DNA from: an uncultured Mediterraneibacter sp.
GTDB taxonomy: Bacteria; Bacillota; Clostridia; Lachnospirales; Lachnospiraceae
NCBI GenBank assembly: GCA_944375765.1
Contig: CALWAR010000060.1
Coordinates: 1 to 55,297, forward strand
DNA: 55,297 nucleotides
Direction: 5' to 3'
Shown piece after piece: positions 1-55,297 of the stretch. Within the stretch, counting starts at the first letter, position 1, and each line of letters starts with the position of its first letter. Made by a program: the position numbers and the translations under genes. The notes under the pieces are model-generated. The model was not told the DNA's origin. It searched no databases and worked only from the letters and a program-made list of their open reading frames with translations.

Positions 1-663
1 GACATTTCTTATCTGGATAAGATTGAGTTTTTTAAAGCTGCTCCACACAAGGAAAAAATTCAGGACAAATTCCTGGAGGCTCAGGAAGCTGCAGATCTCG
101 TTGCTGGAATGCAGCAGCCAATCTGGAGATCCGTTACGCAGTTTCTCCTCCTGTCTGGTCTTCGCATCGGAGAGCTGGCAGCGCTGAAAAAGAGCGATGT
201 ATCTTTTAAGGAGCGGATGATACACGTCGCAAAAACCTATGATACTGTAAATCATGTGGTAACGGATGTAAAGACGATAGAGTCCAGAAGAGACGTGTAT
301 ATGCAGGATGATCTGCTCGCTGTGGCAAAAGAGATCAATCTGCTCATGATGAAACAGAAAATGATGCATGGATATCAAACAGATCTGTTCATCTCAGATA
401 AAGACGGCGGTTACATAAAATACTATGCATATAACAAGTATCTGAAAGATAACGCCAGACGGATCCTTGGGCGCAGCATCACGCCGCACACGCTCCGCCA
501 TACTCACGCCAGTCTGCTCATGGAACAGGGGATCAGTATCGATACGATCTCCCGGCGTCTGGGGCACGCTGACAGCCAGATCACCAGAGAGATATACTTG
601 CATGTTACAAAGAAACTGCAGGAAAAAGAAAACGAGCAGCTTAAGGGGCTAAAAATTATATAG
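1..663 (+). CDS. Tyrosine recombinase (integrase), C-terminal part; 5' end beyond window
   Basis: The frame is open from base 1 and ends at TAG 661-663, so the gene starts left of the window; the first ATG (109) is internal. The visible part is the catalytic domain of a phage/ICE-type tyrosine recombinase. It shows the first catalytic Arg in SGLRIGEL, the HxLRH box (TPHTLRHTHASLL), the LGH motif and the Tyr nucleophile in REIYLH near the C-terminus. These enzymes cut and join att sites to integrate or excise a mobile element. The gene ends 90 bp from the 3' end of a tRNA-Asn gene that points towards it, the classic arrangement of an element integrated at a tRNA 3' end with the integrase at its edge. 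The rest of the element would lie left of base 1. Whether it is a prophage or a conjugative element cannot be told. Confidence 0.93.
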   Translation, partial: DISYLDKIEFFKAAPHKEKIQDKFLEAQEAADLVAGMQQPIWRSVTQFLLLSGLRIGELAALKKSDVSFKERMIHVAKTYDTVNHVVTDVKTIESRRDVYMQDDLLAVAKEINLLMMKQKMMHGYQTDLFISDKDGGYIKYYAYNKYLKDNARRILGRSITPHTLRHTHASLLMEQGISIDTISRRLGHADSQITREIYLHVTKKLQEKENEQLKGLKII

Positions 664-665
664 TT

Positions 666-684
666 TGCCCCATATCTGCCCCAT
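666..684. repeat. Two direct copies of TGCCCCAT just after the integrase
   Basis: TGCCCCAT occurs at 666-673 and again at 677-684, 11 bp apart (about one helical turn), directly after the integrase stop codon. Short direct repeats beside an integrase gene are typical of arm-type binding sites for the recombinase. The function is inferred from position only. Confidence 0.5.
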
Positions 685-700
685 TTTTGAGAAACAAGGA

Positions 701-741
701 AAAGAAAATCCCGGGAAACCTTGAAAGTAAGGCAATCCCGG
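701..741 (-). terminator. Rho-independent terminator of the tRNA unit
   Basis: Read on the minus strand after tRNA-Asn, CCGGGATTGCCTT pairs with AAGGTTTCCCGG around a six-base loop and is followed by the T-rich run GATTTTCTTTT. The hairpin lies between the integrase stop and the tRNA 3' end, on the element side of the presumed att site. Confidence 0.7.
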
Positions 742-753
742 AATATCGTTCAG

Positions 754-826
754 CTCCCCCTGTTGGACTTGAACCAACGACACTGCGGTTAACAGCCGCA
801 TGCTCTACCGACTGAGCTAAGGAGGA
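754..826 (-). tRNA. tRNA-Asn (anticodon GTT)
   Basis: A full cloverleaf can be drawn on the minus strand. The acceptor arm TCCTCCT pairs with AGGGGGA, the D arm contains TAGCTCAGTCGGTAGA, the anticodon loop is CTGTTAA with anticodon GTT, and the T arm is GTTGG-TTCAAGT-CCAAC. The discriminator base is G at 754 and CCA is not encoded. Its 3' end faces the integrase gene and is the likely integration target. It is probably co-transcribed with the tRNA-Ala upstream. Confidence 0.95.
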
Positions 827-882
827 TTATTCAATTTTCAGAGTCCAAAAGCTGCTGCTTTTCCTCTCGGACTTATGCTCTA

Positions 883-948
883 TGGATAAAGACAAACGGA
901 ATCCCATTTTTATACAAGCGCGAATGGTATTTCGTTTGTCTTTATCCA
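883..948. repeat. 25-bp near-perfect inverted repeat between the two tRNA genes
   Basis: The arms 883-907 and 924-948 are reverse complements over 25 bp with two mismatches; the outer 16 bp (883-898 with 933-948) are perfect. The loop is about 16 nt. No T-run follows on either strand, so it does not look like a terminator. In the tRNA-Ala to tRNA-Asn transcript it would form a long stem in the 140-nt spacer. It could be a processing signal, a small MITE-like insertion or the relic of one. A second short hairpin (AAAAGC-TGCT-GCTTTT type, about 847-862) lies next to it. Confidence 0.8.
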
Positions 949-966
949 CAGTGCTTATTGCTGATA

Positions 967-1039
967 TGGAGAATACGAGAGTCGAACTCGTGACCTCCTG
1001 CTTGCAAGGCAGGCGCTCTCCCAACTGAGCTAATCCCCC
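967..1039 (-). tRNA. tRNA-Ala (anticodon TGC)
   Basis: On the minus strand the acceptor GGGGGAT pairs with ATTCTCC with G-U pairs. The D arm holds TAGCTCAGTTGGGAGA, the anticodon loop CTTGCAA gives TGC, and the T arm is ACGAG-TTCGACT-CTCGT. The discriminator is A at 967 and CCA is not encoded. It is the first tRNA of a two-gene unit that ends with tRNA-Asn. Confidence 0.95.
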
Positions 1040-1068
1040 GGGAAATGTGTTCTTGTAAGAACTTTTAT

Positions 1069-1097
1069 AAAATACCACATTTCCGGGGATATGTCAA
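1069..1097 (-). promoter_or_regulatory. Sigma-A type promoter of the tRNA-Ala/tRNA-Asn unit
   Basis: On the minus strand TTGACA (1092-1097) and TATTTT (1069-1074) are 17 bp apart, about 30 bp upstream of the tRNA-Ala 5' end. A palindrome GTTCTTGTAAGAAC (1049-1062) lies in the short leader. Confidence 0.6.
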
Positions 1098-1157
1098 TAT
1101 CTTGCTCAGGAACTTTTAGAAATTTTAGAAATTTTTTCAGTACTTTTTACATACCGT

Positions 1158-1976
1158 TCAGAATCCCAGGAGTCTGTTGAGCAGAGGATTGCTATTATAC
1201 AAAAACTGGAGGATCGGGTTCTGCTCCACCATCTCAAAGCAGGCCGCCCCGGCCGCTGTCGTATAGGCCAGCGTCATGATGAGAAATCCGATCCAGACGA
1301 TCACGAGAGCGAGCACAAGTCCAAGGGCCGCACCCGCGATATGGTTGGCCAGCCCGAACACAGGCAGCTCTCCAATGATATTTACTGCGAACATCAGCGC
1401 TTTTACAATGATGATCGCAAGCAGGAATGTCACCAGAAAAGCGACCAGTTTCAGCACAAGACGCGATATATACTCAGCTACATAGTGCGGGAAGTTCTGC
1501 ACTCCCAGCTCACTGTATATCGTGCTGTTATTGTTTTCAAGAAGCTGGTCTTTCAGAAACTGGGGCATAGGAGCATTCTCGATCTCCTGTATCTGTATGT
1601 CTTTCGGGATATCTCCCATCATATTCAGGACATCGTCTGTTGTGATCCCAAGCAGGTCCCAGTCCAGATTGTTGAGATTTTCCAGCTCTTCGGGCGACAG
1701 GTTCCCGAGCGGCGTCCCGCCCAGGTCATACTGCGCCAGATCTTCCTGTGTGATCTCCGGCATGAACGCCTCGACGATCCTCGATTCTATATAATCGTCC
1801 ACTGGCGTATATCTGGCCAGAGCGTCAGCCACATAAGGCGAAAGGAACAGAACGATCACAAGTGTCAGAACCGTTGACAGCAGAGAAATACCCAGTTTAA
1901 GAAATCCTCTCACATATCCTGTTACAATACAGACGATAAAGATCGTCACCACAATGATTAAAAGCCAGTTATTCAT
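1158..1976 (-). CDS. CvpA family membrane protein
   Basis: A 272-residue integral membrane protein. The start has a good ribosome binding site (AGGAG, 7 bp before ATG). An N-terminal hydrophobic pair (about residues 5-50) is followed by a polar, acidic insert (about 55-170) predicted to lie outside, then two or three further hydrophobic segments (about 170-250). The Gly-rich first helices (VTGYVRGFLKLG) and the overall layout match the CvpA/colicin V production family, which includes membrane proteins of uncertain function linked to the envelope and peptidoglycan. The acidic insert is longer than in small CvpA proteins. The gene starts 8 bp after the DUF5711 gene, so the two form an operon. 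No terminator is obvious after the stop. Confidence 0.8.
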   Translation of the reverse strand: MNNWLLIIVVTIFIVCIVTGYVRGFLKLGISLLSTVLTLVIVLFLSPYVADALARYTPVDDYIESRIVEAFMPEITQEDLAQYDLGGTPLGNLSPEELENLNNLDWDLLGITTDDVLNMMGDIPKDIQIQEIENAPMPQFLKDQLLENNNSTIYSELGVQNFPHYVAEYISRLVLKLVAFLVTFLLAIIIVKALMFAVNIIGELPVFGLANHIAGAALGLVLALVIVWIGFLIMTLAYTTAAGAACFEMVEQNPILQFLYNSNPLLNRLLGF

Positions 1977-1984
1977 AATATCTC

Positions 1985-3181
1985 CTATTTCGTCAGATAA
2001 ATCACCCGCAATTCATCTGCGCTCATCACATAGTATCTGTTTATTCCGAAAGCAGGGAACATTTCCAGTGCATCCACGCTCAGTCCGCCATCGTATTTTA
2101 TGATCCCCGATGCAGTAACGATACAGCATCTGCTGCCGTCGAACAGGATGACCTCGTTGCCTTCTACCTTTGCATTTCCATATTTTCCCGGCAGATCCCT
2201 GCTTATGACCTGCTCCCCGCGCCTGTTATACAGTCTGAGTTCATATCCCGACTTTTCCTGATTCAGCAGGACAAACCCGATATATCTGTCAGAGTGGAAT
2301 ACACTCTGTATCTCCTGGTTCAGAGTGATCTCTTTCTCCACCTCGGGAGCGTCTGTGCCTTTGTATAAGATAAAAGAATGATCTCCCACAACGACCGATC
2401 TGTCCGAACCCATGAAAAATATATCTGCCATGATCGTATCTTCATATACTGCGGAAGATACGATATTATCCTGTCTGCTCTGACCGGCCTCGCTGAAATC
2501 GTAATATACTACCCTTGAACTTATCCCTGTTGCACCGATCGTCAGATAAGAGACTGCCATCGTGTTTCCGTCATCAGACATCTCCAGTGCAGTAGGATAT
2601 CCCATAGATTCCAGTGAGATCTGAAGTTCAACAAGGATATTTCCGGTCGCGTCATAGGTTATGATCTCCGGCGTATCTTCATTTCTCAGTACCACACTTA
2701 CAATGCCTTGTTCCGAGAGGGCAATCTTTTCAATCGGAAGTGTCGTCTCTATCTCCCCTGTGAGACCTTCTTCGGAAAATACGAGAATGCTGTTCCCGCC
2801 GCTGTCTGCAACAGCAAATGAACTGTCTTTTACTACAATGGCAGGATTATGAAGCTGGGTGGGCTGTATCCACTGCTCCTCGTTCTCCCTGTTCAGAAAA
2901 GCAACTCCATCCCGGTTATATCTTACGATCCCGTCAGCAAACTGCTCGTAACTGCTCGTGTCTGATATATCGCTGGGATACTGGGCCGAGATCCGCGTCC
3001 GGCTGTAAGTCTGATTGTCGAGCAGCAGGCAGGTACCGCACGCAGCCAGTATAAGGAGCACTGCGGCCACAAGTACGCGCCGTACTTTAACACGGCGGAA
3101 CCTGTTCGCTTTCTTCGTAATCTCGCTCAGATCGTCCGGCGGAGTTAGCATCCTGAGATGAGCCTTTTTCTTTTGCGTCAT
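1985..3181 (-). CDS. DUF5711 family membrane-anchored beta-propeller-like protein
   Basis: 398 residues. A basic cytoplasmic N-terminus (about 1-33) is followed by one membrane helix (about 34-53, ending CGTCLLLD) and a large extracytoplasmic part rich in beta-strand repeats of the type 'hydrophobic strand - D/G turn' seen in WD40/PQQ-like propellers. The layout agrees with the DUF5711 family of Lachnospiraceae, as recalled. No enzyme motif is visible; a scaffold or sensor role at the cell surface is a guess. It is the first gene of an operon with the CvpA gene. The start is supported by AAAGGGGAG 6 bp upstream, and a promoter lies about 100 bp further up. Confidence 0.75.
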   Translation of the reverse strand: MTQKKKAHLRMLTPPDDLSEITKKANRFRRVKVRRVLVAAVLLILAACGTCLLLDNQTYSRTRISAQYPSDISDTSSYEQFADGIVRYNRDGVAFLNRENEEQWIQPTQLHNPAIVVKDSSFAVADSGGNSILVFSEEGLTGEIETTLPIEKIALSEQGIVSVVLRNEDTPEIITYDATGNILVELQISLESMGYPTALEMSDDGNTMAVSYLTIGATGISSRVVYYDFSEAGQSRQDNIVSSAVYEDTIMADIFFMGSDRSVVVGDHSFILYKGTDAPEVEKEITLNQEIQSVFHSDRYIGFVLLNQEKSGYELRLYNRRGEQVISRDLPGKYGNAKVEGNEVILFDGSRCCIVTASGIIKYDGGLSVDALEMFPAFGINRYYVMSADELRVIYLTK

Positions 3182-3278
3182 ATGACTCCCCTTTATCTCT
3201 GATATTGCAGACGGTCTGTGACCGTCGTTTCATGCTCGCGACAGACCGGATCTTCCTCCTTACCGCTTGCTATCGCTC

Positions 3279-3307
3279 ATTATATCATGATTTTATGGTA
3301 ATAGCAA
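3279..3307 (-). promoter_or_regulatory. Promoter of the DUF5711-cvpA operon
   Basis: On the minus strand TTGCTA (3302-3307) and TATAAT (3279-3284) are separated by exactly 17 bp. The -35 box lies in the last codons of the LysM gene. The leader of about 95 nt holds an SD-like AAGGAGGAAG without a following ORF and a hairpin built from CGGTCTGT and ACAGACCG. Confidence 0.6.
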
Positions 3308-4495
3308 TTTCTGTCCTACATAGATCAGATTGCCGTTTGAGATACCATTCATCCTGCATATCGCGTCTACATGTGTGAGGTCTCCGTACATCTTCATACT
3401 TATGATCGCCAATGTATCCCCCTCTTCTACCACATAGACTCCGTCGCTTCCGTTCCCGTCCGCGACCGGCACAGTCTGTCCGTCTGCTGCGGCGCTGCTT
3501 TCAGCCGGGCCGTTGTCGCCGGAACTGTCTGCGGCAGAAGCCTGTCCGCCCGTAATGCCGGCATCCGTGCCTGCTTCCCCGGATCTGTCCGCATCCTCTG
3601 CGCCCGCCTCATTCTGTGACCCGGCGTCTTCCGGCTGTGCGTCTCCGGCTCCTCCTGCCTGTTCTTCTGACGTCACGGCTGTCACTGAACCGCTTGTCTC
3701 CTGCGTCTCGATCGTCTCCGATGAATCTGCAAGAGTGTCCAGGGTATCCTGTACAGACCGCATACGGTCAAAGCTGTTTATCATGGAGACGCCCATGATG
3801 ATGAGCACGAGGACAAGGCATGCACTCGCTGCATACATCAGACTTCCTGCCTTTTTCTTTTTCTGGCGTTCACTCCTCTTTCTGACCAGATCACGAAAGT
3901 CCTGTGCAGCTCTGTCCTCCACATTCTCCGGGGAAACCGCCCCATTTTTTTTTCGACTGGCGATCATGTAGTTCTGCATACACGGATTTTTCTCATAATA
4001 CGTGTAGTGACCGCCGATCTCCATAAGGTCGTTCATTTTATGTACATAATATGTTTCGTCTTTCTCAACGGGATCTTTCATAATAAAGACCGTATTTTTC
4101 TTTGGGAATGATTTTTTGTGAAGTTTTACAGTCGACGGGTCCGGCATAAGGGGGACTCCCTGCTGCACCACGAACCAGCCAAGCATCTCCCCGTCCTCAA
4201 AGAACTGTTTGCAGTCTTCATAGGCATGTTTCCACGTGTCCTCACCGATCACATACTCGTTGCCCGACATCTTCAGCTCATGCATTTTGACCGCGCCGTA
4301 GATGTATACATAGTCTTCTTCTCCGCCTGACTGGATGTCCCCGATGAGGAAAGCGCCTGTCGGTTCATTCTTTTCTTTTTCGGATATTTCACTTAACTGT
4401 GCAAAAAAAGTATCTACATAATCTTCTACATATATTTTCGGGCTGTCGCTCACATTTCCTATCTGCCGAACATTTTTTGGTATCTGTCTTTCCAT
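3293..4495 (-). CDS. LysM-domain membrane protein
   Basis: 400 residues. A soluble N-terminal region of about 220 residues without a recognised motif is followed by a Lys-rich stretch and a single membrane helix (about residues 217-236, AGSLMYAASACLVLVLIIMG). Next comes a long low-complexity linker rich in Ala, Gly, Ser, Glu and Asp (about 255-345), and a C-terminal LysM domain (VVEEGDTLAIISMKMYGD ... IYVGQKLLLP). LysM binds peptidoglycan, so the C-terminus should sit in the wall and the N-terminal domain in the cytoplasm. This type II-like topology with a large cytoplasmic domain suggests a link between cytoplasm and wall. The start has GGAAGGTGG 8 bp upstream. It seems to be transcribed alone. 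Confidence 0.85.
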   Translation of the reverse strand: MERQIPKNVRQIGNVSDSPKIYVEDYVDTFFAQLSEISEKEKNEPTGAFLIGDIQSGGEEDYVYIYGAVKMHELKMSGNEYVIGEDTWKHAYEDCKQFFEDGEMLGWFVVQQGVPLMPDPSTVKLHKKSFPKKNTVFIMKDPVEKDETYYVHKMNDLMEIGGHYTYYEKNPCMQNYMIASRKKNGAVSPENVEDRAAQDFRDLVRKRSERQKKKKAGSLMYAASACLVLVLIIMGVSMINSFDRMRSVQDTLDTLADSSETIETQETSGSVTAVTSEEQAGGAGDAQPEDAGSQNEAGAEDADRSGEAGTDAGITGGQASAADSSGDNGPAESSAAADGQTVPVADGNGSDGVYVVEEGDTLAIISMKMYGDLTHVDAICRMNGISNGNLIYVGQKLLLP

Positions 4496-4688
4496 ATATA
4501 TTCCACCTTCCTGATTGAATGATTTTCCCGGCGTCCTCTAAGAGGATAGCACAGAGAAAACATCCGAATTTATCAGTTGGTGTCAGGTAAGTTCGACAAA
4601 ATCACCGGAGACGCTAAACGGCATATTCCGGATTGTATGCGGCCGCCAGGACACAGGACATGTCCGGGCTTTGGCTCGTCGTAGATAC

Positions 4689-4723
4689 AAAAAACCGGGC
4701 ACTTGCTGGAAGAAGTACCCGGT
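4689..4723 (-). terminator. Rho-independent terminator of the transketolase operon
   Basis: On the minus strand ACCGGGTACTT pairs with AAGTGCCCGGT and is followed by a run of Ts. It lies 25 bp after the transketolase C-subunit gene and is one of the clearest terminators in the window. Confidence 0.9.
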
Positions 4724-4748
4724 AAGCCAAGCCGACAGTCTCAGCTCT

Positions 4749-5687
4749 TTATACGAATTTTTTTATCTTCTCATAAATACTGTCCGGATCCAGACCATAC
4801 TTCCTGATCAGTTCGACTGCAGGGCCGGATTCTCCGAACATATCGTTGATACCGATCTTCAGGACCGGCGTCGGAGCTCTCTCCGCGAGCACATCGCACA
4901 CCGCGCTCCCCATCCCTCCGATCACGGAATGTTCCTCAACTGTAACGACTTTCCCTGTCTCTTTTGCAGCCGCCACAACAAGGTCTTCGTCCAGAGGCTT
5001 GATCGTATGGATATTGACGACTTTCGCATCGATGCCGTCTGCCGCCAGCTTATCTGCCGCTTCAAGGCAGCCGCTCACCGGTAGGCCGGTCGCTATGATC
5101 GTAAGATCTTTTCCCTCTCTTAGCACAACGCCCTTTCCGAGTTCAAACTTATAGTCCGGTCTGTCGTTGATCACCGGCACGGCCAGCCGTCCGAATCTCA
5201 TGTAGACCGGTCCCTCATGCTCATATGCAGCTTTCACCGCCGCCTTTGCTTCCACATCGTCTGACGGGCTGATAACTGTCATCCCCGGGATCGTCCGCAT
5301 CAGAGCGATATCCTCGTTGCACTGATGTGTCGCTCCGTCTTCCCCTACGGAGATGCCTGCATGAGTGGCTCCGATCTTTACATTCAGATGAGGATATCCG
5401 ATGGAATTTCTCACCTGCTCGAATGCGCGCCCCGCCGCAAACATCGCGAAAGAACTTGCAAACGGCACCATCCCGGCCGCCGCCAGGCCTGCCGCTACGC
5501 CCATCATATTGCTCTCGGCGATACCGCAGTCGATGAAACGTTCCGGATGGGCTTTCTTAAATACGCCCGTCTTTGTCGCTTCCGCCAGATCAGCATCCAG
5601 TACGACAACGTCCTTATGTTCTGTCCCAAGTTCAGCCAGCGCATTTCCGTAACTCTCTCGTGTTGCGATCTTCTTTACATCTGACAT
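4749..5687 (-). CDS. Transketolase, C-terminal (pyrimidine/transketolase_C) subunit
   Basis: 312 residues, the second half of a split transketolase. It carries the thiamine-diphosphate pyrimidine-binding domain in its first part (CGIAESNMMGVAAGLA with the catalytic-type Glu, then RNSIGYPHLNVKIG) and the transketolase C-terminal domain (TVEEHSVIGGMGSAV). With the N subunit it moves two-carbon units between sugar phosphates in the non-oxidative pentose phosphate pathway. The gene overlaps the N-subunit gene by 13 bp, so translation is coupled, and the operon begins with a transaldolase-type gene. Split transketolases are common in Clostridia. A strong terminator follows. Confidence 0.95.
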   Translation of the reverse strand: MSDVKKIATRESYGNALAELGTEHKDVVVLDADLAEATKTGVFKKAHPERFIDCGIAESNMMGVAAGLAAAGMVPFASSFAMFAAGRAFEQVRNSIGYPHLNVKIGATHAGISVGEDGATHQCNEDIALMRTIPGMTVISPSDDVEAKAAVKAAYEHEGPVYMRFGRLAVPVINDRPDYKFELGKGVVLREGKDLTIIATGLPVSGCLEAADKLAADGIDAKVVNIHTIKPLDEDLVVAAAKETGKVVTVEEHSVIGGMGSAVCDVLAERAPTPVLKIGINDMFGESGPAVELIRKYGLDPDSIYEKIKKFV

Positions 5688-6511
5688 AACGCTTCACCTG
5701 CCCTTTCCAGATCCTCCATCGCGATCTTATACTCTTCGTCATTCGGAGCTTTGCCGTGCCATCCCGCTTTGTTCTCCATGAAAGATACGCCTTTTCCTTT
5801 TAATGTCTTTGCAATGACGGCAGTCGGTCTTCCTTTTACAGTCCTCGCCTCTTTGAGCGCTGCATCGATCTGATCAAAGTCATTTCCATCGATATTAATA
5901 ACATGGAAATTAAACGCCTCAAACTTCTTGTCGATCGGATACGGGGAGTTGACGTCTGTGACCGCGCCGTCGATCTGAAGATTATTATTGTCAACGATCA
6001 CTACAAGGTTGTCGAGTTTTCTGTGAGCCGCCAGCATGGACGCCTCCCACACCTGGCCTTCCTGGATCTCGCCGTCTCCAAGGAGAGTATATACCCTGTA
6101 GTCAGCGCCCTTAAGTCTGGCCGCGATCGCCATTCCCACAGCCGCTGAGATCCCCTGGCCCAGAGAGCCGGATGACATATCCACACCCGGTATGTGCTTC
6201 ATGTCAGGGTGTCCCTGGAGATAGGAGCCGGTATGGCGCAGAGTTTTTAAGTCCTCTTTCGGGAAGTACCCTCTCTCGGCCAGTACGGAGTACAGGCCTG
6301 GAGCGGTATGTCCTTTGGAGAGGACGAATCTGTCCCTGTCCTCTTTTTTCGGATTTTTGGGATCGATATTCATCTCTTCAAAATACAGATAGGTAAATAT
6401 CTCTGCCGCAGACAGAGAACCGCCGGGATGTCCGGCTTTTGCACTGTGGACTGCCGTCACGATATCCTTGCGGACTTCATTTGCAGTCTTCATCAATTTA
6501 AGTTTGTCCAT
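5675..6511 (-). CDS. Transketolase, N-terminal (TPP-binding) subunit
   Basis: 278 residues. It has the thiamine-diphosphate diphosphate-binding domain: HSAKAGHPGGSLSAAE near the start, the KGHTAPGLYS segment, and the GDGEIQEGQVWEA ... VDNNNLQIDG metal/TPP motif in the middle. It is active only as a complex with the C subunit encoded next. The start ATG is preceded by AGGAGAG at proper spacing. The gene follows the transaldolase-like gene by 58 bp, making a three-gene pentose-phosphate operon. Confidence 0.95.
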   Translation of the reverse strand: MDKLKLMKTANEVRKDIVTAVHSAKAGHPGGSLSAAEIFTYLYFEEMNIDPKNPKKEDRDRFVLSKGHTAPGLYSVLAERGYFPKEDLKTLRHTGSYLQGHPDMKHIPGVDMSSGSLGQGISAAVGMAIAARLKGADYRVYTLLGDGEIQEGQVWEASMLAAHRKLDNLVVIVDNNNLQIDGAVTDVNSPYPIDKKFEAFNFHVINIDGNDFDQIDAALKEARTVKGRPTAVIAKTLKGKGVSFMENKAGWHGKAPNDEEYKIAMEDLERAGEALCQM

Positions 6512-6569
6512 TGATCTCTCCTCTTCTCATTATTTCAAATGCTTTATATATCGGTGTCGCCGTTTATGT

Positions 6570-7223
6570 CTACTCGCCGAATACAGCGATATAGTCTTCC
6601 TGGAATTTCCTGATCCCTGCGTCTGTGAGCGGATGATGCGTCATCTGCTCGATCACTTTGTACGGTACGGTAGCGATATCTGCTCCCGCAAGCGCACAGT
6701 CTGTGATATGCATCGGATTGCGGATACTTGCAGCGATGATCTCTGTCCCAATACCTGACGCGGCAAATATCTCGGAGATCTCCGTGATAAGATCCACGCC
6801 TCTTACCGATATATCGTCCAGACGGCCAAGGAACGGGGAGACATATGTAGCTCCGGCTCTGGCGGCAAGGAGCGCCTGATTAGCTGTGAAGATCAGCGTC
6901 ACGTTCGTCTTAACGCCCTCAGCCGCAAGGACTTTCACAGCCTTTAATCCCTCTGCCGTCATCGGGATCTTCACTACCATGTTCGGATGGATCTTTGCGA
7001 TGTCTCGCCCTTCTTTTATCATTCCTTCTGCATCTGTCGTGGTCGCTTTGACTTCTCCGCTGATCGGTCCGTCCACGATGGAAGCGATCTCAGCGATCAC
7101 ATCCTCGAACACCCGCCCCTCCTTGGCTATTAATGACGGGTTTGTCGTTACGCCGCATATCACGCCCATGTCATTGGCCTTTCTGATGTCGTCTACATTC
7201 GCCGTGTCAATAAAAAATCTCAT
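6570..7223 (-). CDS. Transaldolase / fructose-6-phosphate aldolase family protein
   Basis: 217 residues, the size of the short FSA/TalC class of transaldolases. The N-terminal [13 protein letters not shown], the [13 protein letters not shown] loop, the Schiff-base Lys in NMVVKIPMT and the [11 protein letters not shown] segment are all present. The protein either transfers dihydroxyacetone units in the pentose phosphate pathway or cleaves fructose 6-phosphate. The pairing with both transketolase subunits argues for the transaldolase role. It is the first gene of the operon, has an AAGGAGG site and lies behind a strong promoter. Confidence 0.92.
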
Positions 7224-7268
7224 CTTCGTTCCTCCTTAAAACTGGACAAATTTATTGCTTCTTTCCTG

Positions 7269-7297
7269 ATTATATCGGTAAAAAAAACACCGGTCAA
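7269..7297 (-). promoter_or_regulatory. Strong sigma-A promoter of the transaldolase-transketolase operon
   Basis: On the minus strand TTGACC (7292-7297) and TATAAT (7269-7274) are 17 bp apart; the start codon is about 45 bp downstream. The region just upstream (7300-7468) is very AT-rich and holds a 14-bp palindrome ATATTAATTAATAT at 7363-7376 that could be an operator. No ORF is visible there. Confidence 0.8.
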
Positions 7298-7468
7298 CAG
7301 GCTGAAAAATTATTAACAAATAAAACCATTAAATAAATGCGATTATCATACTGATTTTATTTATATTAATTAATATTTAACAACAACCTATTTGATCAGC
7401 GCTTATATTTTGGGCTTATCCAGAGTTTCAGATCAGGGATCGCCAAATTATATTATTAATATTATTCG

Positions 7469-8575
7469 CTATTTTATTAATTTTCTTTTTTTCGACGCCG
7501 GATACGAAGTTGTCCCCCGCACAACGATCTTCGGTTCATATTCTACATGGTAGATGCTGACCGGCTCCATCTCTGTATATCTTTTTATCCGGGAACTCAT
7601 TTTTTTCATGATGATGTCACATGCGTCCATCCCTTTGTAGATAACGAAATGTTCGATCGTGGTGAGAGATACTTTTTTGACTTTCGCAAACAGCGTATTG
7701 TCGCAGCCCATAACGGACATGTCTCCCGGCACTTTGTATTTCTCGTCATAGAGAGCGTCCATGATACCAAACGCGATCATATCGTTAAGGCCGACGATCG
7801 CCGTCAGCTCCCTGTGTTCCCTCAGCAGCTCCTTTGTCAGGTCATAGCCGATCCTGTACTCTGAGTCTACTCCGGGCACATCCTTATCCATCTGCTCATC
7901 TGCGGACTTGATGACGACATGATCCCTGAGCCCCACATTCTGAAATTCTTTGAGAAATCCTTCTACCCGCTTCGACCGCTGCTTCTGCCTCACTGTAAGA
8001 GGAGGCGCCACATAGCCCACATCCTGGTGTCCGAGTTCGAGCAGATGGCGCGCCATAAGGCGTCCGAGCTTCGAGTTGTCCAGTTCTACGGCGTCCACGC
8101 TCAGCTTCTCATTCTGATTGTTGACGATCACAACAGGGATGCGTTTCGAGAGTTCCTCCACCTGAGCCATAAAACACTGGCTCGGATTACACATATAGAT
8201 GATCCCCTGGGGATTCAGAGCGGACGTCATCTTCAGATACCGCTCTTCCAGTCTGAGATCCCTCTGTGTATTGCATACAAAAATCCCGAACCCCTGCTCC
8301 GCAGCACGGGATTCGATTCCCTGGAGCAGCATGACATAATAAGGGTTCGTGAGATTCGGGCTGATGACTACAAGGAGATTCTCTCTTCGCTCTTCCTTTT
8401 TCTTCCTGCGTCTGGGCAGTTCATATCCCAGTTCCGCTGCCGCTTCTTCTACTCTCTGTACGACTTCTTTGGAGAACGAGACATTATATTTCTTGTTCAG
8501 GACCATAGATACCGTTGCCTGTGATACCCCGGCTTTCCTTGCCACATCAGACGACGTCGCCTTTCTTTTTCCCAT
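7469..8575 (-). CDS. LacI/GalR family transcriptional regulator
   Basis: 368 residues. The N-terminal LacI-type helix-turn-helix (SSDVARKAGVSQATVSMVLN) is followed by a hinge and a periplasmic-binding-protein-like sensor domain (VVISPNLTNPYYVMLLQGIE ... VGLNDMIAFGIMDAL), so it should be a sugar- or metabolite-responsive repressor or CcpA-like regulator. I chose the ATG at 8575, because AAGGTGAGG lies just upstream. A longer frame reaching to 8656 would add 27 residues before the HTH, which is not normal. The gene begins 34 bp after recR and may be read from that operon. It lies upstream of the transaldolase operon, its most likely target by position, but this is not proven. Basic C-terminus (SKKRKLIK). 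Confidence 0.9.
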   Translation of the reverse strand: MGKRKATSSDVARKAGVSQATVSMVLNKKYNVSFSKEVVQRVEEAAAELGYELPRRRKKKEERRENLLVVISPNLTNPYYVMLLQGIESRAAEQGFGIFVCNTQRDLRLEERYLKMTSALNPQGIIYMCNPSQCFMAQVEELSKRIPVVIVNNQNEKLSVDAVELDNSKLGRLMARHLLELGHQDVGYVAPPLTVRQKQRSKRVEGFLKEFQNVGLRDHVVIKSADEQMDKDVPGVDSEYRIGYDLTKELLREHRELTAIVGLNDMIAFGIMDALYDEKYKVPGDMSVMGCDNTLFAKVKKVSLTTIEHFVIYKGMDACDIIMKKMSSRIKRYTEMEPVSIYHVEYEPKIVVRGTTSYPASKKRKLIK

Positions 8576-8609
8576 ATCAGACCTCACCTTATATCTGCTG
8601 TCCGGGCCG

Positions 8610-9206
8610 CTACAGTTCTGTCCTGCCCTCAAGCGCCCGCAGCAGAGTAACCTCATCGATATACTCCAGGTCTCCGCCCACCGGCACGCCGCTGGCGATC
8701 CTGCTCACCTTAATTCCCGCAGGCTTGATGAGCTTGCTGATATACATCGCGGTTGTCTCTCCCTCAAGGCTTGAGTTGGTCGCTATGATCACCTCGTCCA
8801 CATCGCCCTGAAGACGCTCCATCAGTTCTTTCAGGCGGATATCTCCCGGACCGATCCCAAGCATCGGAGAGATGGCCCCGTGGAGTACATGATATACACC
8901 GTTATACTTTCCTGTCTTCTCATATGCCGCCAGATCGCGCGGCGTCTCCACGACCATGATCGTCTTCTTATCGCGGTCAGAACTGCTGCAGATCGGACAG
9001 ATCTCCTTGTCCGTCAGAGTGCAGCATATCTTGCAGTATCTGACATTTTTCCTTGCTTCCACGATAGTCCGGGCAAGTCCCTCCACCTGATCTACAGGCA
9101 TATTTATAACGTGGAAAGCAAGCCTCTGTGCGGACTTACTTCCTATACCCGGCAGACGGGAGAACTCTTCGATCAGCCGGCTGATCTGGTTACTGTAATA
9201 ATCCAT
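8610..9206 (-). CDS. recR: Recombination protein RecR
   Basis: 198 residues, the normal RecR length. It has the N-terminal helix-hairpin-helix ([17 protein letters not shown]), a four-Cys zinc motif ([16 protein letters not shown]) and a Toprim domain ([13 protein letters not shown] ... [14 protein letters not shown]). With RecO and RecF it loads RecA at gaps. The frame could begin at a GTG at 9215, but the ATG at 9206 has AGGAG 8 bp upstream and gives the usual N-terminus. It stands in the conserved order dnaX-ybaB-recR. Confidence 0.97.
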
Positions 9207-9245
9207 CTGTCGCACTCCTGTCCTGGCGTATAGACCGGACGTTCA

Positions 9246-9599
9246 TCAGAACATCCCCGGTATGCCGCCGCCAAGTCCTCCTGTCAGCTTCGACATCGCT
9301 GATCCGCTCTCCTCTTCCACCTGGCGAAGGGCTTCGTTCGCAGCAGCCACGATCAGATCTTCCAGCATCTCGATATCGTCGGGATCCACCACTTCTTCCG
9401 AAAGTTTCACTTTCAGCACTTCACGTTTTCCGGATACTGTAACTTCCACTGCTCCGCCGCCCGCTGATGCCGTGAACTCTTTCGACTCCAGTTCTTTCTG
9501 CTGTTCCTCCATCTGACGCTGCATGCGCTGCGCCTGCTTCATAAGATTTGCCATGTTTCCCGGCATGCCTCCGCCGGGAAATCCGCCACGTTTCGCCAT
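9246..9599 (-). CDS. YbaB/EbfC family nucleoid-associated protein
   Basis: 117 residues with the family layout. A Gly-rich, Met-rich N-terminus ([21 protein letters not shown]) is followed by a coiled helix with [16 protein letters not shown]. The beta core is [20 protein letters not shown], then the [16 protein letters not shown] helix. Family members bind DNA as tweezer-like dimers. It lies between dnaX (2 bp upstream) and recR, the order found across bacteria. Confidence 0.95.
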
Positions 9600-9601
9600 A
9601 T

Positions 9602-11206
9602 CTAATCCTCCACTGTTATCTCCATATTGATCTTTTGTTCGATGTCCACGAATGTATCTTCAAAGTATCTGCCCTCTTCCACATGCCGCACTTCCACTTC
9701 GACCTTTTTCCCTGTCCTTTCCTCGATAATGGATTCCAGCTCCTGCACATGATCCTCTCTTCCCACCATGCTCGCCGCAAGACTGTCCGGCAGGACGATC
9801 AGAAGCCGGTTTTCTCCGCCAAGGCTCAGACGGGCTTTTTTAAGATACGTTCTGATCATGCCCGATGTCTCGCCCGCGATGGACCGGAAGTTCTTCACTA
9901 CTTCCTGCACGTCTTCGGGTATCGCGGCCGACAGCGTCTTCTGAACATCCTCTCCTGCCGCCCTGCCGCCGCCTTTTCTTTCCTGCTCTGCGCAGGCAGC
10001 CCCGGCCTGCGGATACCCGCCCTGTGACTGCATCTGCACTGATCTTTCGATACCCTTTTCCACCTTTTCTTCCACCGCACGGATGCGGTCCAGCAGGGAA
10101 TCCTGTGAGCTTTCCATCGCAGGGATGCACAATCTGATGAGAGCTACCTCGAGCATCACACGCTTCTGCGTGGCATATCTCAACTGGCCGGAAAGTTCGG
10201 AAAAGACGCGGATGTAGCGGAACAGCATATCTTCCTCGATCATCTGTGCCTCTTCTTTAAGCTGCATCATATTTTCCGTAGATACATCAAGAACATCCTC
10301 TATATTATCAGAAGTTTTTACCAGAAGCAAGTTCCTCAGATACCATGTAAAGTCCGCCGTTAGCTGGGTGAGTTCCCGACCCTGCGTAACAAGATCTTCC
10401 ACCACGTCCAGCACCCCGGACACATCTCTGGCTATCACTTTGCGCAGCAGCCGGCTGAACACATCCGTATCCACTGCGCCCAGCACTTCGAGCACATTAT
10501 CATATGTGACTTTCTGTCCCATATAAAATGCGATGCACTGATCCAGGAGGCTCAGGGCGTCTCTCATGGAGCCGTCGGCGGCTTTTGCAATATACCGGAG
10601 CGCTTTCTCCTCCACTTCCACCTGTTCCGCTTCCATGAGTTCTTTCATGCGCTCTGTGATCGTCTCGATGCTGATCCGCTTGAAATCATAGTGCTGGCAC
10701 CGCGAAAGGATGGTGATCGGTATCTTGTGCACTTCTGTGGTAGCCAGAATAAATACCACATACTCCGGCGGCTCCTCCAGCGTTTTCAGCAGCGCATTGA
10801 ACGCGCCTATGGACAGCATATGCACCTCGTCGATGATATAGACCTTGTAGCGCCCCTCTGTCGGGCGGTAGGCGACTTCCTCGCGGATCTCTCTGATATT
10901 GTCGACTCCGTTGTTGGAGGCCGCGTCGATCTCGATCACATTCATGGACGAGCCCTCTGCGATGGCTCTGCACATCCCACATTCTCCGCAGGGGCTTCCG
11001 TCCGCCGGCTGTTCGCAGTTTACCGCCTTTGCAAATATCTTGGCGACTGTCGTCTTTCCGGTTCCTCTTGTCCCGCAGAAAAGATATGCATGTCCGATAC
11101 GGTCAGCCCTGATCTGATTCTGCAATGTTGTAATGATATGATCCTGCCCTTTTACATCCTTAAACCCGGTCGGGCGAAACTTCCTGTAAAGTGCCGTATA
11201 TGACAT
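9602..11206 (-). CDS. dnaX: DNA polymerase III subunits gamma and tau
   Basis: 534 residues. The clamp-loader ATPase is complete: Walker [10 protein letters not shown], the zinc module ([16 protein letters not shown]), Walker B/DEVH (IIDEVHML) and the SRC arginine-finger box. Then come the collar domain and a C-terminal tau-like extension with a charged linker (about 385-430). The reaction is ATP-driven loading of the beta clamp. Gene order dnaX-ybaB-recR is standard for Firmicutes, but the SRP RNA gene often found before dnaX in this phylum is absent; phosphofructokinase is there instead. The GAGGTG site fits the start. Confidence 0.97.
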
Positions 11207-11244
11207 GTATCACACCTCGATCAGATATTTTCCTGCCCCGGATC

Positions 11245-12321
11245 TTACTCATCGCCGAAGCTGATGCCGATCATCCTTGCCTCTTCGATCAGGCTGCATT
11301 TCGGGTCTACCGTCTTTAACTTTCCTGCCACTTCGGAAAGCGGGACTTTGGTCGTCTCCCCGTTTCTCATAGCCACCATATAGCCGTATTTTTCATCAAG
11401 GATGAGCTGAGCGGCCTTTGCTCCCACACGGGTGGCGAACACTCTGTCATACGGGCACGGAGATCCGCCTCTCTGGGTATGTCCGGGCACTGTGATGCGG
11501 ACTTCCTTGTCCGTCTCCTGACGGATCTGCTCCTCCAGTTCATAAGCAATGGAAGGATATTTTCTCTTCGCCAGTTTTTCCTTATACTCTTTCTTTGAGA
11601 GCCTGGCGTCTTTCTTTGAGATCGCACCCTCCGCCACTGCAAGGATGGTAAACGGTTTGCCCGCTTTGGAACGCCCTTCGATCACTTTCTTGATCGCTTT
11701 TATGTCATACGGAATCTCCGGGAGAAGGATAATGTCCGCCCCGCCCGCGATACCCGCATGGAGAGTGACATGCCCTACCTTGTGTCCCATAACTTCGATG
11801 ATGAACACCCGGCTGTGTGAAGTTGCCGTTGTGTGTATCCTGTCGATCGTATCGGATGCGATATCCACAGCGCTCTGGAATCCGAACGTCATGTCCGTTC
11901 CCCACAGGTCATTGTCTATCGTCTTGGGAAGTGTAATGATATTGAGTCCTTCCTCCCTGAGCATGTTCGCCGTCTTGTGCGTCCCGTTTCCTCCGAGGAT
12001 GACAAGGCAGTTCAGGTTCAGCTTATGATATGTATGCTTCATAGCCTCCACCTTGTCAAGTCCGTCTTTATCCGGCACTCTCATCAGCTTGAACGGCTGT
12101 CTGGATGTGCCGAGGATCGTGCCGCCCCGCGTCAGGATACCTGAAAAGTCCTTGCTCGTGAGCATGCTGAAATCTGCATAGATCAAACCTTTATATCCAT
12201 CTTTAAAACCGTAGATCTCCACGTCGTTCCTCTTAGAGCAGACTCCCTTTACAACGCCCCTCATTGCCGCGTTGAGCGCCTGGCAGTCTCCTCCGCTTGT
12301 CAACATTCCGATACGTAACAT
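11245..12321 (-). CDS. 6-phosphofructokinase (group III type)
   Basis: 358 residues from the ATG at 12321. A longer frame to 12342 is wrong: its first residues are the ribosome binding site itself (AAAGGAGG). The N-terminal GMLTSGGDCQALNAAMRG phosphate loop, GGNGTHKTANML and PKTIDND motifs, and HTQRGGSPCPYDR are present. In GGNGT the Gly at the E. coli Gly104 position points to ATP as donor, while the Lys in PKTIDND is typical of PPi-type and group III enzymes. Group III ATP-dependent PFK is the best call; PPi use cannot be excluded. It catalyses the committed step of glycolysis, and pgi is just upstream with its own terminator. Confidence 0.92.
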   Translation of the reverse strand: MLRIGMLTSGGDCQALNAAMRGVVKGVCSKRNDVEIYGFKDGYKGLIYADFSMLTSKDFSGILTRGGTILGTSRQPFKLMRVPDKDGLDKVEAMKHTYHKLNLNCLVILGGNGTHKTANMLREEGLNIITLPKTIDNDLWGTDMTFGFQSAVDIASDTIDRIHTTATSHSRVFIIEVMGHKVGHVTLHAGIAGGADIILLPEIPYDIKAIKKVIEGRSKAGKPFTILAVAEGAISKKDARLSKKEYKEKLAKRKYPSIAYELEEQIRQETDKEVRITVPGHTQRGGSPCPYDRVFATRVGAKAAQLILDEKYGYMVAMRNGETTKVPLSEVAGKLKTVDPKCSLIEEARMIGISFGDE

Positions 12322-12454
12322 ATTGATTTCCTCCTTTATCACGCCGCCGCCCGATCCTTTATATCCTGCGCGGTCTGTCCCTCTGCACCGTATATTTCCA
12401 CGCCGTATTTCCCGGTAGACAGGATAAGCAGCCGACTTTATCCGACTGCTTATT

Positions 12455-12483
12455 ATTATACCCTATTTGTGATTTCCATTCAA
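12455..12483 (-). promoter_or_regulatory. Promoter of the phosphofructokinase gene, with hairpin at +1
   Basis: On the minus strand TTGAAT (12478-12483) and TATAAT (12455-12460) are 17 bp apart. Immediately after the -10 box the transcript would begin with a hairpin: ATAAGCAG pairs with CTGCTTAT (about 12423-12452). The leader to the start codon is about 130 nt and holds no ORF. A 5'-end hairpin can stabilise mRNA; a regulatory role is possible. Confidence 0.7.
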
Positions 12484-12528
12484 CAACAGGGAAATTTTAA
12501 ATATCTTTTCCTCTTTAAGTATTTCGTC

Positions 12529-12572
12529 AAAAAGATCACGGCGACATAAGTGATATCACTTCTGGCGCCGTG
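12529..12572 (-). terminator. Terminator of pgi
   Basis: On the minus strand CACGGCG and CGCCGTG (12537-12572) enclose a second palindrome, AAGTGATATCACTT, and are followed by ATCTTTTT. It separates pgi from the phosphofructokinase promoter. Confidence 0.85.
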
Positions 12573-12606
12573 CTGCATGTCTCTTTATAAAGCTGAAGAA
12601 TATGGG

Positions 12607-13953
12607 TTATAGTCTTTTTAACAGGGCCTCTCTCTGCTCCTCATATCCCGGTTTGCCGAGCAGTGCGAACATGTTTTTCTTGTAGCTCTCAACGCCCGGC
12701 TGGTTGAACGGATTAACGCCGAGTAAATATCCGCTCACGCCGCATGCAAACTCAAAGAAATAGAACAGTTCGCCGAGATAATATTCGTTCTGCTCCGGGA
12801 TTTTCACCATAAGGTTCGGTACATTTCCGTCTGTATGTGCGAGGATCGTACCGTTCATCGCACTCTTATTGATAAAATCGACGTTCCTGCCCGCAAGGTA
12901 ATTCAGTCCGTCCAGATCTACCGGCTCTTCATTGATGATGATCTCTTCCCTGGACTTTTCTACATTAAGAACTGTCTCGAACAGGACTCTGTTGCCGTCC
13001 TGAATGAACTGCCCCATAGAGTGCAGGTCTGTCGTAAGGTCTACAGACGCCGGGAAGATACCTTTCTGATCCTTGCCCTCGCTCTCGCCGTAAAGCTGTT
13101 TCCACCATTCGGACACATAGTGCAGGCTCGGCTCATAATTCGCCAGCACCTCCACAGTTTTGCCCTTACGCAGAAGAATGTTTCTTACCGCCGCATATTT
13201 CATCGCATCGTTGTCAGCGAAATCATTTTCGATCGCAGCCTTTCTTCCTGCTGCCGCGCCTTCCATCAGCTTATCGATGTCAGCGCCGCTCACAGCGATG
13301 GGAAGCAGTCCTACTGCCGTCAGTACGGAAAAACGTCCTCCCACATCATCCGGCACTACAAATGTCTCGTATCCCTCTTCTGTCGCGAGATTCTTAAGGG
13401 CGCCTTTCGCCCGGTCAGTTGTTGCATAAATCCTCTTTGCAGCTTCTTCTTTGCCATACTTTTTCTCCAGGATCTCCTTGAATACACGGAAAGCGATCGC
13501 AGGTTCTGTAGTCGTGCCTGATTTGGAGATCATATTGATCGAAAAATCTCTGTCTCCTACCACGTCGATCAGATCTTTGATATAAGTGCTGCTGATGCTG
13601 TTCCCTGCATAGTAGATCTCAGGGGACTTACGGATGTCTTTGGATACCATATTTGCAAAAGAATGTCCGAGGAACTCGATGGCAGCTCTGGCTCCCAGGT
13701 AGGAGCCGCCGATCCCGATCACGAGAAGGACTTCTGAATCCTGGCGGATCTTCTCCGCAGCTTTCTTAATGCGTGCGAACTCTTCTTTATCATAATCCAC
13801 CGGAAGATCGATCCATCCAAGGAAATCATTTCCCGCGCCGGTCTTAGAGAGCAGCTTGTCTTTCGCCTGTGCAGCCAGCTCGCTCATGTACTGCATCTCA
13901 TGCTCCTGTACAAAACTGCATGCTTTTGAATAGTCAAATGTTACTTTGCTCAT
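12607..13953 (-). CDS. pgi: Glucose-6-phosphate isomerase
   Basis: 448 residues from ATG 13953 (ATG 13956 is an equal option; GAGGAAGG lies just upstream of both). A longer frame to 13989 adds residues before the conserved start and is rejected. The SIS-type sugar-phosphate fold is visible, with [28 protein letters not shown] and the PGI signature [16 protein letters not shown]. It interconverts glucose 6-phosphate and fructose 6-phosphate and feeds the phosphofructokinase encoded next. It has its own promoter and terminator. Confidence 0.97.
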
Positions 13954-14053
13954 CATTATCCTTCCTCTCTGATATCTGATACTCTTCAAATATCATTGTC
14001 ATCATTTGAATCCCGGCGCTGACACGTACAGCCGCTGCCGACACTCTATGCAT

Positions 14054-14082
14054 ATTTTACCAAATCTGTATACCTTATTCAA
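14054..14082 (-). promoter_or_regulatory. Promoter of pgi
   Basis: On the minus strand TTGAAT (14077-14082) and TAAAAT (14054-14059) are 17 bp apart, about 100 bp upstream of the pgi start. Confidence 0.6.
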
Positions 14083-14108
14083 GTTAAAAGCTGTTAAGTT
14101 AAAGGCTG

Positions 14109-15209
14109 TCAGGCCAGAAATTCTTCCAGTATCTGCCGGATCGCCTCCTCTCTGAGCGCCGGGCGTTCGTCTTCGGCTCCTCCGTGAGCTGCGTGGCGCG
14201 CCGCCTGTCTCGCCGCTTCCCCTTTCTCCCGGTTTCTCGGTTCTCCTTCAATGCTGATCGGAAGTCCTCTTTCTCTCCCGTCTCCGGCTCCGTCCGCCCC
14301 TGCGGCAGCCCTGTCGTTTCTTCCCGATAAGTCTCCTGACGGAGCGTTCCTGTCTGTTCTCCCGGAATCCGCACTGGCAGAGCGCACGCCCGGATCTGCT
14401 TCGGCCAAAGCTTCCTCAAAATCCGTATTTGCCCGGTCGTATCTGTCCGCTCCCCTGGCAGTTCTGTCCGCCGGTTTTCTGCGCCCTGTTTCCTCCGGGA
14501 CTCCGGCGCCTGCATATGCCAGTTCGCCTGCATTACCTGCATTTCTGGAAGATCTGACGTTTCTGCCCCCTCTTCCTTTCCGCCTCTGCTCCTGCTTCAT
14601 ATATTCGGCAGTCTCCTCTGCTGACTGTACATTCTTTCCATTTCCCTCTGCAGCGATTACGTCGATGGACTCCCTGTCCCTTGAGCTCTGTCGTCTCAGA
14701 CGGAACGTGCATATATTCTCAAGATAGTCTGCCATATACATTCTGACTGCGTTTACCTTATATGGTTCATCCGTCAGATGCATGACTACCCAGAGTATCA
14801 CCATCTCAGCGATCCCTGCTGCTATATATTGATAAACGGGCTCTGAGAACCCGGAAGAAAAGTAAAGTACTGACGCTCCCAGCGCAGCCAGTATCCCTGC
14901 AAGCCATACAGATATGATCTCTATCTGTCTCCATGTATGTATGCGGAATAAAAATCCCCGGTATTCATAAATGTATTTTTCCACAAATGCATCGATGTTT
15001 TCTACGGAATCCCGTATCATGCATGCATGTTCGTATTTGGCTCTCACGAGCTTCATCAGTCTGTGTGTGCTCTTCGGCATGTTTCCTGCCGCTTTCACCA
15101 GTCTGTGCAGTGTGAACGAATTGATGATCTTAGCCAGCACTCCCAATACACCGATCGCCACCATGAGATATGTGATGACGCTGGTGTCCGCTGCCAGTCT
15201 CTCTAACAT
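14109..15209 (-). CDS. Membrane protein with long low-complexity tail, function unknown
   Basis: 366 residues from ATG 15209, which has CAGGAGGG 9 bp upstream. The open frame continues to 15473 but has no site there. The N-terminal half contains about four hydrophobic segments (about 10-30, 95-115, 120-135 and 140-155) with a basic amphipathic stretch between. After residue 190 the chain is a charged, Arg/Glu/Ala/Gly-rich low-complexity region with repeated R-D and E-T pairs, probably disordered and cytoplasmic, ending in a short helix (EEAIRQILEEFLA). I do not recognise the family. No partner gene is obvious; it seems monocistronic. The GC-rich tail contrasts with the average composition of its N-terminal half. 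Confidence 0.75.
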   Translation of the reverse strand: MLERLAADTSVITYLMVAIGVLGVLAKIINSFTLHRLVKAAGNMPKSTHRLMKLVRAKYEHACMIRDSVENIDAFVEKYIYEYRGFLFRIHTWRQIEIISVWLAGILAALGASVLYFSSGFSEPVYQYIAAGIAEMVILWVVMHLTDEPYKVNAVRMYMADYLENICTFRLRRQSSRDRESIDVIAAEGNGKNVQSAEETAEYMKQEQRRKGRGGRNVRSSRNAGNAGELAYAGAGVPEETGRRKPADRTARGADRYDRANTDFEEALAEADPGVRSASADSGRTDRNAPSGDLSGRNDRAAAGADGAGDGRERGLPISIEGEPRNREKGEAARQAARHAAHGGAEDERPALREEAIRQILEEFLA

Positions 15210-15542
15210 AGCAAACCCTCCTGTTATATTATTCTCCCACAATGTCCCCCGCGCAGTGTTTTTTGTGCACTTGTCCTTACGACGGCGCTTATTGTGTTTG
15301 TGGTAATTATAGTCCATCCCGGGCGGGTTGTCCTCAAAAACCGTTCTACATATTTCTACAGCGCACCGGCGGTCCGGCGGGGAAAATGTATTCTGAACTG
15401 TCTTCGTTCTTATATTAAGAAAACCCTCGAAAACATTAACATAAAATACTTTCACCCTGAGGTTCACCCCCATATCCGCATTTTCTTCTCAATGTCATAT
15501 CCTGTCAGATAAATCTGAAACATGACACACGAAAATGACCGC
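15210..15542. other. Gap without a supported gene
   Basis: An in-frame extension of the membrane-protein gene covers much of this gap, but it has no ribosome binding site and the residues are not protein-like, so I treat it as untranslated. I see no clear promoter for the gene at 14109-15209; scattered GC-rich inverted segments such as CCGGCGGTCCGGCGG occur near 15370. Confidence 0.5.
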
Positions 15543-15571
15543 TTTACTTTTGTTCTGCCGTCTGCTATAAT
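15543..15571 (+). promoter_or_regulatory. Promoter of the TSCPD gene
   Basis: TTTACT (15543-15548) and TATAAT (15566-15571) are 17 bp apart on the plus strand. The transcript would begin right at the structured repeat at 15575 and carry it as a long 5' leader of about 230 nt. Confidence 0.55.
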
Positions 15572-15574
15572 TTC

Positions 15575-15769
15575 GTAACAGTTCAGCCATCAGGAACAGC
15601 GCGGGCTGATCTATGCCTGCATAGAAATCAGAACGTCCTGTTCCTGATGAGCTTAGCGCCCCCTGATGAGCAAAGATGCGGCGCAGCCGCGGGCAGCACG
15701 TTAGTGCGGCTTTGCGAATGGCGCGGGCTGAACTGTTACATAATTTCAGCCATCAGGAACAGCGCGGGC
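15575..15769. repeat. Structured repeat element with terminal inverted repeats
   Basis: 14-bp perfect inverted repeats at 15575-15588 and 15726-15739 (GTAACAGTTCAGCC type) bound the element. A 25-bp sequence is present twice in direct orientation (15582-15606 and 15745-15769). Inside, CATCAGGAACAG (15588-15599) is repeated inverted at 15638-15649, and CTGATGAGC occurs as further half copies. A short version of the same element is at 33436-33476. This is a repetitive non-coding family, REP- or MITE-like, here in the presumed 5' leader of the TSCPD gene. Confidence 0.8.
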
Positions 15770-15806
15770 GATATTGTATATAGTAATCAAGGAGGTTCTT
15801 TTTGCA

Positions 15807-16049
15807 ATGGATTACAGACCGAAAGGCGTCTGCTCTCAGCAGATTCATTTTGACATAGTAGATGATAAAGTAAGAAACGTATCTTTTCTGGGCGGGTGCA
15901 GCGGCAACCTCCAGGGGATATCCCGCCTGATAGAGGGAATGAACGTCAATGAAGCGATCACCCGGATCGAGGGCATCAAGTGCGGATTCAAATCCACCTC
16001 ATGTCCCGATCAGCTCGCACAGGCATTAAAAGAGGCAGTCGGTCAGTGA
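15807..16049 (+). CDS. TSCPD domain protein (TIGR03905-like)
   Basis: 80 residues. The start ATG at 15807 is set by AAGGAGG about 10 bp upstream; an upstream in-frame start at 15774 has none. The sequence shows YRPKGVCSQQIHFDIVD, VSFLGGCSGNLQGISRLIEGM and GIKCGFKSTSCPDQLAQAL. It has four conserved Cys positions and the TSCPD box after which the domain is named. The same domain forms the C-terminus of some class II ribonucleotide reductases (NrdJ) and may bind metal or nucleotide. The role of the stand-alone protein is unknown. It is transcribed against the replication direction. Confidence 0.9.
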   Translation: MDYRPKGVCSQQIHFDIVDDKVRNVSFLGGCSGNLQGISRLIEGMNVNEAITRIEGIKCGFKSTSCPDQLAQALKEAVGQ

Positions 16050-16066
16050 CTGCCCCTTGTCTTTCT
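16034..16066 (+). terminator. Probable terminator after the TSCPD gene
   Basis: GGCAGTC (16034-16040) pairs with GACTGCC (16048-16054) with a 7-nt loop and is followed by CCTTGTCTTT. The hairpin overlaps the stop codon. It lies between convergent genes. Confidence 0.5.
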
Positions 16067-16072
16067 GCCATC

Positions 16073-16969
16073 TCAGCGATCCGTATGTCCGCCTTGTATC
16101 TCTTCCACAATGCTTCTGATCGTCTCAACATCCTCCTCAAACATGCCAGCGATCTCTTCGATCGTTAAGCCTTTGTCCATCTTCTTCTTTGTCAGTTCCC
16201 TCAGTTTACTGCGTTCCCCCAATGCGCGCCCTTTTTCGATACCTTTCAGTTCCCCTCGTTTCAGAGCACTGTTCATCTGGGAATTGTAATCTCTTATCGC
16301 TCGTTCCCGGGCTTCATATTCCAGCTTTGCGCGCTCATCCGCACTCAGCTTTTCCAGTTCTTTATATGCCTCTTCGATATACTCGTCTGTTTTTGCCATA
16401 TCCTCGAACTCCTTTCGGTTCTTCCCTCCGAGGAAGCGCATCCACTTGATGATGTCCTCACTGCTCTGTATCGATCCCGGCAGCTTTTTGAGTTCCAGGA
16501 TCTGTATCTCCATCAGATCTGTATACTTTTTCCCGGAATCTTCATCACAAAAGCATATGGTACGGTGGCATTTCTCATCGTCGTTGAAATAGATAAAATC
16601 CAGGATACTCACATGGATGCATTTCTTCAGATTGTCATATGGTTCGCCTCTCTTTAACTGATCTGTAAATATCCTGCTCAGATAGAACAGACTTCGGGCG
16701 TCCCAGTTTTCAAAGTAAGCAACCTGCATCTCCATGTCGATCTGACTCTTATCTTCCATCATCACCCTTACGTCCAGGATCCCCAGCTTGTCGTCTGAAT
16801 ATTCCTGCCTGAGTTCTGTTGGAAGCAGCATCGTGTCGTGGATGGATACCGGGTCTGTCTTCAGGAGTGATGCAATGAAGCCTCTCCTCACTTTCGGGTT
16901 ACTCATTAATCCCTTAAAGCAGATGTCAACGGTGGGAAGCATTATAAAATTGTCGTTCTTTTTCTCCAT
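16073..16969 (-). CDS. Rpn family / PD-(D/E)XK nuclease-type transposase-like protein
   Basis: 298 residues. The N-terminal two thirds match the Rpn/PDDEXK_2 family: DICFKGLMSNPKVRRGFIASLL, GILDVRVMMEDKSQIDMEMQV with the Asp and Glu/Gln of the nuclease core, then WDARSLFYLSRIFTDQLKRGEPYDNL. The C-terminal third is a charged helix with a G-R-A-L-G-E repeat and a short helix-turn-helix-like end (GLTIEEIAGMFEEDVETIRSIV). Family members are RecA-independent recombination-promoting nucleases, often in many copies per genome and possibly mobile or involved in phage defence. It is a single gene with no flanking repeats that I could find; the 140-bp inverted-repeat element at 17254 lies on its upstream side. 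Confidence 0.9.
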   Translation of the reverse strand: MEKKNDNFIMLPTVDICFKGLMSNPKVRRGFIASLLKTDPVSIHDTMLLPTELRQEYSDDKLGILDVRVMMEDKSQIDMEMQVAYFENWDARSLFYLSRIFTDQLKRGEPYDNLKKCIHVSILDFIYFNDDEKCHRTICFCDEDSGKKYTDLMEIQILELKKLPGSIQSSEDIIKWMRFLGGKNRKEFEDMAKTDEYIEEAYKELEKLSADERAKLEYEARERAIRDYNSQMNSALKRGELKGIEKGRALGERSKLRELTKKKMDKGLTIEEIAGMFEEDVETIRSIVEEIQGGHTDR

Positions 16970-17253
16970 ATATCCTCTCCTGTGCTGCTGCGGCAGGAAA
17001 GGACATCCCTGTGCTTATTTTAGCATAACAGAGTATTATGTAAAGCATAAAAGAATAATATCCTCTGCCGCCGGGCAGATGTGCTGAACTGTTTACTAAT
17101 GATTTGTTTTTATCAGGTTTTCATTGAATTTTTGCCATGAACATGGGATAATAAAAGTTACTGATCGGAAATGCCGTTATGGAAACGTTTCCCCGAACTC
17201 TCAAAAGGGATCTGTTTTTTCTGATATATATTAAGATATTAAGGAATTAAACT

Positions 17254-17393
17254 CCCTTAAACCCTGAGAGCAGCCGCCATATGTACGGCCTTGTTTTGTG
17301 GTGTTTCTCGGAACAGGTCTCTCAAATTTATATTAATCTGATTGTTAATAGTTTCCGCGGCGCACTGTGGCGGCTGCTCTCAGGGTTTAAGGG
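17254..17393. repeat. 140-bp element bounded by a perfect 26-bp inverted repeat
   Basis: 17254-17279 and 17368-17393 are exact reverse complements (26 bp; core GAGAGCAGCCGCCA). The 88 bp between them are AT-rich and include a smaller palindrome, ATTAA...TTAAT (about 17332-17349). No ORF and no T-run follow either arm, so it is not a normal terminator. Architecture fits a MITE or a structured RNA. The gap 16970-17422 holds nothing else I can name. Confidence 0.85.
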
Positions 17394-17422
17394 TGATAAA
17401 TTAAAGTGTTATGTACTGTTAT

Positions 17423-17920
17423 TTATGGAAGCATAATTCCGTCTGTAACAGAAGCAGACTCATCATACGCACCAGCGGCTGTACCCGCTATGTGGTTAGC
17501 CCTCACCCGGTAATAGTAGCCTCTGTCTACTGTGACGACTTTGGCGGTCGAGAGGAAGACATCGTCATGCGACTCCTCCATCCACCAGTCAACCTGCCAC
17601 CATTCGTCCAGATCTTCCTGGTACTGATCGACATAGACGATCGTGGCCATATATTCCACTTCCTGATTGGCTGTCGTGGATGCGTAAGCATATACTCTTG
17701 TGAGTCCTGCCTTTGAGATCGTACACACGCCGTCCATCAGGTAATAGCCTCTCGCCATACGGTCGGCCGTTGTTCCGGTAGAACTTTCCTCCTCCGTGAG
17801 ATAAGAACCGTCTACTTTTTTAGGTTTTGTGTCTGACGCTTCTGCATTGATCACTGACGTCATCATCATCGTACACACGATCGCCAAACTGCATACCATT
17901 GATAAAATACGTTTTTTCAT
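17423..17920 (-). CDS. Secreted protein, DUF6147-like
   Basis: 165 residues from ATG 17920 (an in-frame GTG at 17929 overlaps the AGAGG ribosome binding site and is rejected). A clear signal peptide (MKKRILSMVCSLAIVC ... INAEASD) is followed by a compact, aromatic-rich domain: GTTADRMARGYYLMDG, STTANQEVEYMATIVYVDQY, WWQVDWWMEE and RGYYYRVRANHIAG. These match what I recall of DUF6147, a small secreted family of Lachnospiraceae of unknown function. It lies 65 bp after the DUF4367 gene and may be co-transcribed with it. Confidence 0.75.
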   Translation of the reverse strand: MKKRILSMVCSLAIVCTMMMTSVINAEASDTKPKKVDGSYLTEEESSTGTTADRMARGYYLMDGVCTISKAGLTRVYAYASTTANQEVEYMATIVYVDQYQEDLDEWWQVDWWMEESHDDVFLSTAKVVTVDRGYYYRVRANHIAGTAAGAYDESASVTDGIMLP

Positions 17921-17985
17921 CTTTTGCACCTCTGCTGATCATTCATTTGCTCCCCTGTTAAATAAACAATCAACTCGCAGAATAC

Positions 17986-18771
17986 TTACGCATTTTCATC
18001 ATAAAATATCATATTTTTTAAAATTTTTTCAAATTCATCCTTTTCCATCGCGCCTTTTATCTCGTATTGAGCGTCCATGTACTCGAAGTCTGCCGTATAT
18101 CTGTTCTCATCCGAGTCTTTTACATCATATTCTTTAACTTTTGCAGATATATTGCCGGATACGCTGACATTATACTCCCGGATCAGTTCATCCGGTTCAA
18201 TCTGCCCCTGAGAAGAATCCTTGTCATTCATGTACATACTGTATTTAATTATTTTGTCATGATACGTATACAAAAGGACTGCATTTTCCTGTTCACCGTC
18301 TATCTCGAATTCTTTCAGGCTCATTCCTCTCGGTATATAGCCAAATCTCACAGGATATATACCAAGCTTCTGCCTTATCTCATTAAAAACCTGTACTTCA
18401 TCCAGATCCCTGGTTTCCTGAGAGTCCATCTGCTCTACGTTAATAACTGATAAGTCCTCCTCCCCCGCAACTCTATCCCACAACACTTTCCAGTAGGACT
18501 TACTCCCGGTTCCAGTCATCACGCTGCCGAATACAAGAATGACCGCAGCCGCCAGCGCCAGAAAGAGCCGGCGTCTTTTTCTCATGTGGCGCACTTTCTT
18601 TTTATATCTCTTATCGTATTCATACTCCTGTATTTTTTCAAAGAGAGAAGTCTCCATATCTTCAGACACAATTATATCATCAAGATCATCTCTGCTCCTG
18701 ATCTCTTTTTCTATCTCTTTTGCGTCTCTGTCGACTTCTTCTTTCAGTGACAGCTTTTTAAGTTCTATCAT
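17986..18771 (-). CDS. DUF4367 domain membrane protein (anti-sigma-like layout)
   Basis: 261 residues. A charged cytoplasmic N-terminus of about 85 residues is followed by one membrane helix (about 86-104, RRRLFLALAAAVILVFGSVM) and an external domain with the DUF4367 pattern: YPVRFGYIPRGMSLKEFEI, VLLYTYHDKIIKYSMYMN and a final DEFEKILKNMIFYDE. Such proteins often partner ECF sigma factors in Clostridia and may hold them at the membrane. The nearest sigma gene is at 20032-20586, with the murG gene on the opposite strand between them. The start has AAAGGTG upstream. Confidence 0.75.
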   Translation of the reverse strand: MIELKKLSLKEEVDRDAKEIEKEIRSRDDLDDIIVSEDMETSLFEKIQEYEYDKRYKKKVRHMRKRRRLFLALAAAVILVFGSVMTGTGSKSYWKVLWDRVAGEEDLSVINVEQMDSQETRDLDEVQVFNEIRQKLGIYPVRFGYIPRGMSLKEFEIDGEQENAVLLYTYHDKIIKYSMYMNDKDSSQGQIEPDELIREYNVSVSGNISAKVKEYDVKDSDENRYTADFEYMDAQYEIKGAMEKDEFEKILKNMIFYDENA

Positions 18772-18871
18772 TCTTTACACCTTTTCTGCCCTATCTTTTC
18801 CTTGACTTTTCACCAAATAAGGTTAAGATGAAATTAGCTTTAATATGACTATTTCTGGAGGTTATTGTTTT

Positions 18872-19942
18872 ATGAAACGAATCATTTTAACCGGCGGTGG
18901 CACTGCCGGACATGTTACTCCTAATATCGCCCTGATACCCAGACTCCAGGAACTGGGATATGATATTCAGTATATTGGTTCATACAGCGGCATTGAGAAA
19001 GACCTCATAGAGCCTCTCGGCGTTCCCTATCACGGGATCTCTTCGGGCAAACTTCGCCGTTATTTCAGCGTACAGAACTTCACAGATCCGTTTCGAGTCG
19101 TCAAAGGTTTTGGAGAAGCCCGCAGACTTATTAAAGATCTTAAGCCTGACGTCATCTTTTCCAAAGGCGGTTTCGTATCTGTACCTGTCGTCCTGGCCGG
19201 AAAGCGGTGCAAGATCCCTGTCATCATCCATGAATCGGATATGACTCCCGGGCTCGCCAACAAGATAGCTCTTCCTTCCGCCACCAGGGTATGCTGCAAT
19301 TTCCCCGAGACTCTTGACTTCCTTCCAAAGGGAAAGGCTGTCCTCACCGGTTCTCCGATACGTCAGGAGCTCCTATCAGGCAATAAGATCGCCGCGATGG
19401 ACTTATGCGGGTTCACGGCCGACAAGCCCGTCATCCTTGTGATAGGAGGTAGTCTGGGCTCTGTTGTTGTTAATAACGCGGTCCGTAAAAGTCTGCCGCG
19501 CCTTCTGGAACAGTTCCAGCTCATCCACCTGTGCGGAAAAGGCAAAACGGACGACTCTCTCAAAGATACAGCAGGTTATTGTCAGTTTGAATATATCCGG
19601 GATGAACTCCGGGATATATTTGCGCTCTCAGATATTGTAATCTCAAGGGCGGGCGCTAATGCCATCTGTGAATTGCTGGCTCTCAGAAAACCAAATCTTC
19701 TTATCCCCCTGTCGGCAAAAGCGAGTCGCGGCGACCAGATCCTGAACGCACGGTCGTTCGAGCGTCAGGGATTCAGCATGGTGCTCGAAGAGGAAGCTCT
19801 TACCGAGGATTCGCTTATATCATCTGTCCTCGGGCTCTATGAAAACCGAGGGACGTTTATCGATGCCATGAGGAATTCTGATCAGCAGGATTCGATCGAC
19901 ACGATTATCTCATTTATCGAAGAAGCCTCCTCCGATAAGTAA
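18872..19942 (+). CDS. murG: UDP-N-acetylglucosamine-undecaprenyl-PP-MurNAc-pentapeptide GlcNAc transferase
   Basis: 356 residues from ATG 18872, which has TGGAGG upstream; a longer frame to 18845 lacks a site. Motifs of the GT28 family are complete: GGGTAGHVTPNIAL at the N-terminus, GGFVSVPVVLAGK, GSPIRQELL, LVIGGSLGS and SRAGANAICELLALRKPNLLIPL. It makes lipid II from lipid I on the inner face of the membrane. It stands alone, outside a division and cell-wall cluster, and on the strand opposite to its neighbours, with its own terminator. Whether it is the only MurG of the genome or a second copy cannot be seen here. Confidence 0.93.
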   Translation: MKRIILTGGGTAGHVTPNIALIPRLQELGYDIQYIGSYSGIEKDLIEPLGVPYHGISSGKLRRYFSVQNFTDPFRVVKGFGEARRLIKDLKPDVIFSKGGFVSVPVVLAGKRCKIPVIIHESDMTPGLANKIALPSATRVCCNFPETLDFLPKGKAVLTGSPIRQELLSGNKIAAMDLCGFTADKPVILVIGGSLGSVVVNNAVRKSLPRLLEQFQLIHLCGKGKTDDSLKDTAGYCQFEYIRDELRDIFALSDIVISRAGANAICELLALRKPNLLIPLSAKASRGDQILNARSFERQGFSMVLEEEALTEDSLISSVLGLYENRGTFIDAMRNSDQQDSIDTIISFIEEASSDK

Positions 19943-19987
19943 CTCCGGTATCTTCTGATATCCTTTTATCGATATTTACGTTTCATC

Positions 19988-20030
19988 AGCAGATGTCTCA
20001 GCGGGCATCTGCTTTATTTTATTCTGTCTG
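19988..20030 (+). terminator. Terminator of murG
   Basis: AGCAGATG (19988-19995) pairs with CATCTGCT (20006-20013), followed by TTATTTTATT. It separates murG from the convergent sigma-factor gene. Confidence 0.85.
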
Positions 20031-20031
20031 C

Positions 20032-20586
20032 TTATTTATCCTGTCTTTTCATTTCTTCATACTCTGCACCAAATGTTCTGTTTATCCACTTTCTAGCTCT
20101 GTGCAGTATACTGTGAAGAACAGGCAGGCGTATTCCCATCATGTCGGCTGCCTTTGCCTGCGGTATCTCCAGATAATAAACGAGGATTACCGCCTCATAC
20201 CATCGTGGATTCTTCTCCATCAGTTCCGCAAATATCTTTTCATGAAGTTCTCTTCTGCTGCGTTCAAGCTCATTTTCAGCATACTCATCTTCCGCACTCT
20301 CCCTCAGGGGTTCTTCTGTCTGATGTGTTTCGTCATCTATCTGCAGTATTTCCCGATCGTGCTTCTTTTTGTAATTCAGAGCTGCATTTTTAGCGGTAGT
20401 AAACAGCCATGAAGAGATATTTCCATGCTTCAGATCTTCAAATCCTGTGTACAGTTTTATGAATGTATCCTGAGTTATGTCTTCCGCCGCATCGTAATTA
20501 TTACCTGAATAAATGTATGCCGCTTTCAGGACGAGATTTTTGTATTCCTCATAAATCTCGTTGAATTCACGATTACTTGTCAACAT
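20032..20586 (-). CDS. ECF-type RNA polymerase sigma factor
   Basis: 184 residues. Region 2 is visible as NEIYEEYKNLVLKAAYIYSG, YDAAEDITQDTFIKLYTGFED and ISSWLFTTAKNAALNYKK. Region 4 is EKNPRWYEAVILVYYLEIPQAKAADMMGI ... LHSILHRARKWINR. The linker is acidic. It should direct RNA polymerase to a small regulon. The stop is 12 bp before... the HIT gene on the upstream side ends at 20599, so it may be the second gene of a HIT-sigma unit. A possible partner anti-sigma protein (DUF4367) is at 17986-18771. Confidence 0.92.
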   Translation of the reverse strand: MLTSNREFNEIYEEYKNLVLKAAYIYSGNNYDAAEDITQDTFIKLYTGFEDLKHGNISSWLFTTAKNAALNYKKKHDREILQIDDETHQTEEPLRESAEDEYAENELERSRRELHEKIFAELMEKNPRWYEAVILVYYLEIPQAKAADMMGIRLPVLHSILHRARKWINRTFGAEYEEMKRQDK

Positions 20587-20598
20587 AATTACTCCGGT

Positions 20599-21006
20599 TT
20601 ATTTCATTTTTTTGAGTATCTCATTTTTTACTTCTTCCGTCAGCTCGCCTGACTGCCAGCCGAGCCCGACCTGATCTCCCTCATATCTGGGAATCAGGTG
20701 TATATGGAAATGAAATACCGTCTGTCCCGCACACGTTTCGTTATTCTGCACGATGTTGTACCCGTCGCAGCCAAGCACATCCGTCATCTTCGTTATCATC
20801 TTTTTGGCAAGCTTCATCGCCCTGGCTGCCGTTTCCCCGTCAATATCATACAGATTTCGGAAATGCTCTTTCGGCAGTATGAGCGCATGTCCCTTTGACG
20901 CCGGACCCAGATCCAGGATCACCCGGAATTCATCGTCCTCATGAAGTGTTGCAGAAGGGATCTCTCCCGCTGCGATTTTACAGAATATACATTCTCTTTC
21001 TTTCAT
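20599..21006 (-). CDS. HIT family (histidine triad) nucleotide hydrolase
   Basis: 135 residues. Starting at ATG 21006 places AGAGGA six bases upstream; the ATG at 21012 touches the site and is less likely. It has CIFCKIAAGEIPS, a two-Cys zinc-type start, and the histidine triad VFHFHIHLIPRY near the C-terminus. HIT proteins cleave AMP from adenylated or dinucleotide substrates. It is 12 bp upstream of the ECF sigma factor gene and probably in the same transcript. Confidence 0.95.
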   Translation of the reverse strand: MKERECIFCKIAAGEIPSATLHEDDEFRVILDLGPASKGHALILPKEHFRNLYDIDGETAARAMKLAKKMITKMTDVLGCDGYNIVQNNETCAGQTVFHFHIHLIPRYEGDQVGLGWQSGELTEEVKNEILKKMK

Positions 21007-21234
21007 CTTCATTCCTCTTTTCGCAGATTATTTCTGATTGTAGTATAGACCATTTTCTGGAAAAAGAGAAGTTTTTTATGCCTAAAATAGTCTGGATCCC
21101 AAATGGCGTGTTCCGGCTCTCCTGTCGAAATCTGTCGTGTAGATCCTGTTGAACAAGCCCCGTTCGCATGCTAGACTAGTGGTTAGCGGAGCCGTTGGCA
21201 CTATTTTAATAACTGCAGAAAAGAGGAATCTGGT

Positions 21235-21966
21235 ATGCTCACTAATATCGATCTCAACAAAATGAATCATCTGATGGAACAGAATAAGGATACGAAGCAG
21301 ATCATCTCGCAGCTTCTGGAAAATCACCACACAGCAGTATCTATGATCGCGCATGAAATCCGCAATCCCCTGACTCTCGTATCCTCATCCCTTCAGATCA
21401 TGGAGGCGCAGCACCCGGAAGTCAAAGAATTCCACAACTGGAAGCTGATGATGGAGGACGTACGTTTCATGTGCGATCTGCTAAATCAGTTGTCCACCTT
21501 TAACAACAGCAGTACGCTGCACCATTCGGTATTCTCCATCGAAAAGCTTCTGAAAAATATCTCTGTCTCCTTTGCCATATCTCTGGACGCCTCGGACTGC
21601 GATATCGAATTTTCTTCTAAGATCGCATCGGGAATGGGTGATTTTACCGGAGATAAGATCAAACTGGAAGAAGTCCTCCTCAATATCCTCCAAAATGCCC
21701 GTGACGCTGTAGGAGAATCCGGCTCCATCTTTCTTTCCGCTGAGCGTCTAAGTGATAGTATTGTGATACGGTGCCGGGACACCGGGTGTGGGATACCAGA
21801 TGAACGCATAGATACGATCTTCGATATGTTCGTCACTTATAAAGAAAACGGGACCGGCCTTGGCCTGTCGTCTGCCAAACGCATCGTGGAAGCGCATGGA
21901 GGCGCTCTCACAGTTGATTCTGTTCCTGATAAAGGAAGCGTTTTTACCGTCACGCTTCCAGCCTGA
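21235..21966 (+). CDS. Soluble orphan sensor histidine kinase
   Basis: 243 residues with no membrane helix and no input domain. It has a short coiled N-terminus (about 1-30), the HisKA dimer domain with the phospho-accepting His in MIAHEIRNPLT, and a complete HATPase domain: N box (LLNILQNARDAV), G1 (DTGCGIPDERI), F-like (FDMFVTYKENG), and G2 (GTGLGLSSAKRIVEAHGG). No response regulator lies nearby. In Clostridia such orphan kinases often phosphorylate Spo0A; this is a family-based guess. It points against replication and ends 8 bp from the convergent rhomboid gene. AGAGGA lies 8 bp before the ATG. Confidence 0.92.
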   Translation: MLTNIDLNKMNHLMEQNKDTKQIISQLLENHHTAVSMIAHEIRNPLTLVSSSLQIMEAQHPEVKEFHNWKLMMEDVRFMCDLLNQLSTFNNSSTLHHSVFSIEKLLKNISVSFAISLDASDCDIEFSSKIASGMGDFTGDKIKLEEVLLNILQNARDAVGESGSIFLSAERLSDSIVIRCRDTGCGIPDERIDTIFDMFVTYKENGTGLGLSSAKRIVEAHGGALTVDSVPDKGSVFTVTLPA

Positions 21967-21974
21967 TGTGTCTG

Positions 21975-22568
21975 TCAGTTATGATACGTATTTCTTCGAT
22001 AAAGGACGGCTGCCAGGAGAAATCCACTCACGAGTCCGCCGATGTGAGCCAGATTATCTACTCCGCTGCTTGTCAGACCGAAGTAAAGACTCAGCACGAC
22101 CATGACAAGCATACCGCGCCCGGACAGTCTTCCCAGTTTCCCTCTATTGGATATGACCACAAAGAGCAGAGCCCCCATGAGCCCGAATACCGCTCCTGAC
22201 GCTCCGGCCGATACGATTTCTTTACCGACCGTCACATCATACCAGAATGAAAGGATATTTCCTGCTATCCCGCTCACAAAATAGACGATCAGAAATCTGA
22301 CCTTTCCTGTCTCCGGCTCCAGATTCCATCCGAGAGCGCCCAGCATGACCATATTGTTGAGCAGGTGCTCAATCCCGAAATGCAGGAACAGGCACGTAAC
22401 GATCCTGTAATACTCGTGTCCCTTTAAGACAAGGGGGTCATACATGGCTCCATGCTGTATCATAAACAGCGGGTCTTCCGTATCTCCAAACATAGTCAGA
22501 GCCAAAAATACCACTGCATTTATAACGATCAGACTTACAGTACAGACAGCTTCCGGTGTTCTCTTCAC
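21975..22568 (-). CDS. Rhomboid family intramembrane serine protease
   Basis: 197 residues with about six hydrophobic segments. The catalytic dyad is visible: Ser in SAGASGAVFGLMG and His in VDNLAHIGGLVSG. LFLHFGIEHLLNNMVML carries the conserved loop His and Asn residues. It cleaves membrane proteins within or near their membrane helix. The start is GTG at 22568 with AGAGGA five bases upstream; the nearby ATG-ATG-TGA is out of frame. It follows the DUF6382 gene by 59 bp and so could be the last gene of the Tad transcript, where processing of TadE- or pilin-like proteins would be a natural job. This link is inference only. Confidence 0.92.
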   Translation of the reverse strand: MKRTPEAVCTVSLIVINAVVFLALTMFGDTEDPLFMIQHGAMYDPLVLKGHEYYRIVTCLFLHFGIEHLLNNMVMLGALGWNLEPETGKVRFLIVYFVSGIAGNILSFWYDVTVGKEIVSAGASGAVFGLMGALLFVVISNRGKLGRLSGRGMLVMVVLSLYFGLTSSGVDNLAHIGGLVSGFLLAAVLYRRNTYHN

Positions 22569-22627
22569 ATCATGTCCTCTTTTCTATCAGAATCTACCCT
22601 GCGGTCTTTTTATTATAAGATACCCTT

Positions 22628-23407
22628 TCACTCATGTCCATCCATTTCCGTTATCAGATCTTTCCATTCGCCCCATCGCCCGCTTTTTATCCTGCGGACC
22701 GCTCTTTTGATCCGTCCATACCGCACAGGCGGCTCTCTGACTGAATCTGCATATTTGTCCATTATGTTGTTTTCGTCATCTTCCGTCTCCAGATCAAACA
22801 GAGCATCCTGCGGCATGTCGCTGTCCTCCTGTTCTTCTCTGCGACTGTCCTCCTGTTCTTCTCTGCGGCATTCCTCTATGATCTTTCTGAGTTTAAATCC
22901 TTCCTGCATCGTGTCTTTATGTAGCCGATATACAAGAAAGATTCCTTTCGTATCACGATAATCCAGTTTTTTTACAAAATACTCCGTCATCTGATGAAAT
23001 GACCGGCACAGAGACGGTCTCTTCTCCATACTTTCTCTGGATACCGGGAGATAGCAGAATCTGTGCTTTCCTCCTTCAATGAATACCATATCCGGCGTCA
23101 GGATGATTCCGTCAGGATCGAGCAGATGGCCGACTACGTCCTCGACTGTACCAAGCAGATCTTCGATAAATCTTTCTACATCCTTTCTTTTCATTTCACA
23201 TACGCTGTACTGCTTTTCCATACTGATCCCGCCATTTATTCGATAGCTGTATCTGCTGTCTCCGTCTCTTCCGCTCCCTTTCACTTTGATCAGACCGGCG
23301 ATATCGTTCGCACTGAGCATACGTATCTGATAGTCTTCCCTGTAAGGCAATTTCAGATCGATATGGATATCCGTATGTTCCCAGCCATTTTCGTATGTTA
23401 CTTTCAT
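22628..23407 (-). CDS. DUF6382-like protein without FHA domain
   Basis: 259 residues. The N-terminal 150 residues (MKVTYENGWEHTDIHID ... DVVGHLLDPDGIILTPDMVFIEG) resemble DUF6382, which in Lachnospiraceae usually precedes an FHA domain. Here the C-terminus is instead a charged, acidic linker and a basic tail (RIKRAVRRIKSGRWGEWKDL), so no phosphopeptide-binding module is present. A 24-bp tandem duplication (22821-22844, 22845-22868) encodes a repeated REEQEDSR segment. The start overlaps the stop of the TadE-like gene by 4 bp (ATGA), so it is translated with the Tad genes. Function unknown. Confidence 0.7.
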   Translation of the reverse strand: MKVTYENGWEHTDIHIDLKLPYREDYQIRMLSANDIAGLIKVKGSGRDGDSRYSYRINGGISMEKQYSVCEMKRKDVERFIEDLLGTVEDVVGHLLDPDGIILTPDMVFIEGGKHRFCYLPVSRESMEKRPSLCRSFHQMTEYFVKKLDYRDTKGIFLVYRLHKDTMQEGFKLRKIIEECRREEQEDSRREEQEDSDMPQDALFDLETEDDENNIMDKYADSVREPPVRYGRIKRAVRRIKSGRWGEWKDLITEMDGHE

Positions 23408-23820
23408 TGCAGTATCACCCCTGTCCGTCTAAGGGCCTCTTCAGGCCTTACTGTCTCCGCTCTCTGACATATTTCAAGTTTCATGATATTTCTGTCGGCT
23501 GACGCTGATACTTCGACGCCGTCTTCGCTCTCACTGACTGTAACAGATACATCTGTCATATAGATGAGTTTCCCTTTTGTTCTTTCATAAAAGAACGTCT
23601 CAAGGTCGTACACAGTGTCCGCCCTCCTTGCCGCCTGTGTTCCCAGAACGGCCGTCTCGCTGGCCGCTGCGTTCAGCACTGCTTTATCGTGATAATAAAA
23701 TACTGCGTGAACGATCAGTACAAACAGTCCCAGGAACAGTGGGATAATGTACGACATTTCAACGACTGTACTTCCTTTTACTTCTCTTCTTCTCTTTTTT
23801 ATCTCTCTAATAAGCTCCAA
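23404..23820 (-). CDS. TadE-like minor pilin protein
   Basis: 138 residues. A basic N-terminus (KKRRREVKGSTVVEMSYIIPLFLGLFVLIVHAVFYYHDKAVL) shows the TadE pattern: Gly-Ser then a hydrophobic helix that begins with a Glu at about +5. It would be cleaved by the prepilin peptidase next to it. The start is TTG at 23820 with AGGAGGG eight bases upstream inside the end of the peptidase gene; the two frames overlap by 14 bp. It is part of the Tad/Flp operon and probably acts as a pseudopilin. Confidence 0.82.
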   Translation of the reverse strand: MELIREIKKRRREVKGSTVVEMSYIIPLFLGLFVLIVHAVFYYHDKAVLNAAASETAVLGTQAARRADTVYDLETFFYERTKGKLIYMTDVSVTVSESEDGVEVSASADRNIMKLEICQRAETVRPEEALRRTGVILQ

Positions 23821-24280
23821 ATAGCATCCCTCCTATGTAAGCGACTGTCAAAAAAGGGACAAAGGCAAAAGAGGATTTTCTGTGAAATCTTTTTCTCACC
23901 AGCATATAGATTGAGAACACAGCCGCAATGAAAAAAGCTGTCATCAGTACTGACAGGACGCCCCAGAATCCGAGGAAGCTTCCCATGATCGTGATAAGGA
24001 TGCTGTCCCCATATCCGAAAGCCTCCCGTGTCGTCCTGCTCATAAGCAGGAACAAAGCGCCAATACATCCGCCCGCCGCAAGCGCTGTCAGAGGAATCTC
24101 TCTGTCACAGAATACTCCTGCCAGAGAAAATACAGCTCCCAGGAGCAGAACCAGAAGATTCAGTCTTTTCCATCTTATATCCATGGCCGCGAGCACACAC
24201 AGGTATCCTGCAAACAGTACTCTGCATATGAGCCAGTTATTTTCTGAAATTAATTCTGCTGCTCTTTCTAGTGCGAACAT
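23807..24280 (-). CDS. Type IV prepilin peptidase, A24 family (TadV/CpaA-like)
   Basis: 157 residues from ATG 24280, chosen over an in-frame TTG at 24289 because AGGAGG lies nine bases upstream of the ATG. The two catalytic Asp residues of the A24 family are visible: one in AAMDIRWKRLN and one in FGYGDSILI (GxGD motif). Six hydrophobic segments follow the family layout. It would remove the leader of Flp and TadE-like proteins. The gene overlaps the TadE-like genes on both sides. Confidence 0.9.
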   Translation of the reverse strand: MFALERAAELISENNWLICRVLFAGYLCVLAAMDIRWKRLNLLVLLLGAVFSLAGVFCDREIPLTALAAGGCIGALFLLMSRTTREAFGYGDSILITIMGSFLGFWGVLSVLMTAFFIAAVFSIYMLVRKRFHRKSSFAFVPFLTVAYIGGMLFGAY

Positions 24281-25032
24281 CTGGAACAACCTCCTATCCC
24301 GCTCACCTCTGCTCTCTCTACTGCATGGACTGTTCTTTTCAGGCCGCTGCAGCTTAGAGAATTATGATATTTACCTCCTGTCTCCGTAATATATACGCCC
24401 GTCATGGCGGATCCGAATACGCACTTGTCGCAGGCGTGATATCTTCCGCCGCTTTCATTTCTCATCGCTTCAAGTTCCGCCGCAGGGACATAGCTGATGG
24501 AAAGCTGCAGATAGGAACAGTTATAGTCTTCATGATAGACTGCTTCATTGTCTGTTATATAGACGATTTCTGCATCTCTGCCGCTCCTGCTGCCGCCCTG
24601 GAATCCTCTCCAGGCGCTGATAACAAAGTCTTCCTGCAATTCTGCAGACGGACTCATGAACAGCGGAAGCGGAAGCTGTATCTTGTAATCCACTGTGACC
24701 GACATCTCCCCTGACGCCGGCGAGATATGGGACTTCCAGCATGATATCCCTGATGTTCCGCCTTGTATGATGCTCCTGTCGATCCTGTCCTCACCGATAA
24801 GATCTACTATGTCTGATTTCAGTTTTATCGTGTTGAGTACCGGGAGGATAGCTGTCTCTTCCGCAGCTCTTTTCGCGGCGCTCTGCGCTGCTGAAAGGAT
24901 GCTGATCCTTATGCTCTGCACCTCTACCATCCAGATGAGGCAGACTGCCGCAAACAGGAAAAGAGGGATCCCTATAGACGCCTCTGTCGTTACGCTTCCC
25001 CGCTTCCATGTTTTTTTTCCGTATTCTTTCAT
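24268..25032 (-). CDS. TadE-like protein with two Cys/His metal-site repeats
   Basis: 254 residues. The N-terminus (GSVTTEASIGIPLFLFAAVCLIWMVEVQSIRI) is a TadE/pilin-type leader and helix. The middle is beta-rich. The C-terminal 100 residues contain two copies of a short module: VYHEDYNCSYLQLS ... YHACDKC and VYITETGGKYHNSLSCSGLKRTV ... GGCSRC. The pattern YH-x(4)-C-x(2)-L ... C-x(2)-C is like the Ada-type and related zinc sites, so each copy probably binds a metal. A pilus minor component with tandem metal sites outside the cell is unusual. A long inverted repeat lies directly upstream (25075-25240). The ribosome binding site is weak. Confidence 0.8.
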   Translation of the reverse strand: MKEYGKKTWKRGSVTTEASIGIPLFLFAAVCLIWMVEVQSIRISILSAAQSAAKRAAEETAILPVLNTIKLKSDIVDLIGEDRIDRSIIQGGTSGISCWKSHISPASGEMSVTVDYKIQLPLPLFMSPSAELQEDFVISAWRGFQGGSRSGRDAEIVYITDNEAVYHEDYNCSYLQLSISYVPAAELEAMRNESGGRYHACDKCVFGSAMTGVYITETGGKYHNSLSCSGLKRTVHAVERAEVSGIGGCSRCSH

Positions 25033-25074
25033 ATTTCTGTATCTTTCTTATTTTTCGATGGATAATATTTCATT

Positions 25075-25240
25075 GTTATCTCCGGTACAGATGCCCTTTC
25101 AGATGTCATTTTGGATGTGCTTTTATTCGTGTGTATTTTGTCGCGCCGATTTTTTCCTTTCATTGATGATATATTCGTTAATGGTGATATAGTCCCCATG
25201 AGGGAATGGGGCAGGAAAGGGCATCTGCACCGGAGATAAC
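25075..25240. repeat. 166-bp element bounded by a 26-bp inverted repeat inside the Tad locus
   Basis: 25075-25100 and 25215-25240 are reverse complements in 25 of 26 positions (core CATCTG..CCGGAGATAAC). The 114 bp inside are AT-rich, have no ORF, and hold a small hairpin near 25193-25212 (CCCCAT...ATGGGG). It fills the only large gap of the operon, between DUF5702 and the second TadE gene, and no T-run follows. The build is like the element at 17254-17393, but the arms are not the same sequence. Confidence 0.85.
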
Positions 25241-25283
25241 TGTCTTATGATAGTTTTATACTGTATTCAGTTTTTAAATATTG

Positions 25284-26762
25284 TTACTCATATCCGAAAT
25301 AAACAGGAAATGTGTATGTAAGCCCTCCGAATATCCGGGCCGTATTTTTTATTTCCAGTTTTGTGACGCAGCGATCCATTCTGATATGCTCCAGTCCGTA
25401 TTCCGAAGCCAGGTTTTCCTCGATCCTGTCAAGTGTCCTCATCGTGATATCATCTGTATCTTTCAGGAACAGGAATGCTCTCAGGTAATCTTCATATGAT
25501 ATCCCGCCGGGCACATCCTCTCCCCCGGACTGTTCTGAATCGCTCCCAAGCGTAAGCAGGGACGACAGAGAAAGTTGCCAGTTGTCCGAATTTTTCATCA
25601 GCGCTGTTCTCTTTCCCGACAGGAGTGTGCGGATATCCACAACGCTCTCTCCCGCCGCCCATGCCAGAAGAATAAGCTGCTTTACCACCTCTGCCGCCCC
25701 CGGTATGAGGAGCACTGTCGTTATGGTGACGGCCAGAACCGTCACTTCCGCCTGTTTTGTCTGATCGCTCAGCAGATAAGCATAGTTCAGCGCCATACGT
25801 ATCAGAAACAGTTGCATGAGCACCGCTTCCAGGTTCTCTTTATCCGTTGCTTTTCCCTCAAGGATATACTCAACCTCATAGGCCAGTGACCGGTCTTTAT
25901 CATCAGAGACCTGTTCCGTCGCATTCCCGCTGTTCTGTGCCGACGTCTGCACGGCGTTCGTAAAGTTCATCAGGACATATTCGTCAAACAGCAGCCGTTC
26001 TTCAATCCCTCCTGTCCCCTGCCGTATCGGGAATGTTCCTTTTCCGCTTCTCAGAGTCCTGACGGATGCCTGATCTGAAGTATCTATCCCCAACCCGGAC
26101 AGTTCCATGTCCTTTGGCATCACCACAGAAAGCACACCGGATTTTTCGATCTGTTCCAGGCACGTGAAAGGATTGCCTTCTGTTTCAATCTGCGCCCCTG
26201 TGTCCGGGGTGTCTGTCCGCCCGCCGTCTGTATCCGGCAGTGTCTCATCCGGCAGGGCCGCAGCCTCTCTCAGGCTCTCCACCTTGTCCATGATGCCCTG
26301 CTGTTCTCCTGCCATCTGTTCGCCCTGTATGCTCTCTTCTTTCCACTCAGACGTCATACCCGTAAGGTCGCGGATCATGGACAGCCCGTACTTCGTCTCC
26401 ATATGTTCAAGCACCTGTTCCCTGAATGCCTGTCCGCCGTTGTCTGTCAGATACTGTATCCCTGTAATCTCATGTTCTATACCGGCAGTTCCGTAATACC
26501 TCATACGGTCAGTCAGATACTCCTCGTCATACTCTTTTGACCCGTAGCTTCCGTCTATGGCAAAAACGCTGTAATCTTCAAACATTTCCCTCTGGTATTC
26601 TCCAAATATGGAGAAAATCGCACGGTCCACAGTTAGCCTGCTGACATTCCCGGAGGTCTGTATGACGGATATCTCGAGTATTCCCAGCACAAAGGAGACG
26701 AGTAACACAAATACCATGCTAAGAAATGCTGTTATCTCTGCTTTGCTCATGTCCGCCTTCAT
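25284..26762 (-). CDS. DUF5702 domain protein (TadG-like)
   Basis: 492 residues. One N-terminal helix (EITAFLSMVFVLLVSFVLGILE) is followed by a large extracytoplasmic part that starts with the family pattern VDRAIFSIFGEYQREMFEDYSVFAIDGSYG. A low-complexity, Asp/Thr-rich stretch (about 170-205) and a hydrophobic region (about 345-375) follow. DUF5702 proteins are found in Firmicute Tad loci in the position of TadG. The likely role is a pilus-associated surface protein, but the function is unproven. AAGGAG precedes the ATG. Confidence 0.8.
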   Translation of the reverse strand: MKADMSKAEITAFLSMVFVLLVSFVLGILEISVIQTSGNVSRLTVDRAIFSIFGEYQREMFEDYSVFAIDGSYGSKEYDEEYLTDRMRYYGTAGIEHEITGIQYLTDNGGQAFREQVLEHMETKYGLSMIRDLTGMTSEWKEESIQGEQMAGEQQGIMDKVESLREAAALPDETLPDTDGGRTDTPDTGAQIETEGNPFTCLEQIEKSGVLSVVMPKDMELSGLGIDTSDQASVRTLRSGKGTFPIRQGTGGIEERLLFDEYVLMNFTNAVQTSAQNSGNATEQVSDDKDRSLAYEVEYILEGKATDKENLEAVLMQLFLIRMALNYAYLLSDQTKQAEVTVLAVTITTVLLIPGAAEVVKQLILLAWAAGESVVDIRTLLSGKRTALMKNSDNWQLSLSSLLTLGSDSEQSGGEDVPGGISYEDYLRAFLFLKDTDDITMRTLDRIEENLASEYGLEHIRMDRCVTKLEIKNTARIFGGLTYTFPVYFGYE

Positions 26763-26793
26763 CTGTATGCTCCTTATGCGCCCCTATGCTGCG

Positions 26794-27018
26794 TCAGATA
26801 CCTGAGCTTTCTGAAACGATCTTGTCAAATATCGTATTGATGAGATCGATAAGCTGGTTCTTGAATATGAGCAGCAGAGCTATGACGATAACAAGGATCA
26901 GTACAAGCTCTATCACTGTGATCCCTGACACAGTCCTGCGAAAGATCGCCGGTTTTATTCGTTTCTCTTTTTTTATAATATTTTGTCCCTGTTTCATCTT
27001 TCCGGAAGCAGTTTTCAT
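26794..27018 (-). CDS. Flp1-like type IVb pilin
   Basis: 74 residues from ATG 27018, chosen because GAGGAG lies eight bases upstream; the longer frame to 27051 has none. The basic leader (KRIKPAIFRRTVSGITVIELVLILVIVIALLLIFKNQLIDLINTIFDKI) has Gly before a Glu-containing hydrophobic helix, the prepilin cleavage pattern of Flp-type pilins. It should be the main subunit of the pilus after cleavage by the A24 peptidase. It is located between TadC and DUF5702 as in related loci. Confidence 0.85.
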   Translation of the reverse strand: MKTASGKMKQGQNIIKKEKRIKPAIFRRTVSGITVIELVLILVIVIALLLIFKNQLIDLINTIFDKIVSESSGI

Positions 27019-27087
27019 ATCATTTTCTCCTCTCTTTCTTATTAAGATCATTTACTGTTCTATTATCCGATCGTTACCCGTTATCCG

Positions 27088-28341
27088 TCAGATCTGTATA
27101 GAGAAAAAAGCAGGGATGATCACGATGGCAAAGACTACGATCAGCATAAGGAACATAGGTATCATCAGTTTTGTACCTGCTTCTTCCCCCAGCTTTTTCG
27201 CCAGTTTCTTCCTGTCCTCGAACGCCTCCCCGGCCTCACGTGCAAGAAGGTCTGTCAGCCCTCTGGAGCCTTTTCTCAGATTTTGTGCAAGCATCGTGCC
27301 AAATTTCCTGTAGACTGATATCCTGCACCGGATCCCGTAACTCTCGTAACACTCGCTTTCAGGCACGCCTCCTTTTATCTGATACATGGCCGCGAGCATC
27401 TCTTCGTACGCCTTTCTCCTGTCTTTGTCTCCCCTTTTCTTTTCATAGTCGCCGGCGATGAGGAACCATGCCCGCCGTACCGTCATCCCCGCTCTGATAT
27501 ACAGGTTGAATTTATTGATAATCTGGGGATAGTCGACCTGCATCTGACGGATCATTTTCTTCTCCTTTTCTTTCTTTTTCTGACCTGCCGACACAACAAG
27601 CATGCATGACGCCCCGATCCCCAGTATGAGTACCGCAAACGCTCTTTCTTCGGCCCTGTAGCTCCAGTCCACCGGCTTTCCGTCTACACTCTCCGGCAGG
27701 ATCATATATGCCTCCGTTTTCGTATCCTCATCGGCCTGCCTTACTTCTTTTTGCAGACTGTCCAGCAGCGCCTCATCTTCGCTTACTTCCTGAGGATAGA
27801 CCATGACGAAGAATTCATGGACCGCCGTTTCTTCTCCGTACTTTAGTTCTGCCGTCAGCTTCACTAAAGTCCCGGCATCCGTCAGTTTATCCCTGCGGAT
27901 CTTGCCCTGAAAATCGATTACATCATGGCGGTCCGTCTGCCACGACACGGAGATGTCTCTGTCAGGGATCTCTGTGATCAGATGAAGATCCGATCTCACT
28001 TCGTCGAGGCTCTCATTTTTGTCCAGAATAAGCGTTTCAAGTTCTTCCCCGGCCTGCACGAACGCTTCTTTTAATTCAGCGTCTGTATAGCTCCTGCCTG
28101 ATACTTCGACGTCTATGTTCTCCTGAGTGTCTGCGATGGACGCTTTCATCCCGCTGACCTGATCCTCTCCGGCTGCGCCTCTTTCCAGTACTTTCTGTCC
28201 CTTTTCATTTGTTGCTATCTCCCGTGTGTTGTCCCACACGTATATGCAGGCAAAGCTGATGAGCGCTGCTGCCAGTACTATCGCCGCCTTTATATATACC
28301 GGGTCTTTTCTCACGGTTTCCAACAGTCTCACACGTCTCAT
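27088..28341 (-). CDS. TadC-like platform protein with inserted Ig-like domain
   Basis: 417 residues. The C-terminal 180 residues are the type II secretion F domain of TadC: LILGIGASCMLVVSA helix, FNLYIRAGMTVRRAWFLI, RKFGTMLAQNLRKGSRGLTDLL and a final helix pair. The N-terminal part has one helix (about 18-36) and then about 160 residues that are outside the F family: ISVSWQTDRHDVIDFQGKI ... VKLTAELKYGEETAVHEFFVMVYP, a pattern like the atrophied bacterial Ig domains of surface proteins. Because it lies between two membrane helices it should be outside the cell. The basis is pattern only. With TadB it forms the membrane platform of the pilus. Confidence 0.82.
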   Translation of the reverse strand: MRRVRLLETVRKDPVYIKAAIVLAAALISFACIYVWDNTREIATNEKGQKVLERGAAGEDQVSGMKASIADTQENIDVEVSGRSYTDAELKEAFVQAGEELETLILDKNESLDEVRSDLHLITEIPDRDISVSWQTDRHDVIDFQGKIRRDKLTDAGTLVKLTAELKYGEETAVHEFFVMVYPQEVSEDEALLDSLQKEVRQADEDTKTEAYMILPESVDGKPVDWSYRAEERAFAVLILGIGASCMLVVSAGQKKKEKEKKMIRQMQVDYPQIINKFNLYIRAGMTVRRAWFLIAGDYEKKRGDKDRRKAYEEMLAAMYQIKGGVPESECYESYGIRCRISVYRKFGTMLAQNLRKGSRGLTDLLAREAGEAFEDRKKLAKKLGEEAGTKLMIPMFLMLIVVFAIVIIPAFFSIQI

Positions 28342-28366
28342 ATATTCCTTTTCTTTCTGTCCTCTT

Positions 28367-29026
28367 CTATACCTCGATGCAGATGATCTTTCTCCCGAAC
28401 CGGTATGCGCCCAGATAGATCCCCAGACAGACTGTCATCACGACGGCTCCCGCCGGATTCCCATACAGAACGCTTAAAAACTCTCCGAACGTCAGCTTCA
28501 TGTACAGGATGATAGCAAATGGCACTGCGCACATAATGTTAAACTCCAGCTTCCGGGAGGCAATCATCGTCTCGATCTCTTTCTCTGTGTCGATCTTATC
28601 GCTTATAATTCTCACTGTATTTCTGATTACAGCGATGCTGTCGCCTCCGCTTATCTTCGATGCTGCAAATACATTTACAAAGTTCTCCACATCCTCCTGT
28701 CCTGTGCGCTCTGAGAATTCTTCCAGCACGCTGACAGCAGTCATCTTCATATCCAACTGATGTGTCATCCTGTCGTATTCTTTTCGTATCCTCGTGTCCC
28801 TGCCGTACATCGGAGCAATATCTTTTCCGGCCTCTCTTATGGCATTCTCCACAGAGTATCCTGCTTTCAGCACTGATGCCATCGCCTGTATACTGTCTCT
28901 GAACTGTCCTCTGAATTCCGCTTCTTTTTTCTTTGACATATCCTCTATCCAGTCTCTCATATAGAACATCCATACAGGTATAAAGAGCGGCACAGCCGCA
29001 AAGGAACTGTAGAACACATAGCACAT
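28367..29026 (-). CDS. TadB-like platform protein; start codon uncertain
   Basis: 219 residues from the only ATG in frame. It is a type II secretion F-domain protein (MASVLKAGYSVENAIREAGKDI, VFAASKISGGDSIAVIRNTVRIISDKI, then a C-terminal helix pair). The frame is open upstream to about 29127 and reads SEFAFGILRTTAVVSVMCY, a hydrophobic stretch that joins smoothly with the N-terminal helix, yet contains no ATG, GTG or TTG before the ATG at 29026. That ATG has no ribosome binding site. Either a rare start (for example ATC near 29057) is used or translation starts by coupling with TadA. The gene follows TadA with a short overlap or gap. Confidence 0.85.
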   Translation of the reverse strand: MCYVFYSSFAAVPLFIPVWMFYMRDWIEDMSKKKEAEFRGQFRDSIQAMASVLKAGYSVENAIREAGKDIAPMYGRDTRIRKEYDRMTHQLDMKMTAVSVLEEFSERTGQEDVENFVNVFAASKISGGDSIAVIRNTVRIISDKIDTEKEIETMIASRKLEFNIMCAVPFAIILYMKLTFGEFLSVLYGNPAGAVVMTVCLGIYLGAYRFGRKIICIEV

Positions 29027-29069
29027 GACAGAAACGACCGCTGTTGTCCTGAGGATACCAAAGGCAAAC

Positions 29070-30296
29070 TCAGATCTTCTGATATCCTGCCGCCACGAGT
29101 TTGTCCCGGTTTTTGATCTCTCCGACCTTCACAAGGCTTCCTTTAATTTTTTCATCTTTCATTCCCTCCTCTCTGAATTCATATAGTGTCCTGGTCTGTA
29201 TCCTGCCGTCTTCATATCCTGTTACCTCCTCGATCTGGAGCACTCTCCTTGATTTATCCCTGAGCCTTCCCAGGTGGATGATAATATCCAGTGCAGATGC
29301 GATCTGCCGCTGTATAGCCTGGAGCGGAAGATCGATCCCCATCATCATCATTGTCTCGAGACGATGGAGCATATCTGCAGGATTGTTCGCATGGCCCGTC
29401 GACATGGATCCGCTGTGGCCGTTCAGCATGGCGGAAGATATCATATCTACCGTCTCCTCCCCGCGTACCTCTCCGACAATGATCCGATCCGGTCTCATGC
29501 GGAGAGCCGACCGGATAAGATCCCGTATCGTCACAGCTCCCTCACCCTCAAGATTTGCTCCCCGCGCCTCAAGGCGCACAAGGTTCTGCACTCCCTGTAT
29601 CTGCAGCTCTGCATTGTCCTCGATGGTGATGATACGCTCCTCTTTCGGGATATAGTCGGACATGGCATTTAAAAATGTCGTCTTTCCGGCTCCTGTACCG
29701 CCGCTGACAAATATATTGTATTTTGCCCCTACCAGTTTCCTGATAAAGGACGCCGCCTCTTTTGTAAGGCTGCCCAGTCCGATGAGACGGGACATTGTTA
29801 TCGCTTCGGCAGGAAATTTGCGGATCGTCAGGATGGGGCCGTTGACAGCCACCGGTCTGAGTACTATATTGACGCGGGATCCGTCCGCAAGCCGGGCGTC
29901 CGCGATCGGGAATGCTTCATTGACATAGCGGTTCGCCTCACCGGCGATCTGCTGTATTACGTCATTGAGTCTCTCTTCGGACAGGAAATGCCGTTCGGAC
30001 CGGTACAGCTTTCCTCCTTTCTCGTAAAAAATATTCTCCGTACCGTTTACCATGATCTCGGTAACTGCATCGTCCTCCAGCAGATCCTGCAGGATGTCCA
30101 GTCTGCGGAATGCGTTGAACAGTTCCCTGCTGATCCGTATCTTATCGCTCAGGGATATATATTCTTCCTTTCCCGACTCGTCGAGCACCGCCAGTATGAT
30201 ATCCTGGAGTTCCTCCTCCCCTGTCTCTTTTGACATGTCCAGACGGAGAAGCACTTTCTCATAGAGCAGTTCTGTTTTTATCATGCTGTCCGCCAT
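29070..30296 (-). CDS. TadA/CpaF family pilus assembly ATPase
   Basis: 408 residues. It shows the N-terminal domain followed by the ATPase core: Walker A GGTGAGKTT (199-207), Asp box, Walker B RPDRIIVGEVRGEE and the His box region (LNGHSGSMSTGHANN). It powers pilus extension and retraction at the inner face of the membrane. The start ATG overlaps the end of the TadZ-like gene by 38 bp; another in-frame ATG at 30284 is possible. It is the core gene of the locus. Confidence 0.95.
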   Translation of the reverse strand: MADSMIKTELLYEKVLLRLDMSKETGEEELQDIILAVLDESGKEEYISLSDKIRISRELFNAFRRLDILQDLLEDDAVTEIMVNGTENIFYEKGGKLYRSERHFLSEERLNDVIQQIAGEANRYVNEAFPIADARLADGSRVNIVLRPVAVNGPILTIRKFPAEAITMSRLIGLGSLTKEAASFIRKLVGAKYNIFVSGGTGAGKTTFLNAMSDYIPKEERIITIEDNAELQIQGVQNLVRLEARGANLEGEGAVTIRDLIRSALRMRPDRIIVGEVRGEETVDMISSAMLNGHSGSMSTGHANNPADMLHRLETMMMMGIDLPLQAIQRQIASALDIIIHLGRLRDKSRRVLQIEEVTGYEDGRIQTRTLYEFREEGMKDEKIKGSLVKVGEIKNRDKLVAAGYQKI

Positions 30297-31362
30297 TCCT
30301 TTCTGTACTCTTTCTCTTCTTCATCTGCTTTTTGACCGTGTGGCGCAATATCTCTTCATTCCCCGTGATCCTCAGATTCTCTTCATACTGTTCCAGCTTT
30401 GCCATGGCTGTGCTGTCCATGATATATGGCGTATATACCCTGTCGCATTTTTTCAGGATGTCGTAAAGTCCGTCGACACAGTCTCCCAGATCCAGGATGA
30501 CCGTCTCGTAGATACATTTATCAAGTATCGTCTCAAAAAGGCTGATCCACTCCTGGCCTTTTACTGCTCTGAGATCCAGCTCGTTCTTCATCGGCCTGAT
30601 AAAATCCATCCCTTTGCTCTGGCCTGCCATGGCGCTGATCTTCAGCCCGTAGTCCGTTCTCTCCTGTCTCAGGCAGTAGAGCAGATCTCCCAGATCCTGG
30701 CCCTCCGTCTGCCCGAAATAGCAGCTCCCTCCCGAGTAGCCCTCCAGGTTCAGGTAAAGCACCGGGATCTGCTCTGCGATCTTCTCTCCCATCCTCAGTG
30801 CAAACCGTGTCTTTCCTATCCTGTGGATCGGTGAATATACTCCGATCAGACCGCGCAAAGACGGCTCTTCCCTGATCCTGTGCGCCTTTTTCTTTTCCTG
30901 AGATATCGCATTACTCTCACAGGATCCGACCTCCCGGAGCGTCTCGCGCTCCGCCTCATCCGTCCTCGCTTTTTTGTTATATCTGTTCCGTGTCGCCTGC
31001 CGCGCCGGACGGGTTCCCAGACCGGAACGTATACTTTCCACGATGCGGTCTGCGGCCTGATACCGATAAATGAATGTTATCCCATCCTCTGCCTGCTTCC
31101 CCGGAATCTCGGTCAGTACGTACACTTTTCCGATCCGAAGAGATTCATATACGCTCTTCTCGTATTCCTCTCCGATCAGTAATACATCCGCCCGGGACTG
31201 CTCCGTAAAATGTAACATCTTCTCAGCGTCGTGGAACAGATAAAACTGGTAGTCTTCGGAAAACTGTTCCGCCAGGACTTTGAACAGACATTCCGCATAC
31301 TCTGTCTGGATATCACAGATCACAAAATTATCTGACTTGTTTTTTCTTTTTTCTTCTGACAT
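30259..31362 (-). CDS. TadZ/CpaE-like ATPase, first gene of the Tad operon
   Basis: 367 residues from ATG 31362. A receiver-like N-terminal domain (VICDIQTEYAECLFKVLAEQF ... ADVLLIGEEY) is followed by a basic linker and a MinD/ParA-type ATPase part: IGVYSPIHRIGKTRFALRM, a Walker A variant, VLYLNLEGYSGGSCYFG and ETVILDLGDCVDGLYDI. In the Walker A the usual KGG start is replaced by PIHRIGKT, as in many CpaE proteins. It should mark the cell pole or assembly site. The start is weak: no ribosome site precedes 31362, and an in-frame GTG at 31440 has GAGGG upstream but lies inside a pairing leader, so I prefer 31362. Confidence 0.75.
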   Translation of the reverse strand: MSEEKRKNKSDNFVICDIQTEYAECLFKVLAEQFSEDYQFYLFHDAEKMLHFTEQSRADVLLIGEEYEKSVYESLRIGKVYVLTEIPGKQAEDGITFIYRYQAADRIVESIRSGLGTRPARQATRNRYNKKARTDEAERETLREVGSCESNAISQEKKKAHRIREEPSLRGLIGVYSPIHRIGKTRFALRMGEKIAEQIPVLYLNLEGYSGGSCYFGQTEGQDLGDLLYCLRQERTDYGLKISAMAGQSKGMDFIRPMKNELDLRAVKGQEWISLFETILDKCIYETVILDLGDCVDGLYDILKKCDRVYTPYIMDSTAMAKLEQYEENLRITGNEEILRHTVKKQMKKRKSTERNGGQHDKNRTAL

Positions 31363-31411
31363 AATCTGAATTTTGCCGCGAGCTCTTGCAGCACGAATAA
31401 AGATAATGACG

Positions 31412-31465
31412 GCCGGTTTTACAGACCGGCGATATGACACCTGACGCTTTCCCTCAAAAGCCGGT
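31412..31465 (-). promoter_or_regulatory. Tad leader with three mutually pairing segments
   Basis: On the minus strand the leader holds ACCGGC (31460-31465), GCCGGT (31425-31430) and ACCGGC (31412-31417). The middle segment can pair with either neighbour but not with both. A third IR (ACAACA/TGTTGT, about 31469-31489) lies upstream. Alternative hairpins between a promoter and a first gene are a hallmark of attenuators and riboswitches. The c-di-GMP class I and II consensus was not seen. Confidence 0.45.
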
Positions 31466-31499
31466 GTGACAACAAGTGAATTCCTGTTGTGTAAGTCGC

Positions 31500-31529
31500 A
31501 TTATAAACGGCGGAATTTATTTAAAACAA
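31500..31529 (-). promoter_or_regulatory. Promoter of the Tad operon
   Basis: On the minus strand TTGTTT (31524-31529) and TATAAT (31500-31505) are 18 bp apart. The -10 box touches the hairpin that ends the BofA-like gene. The leader to 31362 is about 130 nt. Confidence 0.55.
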
Positions 31530-31549
31530 AAAAAAAATAAAATCCGCCG
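31508..31549 (-). terminator. Hairpin after the BofA-like gene
   Basis: CGGCGGATTTTA pairs with TAAATTCCGCCG (11 of 12) around an A/T-only loop of 18 nt that includes a homopolymer run. It lies 16 bp after the BofA-like stop. A T-run inside rather than after the stem is odd; TTTATAAT follows. Weak terminator, or a structure shared with the Tad promoter. Confidence 0.5.
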
Positions 31550-31564
31550 ATTTTTGTAAAAATC

Positions 31565-31774
31565 TCACAAAACCTGATAGCACACGATCCCGTAAAGGAG
31601 CCCGACGCCAGGAATACCAAGGGTTCCGGATGTCAAAAAAGACACCGCGTTCAGACCCACATTAATTGAAGAATCAGGCGGGATCACATACTGATCGATA
31701 AAAAATATAAGAGCCATTCCGATGGCCGCCCGTATAAAAAAATGCGCAGCGGCCGATATGATTTTCTTTTTCAA
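31565..31774 (-). CDS. BofA-family small membrane protein
   Basis: 69 residues with two or three hydrophobic segments. IGMALIFFIDQYVIPPDSSINVGLNAVSFLTSGTLGIPGVGLLYGI has the NAVSFLTSGTLGIPGVGLLYGI signature of the BofA family, whose founder inhibits pro-sigma-K processing during sporulation. The start is TTG at 31774 with a GGGTGCAGGAA site upstream. Presence fits a spore-forming Clostridia, though non-sporulating relatives also keep such genes. It is located between the Tad operon and DUF4173 with no obvious partner. Confidence 0.85.
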   Translation of the reverse strand: MKKKIISAAAHFFIRAAIGMALIFFIDQYVIPPDSSINVGLNAVSFLTSGTLGIPGVGLLYGIVCYQVL

Positions 31775-31870
31775 ATTCCTGCACCCTTTCCTGCCTTCTC
31801 TGTATCACTGCACTGTGTCCGTCTTTCTCAATGATACATCCTGATACAGTTTATTCCGGATACAGGCCGA

Positions 31871-33409
31871 TTATTCTCTGTCAGACAGCCATTCTTCCGC
31901 TGATTTGCCTGCCAGGGATCTGGAATAGTTCCACTGACGCACGGACAGCTCTTTATTACTCTCCATTATCCCCCGGAAATAATCCTCTGCGCTTTCTTCC
32001 ATCCTGCTCTCTTTCAACTGTTCTCTACTTATCTGAGCGATCTGCGGAGCCGCATCCTGGGACAGGCCGTACATGAGATAATACAAATCTGTCTCCTGCG
32101 CCGTCCCGACGTTTCGGATGTTGTAGCCTGCGATCAGAGCATCTGCTCTGCTGAACGAAAACAGGATGTAGCAGACGGAGACCACAGCCGTGATATACCG
32201 GAACAGTCTGAAGTCTTTTCTGTATATGCTGCATATCACGCCGAAAAAGATTATCATGAGCACTGCAAGGAACCAGAGCACCAACATTCTCAGAAAACTC
32301 AGATTATATTCTTTCACATAGAGCGCCATGCGGTACGCCGCCGAGAGGATCATAATGCAGGTACACGCGGAGATCACGGTGAGCAGTATCCGAAGCGTTT
32401 TGTTGTCCTCAAATATTTTTACACATACAAGGACAGTCACAAAATTGATCAGGCTGACAAACAATAGCTGCCAGAAGCCCTGATGTGCATACTGTGAATA
32501 AGTGACTCCGTCAGGCAGTCCGGAATCCAGCCTGAGAAACAGAAATAAAATCTGTATCCCCGAATAGAACACATACACAGCCGCCATGATACCCGTAAAT
32601 GTGATCCCTGTGATATAGTTGGTGCTCCCTGTTTCCCGGCGGGCTTTCCCTCCAAGATTCATCCTGAAAAGTCCTGCAAAGAACGCATACAGAGCAGTCA
32701 TCCCGAAGAGAAATGTCAGGATCACGCCGAAGATATTGGCAAAGTCAATCTCTCTGATAAAGTGCAGCGGATTCAGGAAACGGAACAGGCTGCCAAATAT
32801 GTGTAAAAATATCTCATCAGACATCATGAGCAGAGGAAGAACGATAATGAGCATCAGCGCGGCCGCCAGGATACCTATCAGGACCGGTCCGGTATTTTTC
32901 CCTGCTTTCCCCGGAGAGTTATGCTCACACTTATCAACACTGTCATACGCACTGCCGTTCGCCGCTCCGGCTGTCTCTTTTTTCCCGACGCTCCTGAAAA
33001 GTTCTCCCACGGAAACGATCCACGTTCCAAGCATGATAAAGAACTTTTTCACATATTCCGTAAATCCCCACTCACGGTCCTGGTACACCTGATGCGCCAT
33101 CGCCATCATGAACAGGAGTATGATCCCTGCGCTGTTGAAAAAGTGGAAAAATCCGTTGTCCGTCAGCATTGTAGATATCCCGAGCAGCAGGATCCCTGCA
33201 AAGTATCTTATCGTTCCTTTCTGGAAAGTTATCCCCACTTTTCTCAGGAAAAGTACGGAAAACCACAGGGAAACCGCCGTCATTACCGGAAATGTAACGC
33301 CCGACATATTCCTGTACAGGCATAAGGTGAACACGCCCCCGTAGATGATACTCATTATAAAGAACCATCTCCTGTCTTCTCTCATCCTCTCAATAAAGAT
33401 ACTGTCCAT
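31871..33409 (-). CDS. DUF4173 (DUF4153-type) integral membrane protein
   Basis: 512 residues from ATG 33409, which has GAGGAGG spaced six bases away; in-frame ATGs at 33415 and upward overlap or precede the site. About 12 hydrophobic segments fill most of the chain, with a polar loop at about 145-165 and a soluble C-terminal part (MYGLSQDAAPQIAQISREQL ... SLAGKSAEEWLSDRE) that matches the DUF4173 family. No function is known. The gene follows the HTH-DUF2975 pair on the same strand and may be controlled by them. A short palindromic repeat lies in the 64-bp gap to the HTH gene. Confidence 0.85.
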   Translation of the reverse strand: MDSIFIERMREDRRWFFIMSIIYGGVFTLCLYRNMSGVTFPVMTAVSLWFSVLFLRKVGITFQKGTIRYFAGILLLGISTMLTDNGFFHFFNSAGIILLFMMAMAHQVYQDREWGFTEYVKKFFIMLGTWIVSVGELFRSVGKKETAGAANGSAYDSVDKCEHNSPGKAGKNTGPVLIGILAAALMLIIVLPLLMMSDEIFLHIFGSLFRFLNPLHFIREIDFANIFGVILTFLFGMTALYAFFAGLFRMNLGGKARRETGSTNYITGITFTGIMAAVYVFYSGIQILFLFLRLDSGLPDGVTYSQYAHQGFWQLLFVSLINFVTVLVCVKIFEDNKTLRILLTVISACTCIMILSAAYRMALYVKEYNLSFLRMLVLWFLAVLMIIFFGVICSIYRKDFRLFRYITAVVSVCYILFSFSRADALIAGYNIRNVGTAQETDLYYLMYGLSQDAAPQIAQISREQLKESRMEESAEDYFRGIMESNKELSVRQWNYSRSLAGKSAEEWLSDRE

Positions 33410-33435
33410 TTTCATCCTCCTCTGCATAACATACA

Positions 33436-33476
33436 TAACAGTTCAGCCCGCGCCATCCCTGATGGATGAACTGTTA
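33436..33476. repeat. Short copy of the 15575-type palindromic repeat
   Basis: TAACAGTTCA (33436-33445) is repeated inverted as TGAACTGTTA (33467-33476) around a 21-nt loop that contains CGCGCCATC and CCTGATGG. These ends and the loop motif match the borders of the element at 15575-15769. The right arm carries the stop codon of the HTH gene. Confidence 0.75.
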
Positions 33477-33680
33477 TTCCTCCACATATTCAAGGATATC
33501 TCCCGGCTGGCAGTCAAGCGCCTTGCATATCGCCTCCAGCGTGGTGAACCTTACTGCTTTCGCCTTATTATTCTTTAATATGGAAAGATTCGCCATAGTG
33601 ATATCCACCTTGTTTGCAAGCTCCGTCACACTCATTTTCCTCTTAGCCATCATGACATCAAGATTTACTACGATCGCCAT
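33474..33680 (-). CDS. Cro/CI-type helix-turn-helix regulator
   Basis: 68 residues, almost all one HTH domain: LDVMMAKRKMSVTELANKVDITMANLSILKNNKAKAVRFTTLEAICKALDCQPGDILEYVEE. It is of the small YozG-like type that is usually encoded next to DUF2975 membrane proteins. It likely represses its own operon through the promoter at 34190-34219. Ribosome site AGGAGGG upstream. Its stop codon lies inside a palindromic repeat. Confidence 0.92.
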   Translation of the reverse strand: MAIVVNLDVMMAKRKMSVTELANKVDITMANLSILKNNKAKAVRFTTLEAICKALDCQPGDILEYVEE

Positions 33681-33690
33681 CTTATCCCTC

Positions 33691-34143
33691 CTATATTGTC
33701 AGATCATTCTCCTGTTTATAGCGGACTGCCTCGGAAAAGACGAGGCTGAGCACATGGCTGAATATCCCCGCGACAGAGAATGTAAGAATGATGATAAATG
33801 TGGCCGGCGTCGGAAGTATAAATATCTTGATAAAAAAGAGTGCGGCTATGACAAATGCCACTCTTCCCATTACCTTGAGACTTTTCGTATTGCTGTCCAC
33901 AAAGCAGTTCCTGTCCAGGACCGTGGTCATCATTTTTCTGAGCTGCCACACGATGACAAGTCCGCACACGCCGGACAGAAAGAACAGGATGAGCATCGAT
34001 ATATAATGTTCCGCAATCTCCTGCGAATAATATCTCCCCGCAAGTTTCAGCGTAAAGGGGAGCGATGCCTCGACCAGGATCCCGGTATAGAACATGAGAT
34101 CCAGCAGATATTTTGTAAATATGATGATCCTTTTCTGATCCAT
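33691..34143 (-). CDS. DUF2975 membrane protein
   Basis: 150 residues with four hydrophobic segments. LRKMMTTVLDRNCFVDSNTKSLKVMGRVAF and the C-terminal FSEAVRYKQENDLTI are family hallmarks. It is the first gene of a two- or three-gene unit with the HTH gene 10 bp downstream. DUF2975-HTH pairs are common in Firmicutes; the membrane protein may sense a signal for the regulator. That role is inferred from synteny alone. Confidence 0.9.
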   Translation of the reverse strand: MDQKRIIIFTKYLLDLMFYTGILVEASLPFTLKLAGRYYSQEIAEHYISMLILFFLSGVCGLVIVWQLRKMMTTVLDRNCFVDSNTKSLKVMGRVAFVIAALFFIKIFILPTPATFIIILTFSVAGIFSHVLSLVFSEAVRYKQENDLTI

Positions 34144-34189
34144 AATGACATCTCCTTTAACTTACTTGTAAAATATGGTATCTGCTCGT

Positions 34190-34219
34190 ATTATATGATC
34201 GGAAAATATCATTTGTCAA
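34190..34219 (-). promoter_or_regulatory. Strong promoter of the DUF2975-HTH operon
   Basis: On the minus strand TTGACA (34214-34219) and TATAAT (34190-34195) are 18 bp apart, in an AT-rich setting, about 47 bp before the DUF2975 start. Confidence 0.8.
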
Positions 34220-34254
34220 TATATTTTTATTGTTTTTCGATAAATTACAGATAT

Positions 34255-34306
34255 TAAAAGACCGTCCGGGCTGCTCCGCTTCGCACGGATACAGCCTCAG
34301 ACGGCC
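34255..34306 (-). terminator. Terminator of the DUF62-ECF operon
   Basis: On the minus strand a long imperfect stem, GGCCGTC...GGCTG with CAGCC...GACGGTC, closes over 46 nt and is followed by TTTTAAT. It lies 30 bp after the S-component gene and ends the five-gene transcript. Confidence 0.85.
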
Positions 34307-34335
34307 TGTTCTTTCACTCTGTCCTGATTTTATTC

Positions 34336-34896
34336 CTACTCTTTTGAAAGAGTTCCTTTTTTTGATCTTGTCTTGCTGTACAGCGCAAGAAGAATCGTTC
34401 CGATCACACCTGCTGATACCGCATTGCTGACCGCTGCGACAACGCCCTGTGTAAATACAAGGTTTGCCGGCTCTGCATAGACAACGATATCGAGCACCGG
34501 AGCTACGATCACCCATGAGATCACATTGGCGATGACCTGGTAAATGTTAAAACGAAGAATATCTTTTCCCCCGAATTCTCCTTCATCTACTTTCAGCTTC
34601 GGATACACGAAACCTGTGATAAAGCATGTCAGCCCGCTTGCCACTACCCAGCTCCACCACGGAGATCCGTACTGGATCGCGTCAGACAGTCCATGTCCGA
34701 TCAGACCGATGAGCAGTCCGGCGATCGGCCCGAACAGCGCCGAGAAGAAAGCGCCCACGCCATAGGCGGTCTTGATATCCGTCTCCGGGATGCCCGTCGG
34801 GATCTTCACATACATAAACAGTACGATGAAAAGCGCGGCTCCAAGTCCCGTTGCAACGATCGTCTTCGTCTTGAAGTCAAAAAGTTTTTTCTCCAT
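34336..34896 (-). CDS. ECF transporter S component (UPF0397 type)
   Basis: 186 residues with five to six membrane segments. KTIVATGLGAALFIVLFMYVKIPTGIPETDI, the YGVGAFFSALFGPIAGLLIGLIGHGLSDAI stretch and GSPWWSWVVASG match the UPF0397 family of substrate-binding S components of energy-coupling factor importers. The ligand of this family is not settled to my knowledge. It is the last gene of an operon that holds its T and fused A-A' parts and two SAM hydrolase genes, so a ligand related to S-adenosylmethionine, adenosine or methionine is plausible. AGGAGG precedes the ATG. The 134-bp gap upstream contains a CCGGC/GCCGG hairpin. Confidence 0.88.
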   Translation of the reverse strand: MEKKLFDFKTKTIVATGLGAALFIVLFMYVKIPTGIPETDIKTAYGVGAFFSALFGPIAGLLIGLIGHGLSDAIQYGSPWWSWVVASGLTCFITGFVYPKLKVDEGEFGGKDILRFNIYQVIANVISWVIVAPVLDIVVYAEPANLVFTQGVVAAVSNAVSAGVIGTILLALYSKTRSKKGTLSKE

Positions 34897-35030
34897 TACA
34901 TCTTCCTCCTGTAAGATAAATAATAAAATGTTTCTCTCTGCCCCGGCTCATTGCCGGAAGCTGTATCAACAGCAGCAGCGTCGCCTGCGGGGACATCTCC
35001 TGCCATCAACCGTTTGGTCTGGATCCTCCC

Positions 35031-35876
35031 TCAGTCTTTTGTGAACGTCACTTTCCACTCCGGTCCGTAGGAGAGTCCGTACTTCTCGCAGAAACTGCCC
35101 TGTGTCACTGCCATGGCAGCTTTCATAAGTTCATTGTTATATATCATCGGCTGTCCTTTTTCGACAAATCCGAAACTTTTGTGGAAAAGGACTTTTTCGT
35201 CAAATACCGTTTTCCCCTCATGGGTGATCACTGCACGGATCATGTCCCCGTACTCAAATCCCGCGCTGTTGAACGACCGCAGCGGGATATTCGTCCAGAG
35301 ATTGCCGAAATTGGGATCGTTGATCTCGAAAATCCCCTCTGCTCTTCCCGGTCCGACAACAGGTTCGAGGATCGGGTGCTCCACGATCTCCTCCACAGGA
35401 TACTCCGATCCCACTCCTGCGAAATCTATGATTCCGCCTGCAAGACGGGCTGCAGTGTATCCGAACAGGTCTCTTCCGTGGAAGATCGCCACTTCTTCTG
35501 TGCCTTTTCCTCTTAAACGGTTTACAGATTCATCGATCTCTCTTACTGCCTCGATACCGATGAATCTTTTCACATGTGTCAGCGATCCGTTGTCGGGAGA
35601 GACAACAAAGTGGCCGTCTTTTGTCTTCGCCACACACGCCCGGCGGCTCGTCCCCACCCCCGGATCCACGACGGATACATAGATCGTCCCCTCCGGCCAG
35701 AATGGTAAACTCTGATACAGCCGGTAGCTCGCGCTCCAAGTATCGTACTGGGGCAGTTCATGCGTCCCGTCCATGATCTCAAGTTCACGGTCCACGCTTT
35801 TGACCACGCCGTACATGGAGCTTACCGCTCCTTCTTTATATGTAAAATCTGTCTGAAATACAAGAATCGGTTTCAT
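35031..35876 (-). CDS. SAM hydrolase / SAM hydroxide adenosyltransferase (DUF62), copy a
   Basis: 281 residues from ATG 35876, set by GGAGAGG upstream; a longer frame to 35903 is rejected. The DUF62 (SAM_HAT) family splits S-adenosylmethionine to adenosine and L-methionine. The catalytic triad is intact: Asp71 in VDPGVG, Arg78 in TSRRA and His133 in FHGRDLF. Other family motifs are FQTDF at the start, SPDNGSLTHV and a C-terminal beta-barrel with FEINDPNFGNLWTNI. It is fourth in the operon, between the T and S components. It shares the layout and the exact catalytic spacing with the second copy at 38567-39427, but they differ through most of the sequence, so the duplication is not recent. Confidence 0.93.
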   Translation of the reverse strand: MKPILVFQTDFTYKEGAVSSMYGVVKSVDRELEIMDGTHELPQYDTWSASYRLYQSLPFWPEGTIYVSVVDPGVGTSRRACVAKTKDGHFVVSPDNGSLTHVKRFIGIEAVREIDESVNRLRGKGTEEVAIFHGRDLFGYTAARLAGGIIDFAGVGSEYPVEEIVEHPILEPVVGPGRAEGIFEINDPNFGNLWTNIPLRSFNSAGFEYGDMIRAVITHEGKTVFDEKVLFHKSFGFVEKGQPMIYNNELMKAAMAVTQGSFCEKYGLSYGPEWKVTFTKD

Positions 35877-35962
35877 AAATATATCCTCTCCTTTCAAATG
35901 CACCTCTTACGCCGCTCTTTTATGCCGTTTGCAGGAGTCTCTTCCTGCAGGCCGCATGAGCG

Positions 35963-36796
35963 TTATACAAAAGGATTATAAAATCTGGATCCGTTCACAA
36001 AGAAAGATACGCCGATCGATCCCGCAAGCACGGCGGCGGAAAAAATCATCACCAGAAAGTCATTCTTTCCCAGCGGCTTTCCTGCATACCATGTTCTTTT
36101 CTTATGCTTTCCGAATCCTCTCAGATCCATCGCGTTGCTGATGAGCTCGATCCGGTCGAGCGTTGTAAAGATCAGCGGCACGAAGATATTCATCATATTC
36201 TTTATGCGGGCGCCCAGCTTTTCTTTTCTGGACATGTCAAGTCCTCTGCTCTGCTGAGCCAGCGAGATGTCCTGATAATCCCGGATCATATCCGGGAAAT
36301 ACCTCAAAGTCAGCGCCAGAGCATACGCAGCTTTATAGCTCACCCCGATCCGGTTTAATGACGCCGCGAACTCGCTCGGGTTCGTCGTCAGAAGAAAGAT
36401 GATCCCAAGCGGTATCCCCGATGCATATTTCAGGATCTTTGTCACCTGGTAGAGGATCTGCTCCAGCGTTACCGTATATCTGCTGTTAAACCGGAAGATC
36501 TCATGGACAGTCCCGTAGATCTCCGTCCCGTACTGCGGGCTGAACAGATAGGTCAGACAGAAGTTCAGCAAAAGGAACACTCCCACATAGATCATCATCG
36601 TCCTGATCTGGCGAAAACTGATCTCTGATACTTTGAAAAAGCAGAACGAAAGCACCAGCACAAAAATGATATACCGGATATCATAGGAGAACATGACTGA
36701 AAATGTAAGGCAGATAAAAGCGACCAGCTTCGTAAGCCCTGACAGATTATAAATAAAATTATCTCTGTCTATATAGTCAAACAGTTTCGTTTTCAT
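35963..36796 (-). CDS. ECF transporter T component (EcfT)
   Basis: 277 residues from ATG 36796, which has an AAGG site; a longer frame to 36817 is possible. About five membrane helices, and the two Arg-Gly coupling motifs of EcfT: SLAQQSRGLDM and AMDLRGFGKHKKRTWY. They transmit ATPase motion to the S component. The gene overlaps the ATPase gene by 20 bp. A CTGCAGGAAGAGACTCCTGCA-type hairpin lies just after the stop, before the DUF62a gene. Confidence 0.92.
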   Translation of the reverse strand: MKTKLFDYIDRDNFIYNLSGLTKLVAFICLTFSVMFSYDIRYIIFVLVLSFCFFKVSEISFRQIRTMMIYVGVFLLLNFCLTYLFSPQYGTEIYGTVHEIFRFNSRYTVTLEQILYQVTKILKYASGIPLGIIFLLTTNPSEFAASLNRIGVSYKAAYALALTLRYFPDMIRDYQDISLAQQSRGLDMSRKEKLGARIKNMMNIFVPLIFTTLDRIELISNAMDLRGFGKHKKRTWYAGKPLGKNDFLVMIFSAAVLAGSIGVSFFVNGSRFYNPFV

Positions 36797-38510
36797 TGCG
36801 CCTTGTCCCCCTTTCATAGTCTATGAAGTTCTGTACGAAAGAGGACGGATCCTCGATCCCTGTACTGACGGCAAGCTCATACAGCGAGGTCAGTTTCAGA
36901 TTGGCCTGTTCTGTGATCGATCTGTCGGTGAGTATCTCTACCGCGCTCGCATCTCCGATCTTCTTTCCTCCTGAGATCACGATTGCATGCGGCGTGTATT
37001 CCAGCATCAGATGCATGTCGTGTGTGATCATGATGATCGTCACTCCCCGGCTGTTCAGGCTCTTTAGAAACTCCATGATCTCCGTATAATGATGGTAATC
37101 CTGCCCTGCCGTAGGCTCGTCCAGTATGAGGATCTGAGGTTCCAGAACAAGCACGGAAGCGATCGTCACACGCTTTTTCTGTCCGAAGCTGAGCGCTGAC
37201 ACCGGCCATTTTTTAAACGGCAGAAGCCCGCAGATCTTCAGCGCCATATCCACTTTCGGCTCGATCTCTTCCTCCGGGACCCCACGGATGCGAAGTCCCA
37301 GCGCTACCTCATCGTATATCATCGGCTTGCAGATCATCTGGTTCGGATTCTGCATGACATACCCGATCTTTTCAGAGCGCTCTTTGATCGTCTTGTCTGC
37401 CATGTCCTCACCGCTGTAATACAGTTTTCCCTCATCCTCTTTTACAAATCCGCAGATCAGTTTGGCGAGAGTACTCTTGCCCGCTCCGTTCGTCCCGACG
37501 ATGCTGACCATCTCTCCCTCCTGAATGGAAAAACTGATATCCTGAAGTATTTTTCTCTTTTTCGTATACTGGAAACTGATGTGATCCGCCTCAAGTATGA
37601 CCGGACGTTCTTTTGGCTTTTCCTTTTTCGCCTGCGCCCTGTTCCATGCGAGGAGAGGCTCCCGGATCTGCTCTGTGTCAAGTGTGTCTAGCCGCCCCGC
37701 ATGCATGTCGGGAGTTACTTTGATCCCCGCGTATTTCATCGCAGTTACATAAAGAGGTTCACGGATCCCGAGTTCCGGCAGGATATCCGCAGCCATCAGT
37801 TCATCCGGCGGCAGATCCGCCGCGATCCGTCCGTCGCTGATCACGATCACCCGATCCACATCCCGGTAAAGCACATCTTCCAGTCTGTGTTCGATGATGA
37901 TCACTGTCTTTTCCTGATCTTTCCATACCCGGTCGATCAGATCGATAGCCGTCTTTCCCGTAGCAGGATCCAGATTCGCCAGAGGCTCGTCAAAGAGGAG
38001 GATATCCACATTATCCACCATGACGCCGGCAAAGGATACTCTCTGCTTCTGTCCGCCGGAAAGTTCAAAGGGCGAAGATTTCAGAAGTTCACCCATATCT
38101 ACGATATCCGTGACTTTCTGCACCGTGTCTTTCATTTTATCCAGTTCGACACAGTCGTTTTCGAGTGCAAACGCCACGTCTTCCCCCACGGTCAGTCCGA
38201 TAAACTGTCCGTCCGAATCCTGGAGGACGGTTCCCACCATCTTGGAGAGCTGAAAGATATCCATGTCTTTCGTCTCCTGCCCCATGATCCTGAGACTTCC
38301 GTTGATCTCGCCTTTATAGGAAAACGGGATCAGTCCGTTCAGGCAGTGTCCCAGAGTACTTTTCCCACTTCCGCTTGGACCTACGATGAGTATTTTTTCC
38401 CCTTTGAAGATCGTCAGATCGATATTATGGAGCGTTGGCTCCGCCTGACTGAAATACTGAAACTGAAAGTCCTTAAATTGTATTACCGGAGTTTTTTCCC
38501 TCTCGCTCAT
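36777..38510 (-). CDS. ECF transporter fused ATPase (EcfA-EcfA')
   Basis: 577 residues made of two ABC ATPase domains in tandem. Domain 1 has Walker A VGPSGSGKSTLGH, signature LSGGQKQR and Walker B DILLFDEPLANLDP. Domain 2 has VGTNGAGKSTLAK, LSFGQKKR and ILILDEPTAGQD. Q-loops (VLQDSDGQFIG, VMQNPNQMI) are visible, with the ECF-type Asn/Gln patterns. A linker of about 50 residues joins the domains. One fused chain instead of two genes is common in the dedicated (group I) ECF importers, which fits a transporter with its own S component. It is the second gene of the operon after DUF62b. Confidence 0.95.
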   Translation of the reverse strand: MSEREKTPVIQFKDFQFQYFSQAEPTLHNIDLTIFKGEKILIVGPSGSGKSTLGHCLNGLIPFSYKGEINGSLRIMGQETKDMDIFQLSKMVGTVLQDSDGQFIGLTVGEDVAFALENDCVELDKMKDTVQKVTDIVDMGELLKSSPFELSGGQKQRVSFAGVMVDNVDILLFDEPLANLDPATGKTAIDLIDRVWKDQEKTVIIIEHRLEDVLYRDVDRVIVISDGRIAADLPPDELMAADILPELGIREPLYVTAMKYAGIKVTPDMHAGRLDTLDTEQIREPLLAWNRAQAKKEKPKERPVILEADHISFQYTKKRKILQDISFSIQEGEMVSIVGTNGAGKSTLAKLICGFVKEDEGKLYYSGEDMADKTIKERSEKIGYVMQNPNQMICKPMIYDEVALGLRIRGVPEEEIEPKVDMALKICGLLPFKKWPVSALSFGQKKRVTIASVLVLEPQILILDEPTAGQDYHHYTEIMEFLKSLNSRGVTIIMITHDMHLMLEYTPHAIVISGGKKIGDASAVEILTDRSITEQANLKLTSLYELAVSTGIEDPSSFVQNFIDYERGTRRNENETV

Positions 38511-38566
38511 TCCTGCCTCCTCCGCTTATCATCTCCTGACATAGTGTGCAGATCATTTTCTCTGTA

Positions 38567-39427
38567 CTAATTTTCATAAATAAGCCGCGGCGCTTTCCTT
38601 ATCGTGATCCGCCAGTTTGTCCCTGTTCCTATATTATATGCCCGTGCAAAACTTCCCTGATTGATCGCCACTGCCATACAGTCAAGGCTGTTCACATAGA
38701 CAAGGGGTTCTCCTACATATACGTCCGCAAAACTTTTGGCATATACAAGGATGTTTTTATAGAGTGTCCTCGTCTCATTTTCAATGCTGATCTCTACTCT
38801 TCCCCCGTGTTTTACCCCCAGTTTCAGGAACATCTCTCTTGTGATGTTCGTCCAGAGGCTTCCGAACCTGACGTCCAGCACATCGATCGTGCCGCTCACT
38901 TTGTCCCCGTCACAGACCGGCTCAACGACCGGTAGCTCGATCACGCTGGCCGCCGCCACTTCCGGCCCTACTTCTTCAAACGTGATAACTCCTGCCGCAA
39001 GTTTTGCTCCTGTGTAGGCATAGATATCTCTTCCGTGGAAAGTGTAGCTCTCTCCTGAATTTGGAAGACGGTTCACGCTCTCATCGATCACTCTTGCTTT
39101 CTCGATCCCGATGATCCTTTTTACATGTGTAAGGGTTCCATTGTCCGGCGTTACGATATACTGTCCTGTTTTTGTTTTTACAACGATACTCCGTCTTGTA
39201 GATCCGACTCCCGGATCTACAACGCTTACAAATACTGCTCCTTCCGGCCAGTAACTGACTGTCTGGATCAGCCGGTACGACGCCTCCCATATATCATACT
39301 GGGGGATCTCATGTGTAAGATCTGAGATGCTCAGGTCCTGACATACTCCATAGGCGACTCCGTACATTGCGCTGACCGCTCCGTCCGCTGTTCCAAAATC
39401 TGACTGTAAAATAAGTGGTTTCATCAT
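38567..39427 (-). CDS. SAM hydrolase / SAM hydroxide adenosyltransferase (DUF62), copy b
   Basis: 286 residues (ATG 39424 is an equal start). The triad is Asp71 (VDPGVG), Arg78 (STRRS) and His131 (FHGRDIY), and LQSDFG, TPDNGTLTHV and VLDVRFGSLWTNI are present. This is the first gene of the operon: DUF62b, fused ECF ATPase, T, DUF62a, S. The product should release adenosine and methionine from SAM in the cytoplasm. Two active-looking copies in one operon with an importer suggest either two substrates or a heteromeric enzyme; family members form trimers. Confidence 0.93.
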   Translation of the reverse strand: MMKPLILQSDFGTADGAVSAMYGVAYGVCQDLSISDLTHEIPQYDIWEASYRLIQTVSYWPEGAVFVSVVDPGVGSTRRSIVVKTKTGQYIVTPDNGTLTHVKRIIGIEKARVIDESVNRLPNSGESYTFHGRDIYAYTGAKLAAGVITFEEVGPEVAAASVIELPVVEPVCDGDKVSGTIDVLDVRFGSLWTNITREMFLKLGVKHGGRVEISIENETRTLYKNILVYAKSFADVYVGEPLVYVNSLDCMAVAINQGSFARAYNIGTGTNWRITIRKAPRLIYEN

Positions 39428-39485
39428 TTTTTCTTTCCTTTACCCGCTAAGGAGCGCACATTCGAGCTGTTCCTTGCATTCTTAA

Positions 39486-39514
39486 AGTATAATGATTATC
39501 CCGGCAAGTGTCAA
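39486..39514 (-). promoter_or_regulatory. Promoter of the DUF62-ECF operon
   Basis: On the minus strand TTGACA (39509-39514) and TATACT (39486-39491) are exactly 17 bp apart. The leader is about 55 nt and can form a stem AAGGA/TCCTT around GCTCGAATGTGCGC. Confidence 0.8.
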
Positions 39515-39555
39515 GGCACGGATTCCTGTATTATCATTACATCAGACAGATGATA

Positions 39556-39597
39556 ACAGCCGGACGGCTGATACCATATAGTCAGTCATCCGGCTGT
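39556..39597. terminator. Hairpin between the IclR gene and the DUF62-ECF promoter
   Basis: ACAGCCGGA (39556-39564) pairs with TCCGGCTGT (39589-39597); an inner CTGA/TCAG pair extends it. It lies 20 bp after the IclR stop. The T-run is poor (TATCATCT), so it is a weak terminator or operator. Confidence 0.5.
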
Positions 39598-39616
39598 ATC
39601 TGTTTCTTCTATAAAA

Positions 39617-40378
39617 TTATAGTCTGCTTTCTATTTTATTTACATATTTTTTCATGAGGATCGCCCACTCTGATATATTATCATCATTAAAATGAGTTGC
39701 GATACCGCTCACACTGATCGCTGCATATACTTTTTTGTTCCGGTCCAGTATCGGCATAGCGATGCATCTGATCCCGAACTCATGCTCCATGTCGTCGATC
39801 GCGTATCCTCGCTGTCTGGTCCGGGTGAGCTCCTGATATAATCTGTCTTTGTCAGTGATGCTGTTCTCTGTAAATGCCTCCAGTTCCTGGTGTTCCAGAT
39901 AATACTGTATCTCTGGCTCACCCATATTCGCCAGCATGGCCTTTCCCAGACCTGTGCAGTACATCTGCGCCCGCTCGCCGAGGATGGATCTCATCAGATC
40001 CACTGAATCTGCAGGATACATCGCTTCCAGATACAGCACTTCCTCTCTGTATGGAACTGCGAGATACACTCTTTCTCCTGTCTGATTTGCAAGTTCCTGC
40101 ATGTACGGCATAGCGATTTTTGTGATTGAATATGTATCGCCGAGCGCCTTGCTCAGATTAAAAATCTGAATTCCCAGGCAGTATTTGCCTGACTCCTCGT
40201 CCTGCTCCAGATATTCCATTGCCTTTAAAGTCGAAAGTATGTTGTGCACCGTACTTTTGTACAAACCAAAATGTTCACTTATCTCAGTCACTCCAAGTAT
40301 CGGTTTCTCTGTAAAGTAGTTCAGAATCTCCAAGGCTTTCTGGAGGCTTTTAACTTTAATCTCAGAATTATCTGTCAT
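39617..40378 (-). CDS. IclR family transcriptional regulator
   Basis: 253 residues. The N-terminal winged helix (SLQKALEILNYFTEKPILGVTEISEHFGLYKSTVHNILSTLKAMEYLEQ) is followed by the IclR effector domain (VYLAVPYREEVLYLEAM, RAQMYCTGLGKAMLA, DDMEHEFGIRCIAMPI, YAAISVSGIATHF). It binds a small acid or sugar. It has its own promoter, and stands between the sialidase-like/ABC locus and the DUF62-ECF operon, so either may be its target. The sialidase-like gene ends only 88 bp upstream. Confidence 0.93.
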   Translation of the reverse strand: MTDNSEIKVKSLQKALEILNYFTEKPILGVTEISEHFGLYKSTVHNILSTLKAMEYLEQDEESGKYCLGIQIFNLSKALGDTYSITKIAMPYMQELANQTGERVYLAVPYREEVLYLEAMYPADSVDLMRSILGERAQMYCTGLGKAMLANMGEPEIQYYLEHQELEAFTENSITDKDRLYQELTRTRQRGYAIDDMEHEFGIRCIAMPILDRNKKVYAAISVSGIATHFNDDNISEWAILMKKYVNKIESRL

Positions 40379-40416
40379 CTGTTCCTCCTGTTCTCCTGTA
40401 CCGAACGCCGTTTAAT

Positions 40417-40445
40417 ATTATATCACTGAATTTTTTAAGATTCAA
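40417..40445 (-). promoter_or_regulatory. Promoter of the IclR gene
   Basis: On the minus strand TTGAAT (40440-40445) and TATAAT (40417-40422) are 17 bp apart. Next to the -10 box is the short palindrome AACGCCGTT, a possible autoregulatory site. Confidence 0.65.
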
Positions 40446-40466
40446 TGCATTTTTCAGGATAACAGA

Positions 40467-41510
40467 TCATAAGTGCTTTTGATTATCTTCACATTTAAAT
40501 TCGATTTCCCAGAAAGCGATATTTTTTCTTTTCCATGTATAGGTTATAAATACAGAACCATTATCATATATAATGCATGGATATGAAAACTCTCCTTCTC
40601 CCTCATCCAGTATCATTATATGTTCCCAGTGGATCCCGTCATCCTCTGAACAGTACAGGGATATCGGCGTCCTTTTTCCCCAGCTTTCACCTACCGGATT
40701 ACAGACAAGATATACTGTTCCGTCCGAAGTGCAGACTGCATCAATACCGCTGTTATTATTAGGTATGTCTGTCGGTTCAGGATCACTCCACGTTTCACCC
40801 TCATCCTCCGATTTACTGTGATAAATCCACCCCTCTGAGCTTCTCATAAGCATATGAACAGATCCTTTTCCCTCCCATAAAGCCGGCTGTATTATTCCTC
40901 TTCCGCGATAGGATTGTTCAGATACCGGAATTTCTTTATAATTCTCGTTTAATTTCTGCAACTTTGGAAGATCGATCTGAACCTCCTCGCTTTTTCTCCA
41001 TGTGATCCCGTCATCATCAGATATATCTGCAAACGAACGCCACGGGCCATTTTCAAGAGATCCCGGAGCCAGGATCCTTCCACTTTTCAGACGGATCGGT
41101 TGATTTCTTACAGGTCCTCTGCCCCCGCTGTCTCCTTCTACAAGTTCTCCTGACCCGCTCCACGTTTCACCGCTGTCATCTGATATTTTATACATCGTCT
41201 TCCATGTGGCTATTTCTTTTCCGCATTTATAAAACAGCATGATCCTGTCCGGAGCAACCTTAAACAGCACTGGATTCCAGCATGGTATATTTTTATGCTC
41301 TGCGATAACTTCCGGGGTGTTCCATATACCGTTTTTTCTTACAGTCCCCCATATTTTTACATCTTCTGCTCCCTCAGCGCTTCCCTGAAACCATACGCAT
41401 ACAAAATCCCCGTTATCAAGTCTTATAAGTGACGACGCATGGCATGATTCTTGTTCAAGATCTGAATGAAATACATTGCTTCTCTCTTTTTTAATAAATA
41501 TACTGTCCAT
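40467..41510 (-). CDS. Sialidase-fold (BNR/Asp-box) protein, no signal peptide
   Basis: 347 residues with four Asp boxes, S-x-D-x-G-x-T-W type, at about 110-118 (SDDSGETWS), 164-172 (SDDDGITWR), 234-242 (SEDEGETWS) and 288-296 (SEDDGIHWE). These mark a six-bladed beta-propeller as in exo-sialidases. There is no signal peptide, so the protein acts in the cytoplasm. It begins 5 bp after a sugar permease gene and ends the operon with an aldolase of the NanA/DapA family. An intracellular glycosidase or lyase acting on an imported acidic sugar is likely; the classic FRIP motif was not found, so true sialidase activity is uncertain. Confidence 0.8.
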   Translation of the reverse strand: MDSIFIKKERSNVFHSDLEQESCHASSLIRLDNGDFVCVWFQGSAEGAEDVKIWGTVRKNGIWNTPEVIAEHKNIPCWNPVLFKVAPDRIMLFYKCGKEIATWKTMYKISDDSGETWSGSGELVEGDSGGRGPVRNQPIRLKSGRILAPGSLENGPWRSFADISDDDGITWRKSEEVQIDLPKLQKLNENYKEIPVSEQSYRGRGIIQPALWEGKGSVHMLMRSSEGWIYHSKSEDEGETWSDPEPTDIPNNNSGIDAVCTSDGTVYLVCNPVGESWGKRTPISLYCSEDDGIHWEHIMILDEGEGEFSYPCIIYDNGSVFITYTWKRKNIAFWEIEFKCEDNQKHL

Positions 41511-41515
41511 GCTCT

Positions 41516-42346
41516 CTACCCCTTGATGCCGGAACTTGCAATTCCTTCAACGAAATGTTTCTGTAGTATCAGAAATACAATGAGTGTCGGTATTACTGCC
41601 ATACAGCATCCTGCAAGAGACGTACCGTACTGAAACTGCGCATTTGAGTTGACAGAACCCATAAACTGGGCAATACCGACAGGAAGTGTTTTTAATTCAT
41701 CCTGGCGGATACATATCATCGGCCACAGGAAACTGTTCCAGTTTGCAATAAATGTTAAAATAGTGACTGTTGAGAGCGCGGGCTTGGACAAAGGAAGCAT
41801 GATCTGAGCAAATATTCTGAACTCGCCGCATCCGTCTATGCGCGCTGCTTCCTCCAGTTCGCCCGGCAGCCCTTTAAAAAAGCTTGTAAGTATAAAAATA
41901 CTTGTTACATTTGCTACTGATGGAAGTATAATTCCCGCATAAGTATTCAGCAGTCCTATTTTTGAACAAAGAAGATACAGGGGGATCATATACGCCTGAA
42001 TAGGGATCAACAACATTGCCACTATTGTTCCATATATGATCTTTCTTCCGCGAAATCTGTATCTTGCAAGTGCGTAGGCTGCCAGCGAAGAAAGTATAAG
42101 GATAAGAACAGTTCCTGTTACTGCTGTAATAAGACTGTTTTTCATCCATGAAAGATAAGGATATCTCTCAAGTACCTGCGTATAGTTTGACAATGTAGCA
42201 ATATCCGGTATCCATTTCGGGGGATAACTTGTTATATCTGTTTCCGGTTTGACCGAACACACAAGTGCCCATGCGATCGGAAACAAAAATACGATACATA
42301 TAAGTATTGTTACTATATATTTTACGCTTCCTCTTAATTTTTTCAT
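41516..42346 (-). CDS. Sugar ABC transporter permease (MalG-type)
   Basis: 276 residues from ATG 42346, with GGAGA upstream in the end of the other permease gene; an ATG at 42361 is less likely. Six membrane segments and the EAA loop ELEEAARIDGCGEFRIFAQIMLPLSKPAL are present. It forms the import channel with the partner permease. No ATPase gene is in the operon, so a shared MsmK-type ATPase elsewhere must serve, as is usual for this class. Confidence 0.93.
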   Translation of the reverse strand: MKKLRGSVKYIVTILICIVFLFPIAWALVCSVKPETDITSYPPKWIPDIATLSNYTQVLERYPYLSWMKNSLITAVTGTVLILILSSLAAYALARYRFRGRKIIYGTIVAMLLIPIQAYMIPLYLLCSKIGLLNTYAGIILPSVANVTSIFILTSFFKGLPGELEEAARIDGCGEFRIFAQIMLPLSKPALSTVTILTFIANWNSFLWPMICIRQDELKTLPVGIAQFMGSVNSNAQFQYGTSLAGCCMAVIPTLIVFLILQKHFVEGIASSGIKG

Positions 42347-42350
42347 AGGT

Positions 42351-43217
42351 TCAATCTCCATCGTTATTTTTCAGAATCTTATTCTGAATCCCGATCAGAA
42401 GAATCAGAATTACCAGTATAGCTACTTCAATAGCCGAACCATATCCGAGGTCATAGTTCTGGAACGCCGTTGTATAGAGATACTGGACCATTGTCAGAGT
42501 TGAAGTTCCAGGTCCTCCGGCAGTCATTGTATAGATCTGGTCGAATAACTGTACCGTATTAACCAGTGTTAAAGTAATGACCATGGATGCCACTGGTTTG
42601 AGCATTGGACAAGTTATTCTGAAAAATATCTGAATCCTGGTAGCTCCATCCATCTCTGCCGCTTCATACAGATCTCTTGGTATTCCCTGAAGTCCTGCAA
42701 GAAACAATACCATATTGTATCCAAGATAGGTCCATATCACTACAATGGATATAGATATGATCGCTATGTTTTCATCTGTAAGCCACGGTACTCCCTGGCT
42801 CCCTAACTTTTTTAAATAGTAGTTCAGTATTCCGAAATTATTGTCATACATCCATGACCACATGATACCTACTACTGCCGGGATCAATACATAAGGAATG
42901 ATCGATACTACCCGTCCTACGCTTTTAAATCTCATTTTCTGGTTTAAAAGGATAGCCAGGAGAAGACTAAGTATAATAAGCGGCGGAAGAGTCAGTAAAA
43001 AGAACTTGAAAGTATTCCAGAGAGCTATCATAAAATACTCGTCTGTAAAAAGACGTTTAAAATTATCAAGCCCTGCAAATTCAGGTATACCGGCCAGGTT
43101 CCAGTCCATGAAACCGATAAACAGCCCCGCTATACTTGGACCAAGCCTGAAGATAATAAATATGATCATGTATGGTAAAAGGAATAATGCTGCTATTCTT
43201 CCCTGCTTTCTTTTCAT
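42351..43217 (-). CDS. Sugar ABC transporter permease (MalF-type)
   Basis: 288 residues from ATG 43217, which has AAAGGAG upstream; the frame to 43250 would start inside a hairpin and is rejected. Six membrane segments and the EAA loop DLYEAAEMDGATRIQIFFRITCPMLKP are clear. It pairs with the MalG-type permease next to it. It is separated from the binding-protein gene by a strong hairpin. Confidence 0.93.
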   Translation of the reverse strand: MKRKQGRIAALFLLPYMIIFIIFRLGPSIAGLFIGFMDWNLAGIPEFAGLDNFKRLFTDEYFMIALWNTFKFFLLTLPPLIILSLLLAILLNQKMRFKSVGRVVSIIPYVLIPAVVGIMWSWMYDNNFGILNYYLKKLGSQGVPWLTDENIAIISISIVVIWTYLGYNMVLFLAGLQGIPRDLYEAAEMDGATRIQIFFRITCPMLKPVASMVITLTLVNTVQLFDQIYTMTAGGPGTSTLTMVQYLYTTAFQNYDLGYGSAIEVAILVILILLIGIQNKILKNNDGD

Positions 43218-43241
43218 TATAATTTCTCCTTTTTCATACAT

Positions 43242-43266
43242 CCGCCGCATTGTTATAATGCGGCGG
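43242..43266 (-). terminator. Intercistronic hairpin between binding protein and permease
   Basis: CCGCCGCATT (43242-43251) pairs perfectly with AATGCGGCGG (43257-43266) around a 5-nt loop. No T-run follows. Hairpins in this position often protect the mRNA of the binding protein or cause partial termination, so that the binding protein is made in excess. Confidence 0.75.
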
Positions 43267-43288
43267 ACAAATCCTTCTCTTTTTTCTG

Positions 43289-44617
43289 TCAGTTATTATT
43301 CTCCATCACTGTGTTCAGATCTTCTTCCAGGCTTCCTGTTATTTCTGTCGCGTCCTTATTATTCAGGGTTGCGTCCTGCGCCATAGTAAGGATCGGACTC
43401 GGAGCCTTGGATGAGAAAAGCGATACTGCCGCCGGATGAGCCGGAAGGAACTTAACATAATCTTTTTCTGCATAGTATGCATCGATTCCCTGCAGTTTCT
43501 CAGACTCTTCCTGGGCTTTGATATTAGCCGGTATCTGTCCTGACAGAGCCCATTCCGCTGAATTTTCAGATAACCATCTTACAAATTCCTGAGCCGCTGC
43601 CTGTTTGTTTTCATCCGGATTCTGGCTTAACGGGAAAGCAAGCAGCTCTGCTGCTCCCCATACAGCTTTTTCATCAAAGATTTGCGGATATTCTGCTGTA
43701 TTCCAGTTAAATGATACGTCTGTAAGTCCCGAAAGCTGCCAGTTGCCATCTATGATCATCGCTACTGTACCCGCCTTGAAATCATCAATCGGAGATTTTT
43801 CTCCAACAGGCACAACATTGTACTTGTAGATGAGATCTTCGATAAACTGAATCGCTTTATCAGATTTTTCTGTATCTATTGTGATACTTTCCATATCAAC
43901 TGTAAAAGGATTGTATCCCTGCTGATTGATCATTGAATAATACTGATAGAAAGTATGGTGGTTCTGGAGAAAACCAAATCCGTATTGTACAATATTATTT
44001 TTATCAAACCCTTCTTCTGTAGCATTTTTCCCGTTTGAATCTATTGTAAGTTTCATAGCTGTTTCGATCAGCTCATCTCCCGTGGCAGGAGGATTTGTTA
44101 TTCCGGCCGCATCATACATATCCTGATTATAGTATAAAGCATGCATATTTATATCAATTGGCACGCCGTAGAGTGTTCCGTCATATTTGCATCCTTCCCA
44201 CGCCACTTTTTCAAAGTCGCTTTCATTCAGGTCCATCGCAGCGACCTGCTCTGCATCCAAAACTCCCATATCTACAAACTGTCCCATTTCAAAAGTATGC
44301 ATTGCTATAATATCCGGAGCCGCCCCTGCCTGATAGTCCGCGAGAAATTTTGTAAATATTTCGCTCCACTGAAGAGAGGTAAATTCTACGGTGATTATAT
44401 CCTGGCTTTCATTAAATTCATCAACAAGCGCCTGCATTTTATCAAGATCAGCGCCTGTCCATCCTCCATAATATGTGATCGTACAGGGTTCAATTTCACT
44501 GCCTTCAGATCCGCTGTTCTGGCTTCCTGCGCTGCTTCCTCCGCATCCGGCAAACATAGATATTGTCAACGCCGTAACTGCGGCCATTGATAATATACGA
44601 GTAGTTTTTCTTTTCAT
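43289..44617 (-). CDS. Extracellular sugar-binding lipoprotein (ABC importer)
   Basis: 442 residues. A lipoprotein signal (MKRKTTRILSMAAVTALTIS, lipobox FAGC with Cys25) is followed by a Ser/Gly linker and a family 1 solute-binding domain (ITYYGGWTGADLDKMQALVDEFNE ... KVAWEGCKYDGTLYGVPIDINMHALYYNQDMYDAAG). It captures a sugar and hands it to the two permeases. It follows the aldolase gene by 16 bp. Confidence 0.95.
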   Translation of the reverse strand: MKRKTTRILSMAAVTALTISMFAGCGGSSAGSQNSGSEGSEIEPCTITYYGGWTGADLDKMQALVDEFNESQDIITVEFTSLQWSEIFTKFLADYQAGAAPDIIAMHTFEMGQFVDMGVLDAEQVAAMDLNESDFEKVAWEGCKYDGTLYGVPIDINMHALYYNQDMYDAAGITNPPATGDELIETAMKLTIDSNGKNATEEGFDKNNIVQYGFGFLQNHHTFYQYYSMINQQGYNPFTVDMESITIDTEKSDKAIQFIEDLIYKYNVVPVGEKSPIDDFKAGTVAMIIDGNWQLSGLTDVSFNWNTAEYPQIFDEKAVWGAAELLAFPLSQNPDENKQAAAQEFVRWLSENSAEWALSGQIPANIKAQEESEKLQGIDAYYAEKDYVKFLPAHPAAVSLFSSKAPSPILTMAQDATLNNKDATEITGSLEEDLNTVMENNN

Positions 44618-44633
44618 AATTTTCCTCCTCCGA

Positions 44634-45560
44634 TTATTTCATCAGCAATTTCATAGTTTCTTCTGATAGTTTTTTTAGTTGAAGAATCTCACTTATTTCA
44701 GTTTCCGTTAAAACATCCTCATTATTTTTTCTCGTATTTACCTGTATTGGAATTCCGGTCTCCTTTATGTAATACTTTGCGCTGAGAGGATAATTTTTGA
44801 GTTCTATGAATGACGACATTGTCAGGATTCCCTGAAGAATTTCCGATTTTTCCTGTTCACTGTCCCAGTGGTCTGTCAGCCATACATACAGCTCCGGGTG
44901 AAAATTAGCCATTACGCCGCTATATCCCGCTGCTCCCTTTCTCAGGCTTTCAAGAAGAGTTGCCGTATTGGCATTATAAAGTTTCATCCTGCTTCCTTTT
45001 ATAATTGAAAGTTTTTCTTTCATACTGCCGTTCATACTGCAGCTCGTGTCTTTAAGAAAACAAAATCTTTCACTTTTAACGCAGAATTCTATTACTTCTT
45101 TTGATAAAATTCTTTTATAAGGATACGGACATTCATAAAACCCGAGCGGTATATCATCCGGCAGGTTATTCATAATTACTTTTAGATTTTCTATCAATTT
45201 TGTGTCTGATTCGTCTTTTGCCGCAAGACGGTTGGACAACAGAATTACTGCGTCTGCCCCTGAACTGACCATTTCATTTAGTTCTCTGATCTGTTCTGAA
45301 ATACTATAAGAGATATGCCCGGATGTGATTACAGGAACACGCCCGTTTGCCTGTCTCCTGATCTCTTTTGTTATTTTTACTCTTTCATCAAGCGACAGAT
45401 AAAACATTTCACTTGACTGGCAGACTGCAAATAAACCGGACGAACCTCTGTCAATGTACCAGTCGACAAGCTTTTTCAATGTTTCGTAATCAATCTCCCT
45501 GTCTTTTGTAAAAGGTGTTACCATTACCGGCCAAACTCCTCCTGCAAATTCATGATCCAT
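44634..45560 (-). CDS. DapA/NanA family (class I) aldolase
   Basis: 308 residues, TIM-barrel class I aldolase. Catalytic Tyr142 lies in GFYECP and Schiff-base Lys170 in FLKDTSC. In place of the usual GSTGE loop it has AVCQSSEMFYLS, a variant of the large 'dihydrodipicolinate synthase family' group outside true DapA and NanA. First gene of the operon with sugar ABC importer and sialidase-like protein, so it probably cleaves a keto-acid sugar such as a sialic-acid-like compound. No NanE, NanK or NagA/B genes are nearby, which argues against the standard sialate pathway. AGGAGGG upstream. Confidence 0.88.
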   Translation of the reverse strand: MDHEFAGGVWPVMVTPFTKDREIDYETLKKLVDWYIDRGSSGLFAVCQSSEMFYLSLDERVKITKEIRRQANGRVPVITSGHISYSISEQIRELNEMVSSGADAVILLSNRLAAKDESDTKLIENLKVIMNNLPDDIPLGFYECPYPYKRILSKEVIEFCVKSERFCFLKDTSCSMNGSMKEKLSIIKGSRMKLYNANTATLLESLRKGAAGYSGVMANFHPELYVWLTDHWDSEQEKSEILQGILTMSSFIELKNYPLSAKYYIKETGIPIQVNTRKNNEDVLTETEISEILQLKKLSEETMKLLMK

Positions 45561-45591
45561 TTTTCATCCCTCCTTTTTTTTTCATTAATAA

Positions 45592-45677
45592 TGAACAATG
45601 TTCATAATATTATTTAAAAAATAAAAGGACTTTCTATTATCCTTTTTTAATTTGTTCTATATTATAGAACATTGTTC
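45592..45677. promoter_or_regulatory. Cluster of palindromic operators
   Basis: TGAACAATGTTCA (45592-45604), GTTCTATATTATAGAAC (45654-45670, a perfect 17-bp palindrome) and GAACATTGTTC (45667-45677) lie between promoter and aldolase gene. The first and third share the same GAAC-a-wt-GTTC core; the second and third overlap by 4 bp. They fit binding sites of a dimeric repressor placed at and after +1. An AAAAGGA/TCCTTTT hairpin at about 45623-45647 lies between them. The IclR protein at 39617-40378 is a candidate, not proven. Confidence 0.7.
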
Positions 45678-45688
45678 TTGATATTTTT

Positions 45689-45717
45689 ATAATAGCATAT
45701 TATTTATGATTATTCAA
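45689..45717 (-). promoter_or_regulatory. Promoter of the sialidase-like/ABC operon
   Basis: On the minus strand TTGAAT (45712-45717) and TATTAT (45689-45694) are exactly 17 bp apart. The palindromes start about 12 bp downstream of the -10 box. Confidence 0.75.
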
Positions 45718-45774
45718 TTGCACTAATTAATTAAAAATCAGACTGGATTTTTATATATATTGCACAAAACACTA

Positions 45775-45824
45775 AAAACAGCCCTGCAGCACAGGTCATA
45801 TGTTACTCTGATCGCTGCAGGACA
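45775..45824 (-). terminator. Terminator of gyrA
   Basis: On the minus strand CCTGCAGC and GCTGCAGG pair around a 23-nt loop, followed by GCTGTTTTTAG. It ends the dnaN-recF-gyrB-gyrA region about 40 bp after the gyrA stop. Confidence 0.85.
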
Positions 45825-45865
45825 GTCTTATAGTATTAATACGATTTTTCCGGTCATTTATTGTT

Positions 45866-48373
45866 CTATTGTTCCGGATTTTCTTCTTCTGTTTCTTCTT
45901 TGATCTCTACCTGTTCGCCGTCTATCTCGGCCGATGCTTTTCTCACTTTTGTGACACTGGCTACAATATCATTTTCAGGTAAATTAATAAGTTTTACGCC
46001 GGAAGTTATCCTCCCATATACGGAGATATCTTCACACTTCATGCGGATTACGATCCCCTCTGTATTAATGATCATGATCTCGCTGTCGTCATCCACTGCT
46101 TTCATTCCGACTACATTTCCGGTCTTCTCAGTGATCTTATAGCATTTGACACCTTTTCCGCCGCGGTTCTGTGTCGTAAATTCGTCCATATTCGTGCGTT
46201 TACCCATACCTTTTTCGGATACGATAAGAAGTTCTTTTCCCTGACTGCTCATCTGCATGCCTATCACGACGTCATTATCGCTTAGGTTCATGCCGCGCAC
46301 ACCCATGGAAACTCTTCCTGTAGGACGGACGTCAGTCTCATGGAAACGGATACACTGACCGTATTTTGTTACAAGTAATATATCCTGGTCGTTATCTGTT
46401 ACTTTTACCTGGATCAGAAGATCGTCTTCTCTGAGTACAATCGCTGCAAGTCCTGTCTTTCTTACATTCATGTATTCTTTGATCGGAGTCTTCTTTACAA
46501 GACCTTTCTGTGTTGCCATGAACAGATACTTGCCGTCCTCATATTCTTTGATCGGAATCGTAGCCGTGATATTCTCTTCCGGCATAAGCTGCAGCAGATT
46601 GATGATCGCCGTTCCTCTGGCAGTTCTTCCTGCCTCCGGTATCTCATATGCCTTGAGACGATATACACGCCCCTTATTTGTAAAGAACATGATATAATGA
46701 TGACTTGTTGTGACAAACAATTCTCTTATAAAGTCGTCTTCAAGTGTCTGCATACCTTTAATGCCTTTTCCGCCCCGGTTCTGGCTCTTGAATGTGTCCA
46801 TGCTCATTCTCTTGATATATCCCATGTTTGTGACCGTGATTACAACGTTCTCTCTCGGGATAAGATCTTCCATAGAGATATCGAACTCATCATATCCGAT
46901 ATGTGTTCTTCTCTCGTCGCCGTATTTTTCGGAAATAGCAAGAATCTCTTTTCTGATAACTCCAAGGAGAAGTTTTCGGTCCGCAAGGATCGCCTTATAT
47001 TCTTCAATTTTTTTCATCAGCTCGGCATATTCCGACTCGATCTTCTCTCTTTCAAGACCAGTAAGAGCTCTCAGGCGCATATCGACGATTGCCTGAGCCT
47101 GTACATCGGACAGTTCAAATCTTTCGATTAATTCAGCTTTTGCGATCTGGACTGTCTTTGATCCGCGGATGATCTTTATCACTTCATCGATATTATCAAG
47201 AGCAATAAGCAGGCCCTGTAAGATATGTGCTCTCTCTTCCGCTTTATTAAGATCGTATTTTGTTCTTCTTGTCACTACATCTTCCTGATGCTGAAGATAA
47301 TATTTCAGCATGTCCAGAAGATTCATTACTTTAGGCTCTTTATTTACGAGAGCAAGCATGATCACTCCGAACGTATCCTGAAGCTGTGTGTGCTTATAAA
47401 GCTGGTTCAATATGACATTCGGATTCACATCGCGGCGAAGCTCGATACAGATCCTCATTCCCTCACGGCTGGACTGGTCGCTCAGGTCTGTGATTCCATC
47501 TATTTTTTTATCTCTTACAAGCTCTGCTATCTTCTCGATCAGCCTTGCTTTATTCACCATGTACGGAAGCTCCGTTACAATAATCCTGTTCTTGCCGTTT
47601 GCCATCGGCTCTATATTTGTCACGGAACGTACCCTTATTTTTCCACGTCCTGTCCGGTATGCTTCTTCTATGCCTCTTGTGCCGAGGATCTCGGCTCCTG
47701 TCGGGAAATCAGGACCTTTAACTATTTTCAGGATATCTTCGATCGAAGTCTCTCCGTTTTCATCGATCTGGTCGTCTATGATCTTTACTACTGCGCCGAT
47801 TACTTCTCTTAAGTTGTGCGGCGGGATATTAGTCGCCATACCAACGGCAATGCCCGAAGTACCATTTACGAGAAGATTCGGAAATCTGGACGGAAGCACA
47901 GCAGGTTCTTTCTCAGTCTCGTCAAAGTTTGGAGAGAAATCAACCGTATCTTTATTGATATCAGCGGTCATCTCCATGGATATCCTGCTCAGACGGGCTT
48001 CTGTATAACGCATGGCCGCCGCTCCGTCGCCGTCCACGGAACCAAAATTTCCATGACCGTCTACCAGAGGGTATCTTGTGGACCATTCCTGCGCAAGATT
48101 CACGAGCGCTCCGTAAATGGAACTGTCACCGTGCGGATGGTATTTACCCATCGTATCACCGACGATACGGGCGCACTTACGATGTGGCTTGTCGGGACCG
48201 TTGTTCAGTTCTATCATGGAATAAAGGATCCTTCTCTGTACGGGCTTAAGCCCGTCTCTTACATCGGGCAGGGCCCGGGCGGCGATAACGCTCATCGCAT
48301 AATCGATGTAGGAATTCTCCATAGTCTTTTTCAGGTCGACCTCGTGAACCTTGTCAAAAATATTGTCTTCCAT
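45866..48373 (-). CDS. gyrA: DNA gyrase subunit A
   Basis: 835 residues. The breakage-reunion domain has [30 protein letters not shown], and the active-site Tyr in [11 protein letters not shown]. The C-terminal half holds six beta-pinwheel repeats with GyrA boxes such as [11 protein letters not shown] and [11 protein letters not shown]. Two GyrA-box-type motifs are clear. With GyrB it adds negative supercoils. It stands after gyrB with an unusually long structured gap of 216 bp. An acidic tail ends the protein. Confidence 0.98.
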
Positions 48374-48589
48374 ATTTGATCTCCTTTATGAGTTTTGGCT
48401 ACTTCCGGCTCTCTGTTTGAGAGCCTTTATCACGGCTTCGTCCGCTCCCGGCTCTCCAGTTCAAAAGCCTGCGGCTTTTTCACTGGGTTGGCATTTCCAA
48501 TGCCAACCCCCGCGCTCCCTCTGAGACAGAAATCTGAGTAAACTCGATTTCTGCCTCACAGTGATCACAGAGCCGGTCGCTGTTTACTG
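48374..48589 (-). other. Structured 216-bp gap between gyrB and gyrA
   Basis: On the minus strand the gap can form several hairpins in a row: CAGAAATC/GATTTCTG (about 48527-48552), a perfect 11-bp stem GGGTTGGCATT/AATGCCAACCC with a 3-nt loop (48485-48509), AAAAGCC/GGCTTTT (about 48463-48480) and GGCTCTC/GAGAGCC (about 48408-48425). Promoter boxes are not obvious. The gap has no ORF with a start site. It may separate or tune gyrA expression. Confidence 0.7.
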
Positions 48590-51624
<3,035 letters not shown>

Positions 51625-51684
51625 AACTTACCTATCTAGTCTATTTTACACTTTTTTGCACTTTATTTCAATGTAGAAAAGAGA

Positions 51685-51897
51685 TCATCCTATCCTGATC
51701 TCTTTTCCGTCGTAAGACGCGATATCCCCTTTGGAAAGTTTTCTCCCTCTTCTGATCTCAGTTTCGTCGTTTACAAGCACCTGTCCGCTCTGGATGACTT
51801 CTTTAGCCTCTGCTCCTGACTCTACCATACCTGAAGCTTTTAAAACCTGTCCGAGCCGGATAAAATCTTCTCCGGCTCTTAACTTAAAAATATCCAT
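51685..51897 (-). CDS. S4-domain RNA-binding protein (YaaA-type)
   Basis: 70 residues, almost one S4 domain: FIRLGQVLKASGMVESGAEAKEVIQSGQVLVNDETEIRRGRKL. It is 13 bp downstream of dnaN and before recF, the position held by the S4 gene yaaA in Bacillus and relatives. It may link translation or ribosome assembly with the replication operon; the function is not known. Confidence 0.93.
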   Translation of the reverse strand: MDIFKLRAGEDFIRLGQVLKASGMVESGAEAKEVIQSGQVLVNDETEIRRGRKLSKGDIASYDGKEIRIG

Positions 51898-51910
51898 TTA
51901 TATTTCACCT

Positions 51911-53020
51911 CTATACTGCCGCGTTGAAGTTTACAGGAAGGATCAGATATACATAACTTTGTTCTTCGTCTTTTATGAACAACGGCGCTTTCGCATTCAT
52001 AAAGTACAGACTGACTTCCTCGTCATCAATGACACGGAGCGCGTCAATAAGAAACTTCGGATTAAATCCGATAAGAAGATCTTTTCCGTCTTTCGAGCAC
52101 AATATCTCCTCGTCCATTGAACCAATCTGAGATTTTATCTTAAATTCCATAGATTCATCCCTGATATCAATGATGATCGGTTTCTTTTCTCCTTCCTTGA
52201 TGAGCAGCGTCGCCCTGTCTATACAGTCGAGAAGCTCTCTTTTATTTATCTTTACTTTTGTCTCATAATCACTTGAGAGCATCTGATCGATCCTGAAATA
52301 CTCTCCGTCTATCAGCCTGGATACAACGACTGTCCTGTCAAATTCAAATACAATATGGTTTTTCGTAAACGAGATATCTACCTCAGCTTCAGCCTCTCCG
52401 CCGATGATCTTGCTTATCTCCTGGAGCGTCTTTCCGGGAACGATGACTTTTTTCGGAGAATAAGAATCTTTGAGTTCTATTTTCCGTATCGATATCCGGT
52501 GTCCGTCAAGCGATACGACTTTGAGGATATTATCCTCTATCTCGAAAAGCTCGCCGGTCATCATCTTATTCGTGTCATTGTCCGCAATGGAGAATATCGT
52601 CTGGCGTATGACCTCTTTTAGCGTAAACTCTGATATCGTAATAAAATCATCTTTTTCCACGGCAGGAAGATAAGAAAAATCATCACCAGGCTGAGATGCG
52701 ATATTGAATTTGGCTTTTTCACATGTTATGAGCGCCTGTAAATCTCCCTGCATCTCTATCACAATCTCACTGTCCGGGAGTTTTCTTACGATCTCTGAAA
52801 ATAGTCTGGCATTGATCGCCAGTATCCCTCTCTCAACGATCTCTCCGTCTATAGATGTCTCTATCCCGAGTTCCATATCATTGGCTGTAAGTTTTATCAC
52901 ATCAGTAGATGCGTCTATGAGGATACATTCAAGGATAGGCATCGTCGTTTTAGAAGGAACAGCTTTAGAAACAATGCTTACCCCTTTTGCAAGATTAGAT
53001 TTTGTACATATGATCTTCAT
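51911..53020 (-). CDS. dnaN: DNA polymerase III beta subunit (sliding clamp)
   Basis: 369 residues. Three topologically equal clamp domains, beginning MKIICTKSNLAKGVSIVSKAV, with a C-terminal YLILPVNF. It holds the polymerase on DNA and is loaded by the DnaX complex. It follows dnaA after a 385-bp gap that holds DnaA boxes. AAGGAGA precedes the ATG. Confidence 0.98.
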   Translation of the reverse strand: MKIICTKSNLAKGVSIVSKAVPSKTTMPILECILIDASTDVIKLTANDMELGIETSIDGEIVERGILAINARLFSEIVRKLPDSEIVIEMQGDLQALITCEKAKFNIASQPGDDFSYLPAVEKDDFITISEFTLKEVIRQTIFSIADNDTNKMMTGELFEIEDNILKVVSLDGHRISIRKIELKDSYSPKKVIVPGKTLQEISKIIGGEAEAEVDISFTKNHIVFEFDRTVVVSRLIDGEYFRIDQMLSSDYETKVKINKRELLDCIDRATLLIKEGEKKPIIIDIRDESMEFKIKSQIGSMDEEILCSKDGKDLLIGFNPKFLIDALRVIDDEEVSLYFMNAKAPLFIKDEEQSYVYLILPVNFNAAV

Positions 53021-53160
53021 GTTGTTATATCTCCTTTCCCGGTCATTTTCTTCGTTATGGTGCGGCGTTATATGTATCTGGCATTTCCCGTATGTGAAAA
53101 AACATATCTGATGCGCGGAATATGTATATTGATATAATATAAATTACGCAGTCGTATTAA

Positions 53161-53405
53161 TAGGGACTGTGAATATGTTCATAACTGCTTTCAGGCCTTT
53201 AAATATAAGGCTTTGCCTGTTTGGATAAGTATGAAAGTTGTATGTTGGGACCGTGAAGAAACAGTGGGGAAAGATATTCATGAAAAACATCCCGGTCTGA
53301 ACTGGAAATATCTGTATATACAGTTCTCCACATCCTGTTTCACATCTTATCTACAATACTCTTCAGGCTTATCCACATTTGACAGTCTTAAAATTCAGAT
53401 CACAC
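53161..53405. other. DnaA-box cluster between dnaA and dnaN (part of oriC)
   Basis: Boxes on the plus strand: TTATCCACA at 53369-53377 (perfect), TTATCTACA at 53347-53355 and TTCTCCACA at 53324-53332 (one mismatch each). Spacing is 14-15 bp between the box ends. The whole gap 53021-53405 has no gene. With the cluster at 54874-54968 it makes a two-part origin around dnaA, as in Bacillus. Confidence 0.75.
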
Positions 53406-54776
53406 TTATATGGGATTGATCTTTTTCTTAATAATATTAACAGTATTATTAAGAGCTTCATCTGACTTAAGCTCGTTTTCTATCTTTTTTACTCCGTGAT
53501 TTACAGAAGCGTGATCTTTTCCTCCGAGCAGTGCTCCGATTGCTTTAAGAGGCGTATCTGTAAGAGATCTGCACAGATACATCACAATCTGTCTTGGAAG
53601 AACGATCTCTGCATTTCTTTTCTTACCTTTAAGTTCTGATACAGGTATGTTAAAATGCTCCGACACGATATCTATAATGAGTTCCGGCGTGACCGGGCGG
53701 TTATTGTCGGGTGATATCATGTCTTTGAGAGCTTCTGCAGCGAGAGAGATATCGATCGGTTTGTTCTCCAGGTTGGAGAGTGCGATCAGTTTATTTAATG
53801 ATCCCTCAAGTTCACGGATATTTGATTTGATATTATTGGCGATATACTGCATGACATCGTCCGGTATATGATATCGGTCAAGACCGTCCAGTTCTTCCTT
53901 TTTCCTGAGTATGGCCATTCTTGTCTCATAATCAGGAGCGGATATATCAGCGATAAGTCCCCACTCGAACCGTGTTCTCAGCCTTGCTTCAAGAGTCTCT
54001 ATATCTTTTGGCGGCTTATCGCTTGATATGATGATCTGCCTGCCTGATACATGCAGGTGATTAAATGTATGGAAGAATTCTTCCTGAGTGCTTTCTTTAC
54101 CGATGATAAACTGGATATCGTCTATCAGGAGAACATCGTTGTTCCTGTATTTCTCCCGGAACTTGGTCATGGCAAGTTCGCTTCCTGTCTTACCTGCTTT
54201 CAGTGCGTCGATCAGCTCGTTTGTAAATGTCTCGCTGGTGACGTAGAGTACCTGTCTGGACGGATCATTTTCAAGTATAAAATGAGCGATCGAGTGCATC
54301 AGATGAGTTTTCCCGAGTCCGACTCCTCCATATATAAAAAGAGGATTATATATTTCCCCGGGAGATTCGGCAACTGCCAGCGACGCTGCATGAGCAAAAT
54401 TATTATTGCTGCCGACTACAAATGTTTCAAATGTATATTTCGGATTGAGGTTCGCTTTCTCAAAAAGAGAGTTCACTCTGTTTTTCTTCATGAGACTGTC
54501 TTTCTTGTCTCGAATGACAGTCTCATTGTCCGTCACGAAAGCTACTTCGTATTCGATTCCCGTTACTTCCGCGATACATACTTTAAAGGGAAGAAGATAT
54601 TTGTCTTCGATATGTTCCAGGCTTGCTCTCAATTTTACAAGGATATAAACGGTATCGTCCGTGACTTCATATACCGTGAGAGGAGCGATCCAGGTATTAT
54701 AGGAAATATTAGACGAGCAGTATTCCAGCTTCATCTTATTTAATATCTTTTCCCAGTTTTGTTCTACAATGTTCAT
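53406..54776 (-). CDS. dnaA: Chromosomal replication initiator DnaA
   Basis: 456 residues. N-terminal domain I, a short linker, then the AAA+ domain: NPLFIYGGVGLGKTHLMH (Walker A), VLLIDDIQFI (Walker B), ARLRTRFEWGL (sensor/Arg finger) and NIRELEGSLNKLIA. Domain IV contains the DNA-binding helix-turn-helix and signature GGKDHASVNHGVKKIE. It melts the origin and recruits the helicase. A 5' leader hairpin and its own promoter lie upstream. Confidence 0.98.
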   Translation of the reverse strand: MNIVEQNWEKILNKMKLEYCSSNISYNTWIAPLTVYEVTDDTVYILVKLRASLEHIEDKYLLPFKVCIAEVTGIEYEVAFVTDNETVIRDKKDSLMKKNRVNSLFEKANLNPKYTFETFVVGSNNNFAHAASLAVAESPGEIYNPLFIYGGVGLGKTHLMHSIAHFILENDPSRQVLYVTSETFTNELIDALKAGKTGSELAMTKFREKYRNNDVLLIDDIQFIIGKESTQEEFFHTFNHLHVSGRQIIISSDKPPKDIETLEARLRTRFEWGLIADISAPDYETRMAILRKKEELDGLDRYHIPDDVMQYIANNIKSNIRELEGSLNKLIALSNLENKPIDISLAAEALKDMISPDNNRPVTPELIIDIVSEHFNIPVSELKGKKRNAEIVLPRQIVMYLCRSLTDTPLKAIGALLGGKDHASVNHGVKKIENELKSDEALNNTVNIIKKKINPI

Positions 54777-54799
54777 CGAAAGTAACTCCTAATCAATAG

Positions 54800-54863
54800 A
54801 ATAGAGAGATATCAGGGTAAAATCTCTCTATTACATTCTACATCAAAAAAGGGCGTGAATCAA
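54800..54863 (-). promoter_or_regulatory. dnaA promoter with a leader hairpin at the 5' end
   Basis: On the minus strand TTGATT (54858-54863) and TAGAAT (54835-54840) are 17 bp apart. Directly after lies a perfect 11-bp inverted repeat, AATAGAGAGAT (54800-54810) and ATCTCTCTATT (54822-54832), so the transcript begins with a stem-loop. Confidence 0.65.
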
Positions 54864-54873
54864 CGGAAAATAA

Positions 54874-54999
54874 TGTGTATAACTTTATCTTAAATATCAA
54901 CGCAGATAATATTAAAAAAATAAATATTATCTACAGTTTATTTTTTACTTATACACAGGTTATCCACAAATATTTTCTTTTATTTTTTTACTTAAACCA
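54874..54999. other. oriC upstream part: DnaA boxes and AT-rich unwinding region
   Basis: DnaA boxes: TTATCCACA at 54960-54968 (perfect), TTATACACA at 54949-54957, TTATCTACA at 54927-54935, and TTATACACA on the minus strand at 54874-54882. The first two are one turn apart (11 bp). The DNA between and after them is almost only A and T (54898-54948 and 54969-55000), which fits a duplex unwinding element. This is the likely start of replication. Confidence 0.85.
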
Positions 55000-55009
55000 T
55001 TGATTTTGC

Positions 55010-55038
55010 TTGACTTCTCAGGCTTTTTTAACTATAAT
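55010..55038 (+). promoter_or_regulatory. rpmH promoter
   Basis: TTGACT (55010-55015) and TATAAT (55033-55038) are 17 bp apart on the plus strand, about 95 bp upstream of rpmH. Confidence 0.8.
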
Positions 55039-55133
55039 TAAATGCGCGTCTTTTTAAGTAAAGGCAAAAGAAAATGTTTATCATGTGAATACTTTATTAT
55101 AAAGTATATCAGAAAAAGGGAGGTGTATTGGGG

Positions 55134-55268
55134 ATGAAGATGACATTTCAGCCGAAGAAAAGATCAAGAGCTAAGGTTCATGGTTTCAGAGCAAGAATGA
55201 GCACACCGGGCGGAAGAAAAGTTTTAGCTGCCAGAAGAGCAAAAGGAAGAAAACAGTTATCAGCTTAG
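55134..55268 (+). CDS. rpmH: 50S ribosomal protein L34
   Basis: 44 residues, the full length of L34: [18 protein letters not shown] ... [23 protein letters not shown]. It is too short for most gene finders but has GGGAGG upstream and the classic rpmH position, divergent from dnaA across the origin. RnpA would be expected just beyond the right edge. Confidence 0.98.
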
Positions 55269-55290
55269 GCCGCATATATGTGGCCTTTTC
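55267..55290 (+). terminator. Hairpin after rpmH
   Basis: AGGCC and GGCCT close around GCATATATGT and are followed by TTTTCTTCT. It may end some rpmH transcripts before the next gene (probably rnpA). Confidence 0.6.
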
Positions 55291-55297
55291 TTCTATT

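Follow-up and report, generated by a model that had tools for sequence, protein, structure and literature searches.

A conserved operon joining two DUF62 proteins to an ECF importer in Mediterraneibacter is a candidate module for methionine salvage

The window analysed here, a stretch of 55,297 nucleotides from an uncultured gut Mediterraneibacter sp. (assembly GCA_944375765.1, contig CALWAR010000060.1), contains a minus-strand operon in which two SAM hydrolase-type DUF62 genes stand together with the genes of an ECF importer. On balance, and with modest confidence, we favour the view that this operon is a methionine- (and adenosine-) salvage module that imports SAM, or an adenosyl-sulfonium compound close to it, for hydrolysis to methionine and adenosine. 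In this scheme the S component, powered by the operon's own EcfT and fused EcfA, would take up SAM or a very close adenosyl-sulfonium compound, and the DUF62 enzymes would use water and an Asp-Arg-His triad to cleave the imported compound into methionine and adenosine, the products that a passage of PMC10491745 gives for SAM hydrolysis by a DUF62 protein. What can be read directly from the DNA and its translations is the gene set, the conserved linkage, the hydrolase triad and the methionine T-box in front of some relatives; the ligand, the hydrolysis and the purpose are what we infer. The features of the locus are as follows.

39617..40378, minus strand: IclR-family regulator, directly upstream of the operon (domain search)
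39486..39514, minus strand: promoter of the sigma-70/A type, TTGACA-17-TATACT, with 11/12 consensus matches
39436..39477, minus strand: conserved 5' leader of DUF62b, GCAAGGA...hairpin...UCCUUAGC-N5-AAGGA (Shine-Dalgarno), from comparison with relatives
38567..39427, minus strand: DUF62b (HATb), SAM hydrolase-type, 286 aa (PF01887 170.2 bits, PF20257 80.6 bits)
36777..38510, minus strand: EcfA, fused double ECF ATPase, 577 aa (ABC_tran x2 and DUF3744)
35963..36817, minus strand: EcfT, transmembrane coupling protein of the CbiQ family (85.6 bits)
35031..35903, minus strand: DUF62a (HATa), SAM hydrolase-type, 290 aa (PF01887 146.3 bits, PF20257 60.7 bits)
34336..34896, minus strand: S component of the UPF0397/PF07155 family, MtsA-like by gene order (PF07155 165 bits, NF010182 235.5 bits)
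34256..34307, minus strand: intrinsic terminator 3' of the S gene (fold of 34246-34312, z -5.7)

From 39514 to 34256 the genes for DUF62b, EcfA, EcfT, DUF62a and the S component follow one another as a single apparent transcription unit bounded by a strong promoter and terminator, with an overlap of 41 nt between EcfA and EcfT and remaining intergenic gaps of 56, 59 and 134 nt; a promoter scan of the minus strand within the operon returned two sites only, each 9/12. The terminator was missed by a simple terminator scan and was picked up by folding of the region 34312-34246 (-35.5 kcal/mol, with a U-run after the stem). The five genes under one promoter and one terminator described in the initial annotation are thus all present, and the shared promoter holds for the window genome, DUF62b being able to stand apart in relatives (L114, L121). 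The promoter is visible by eye in most of 13 aligned related upstream regions (not in L030 and L115), and the window DUF62b is preceded by a conserved short hairpin leader (42 nt) instead of a T-box, a feature that the initial annotation had passed over. The IclR regulator may be a member of the preceding gene cluster rather than of the DUF62-ECF operon. S, T and A components are encoded together, as in ECF transporters with their own module (group I). For DUF62a, the GTG start gives the 290 aa protein, while an internal ATG (MKP) 27 nt inside is equally likely.

Both DUF62 proteins score above the cut-offs for PF01887 and PF20257; the window genome, whose assembly is 92.8% complete, yielded no further PF01887 match. 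Alignment places the triad of DUF62b at D71, R78 and H131 and finds the same residues in the same columns of DUF62a, which confirms its predicted retention in both copies; across the ECF-type DUF62 alignment the Asp is conserved in 132/132 sequences, the Arg in 131/132 and the His in 130/132. The window proteins share both Pfam domains, the triad and homology to solved chains with the DUF62/SAM hydroxide adenosyltransferases PH0463, MJ1651 and StDUF62, but they differ from these in belonging to a separate ECF-tied clade, in which types a and b arose by an old duplication and show fixed differences. This clade holds 136 sequences in a tree that excluded ORFs of <240 aa or >=420 aa (L111 among them), and has a support of 0.996; all but 4 of its members lie in an ECF cluster. 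The split between types a and b sits at its base, and 16 alignment columns separate the two types. A recent duplication of DUF62, already doubted on grounds of divergence, is ruled out because DUF62a and DUF62b are only 48% identical and the split is basal. Type a alone is found at 18 loci, type b alone at 43 and both at 37 (window included), some one-type loci being cut by a contig end or having the partner type elsewhere in the genome. Since loci with a single type are common, the mixed trimers of two paralogues once suggested are not needed, and obligate a/b trimers are not supported. Most of the Chloroflexota loci seen carry type a alone, L055 carrying both, and in a second order, probably Lactobacillales, 37 of 40 loci have type b only, L132 and L144 have both and L163 is too short to place.

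The association of DUF62 with ECF genes extends to many relatives of the window. DUF62 adjoins ECF S or T genes in all 13 PF01887-bearing Lachnospiraceae genomes (150 sampled, window genome included) and in 36/40 loci of the second order, which were picked to span all 29 PF01887-bearing genera (PF01887 occurs in 85/246 genomes of the order); the linkage was also found in named Clostridium, Fusibacter and Chloroflexota genomes. Likewise, 41 of the 50 S loci with at least 55% identity to the window S component are DUF62-linked, one of them (L066) scored by hand as its S and A genes fell in one called ORF. The nine unlinked loci comprise five cut by a contig end and four that are not (L039, L040, L053, L061), and in three of the nine genomes (L053, L061, L072) there is no PF01887 match genome-wide. 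Among S loci of <=52% identity, DUF62 was nearby in 0/13, although in four of these the contig stops shortly after the S gene; the S. agalactiae genome lacks a PF01887 match, and a TPP riboswitch adjoins the DUF62-less relative locus L087. The coupling of a SAM hydrolase-type enzyme to this importer is therefore supported by the conserved linkage. A predominance of relatives without DUF62, named beforehand as evidence against this coupling, is seen for the S components of <=52% identity and not for the closer ones or the Lactobacillales-type loci. The gene order DUF62-S-A-T or S-A-T-DUF62 is maintained across phyla, which suggests a pairing of the enzyme with the ligand. Our literature search, to which the ECF survey of Rodionov 2009 did not belong and which may thus have passed over an earlier mention, found no paper on UPF0397 or on a link between ECF transporters and DUF62.

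The initial annotation contained no link to methionine, nor the methionine-related name already in print for such a transporter. Using Rfam, we detected a T-box in 14 of 40 leader regions of relatives (37 of these regions from the second order; L110, L132, L144 and L163 were left out, and a distant upstream T-box in L133 was left uncounted), and the specifier, read from the alignments, is the methionine codon AUG in 14/14. A T-box is absent from 26/40 leaders and was not found at seven Clostridia/Chloroflexota-type loci, and neither a T-box nor a riboswitch reaches the gathering threshold in the window. The hits of a loose T-box search by regular expression were not taken as evidence, since 128/1435 background genes also matched its full pattern. 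Methionine-related neighbours occur at single loci: MetQ/M20/MetN/MetI-like genes precede DUF62-S in L110 (NCBIfam best matches, below cut-offs), in L113 a gap of 5 bp separates DUF62 from MsrAB on its upstream side, and an M20 dipeptidase sits between EcfT and a second DUF62 in L117. The window genome carries MetK and a short protein matching the MetH B12-activation domain (33.8 bits), and the bacterium may therefore be able to do without taking up methionine.

The published 'methionine-regulated ECF transporter' is apparently of the same type as that of the window. In a gene table for S. suis (PMC9423846), the neighbour of the entry 'MtsA of methionine-regulated ECF transporter' bears the label RNA polymerase delta; the same label is carried by the DUF62-like PDB chain 7ccg, and the gene beside MtsA is probably a mislabelled DUF62. 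From this gene order MtsA would belong to the UPF0397 family. The Mts set (MtsA/MtsC in gene tables) is an ECF gene set tied to methionine regulation, and Met T-boxes are borne by some relatives of the window operon, whereas the set in the window includes two DUF62 genes and a fused ATPase, lies downstream of an IclR gene and lacks a T-box.

Recovery of a SAM-type compound from outside, one of the roles offered initially, fares best among those options in view of the Met T-boxes of relatives. Counted against the salvage reading are the NF010182 name, the S loci without DUF62, the T-box-less leaders and the MetK and MetH-type matches of the window genome; GNAT and GntR neighbour genes in Clostridia are not explained by it. 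It is also weakened by three genomes (L139, L140, L149) that keep DUF62 under a Met T-box without an S component of the UPF0397/PF07155 family, which means that the enzyme can serve without the importer and that recovery from internal SAM is possible. Consistent with these genomes, the importer could carry another methionine source (methionine, a precursor or a derivative) and DUF62 work independently of it on endogenous SAM, chiefly the (R,S) epimer, returning methionine in starvation. StDUF62 favours (R,S)-SAM in the data cited from PMC12120602, and a passage of the TCDB-based paper PMC3654945 assigns MtsU to a 'Methionine precursor' ECF family; however, the gene order conserved across phyla argues the other way, and draining the SAM pool in methionine starvation would presumably be costly, so that we regard this explanation as possible but not probable.

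Within the salvage reading, a more specific and rather unlikely version is that gut and other bacteria import extracellular SAM through ECF transporters as a methionine source, that the a/b paralogues share out the two sulfonium epimers, (S,S) and (R,S), which would interconvert slowly outside cells and would in this way both be recovered, and that type b in this genus and some relatives is also regulated through a small leader RNA that has no Rfam match.

It is still less likely that the importer binds a different adenosylated or sulfonium compound (e.g. decarboxylated SAM or an adenosyl vitamin), from which DUF62 would remove the adenosyl group for use of the remainder, the Clostridia GNAT acetyltransferase handling the freed amine. 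The columns that distinguish the two DUF62 types and a GNAT gene within the cluster in 10 loci and at 9 further loci (Pfam check of two) are consistent with it, but the AUG T-box indicates methionine as the limiting product, the window genome has no close GNAT copy (best 22% identity) and none was flagged in the 40 second-order loci. We consider it very improbable that the S component imports riboflavin, with DUF62 adjacent by chance or for cofactor balance: its NF010182 score lies far above the cut-off of 99 and it weakly matches RibU 3p5n (E 0.0045), yet the family name does not test function, RibU and the other solved ECF S components are too distant in sequence for ligand transfer, and at the gathering threshold no FMN riboswitch was found in the window or, together with SAM, TPP and cobalamin riboswitches, at the searched DUF62 loci, some relatives having Met T-boxes instead. 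Finally, use by DUF62a/b of a halide or other nucleophile in place of water, giving a 5'-modified adenosine, was floated initially on account of the homology with the fluorinase and the chlorinase SalL, which belong to the same sequence family, and is the least credible option because both window proteins keep the Asp-Arg-His triad, for which the chlorinase has different residues at all three aligned columns and which, in the passage cited from PMC10491745, is said to occur in hydrolases only and to be absent from both halogenases.

Altogether, the Met T-boxes on DUF62-ECF operons offer a concrete, testable role for DUF62, an enzyme family of disputed purpose, and suggest what an orphan S component, named as a riboflavin transporter by NCBIfam, may bind. 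If methionine salvage is indeed the role of the operon, SAM would join the compounds that cells scavenge via ECF transporters.

The minus strand of the window carries, between 39514 and 34256, a gene set that profile matches identify as DUF62b, a fused ECF ATPase, EcfT, DUF62a and a PF07155/UPF0397 S component. The operon promoter fits the consensus at 11 of 12 positions in a scan of the window, and the terminator hairpin that follows the operon has a z of -5.7 by RNA folding. A sequence search found Mediterraneibacter genomes that match the S component at up to 96% identity. A profile search of the window genome found no PF01887 (DUF62) genes beyond DUF62a and DUF62b. Directly upstream, within 39617-44617, lie an IclR regulator and a BNR-repeat (sialidase-like) protein, together with a sugar-type ABC importer judged by the look of the sequences only; the IclR gene may be part of this upstream cluster.

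The initial annotation had proposed that SAM breakdown is physically coupled to a UPF0397-type importer. In a survey of 63 S loci, with DUF62 counted when at most 8.5 kb from S (locus L066 was counted by hand), the coupling held at 55% identity or more (41/50) and failed at 52% or less (0/13, four of these loci ending at a contig edge soon after S). Nine S loci at or above 55% identity have no nearby DUF62: contig ends truncate five of them (L027, L044, L050, L072, L073) but not the other four (L039, L040, L053, L061). Whole-genome profile searches in six of these nine genomes detected PF01887 elsewhere for L027, L039 and L040 and none for L053, L061 and L072. As to the more distant S components, one DUF62-less set of S component, ATPase and EcfT (L079, 3299-9636) adjoins a thiamine-binding protein/NMT1-type ABC importer, and another (L087) adjoins a TPP riboswitch (13157-13271); the ligand may be thiamine-related.

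We also approached the linkage from the DUF62 side. PF01887 is present in 13 of 150 genomes of the family sample, window genome counted, and all 13 have at least one DUF62 copy with ECF S or T genes; among the loci fetched apart from the window 13/16 are linked, the others being the contig-end pieces L123 and L126, and L127, which was fetched for its S gene. In the order of genome G441, probably Lactobacillales, PF01887 occurs in 85/246 genomes and 29/64 genera, and 36 of 40 loci picked to cover all 29 genera are linked, most commonly as DUF62, S component, ATPase, EcfT; L139, L140, L149 and the contig-end piece L163 are not. The phylum sample has PF01887 in 23/398 genomes with 5/23 fetched loci linked, and none of the 17 unlinked DUF62 proteins placed in the tree (of 18) falls in the ECF-type clade. 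Linked loci of the S-side survey include Clostridium, Fusibacter, Christensenellaceae and Pseudobutyrivibrio genomes as well as Chloroflexota (Ornatilinea, Anaerolineaceae). At L041 (7514-8912), KptA/Tpt1 RNA 2'-phosphotransferase and Fic genes lie between EcfT and DUF62a.

ECF-type DUF62 proteins form a single clade (n=136, support 0.996), which splits into type a (n=56, support 0.992) and type b (n=80, support 0.911); all but four members belong to ECF clusters, the exceptions being L123 (contig end), L139, L140 and L149. Alignment of the ECF-linked set, window included, shows the catalytic Asp in 132/132, Arg in 131/132 and His in 130/132 sequences, a triad which a review describes as exclusive to DUF62 proteins and missing from both halogenases (PMC10491745). 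Types a and b are told apart by 16 alignment columns, each at least 80% in both types, including E24 (a) versus D15 (b), directly after the N-terminal (S/T)DF motif, and N201 (a) versus S190 (b), within the FG(N/S)LW motif. In fluorinase these motifs line the substrate site, which suggests that substrate preference may differ between the types.

In the alignment of DUF62b upstream regions, the stretch directly after the promoter has a common layout of GCAAGG(A/G), a variable hairpin, CCUUAGC, 4 or 5 nt and AAGGA:

39436-39477, minus strand: conserved hairpin leader with which DUF62b transcripts begin, from the alignment of upstream regions

The strict pattern matches the window and 15 loci, always before DUF62b, with no match elsewhere in 2.28 Mb or in reversed sequences, and is absent from other Lachnospiraceae type b loci, e.g. 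L115, L118, L119 and L121. A tighter pattern gave seven matches in seven of 397 family genomes, one copy each, every one of which precedes a DUF62b gene and closely follows a promoter; the reversed control gave six scattered matches among the matches listed, and therefore it is the position of the pattern, not the pattern alone, that is rare. Standard pairs make up 95.5% of the stem. Covariation support is thin, since six of seven pairs are invariant and the seventh, changed on both sides in 5/16 sequences, is unpaired in five others. In minimum-energy folds the stem forms in 6/6 tested leaders with the Shine-Dalgarno site left free; fold energy stands out for some sequences (z -3.75, -2.27, -1.89) but not for the rest (z -0.94, 0.21 and, in the window, -0.28). 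No Rfam family matched the window leader at gathering threshold, and we regard it as a putative regulatory element.

In the Clostridia version, many loci include a GNAT acetyltransferase together with a regulator of the GntR type, encoded separately or as one protein of ~510 aa. In L038, Pfam shows one protein (4925-6478), encoded beside the DUF62-ECF genes, that combines GNAT with a DNA-binding domain of the GntR type; similar long proteins in L114-L116, L120 and L121 were judged by length and profile match only. The window operon has the IclR gene upstream in the place of GntR/GNAT, and its genome lacks a close GNAT copy (best 22% identity). An Rfam search found no T-box in seven Clostridia/Chloroflexota loci.

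T-box leaders precede the first gene in 14/40 regions (Rfam; 6/20 and 8/20 in two sets), two of them under the gathering threshold (88.5 and 83.6 versus 93), and the specifier columns read AUG, then a purine, in all 14 alignments. As uncharged tRNA raises transcription through a T-box, expression in these relatives is expected to rise with uncharged tRNA-Met. Three of the 14, L139, L140 and L149, place an ECF-type-clade DUF62 under the Met T-box away from ECF genes, and their genomes gave no match to the alignment of UPF0397 S components. Methionine-related neighbours, at one locus each, agree with methionine control: in L110, best matches to MetQ, M20 peptidase, MetN and MetI (NCBIfam matches under their cut-offs) precede a Trep_Strep membrane protein, DUF62 and S; in L113 (7066-8909), a gene for a fused MsrAB, a methionine sulfoxide reductase, stops 5 bp short of the DUF62 of a DUF62-S-A-T operon; and L117 has an M20 dipeptidase gene between EcfT and a second DUF62.

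Most likely, SAM or a near relative would be imported through the ECF transporter and then hydrolysed to methionine and adenosine, a system that in some relatives would be induced under methionine shortage. The strongest alternative is that methionine is regained from the cell's own SAM while the importer takes up a different methionine source, as favoured by the three DUF62 genes that have a T-box but no importer. The NCBIfam name of the S component, "riboflavin transporter", counts against this alternative as well as against import of SAM, yet it is a family name only.

Neither the ECF transporter type nor the DUF62 enzyme family is new, and annotation already connects the transporter with methionine: "methionine-regulated ECF transporter" appears in published gene tables and texts (PMC9423846, PMC5066943, PMC5408102), and a "Methionine precursor" ECF family is listed in PMC3654945. 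Among the papers listed, no title or abstract start joined DUF62 with a UPF0397-type ECF transporter. The label "DNA-directed RNA polymerase subunit delta" may conceal this link, because it is borne both by a DUF62-like chain in PDB 7ccg and, in a gene table of S. suis, by the gene beside the transporter component MtsA (PMC9423846). The DUF62-ECF pairing is of interest in that it opens the debated function of DUF62 to experiment.
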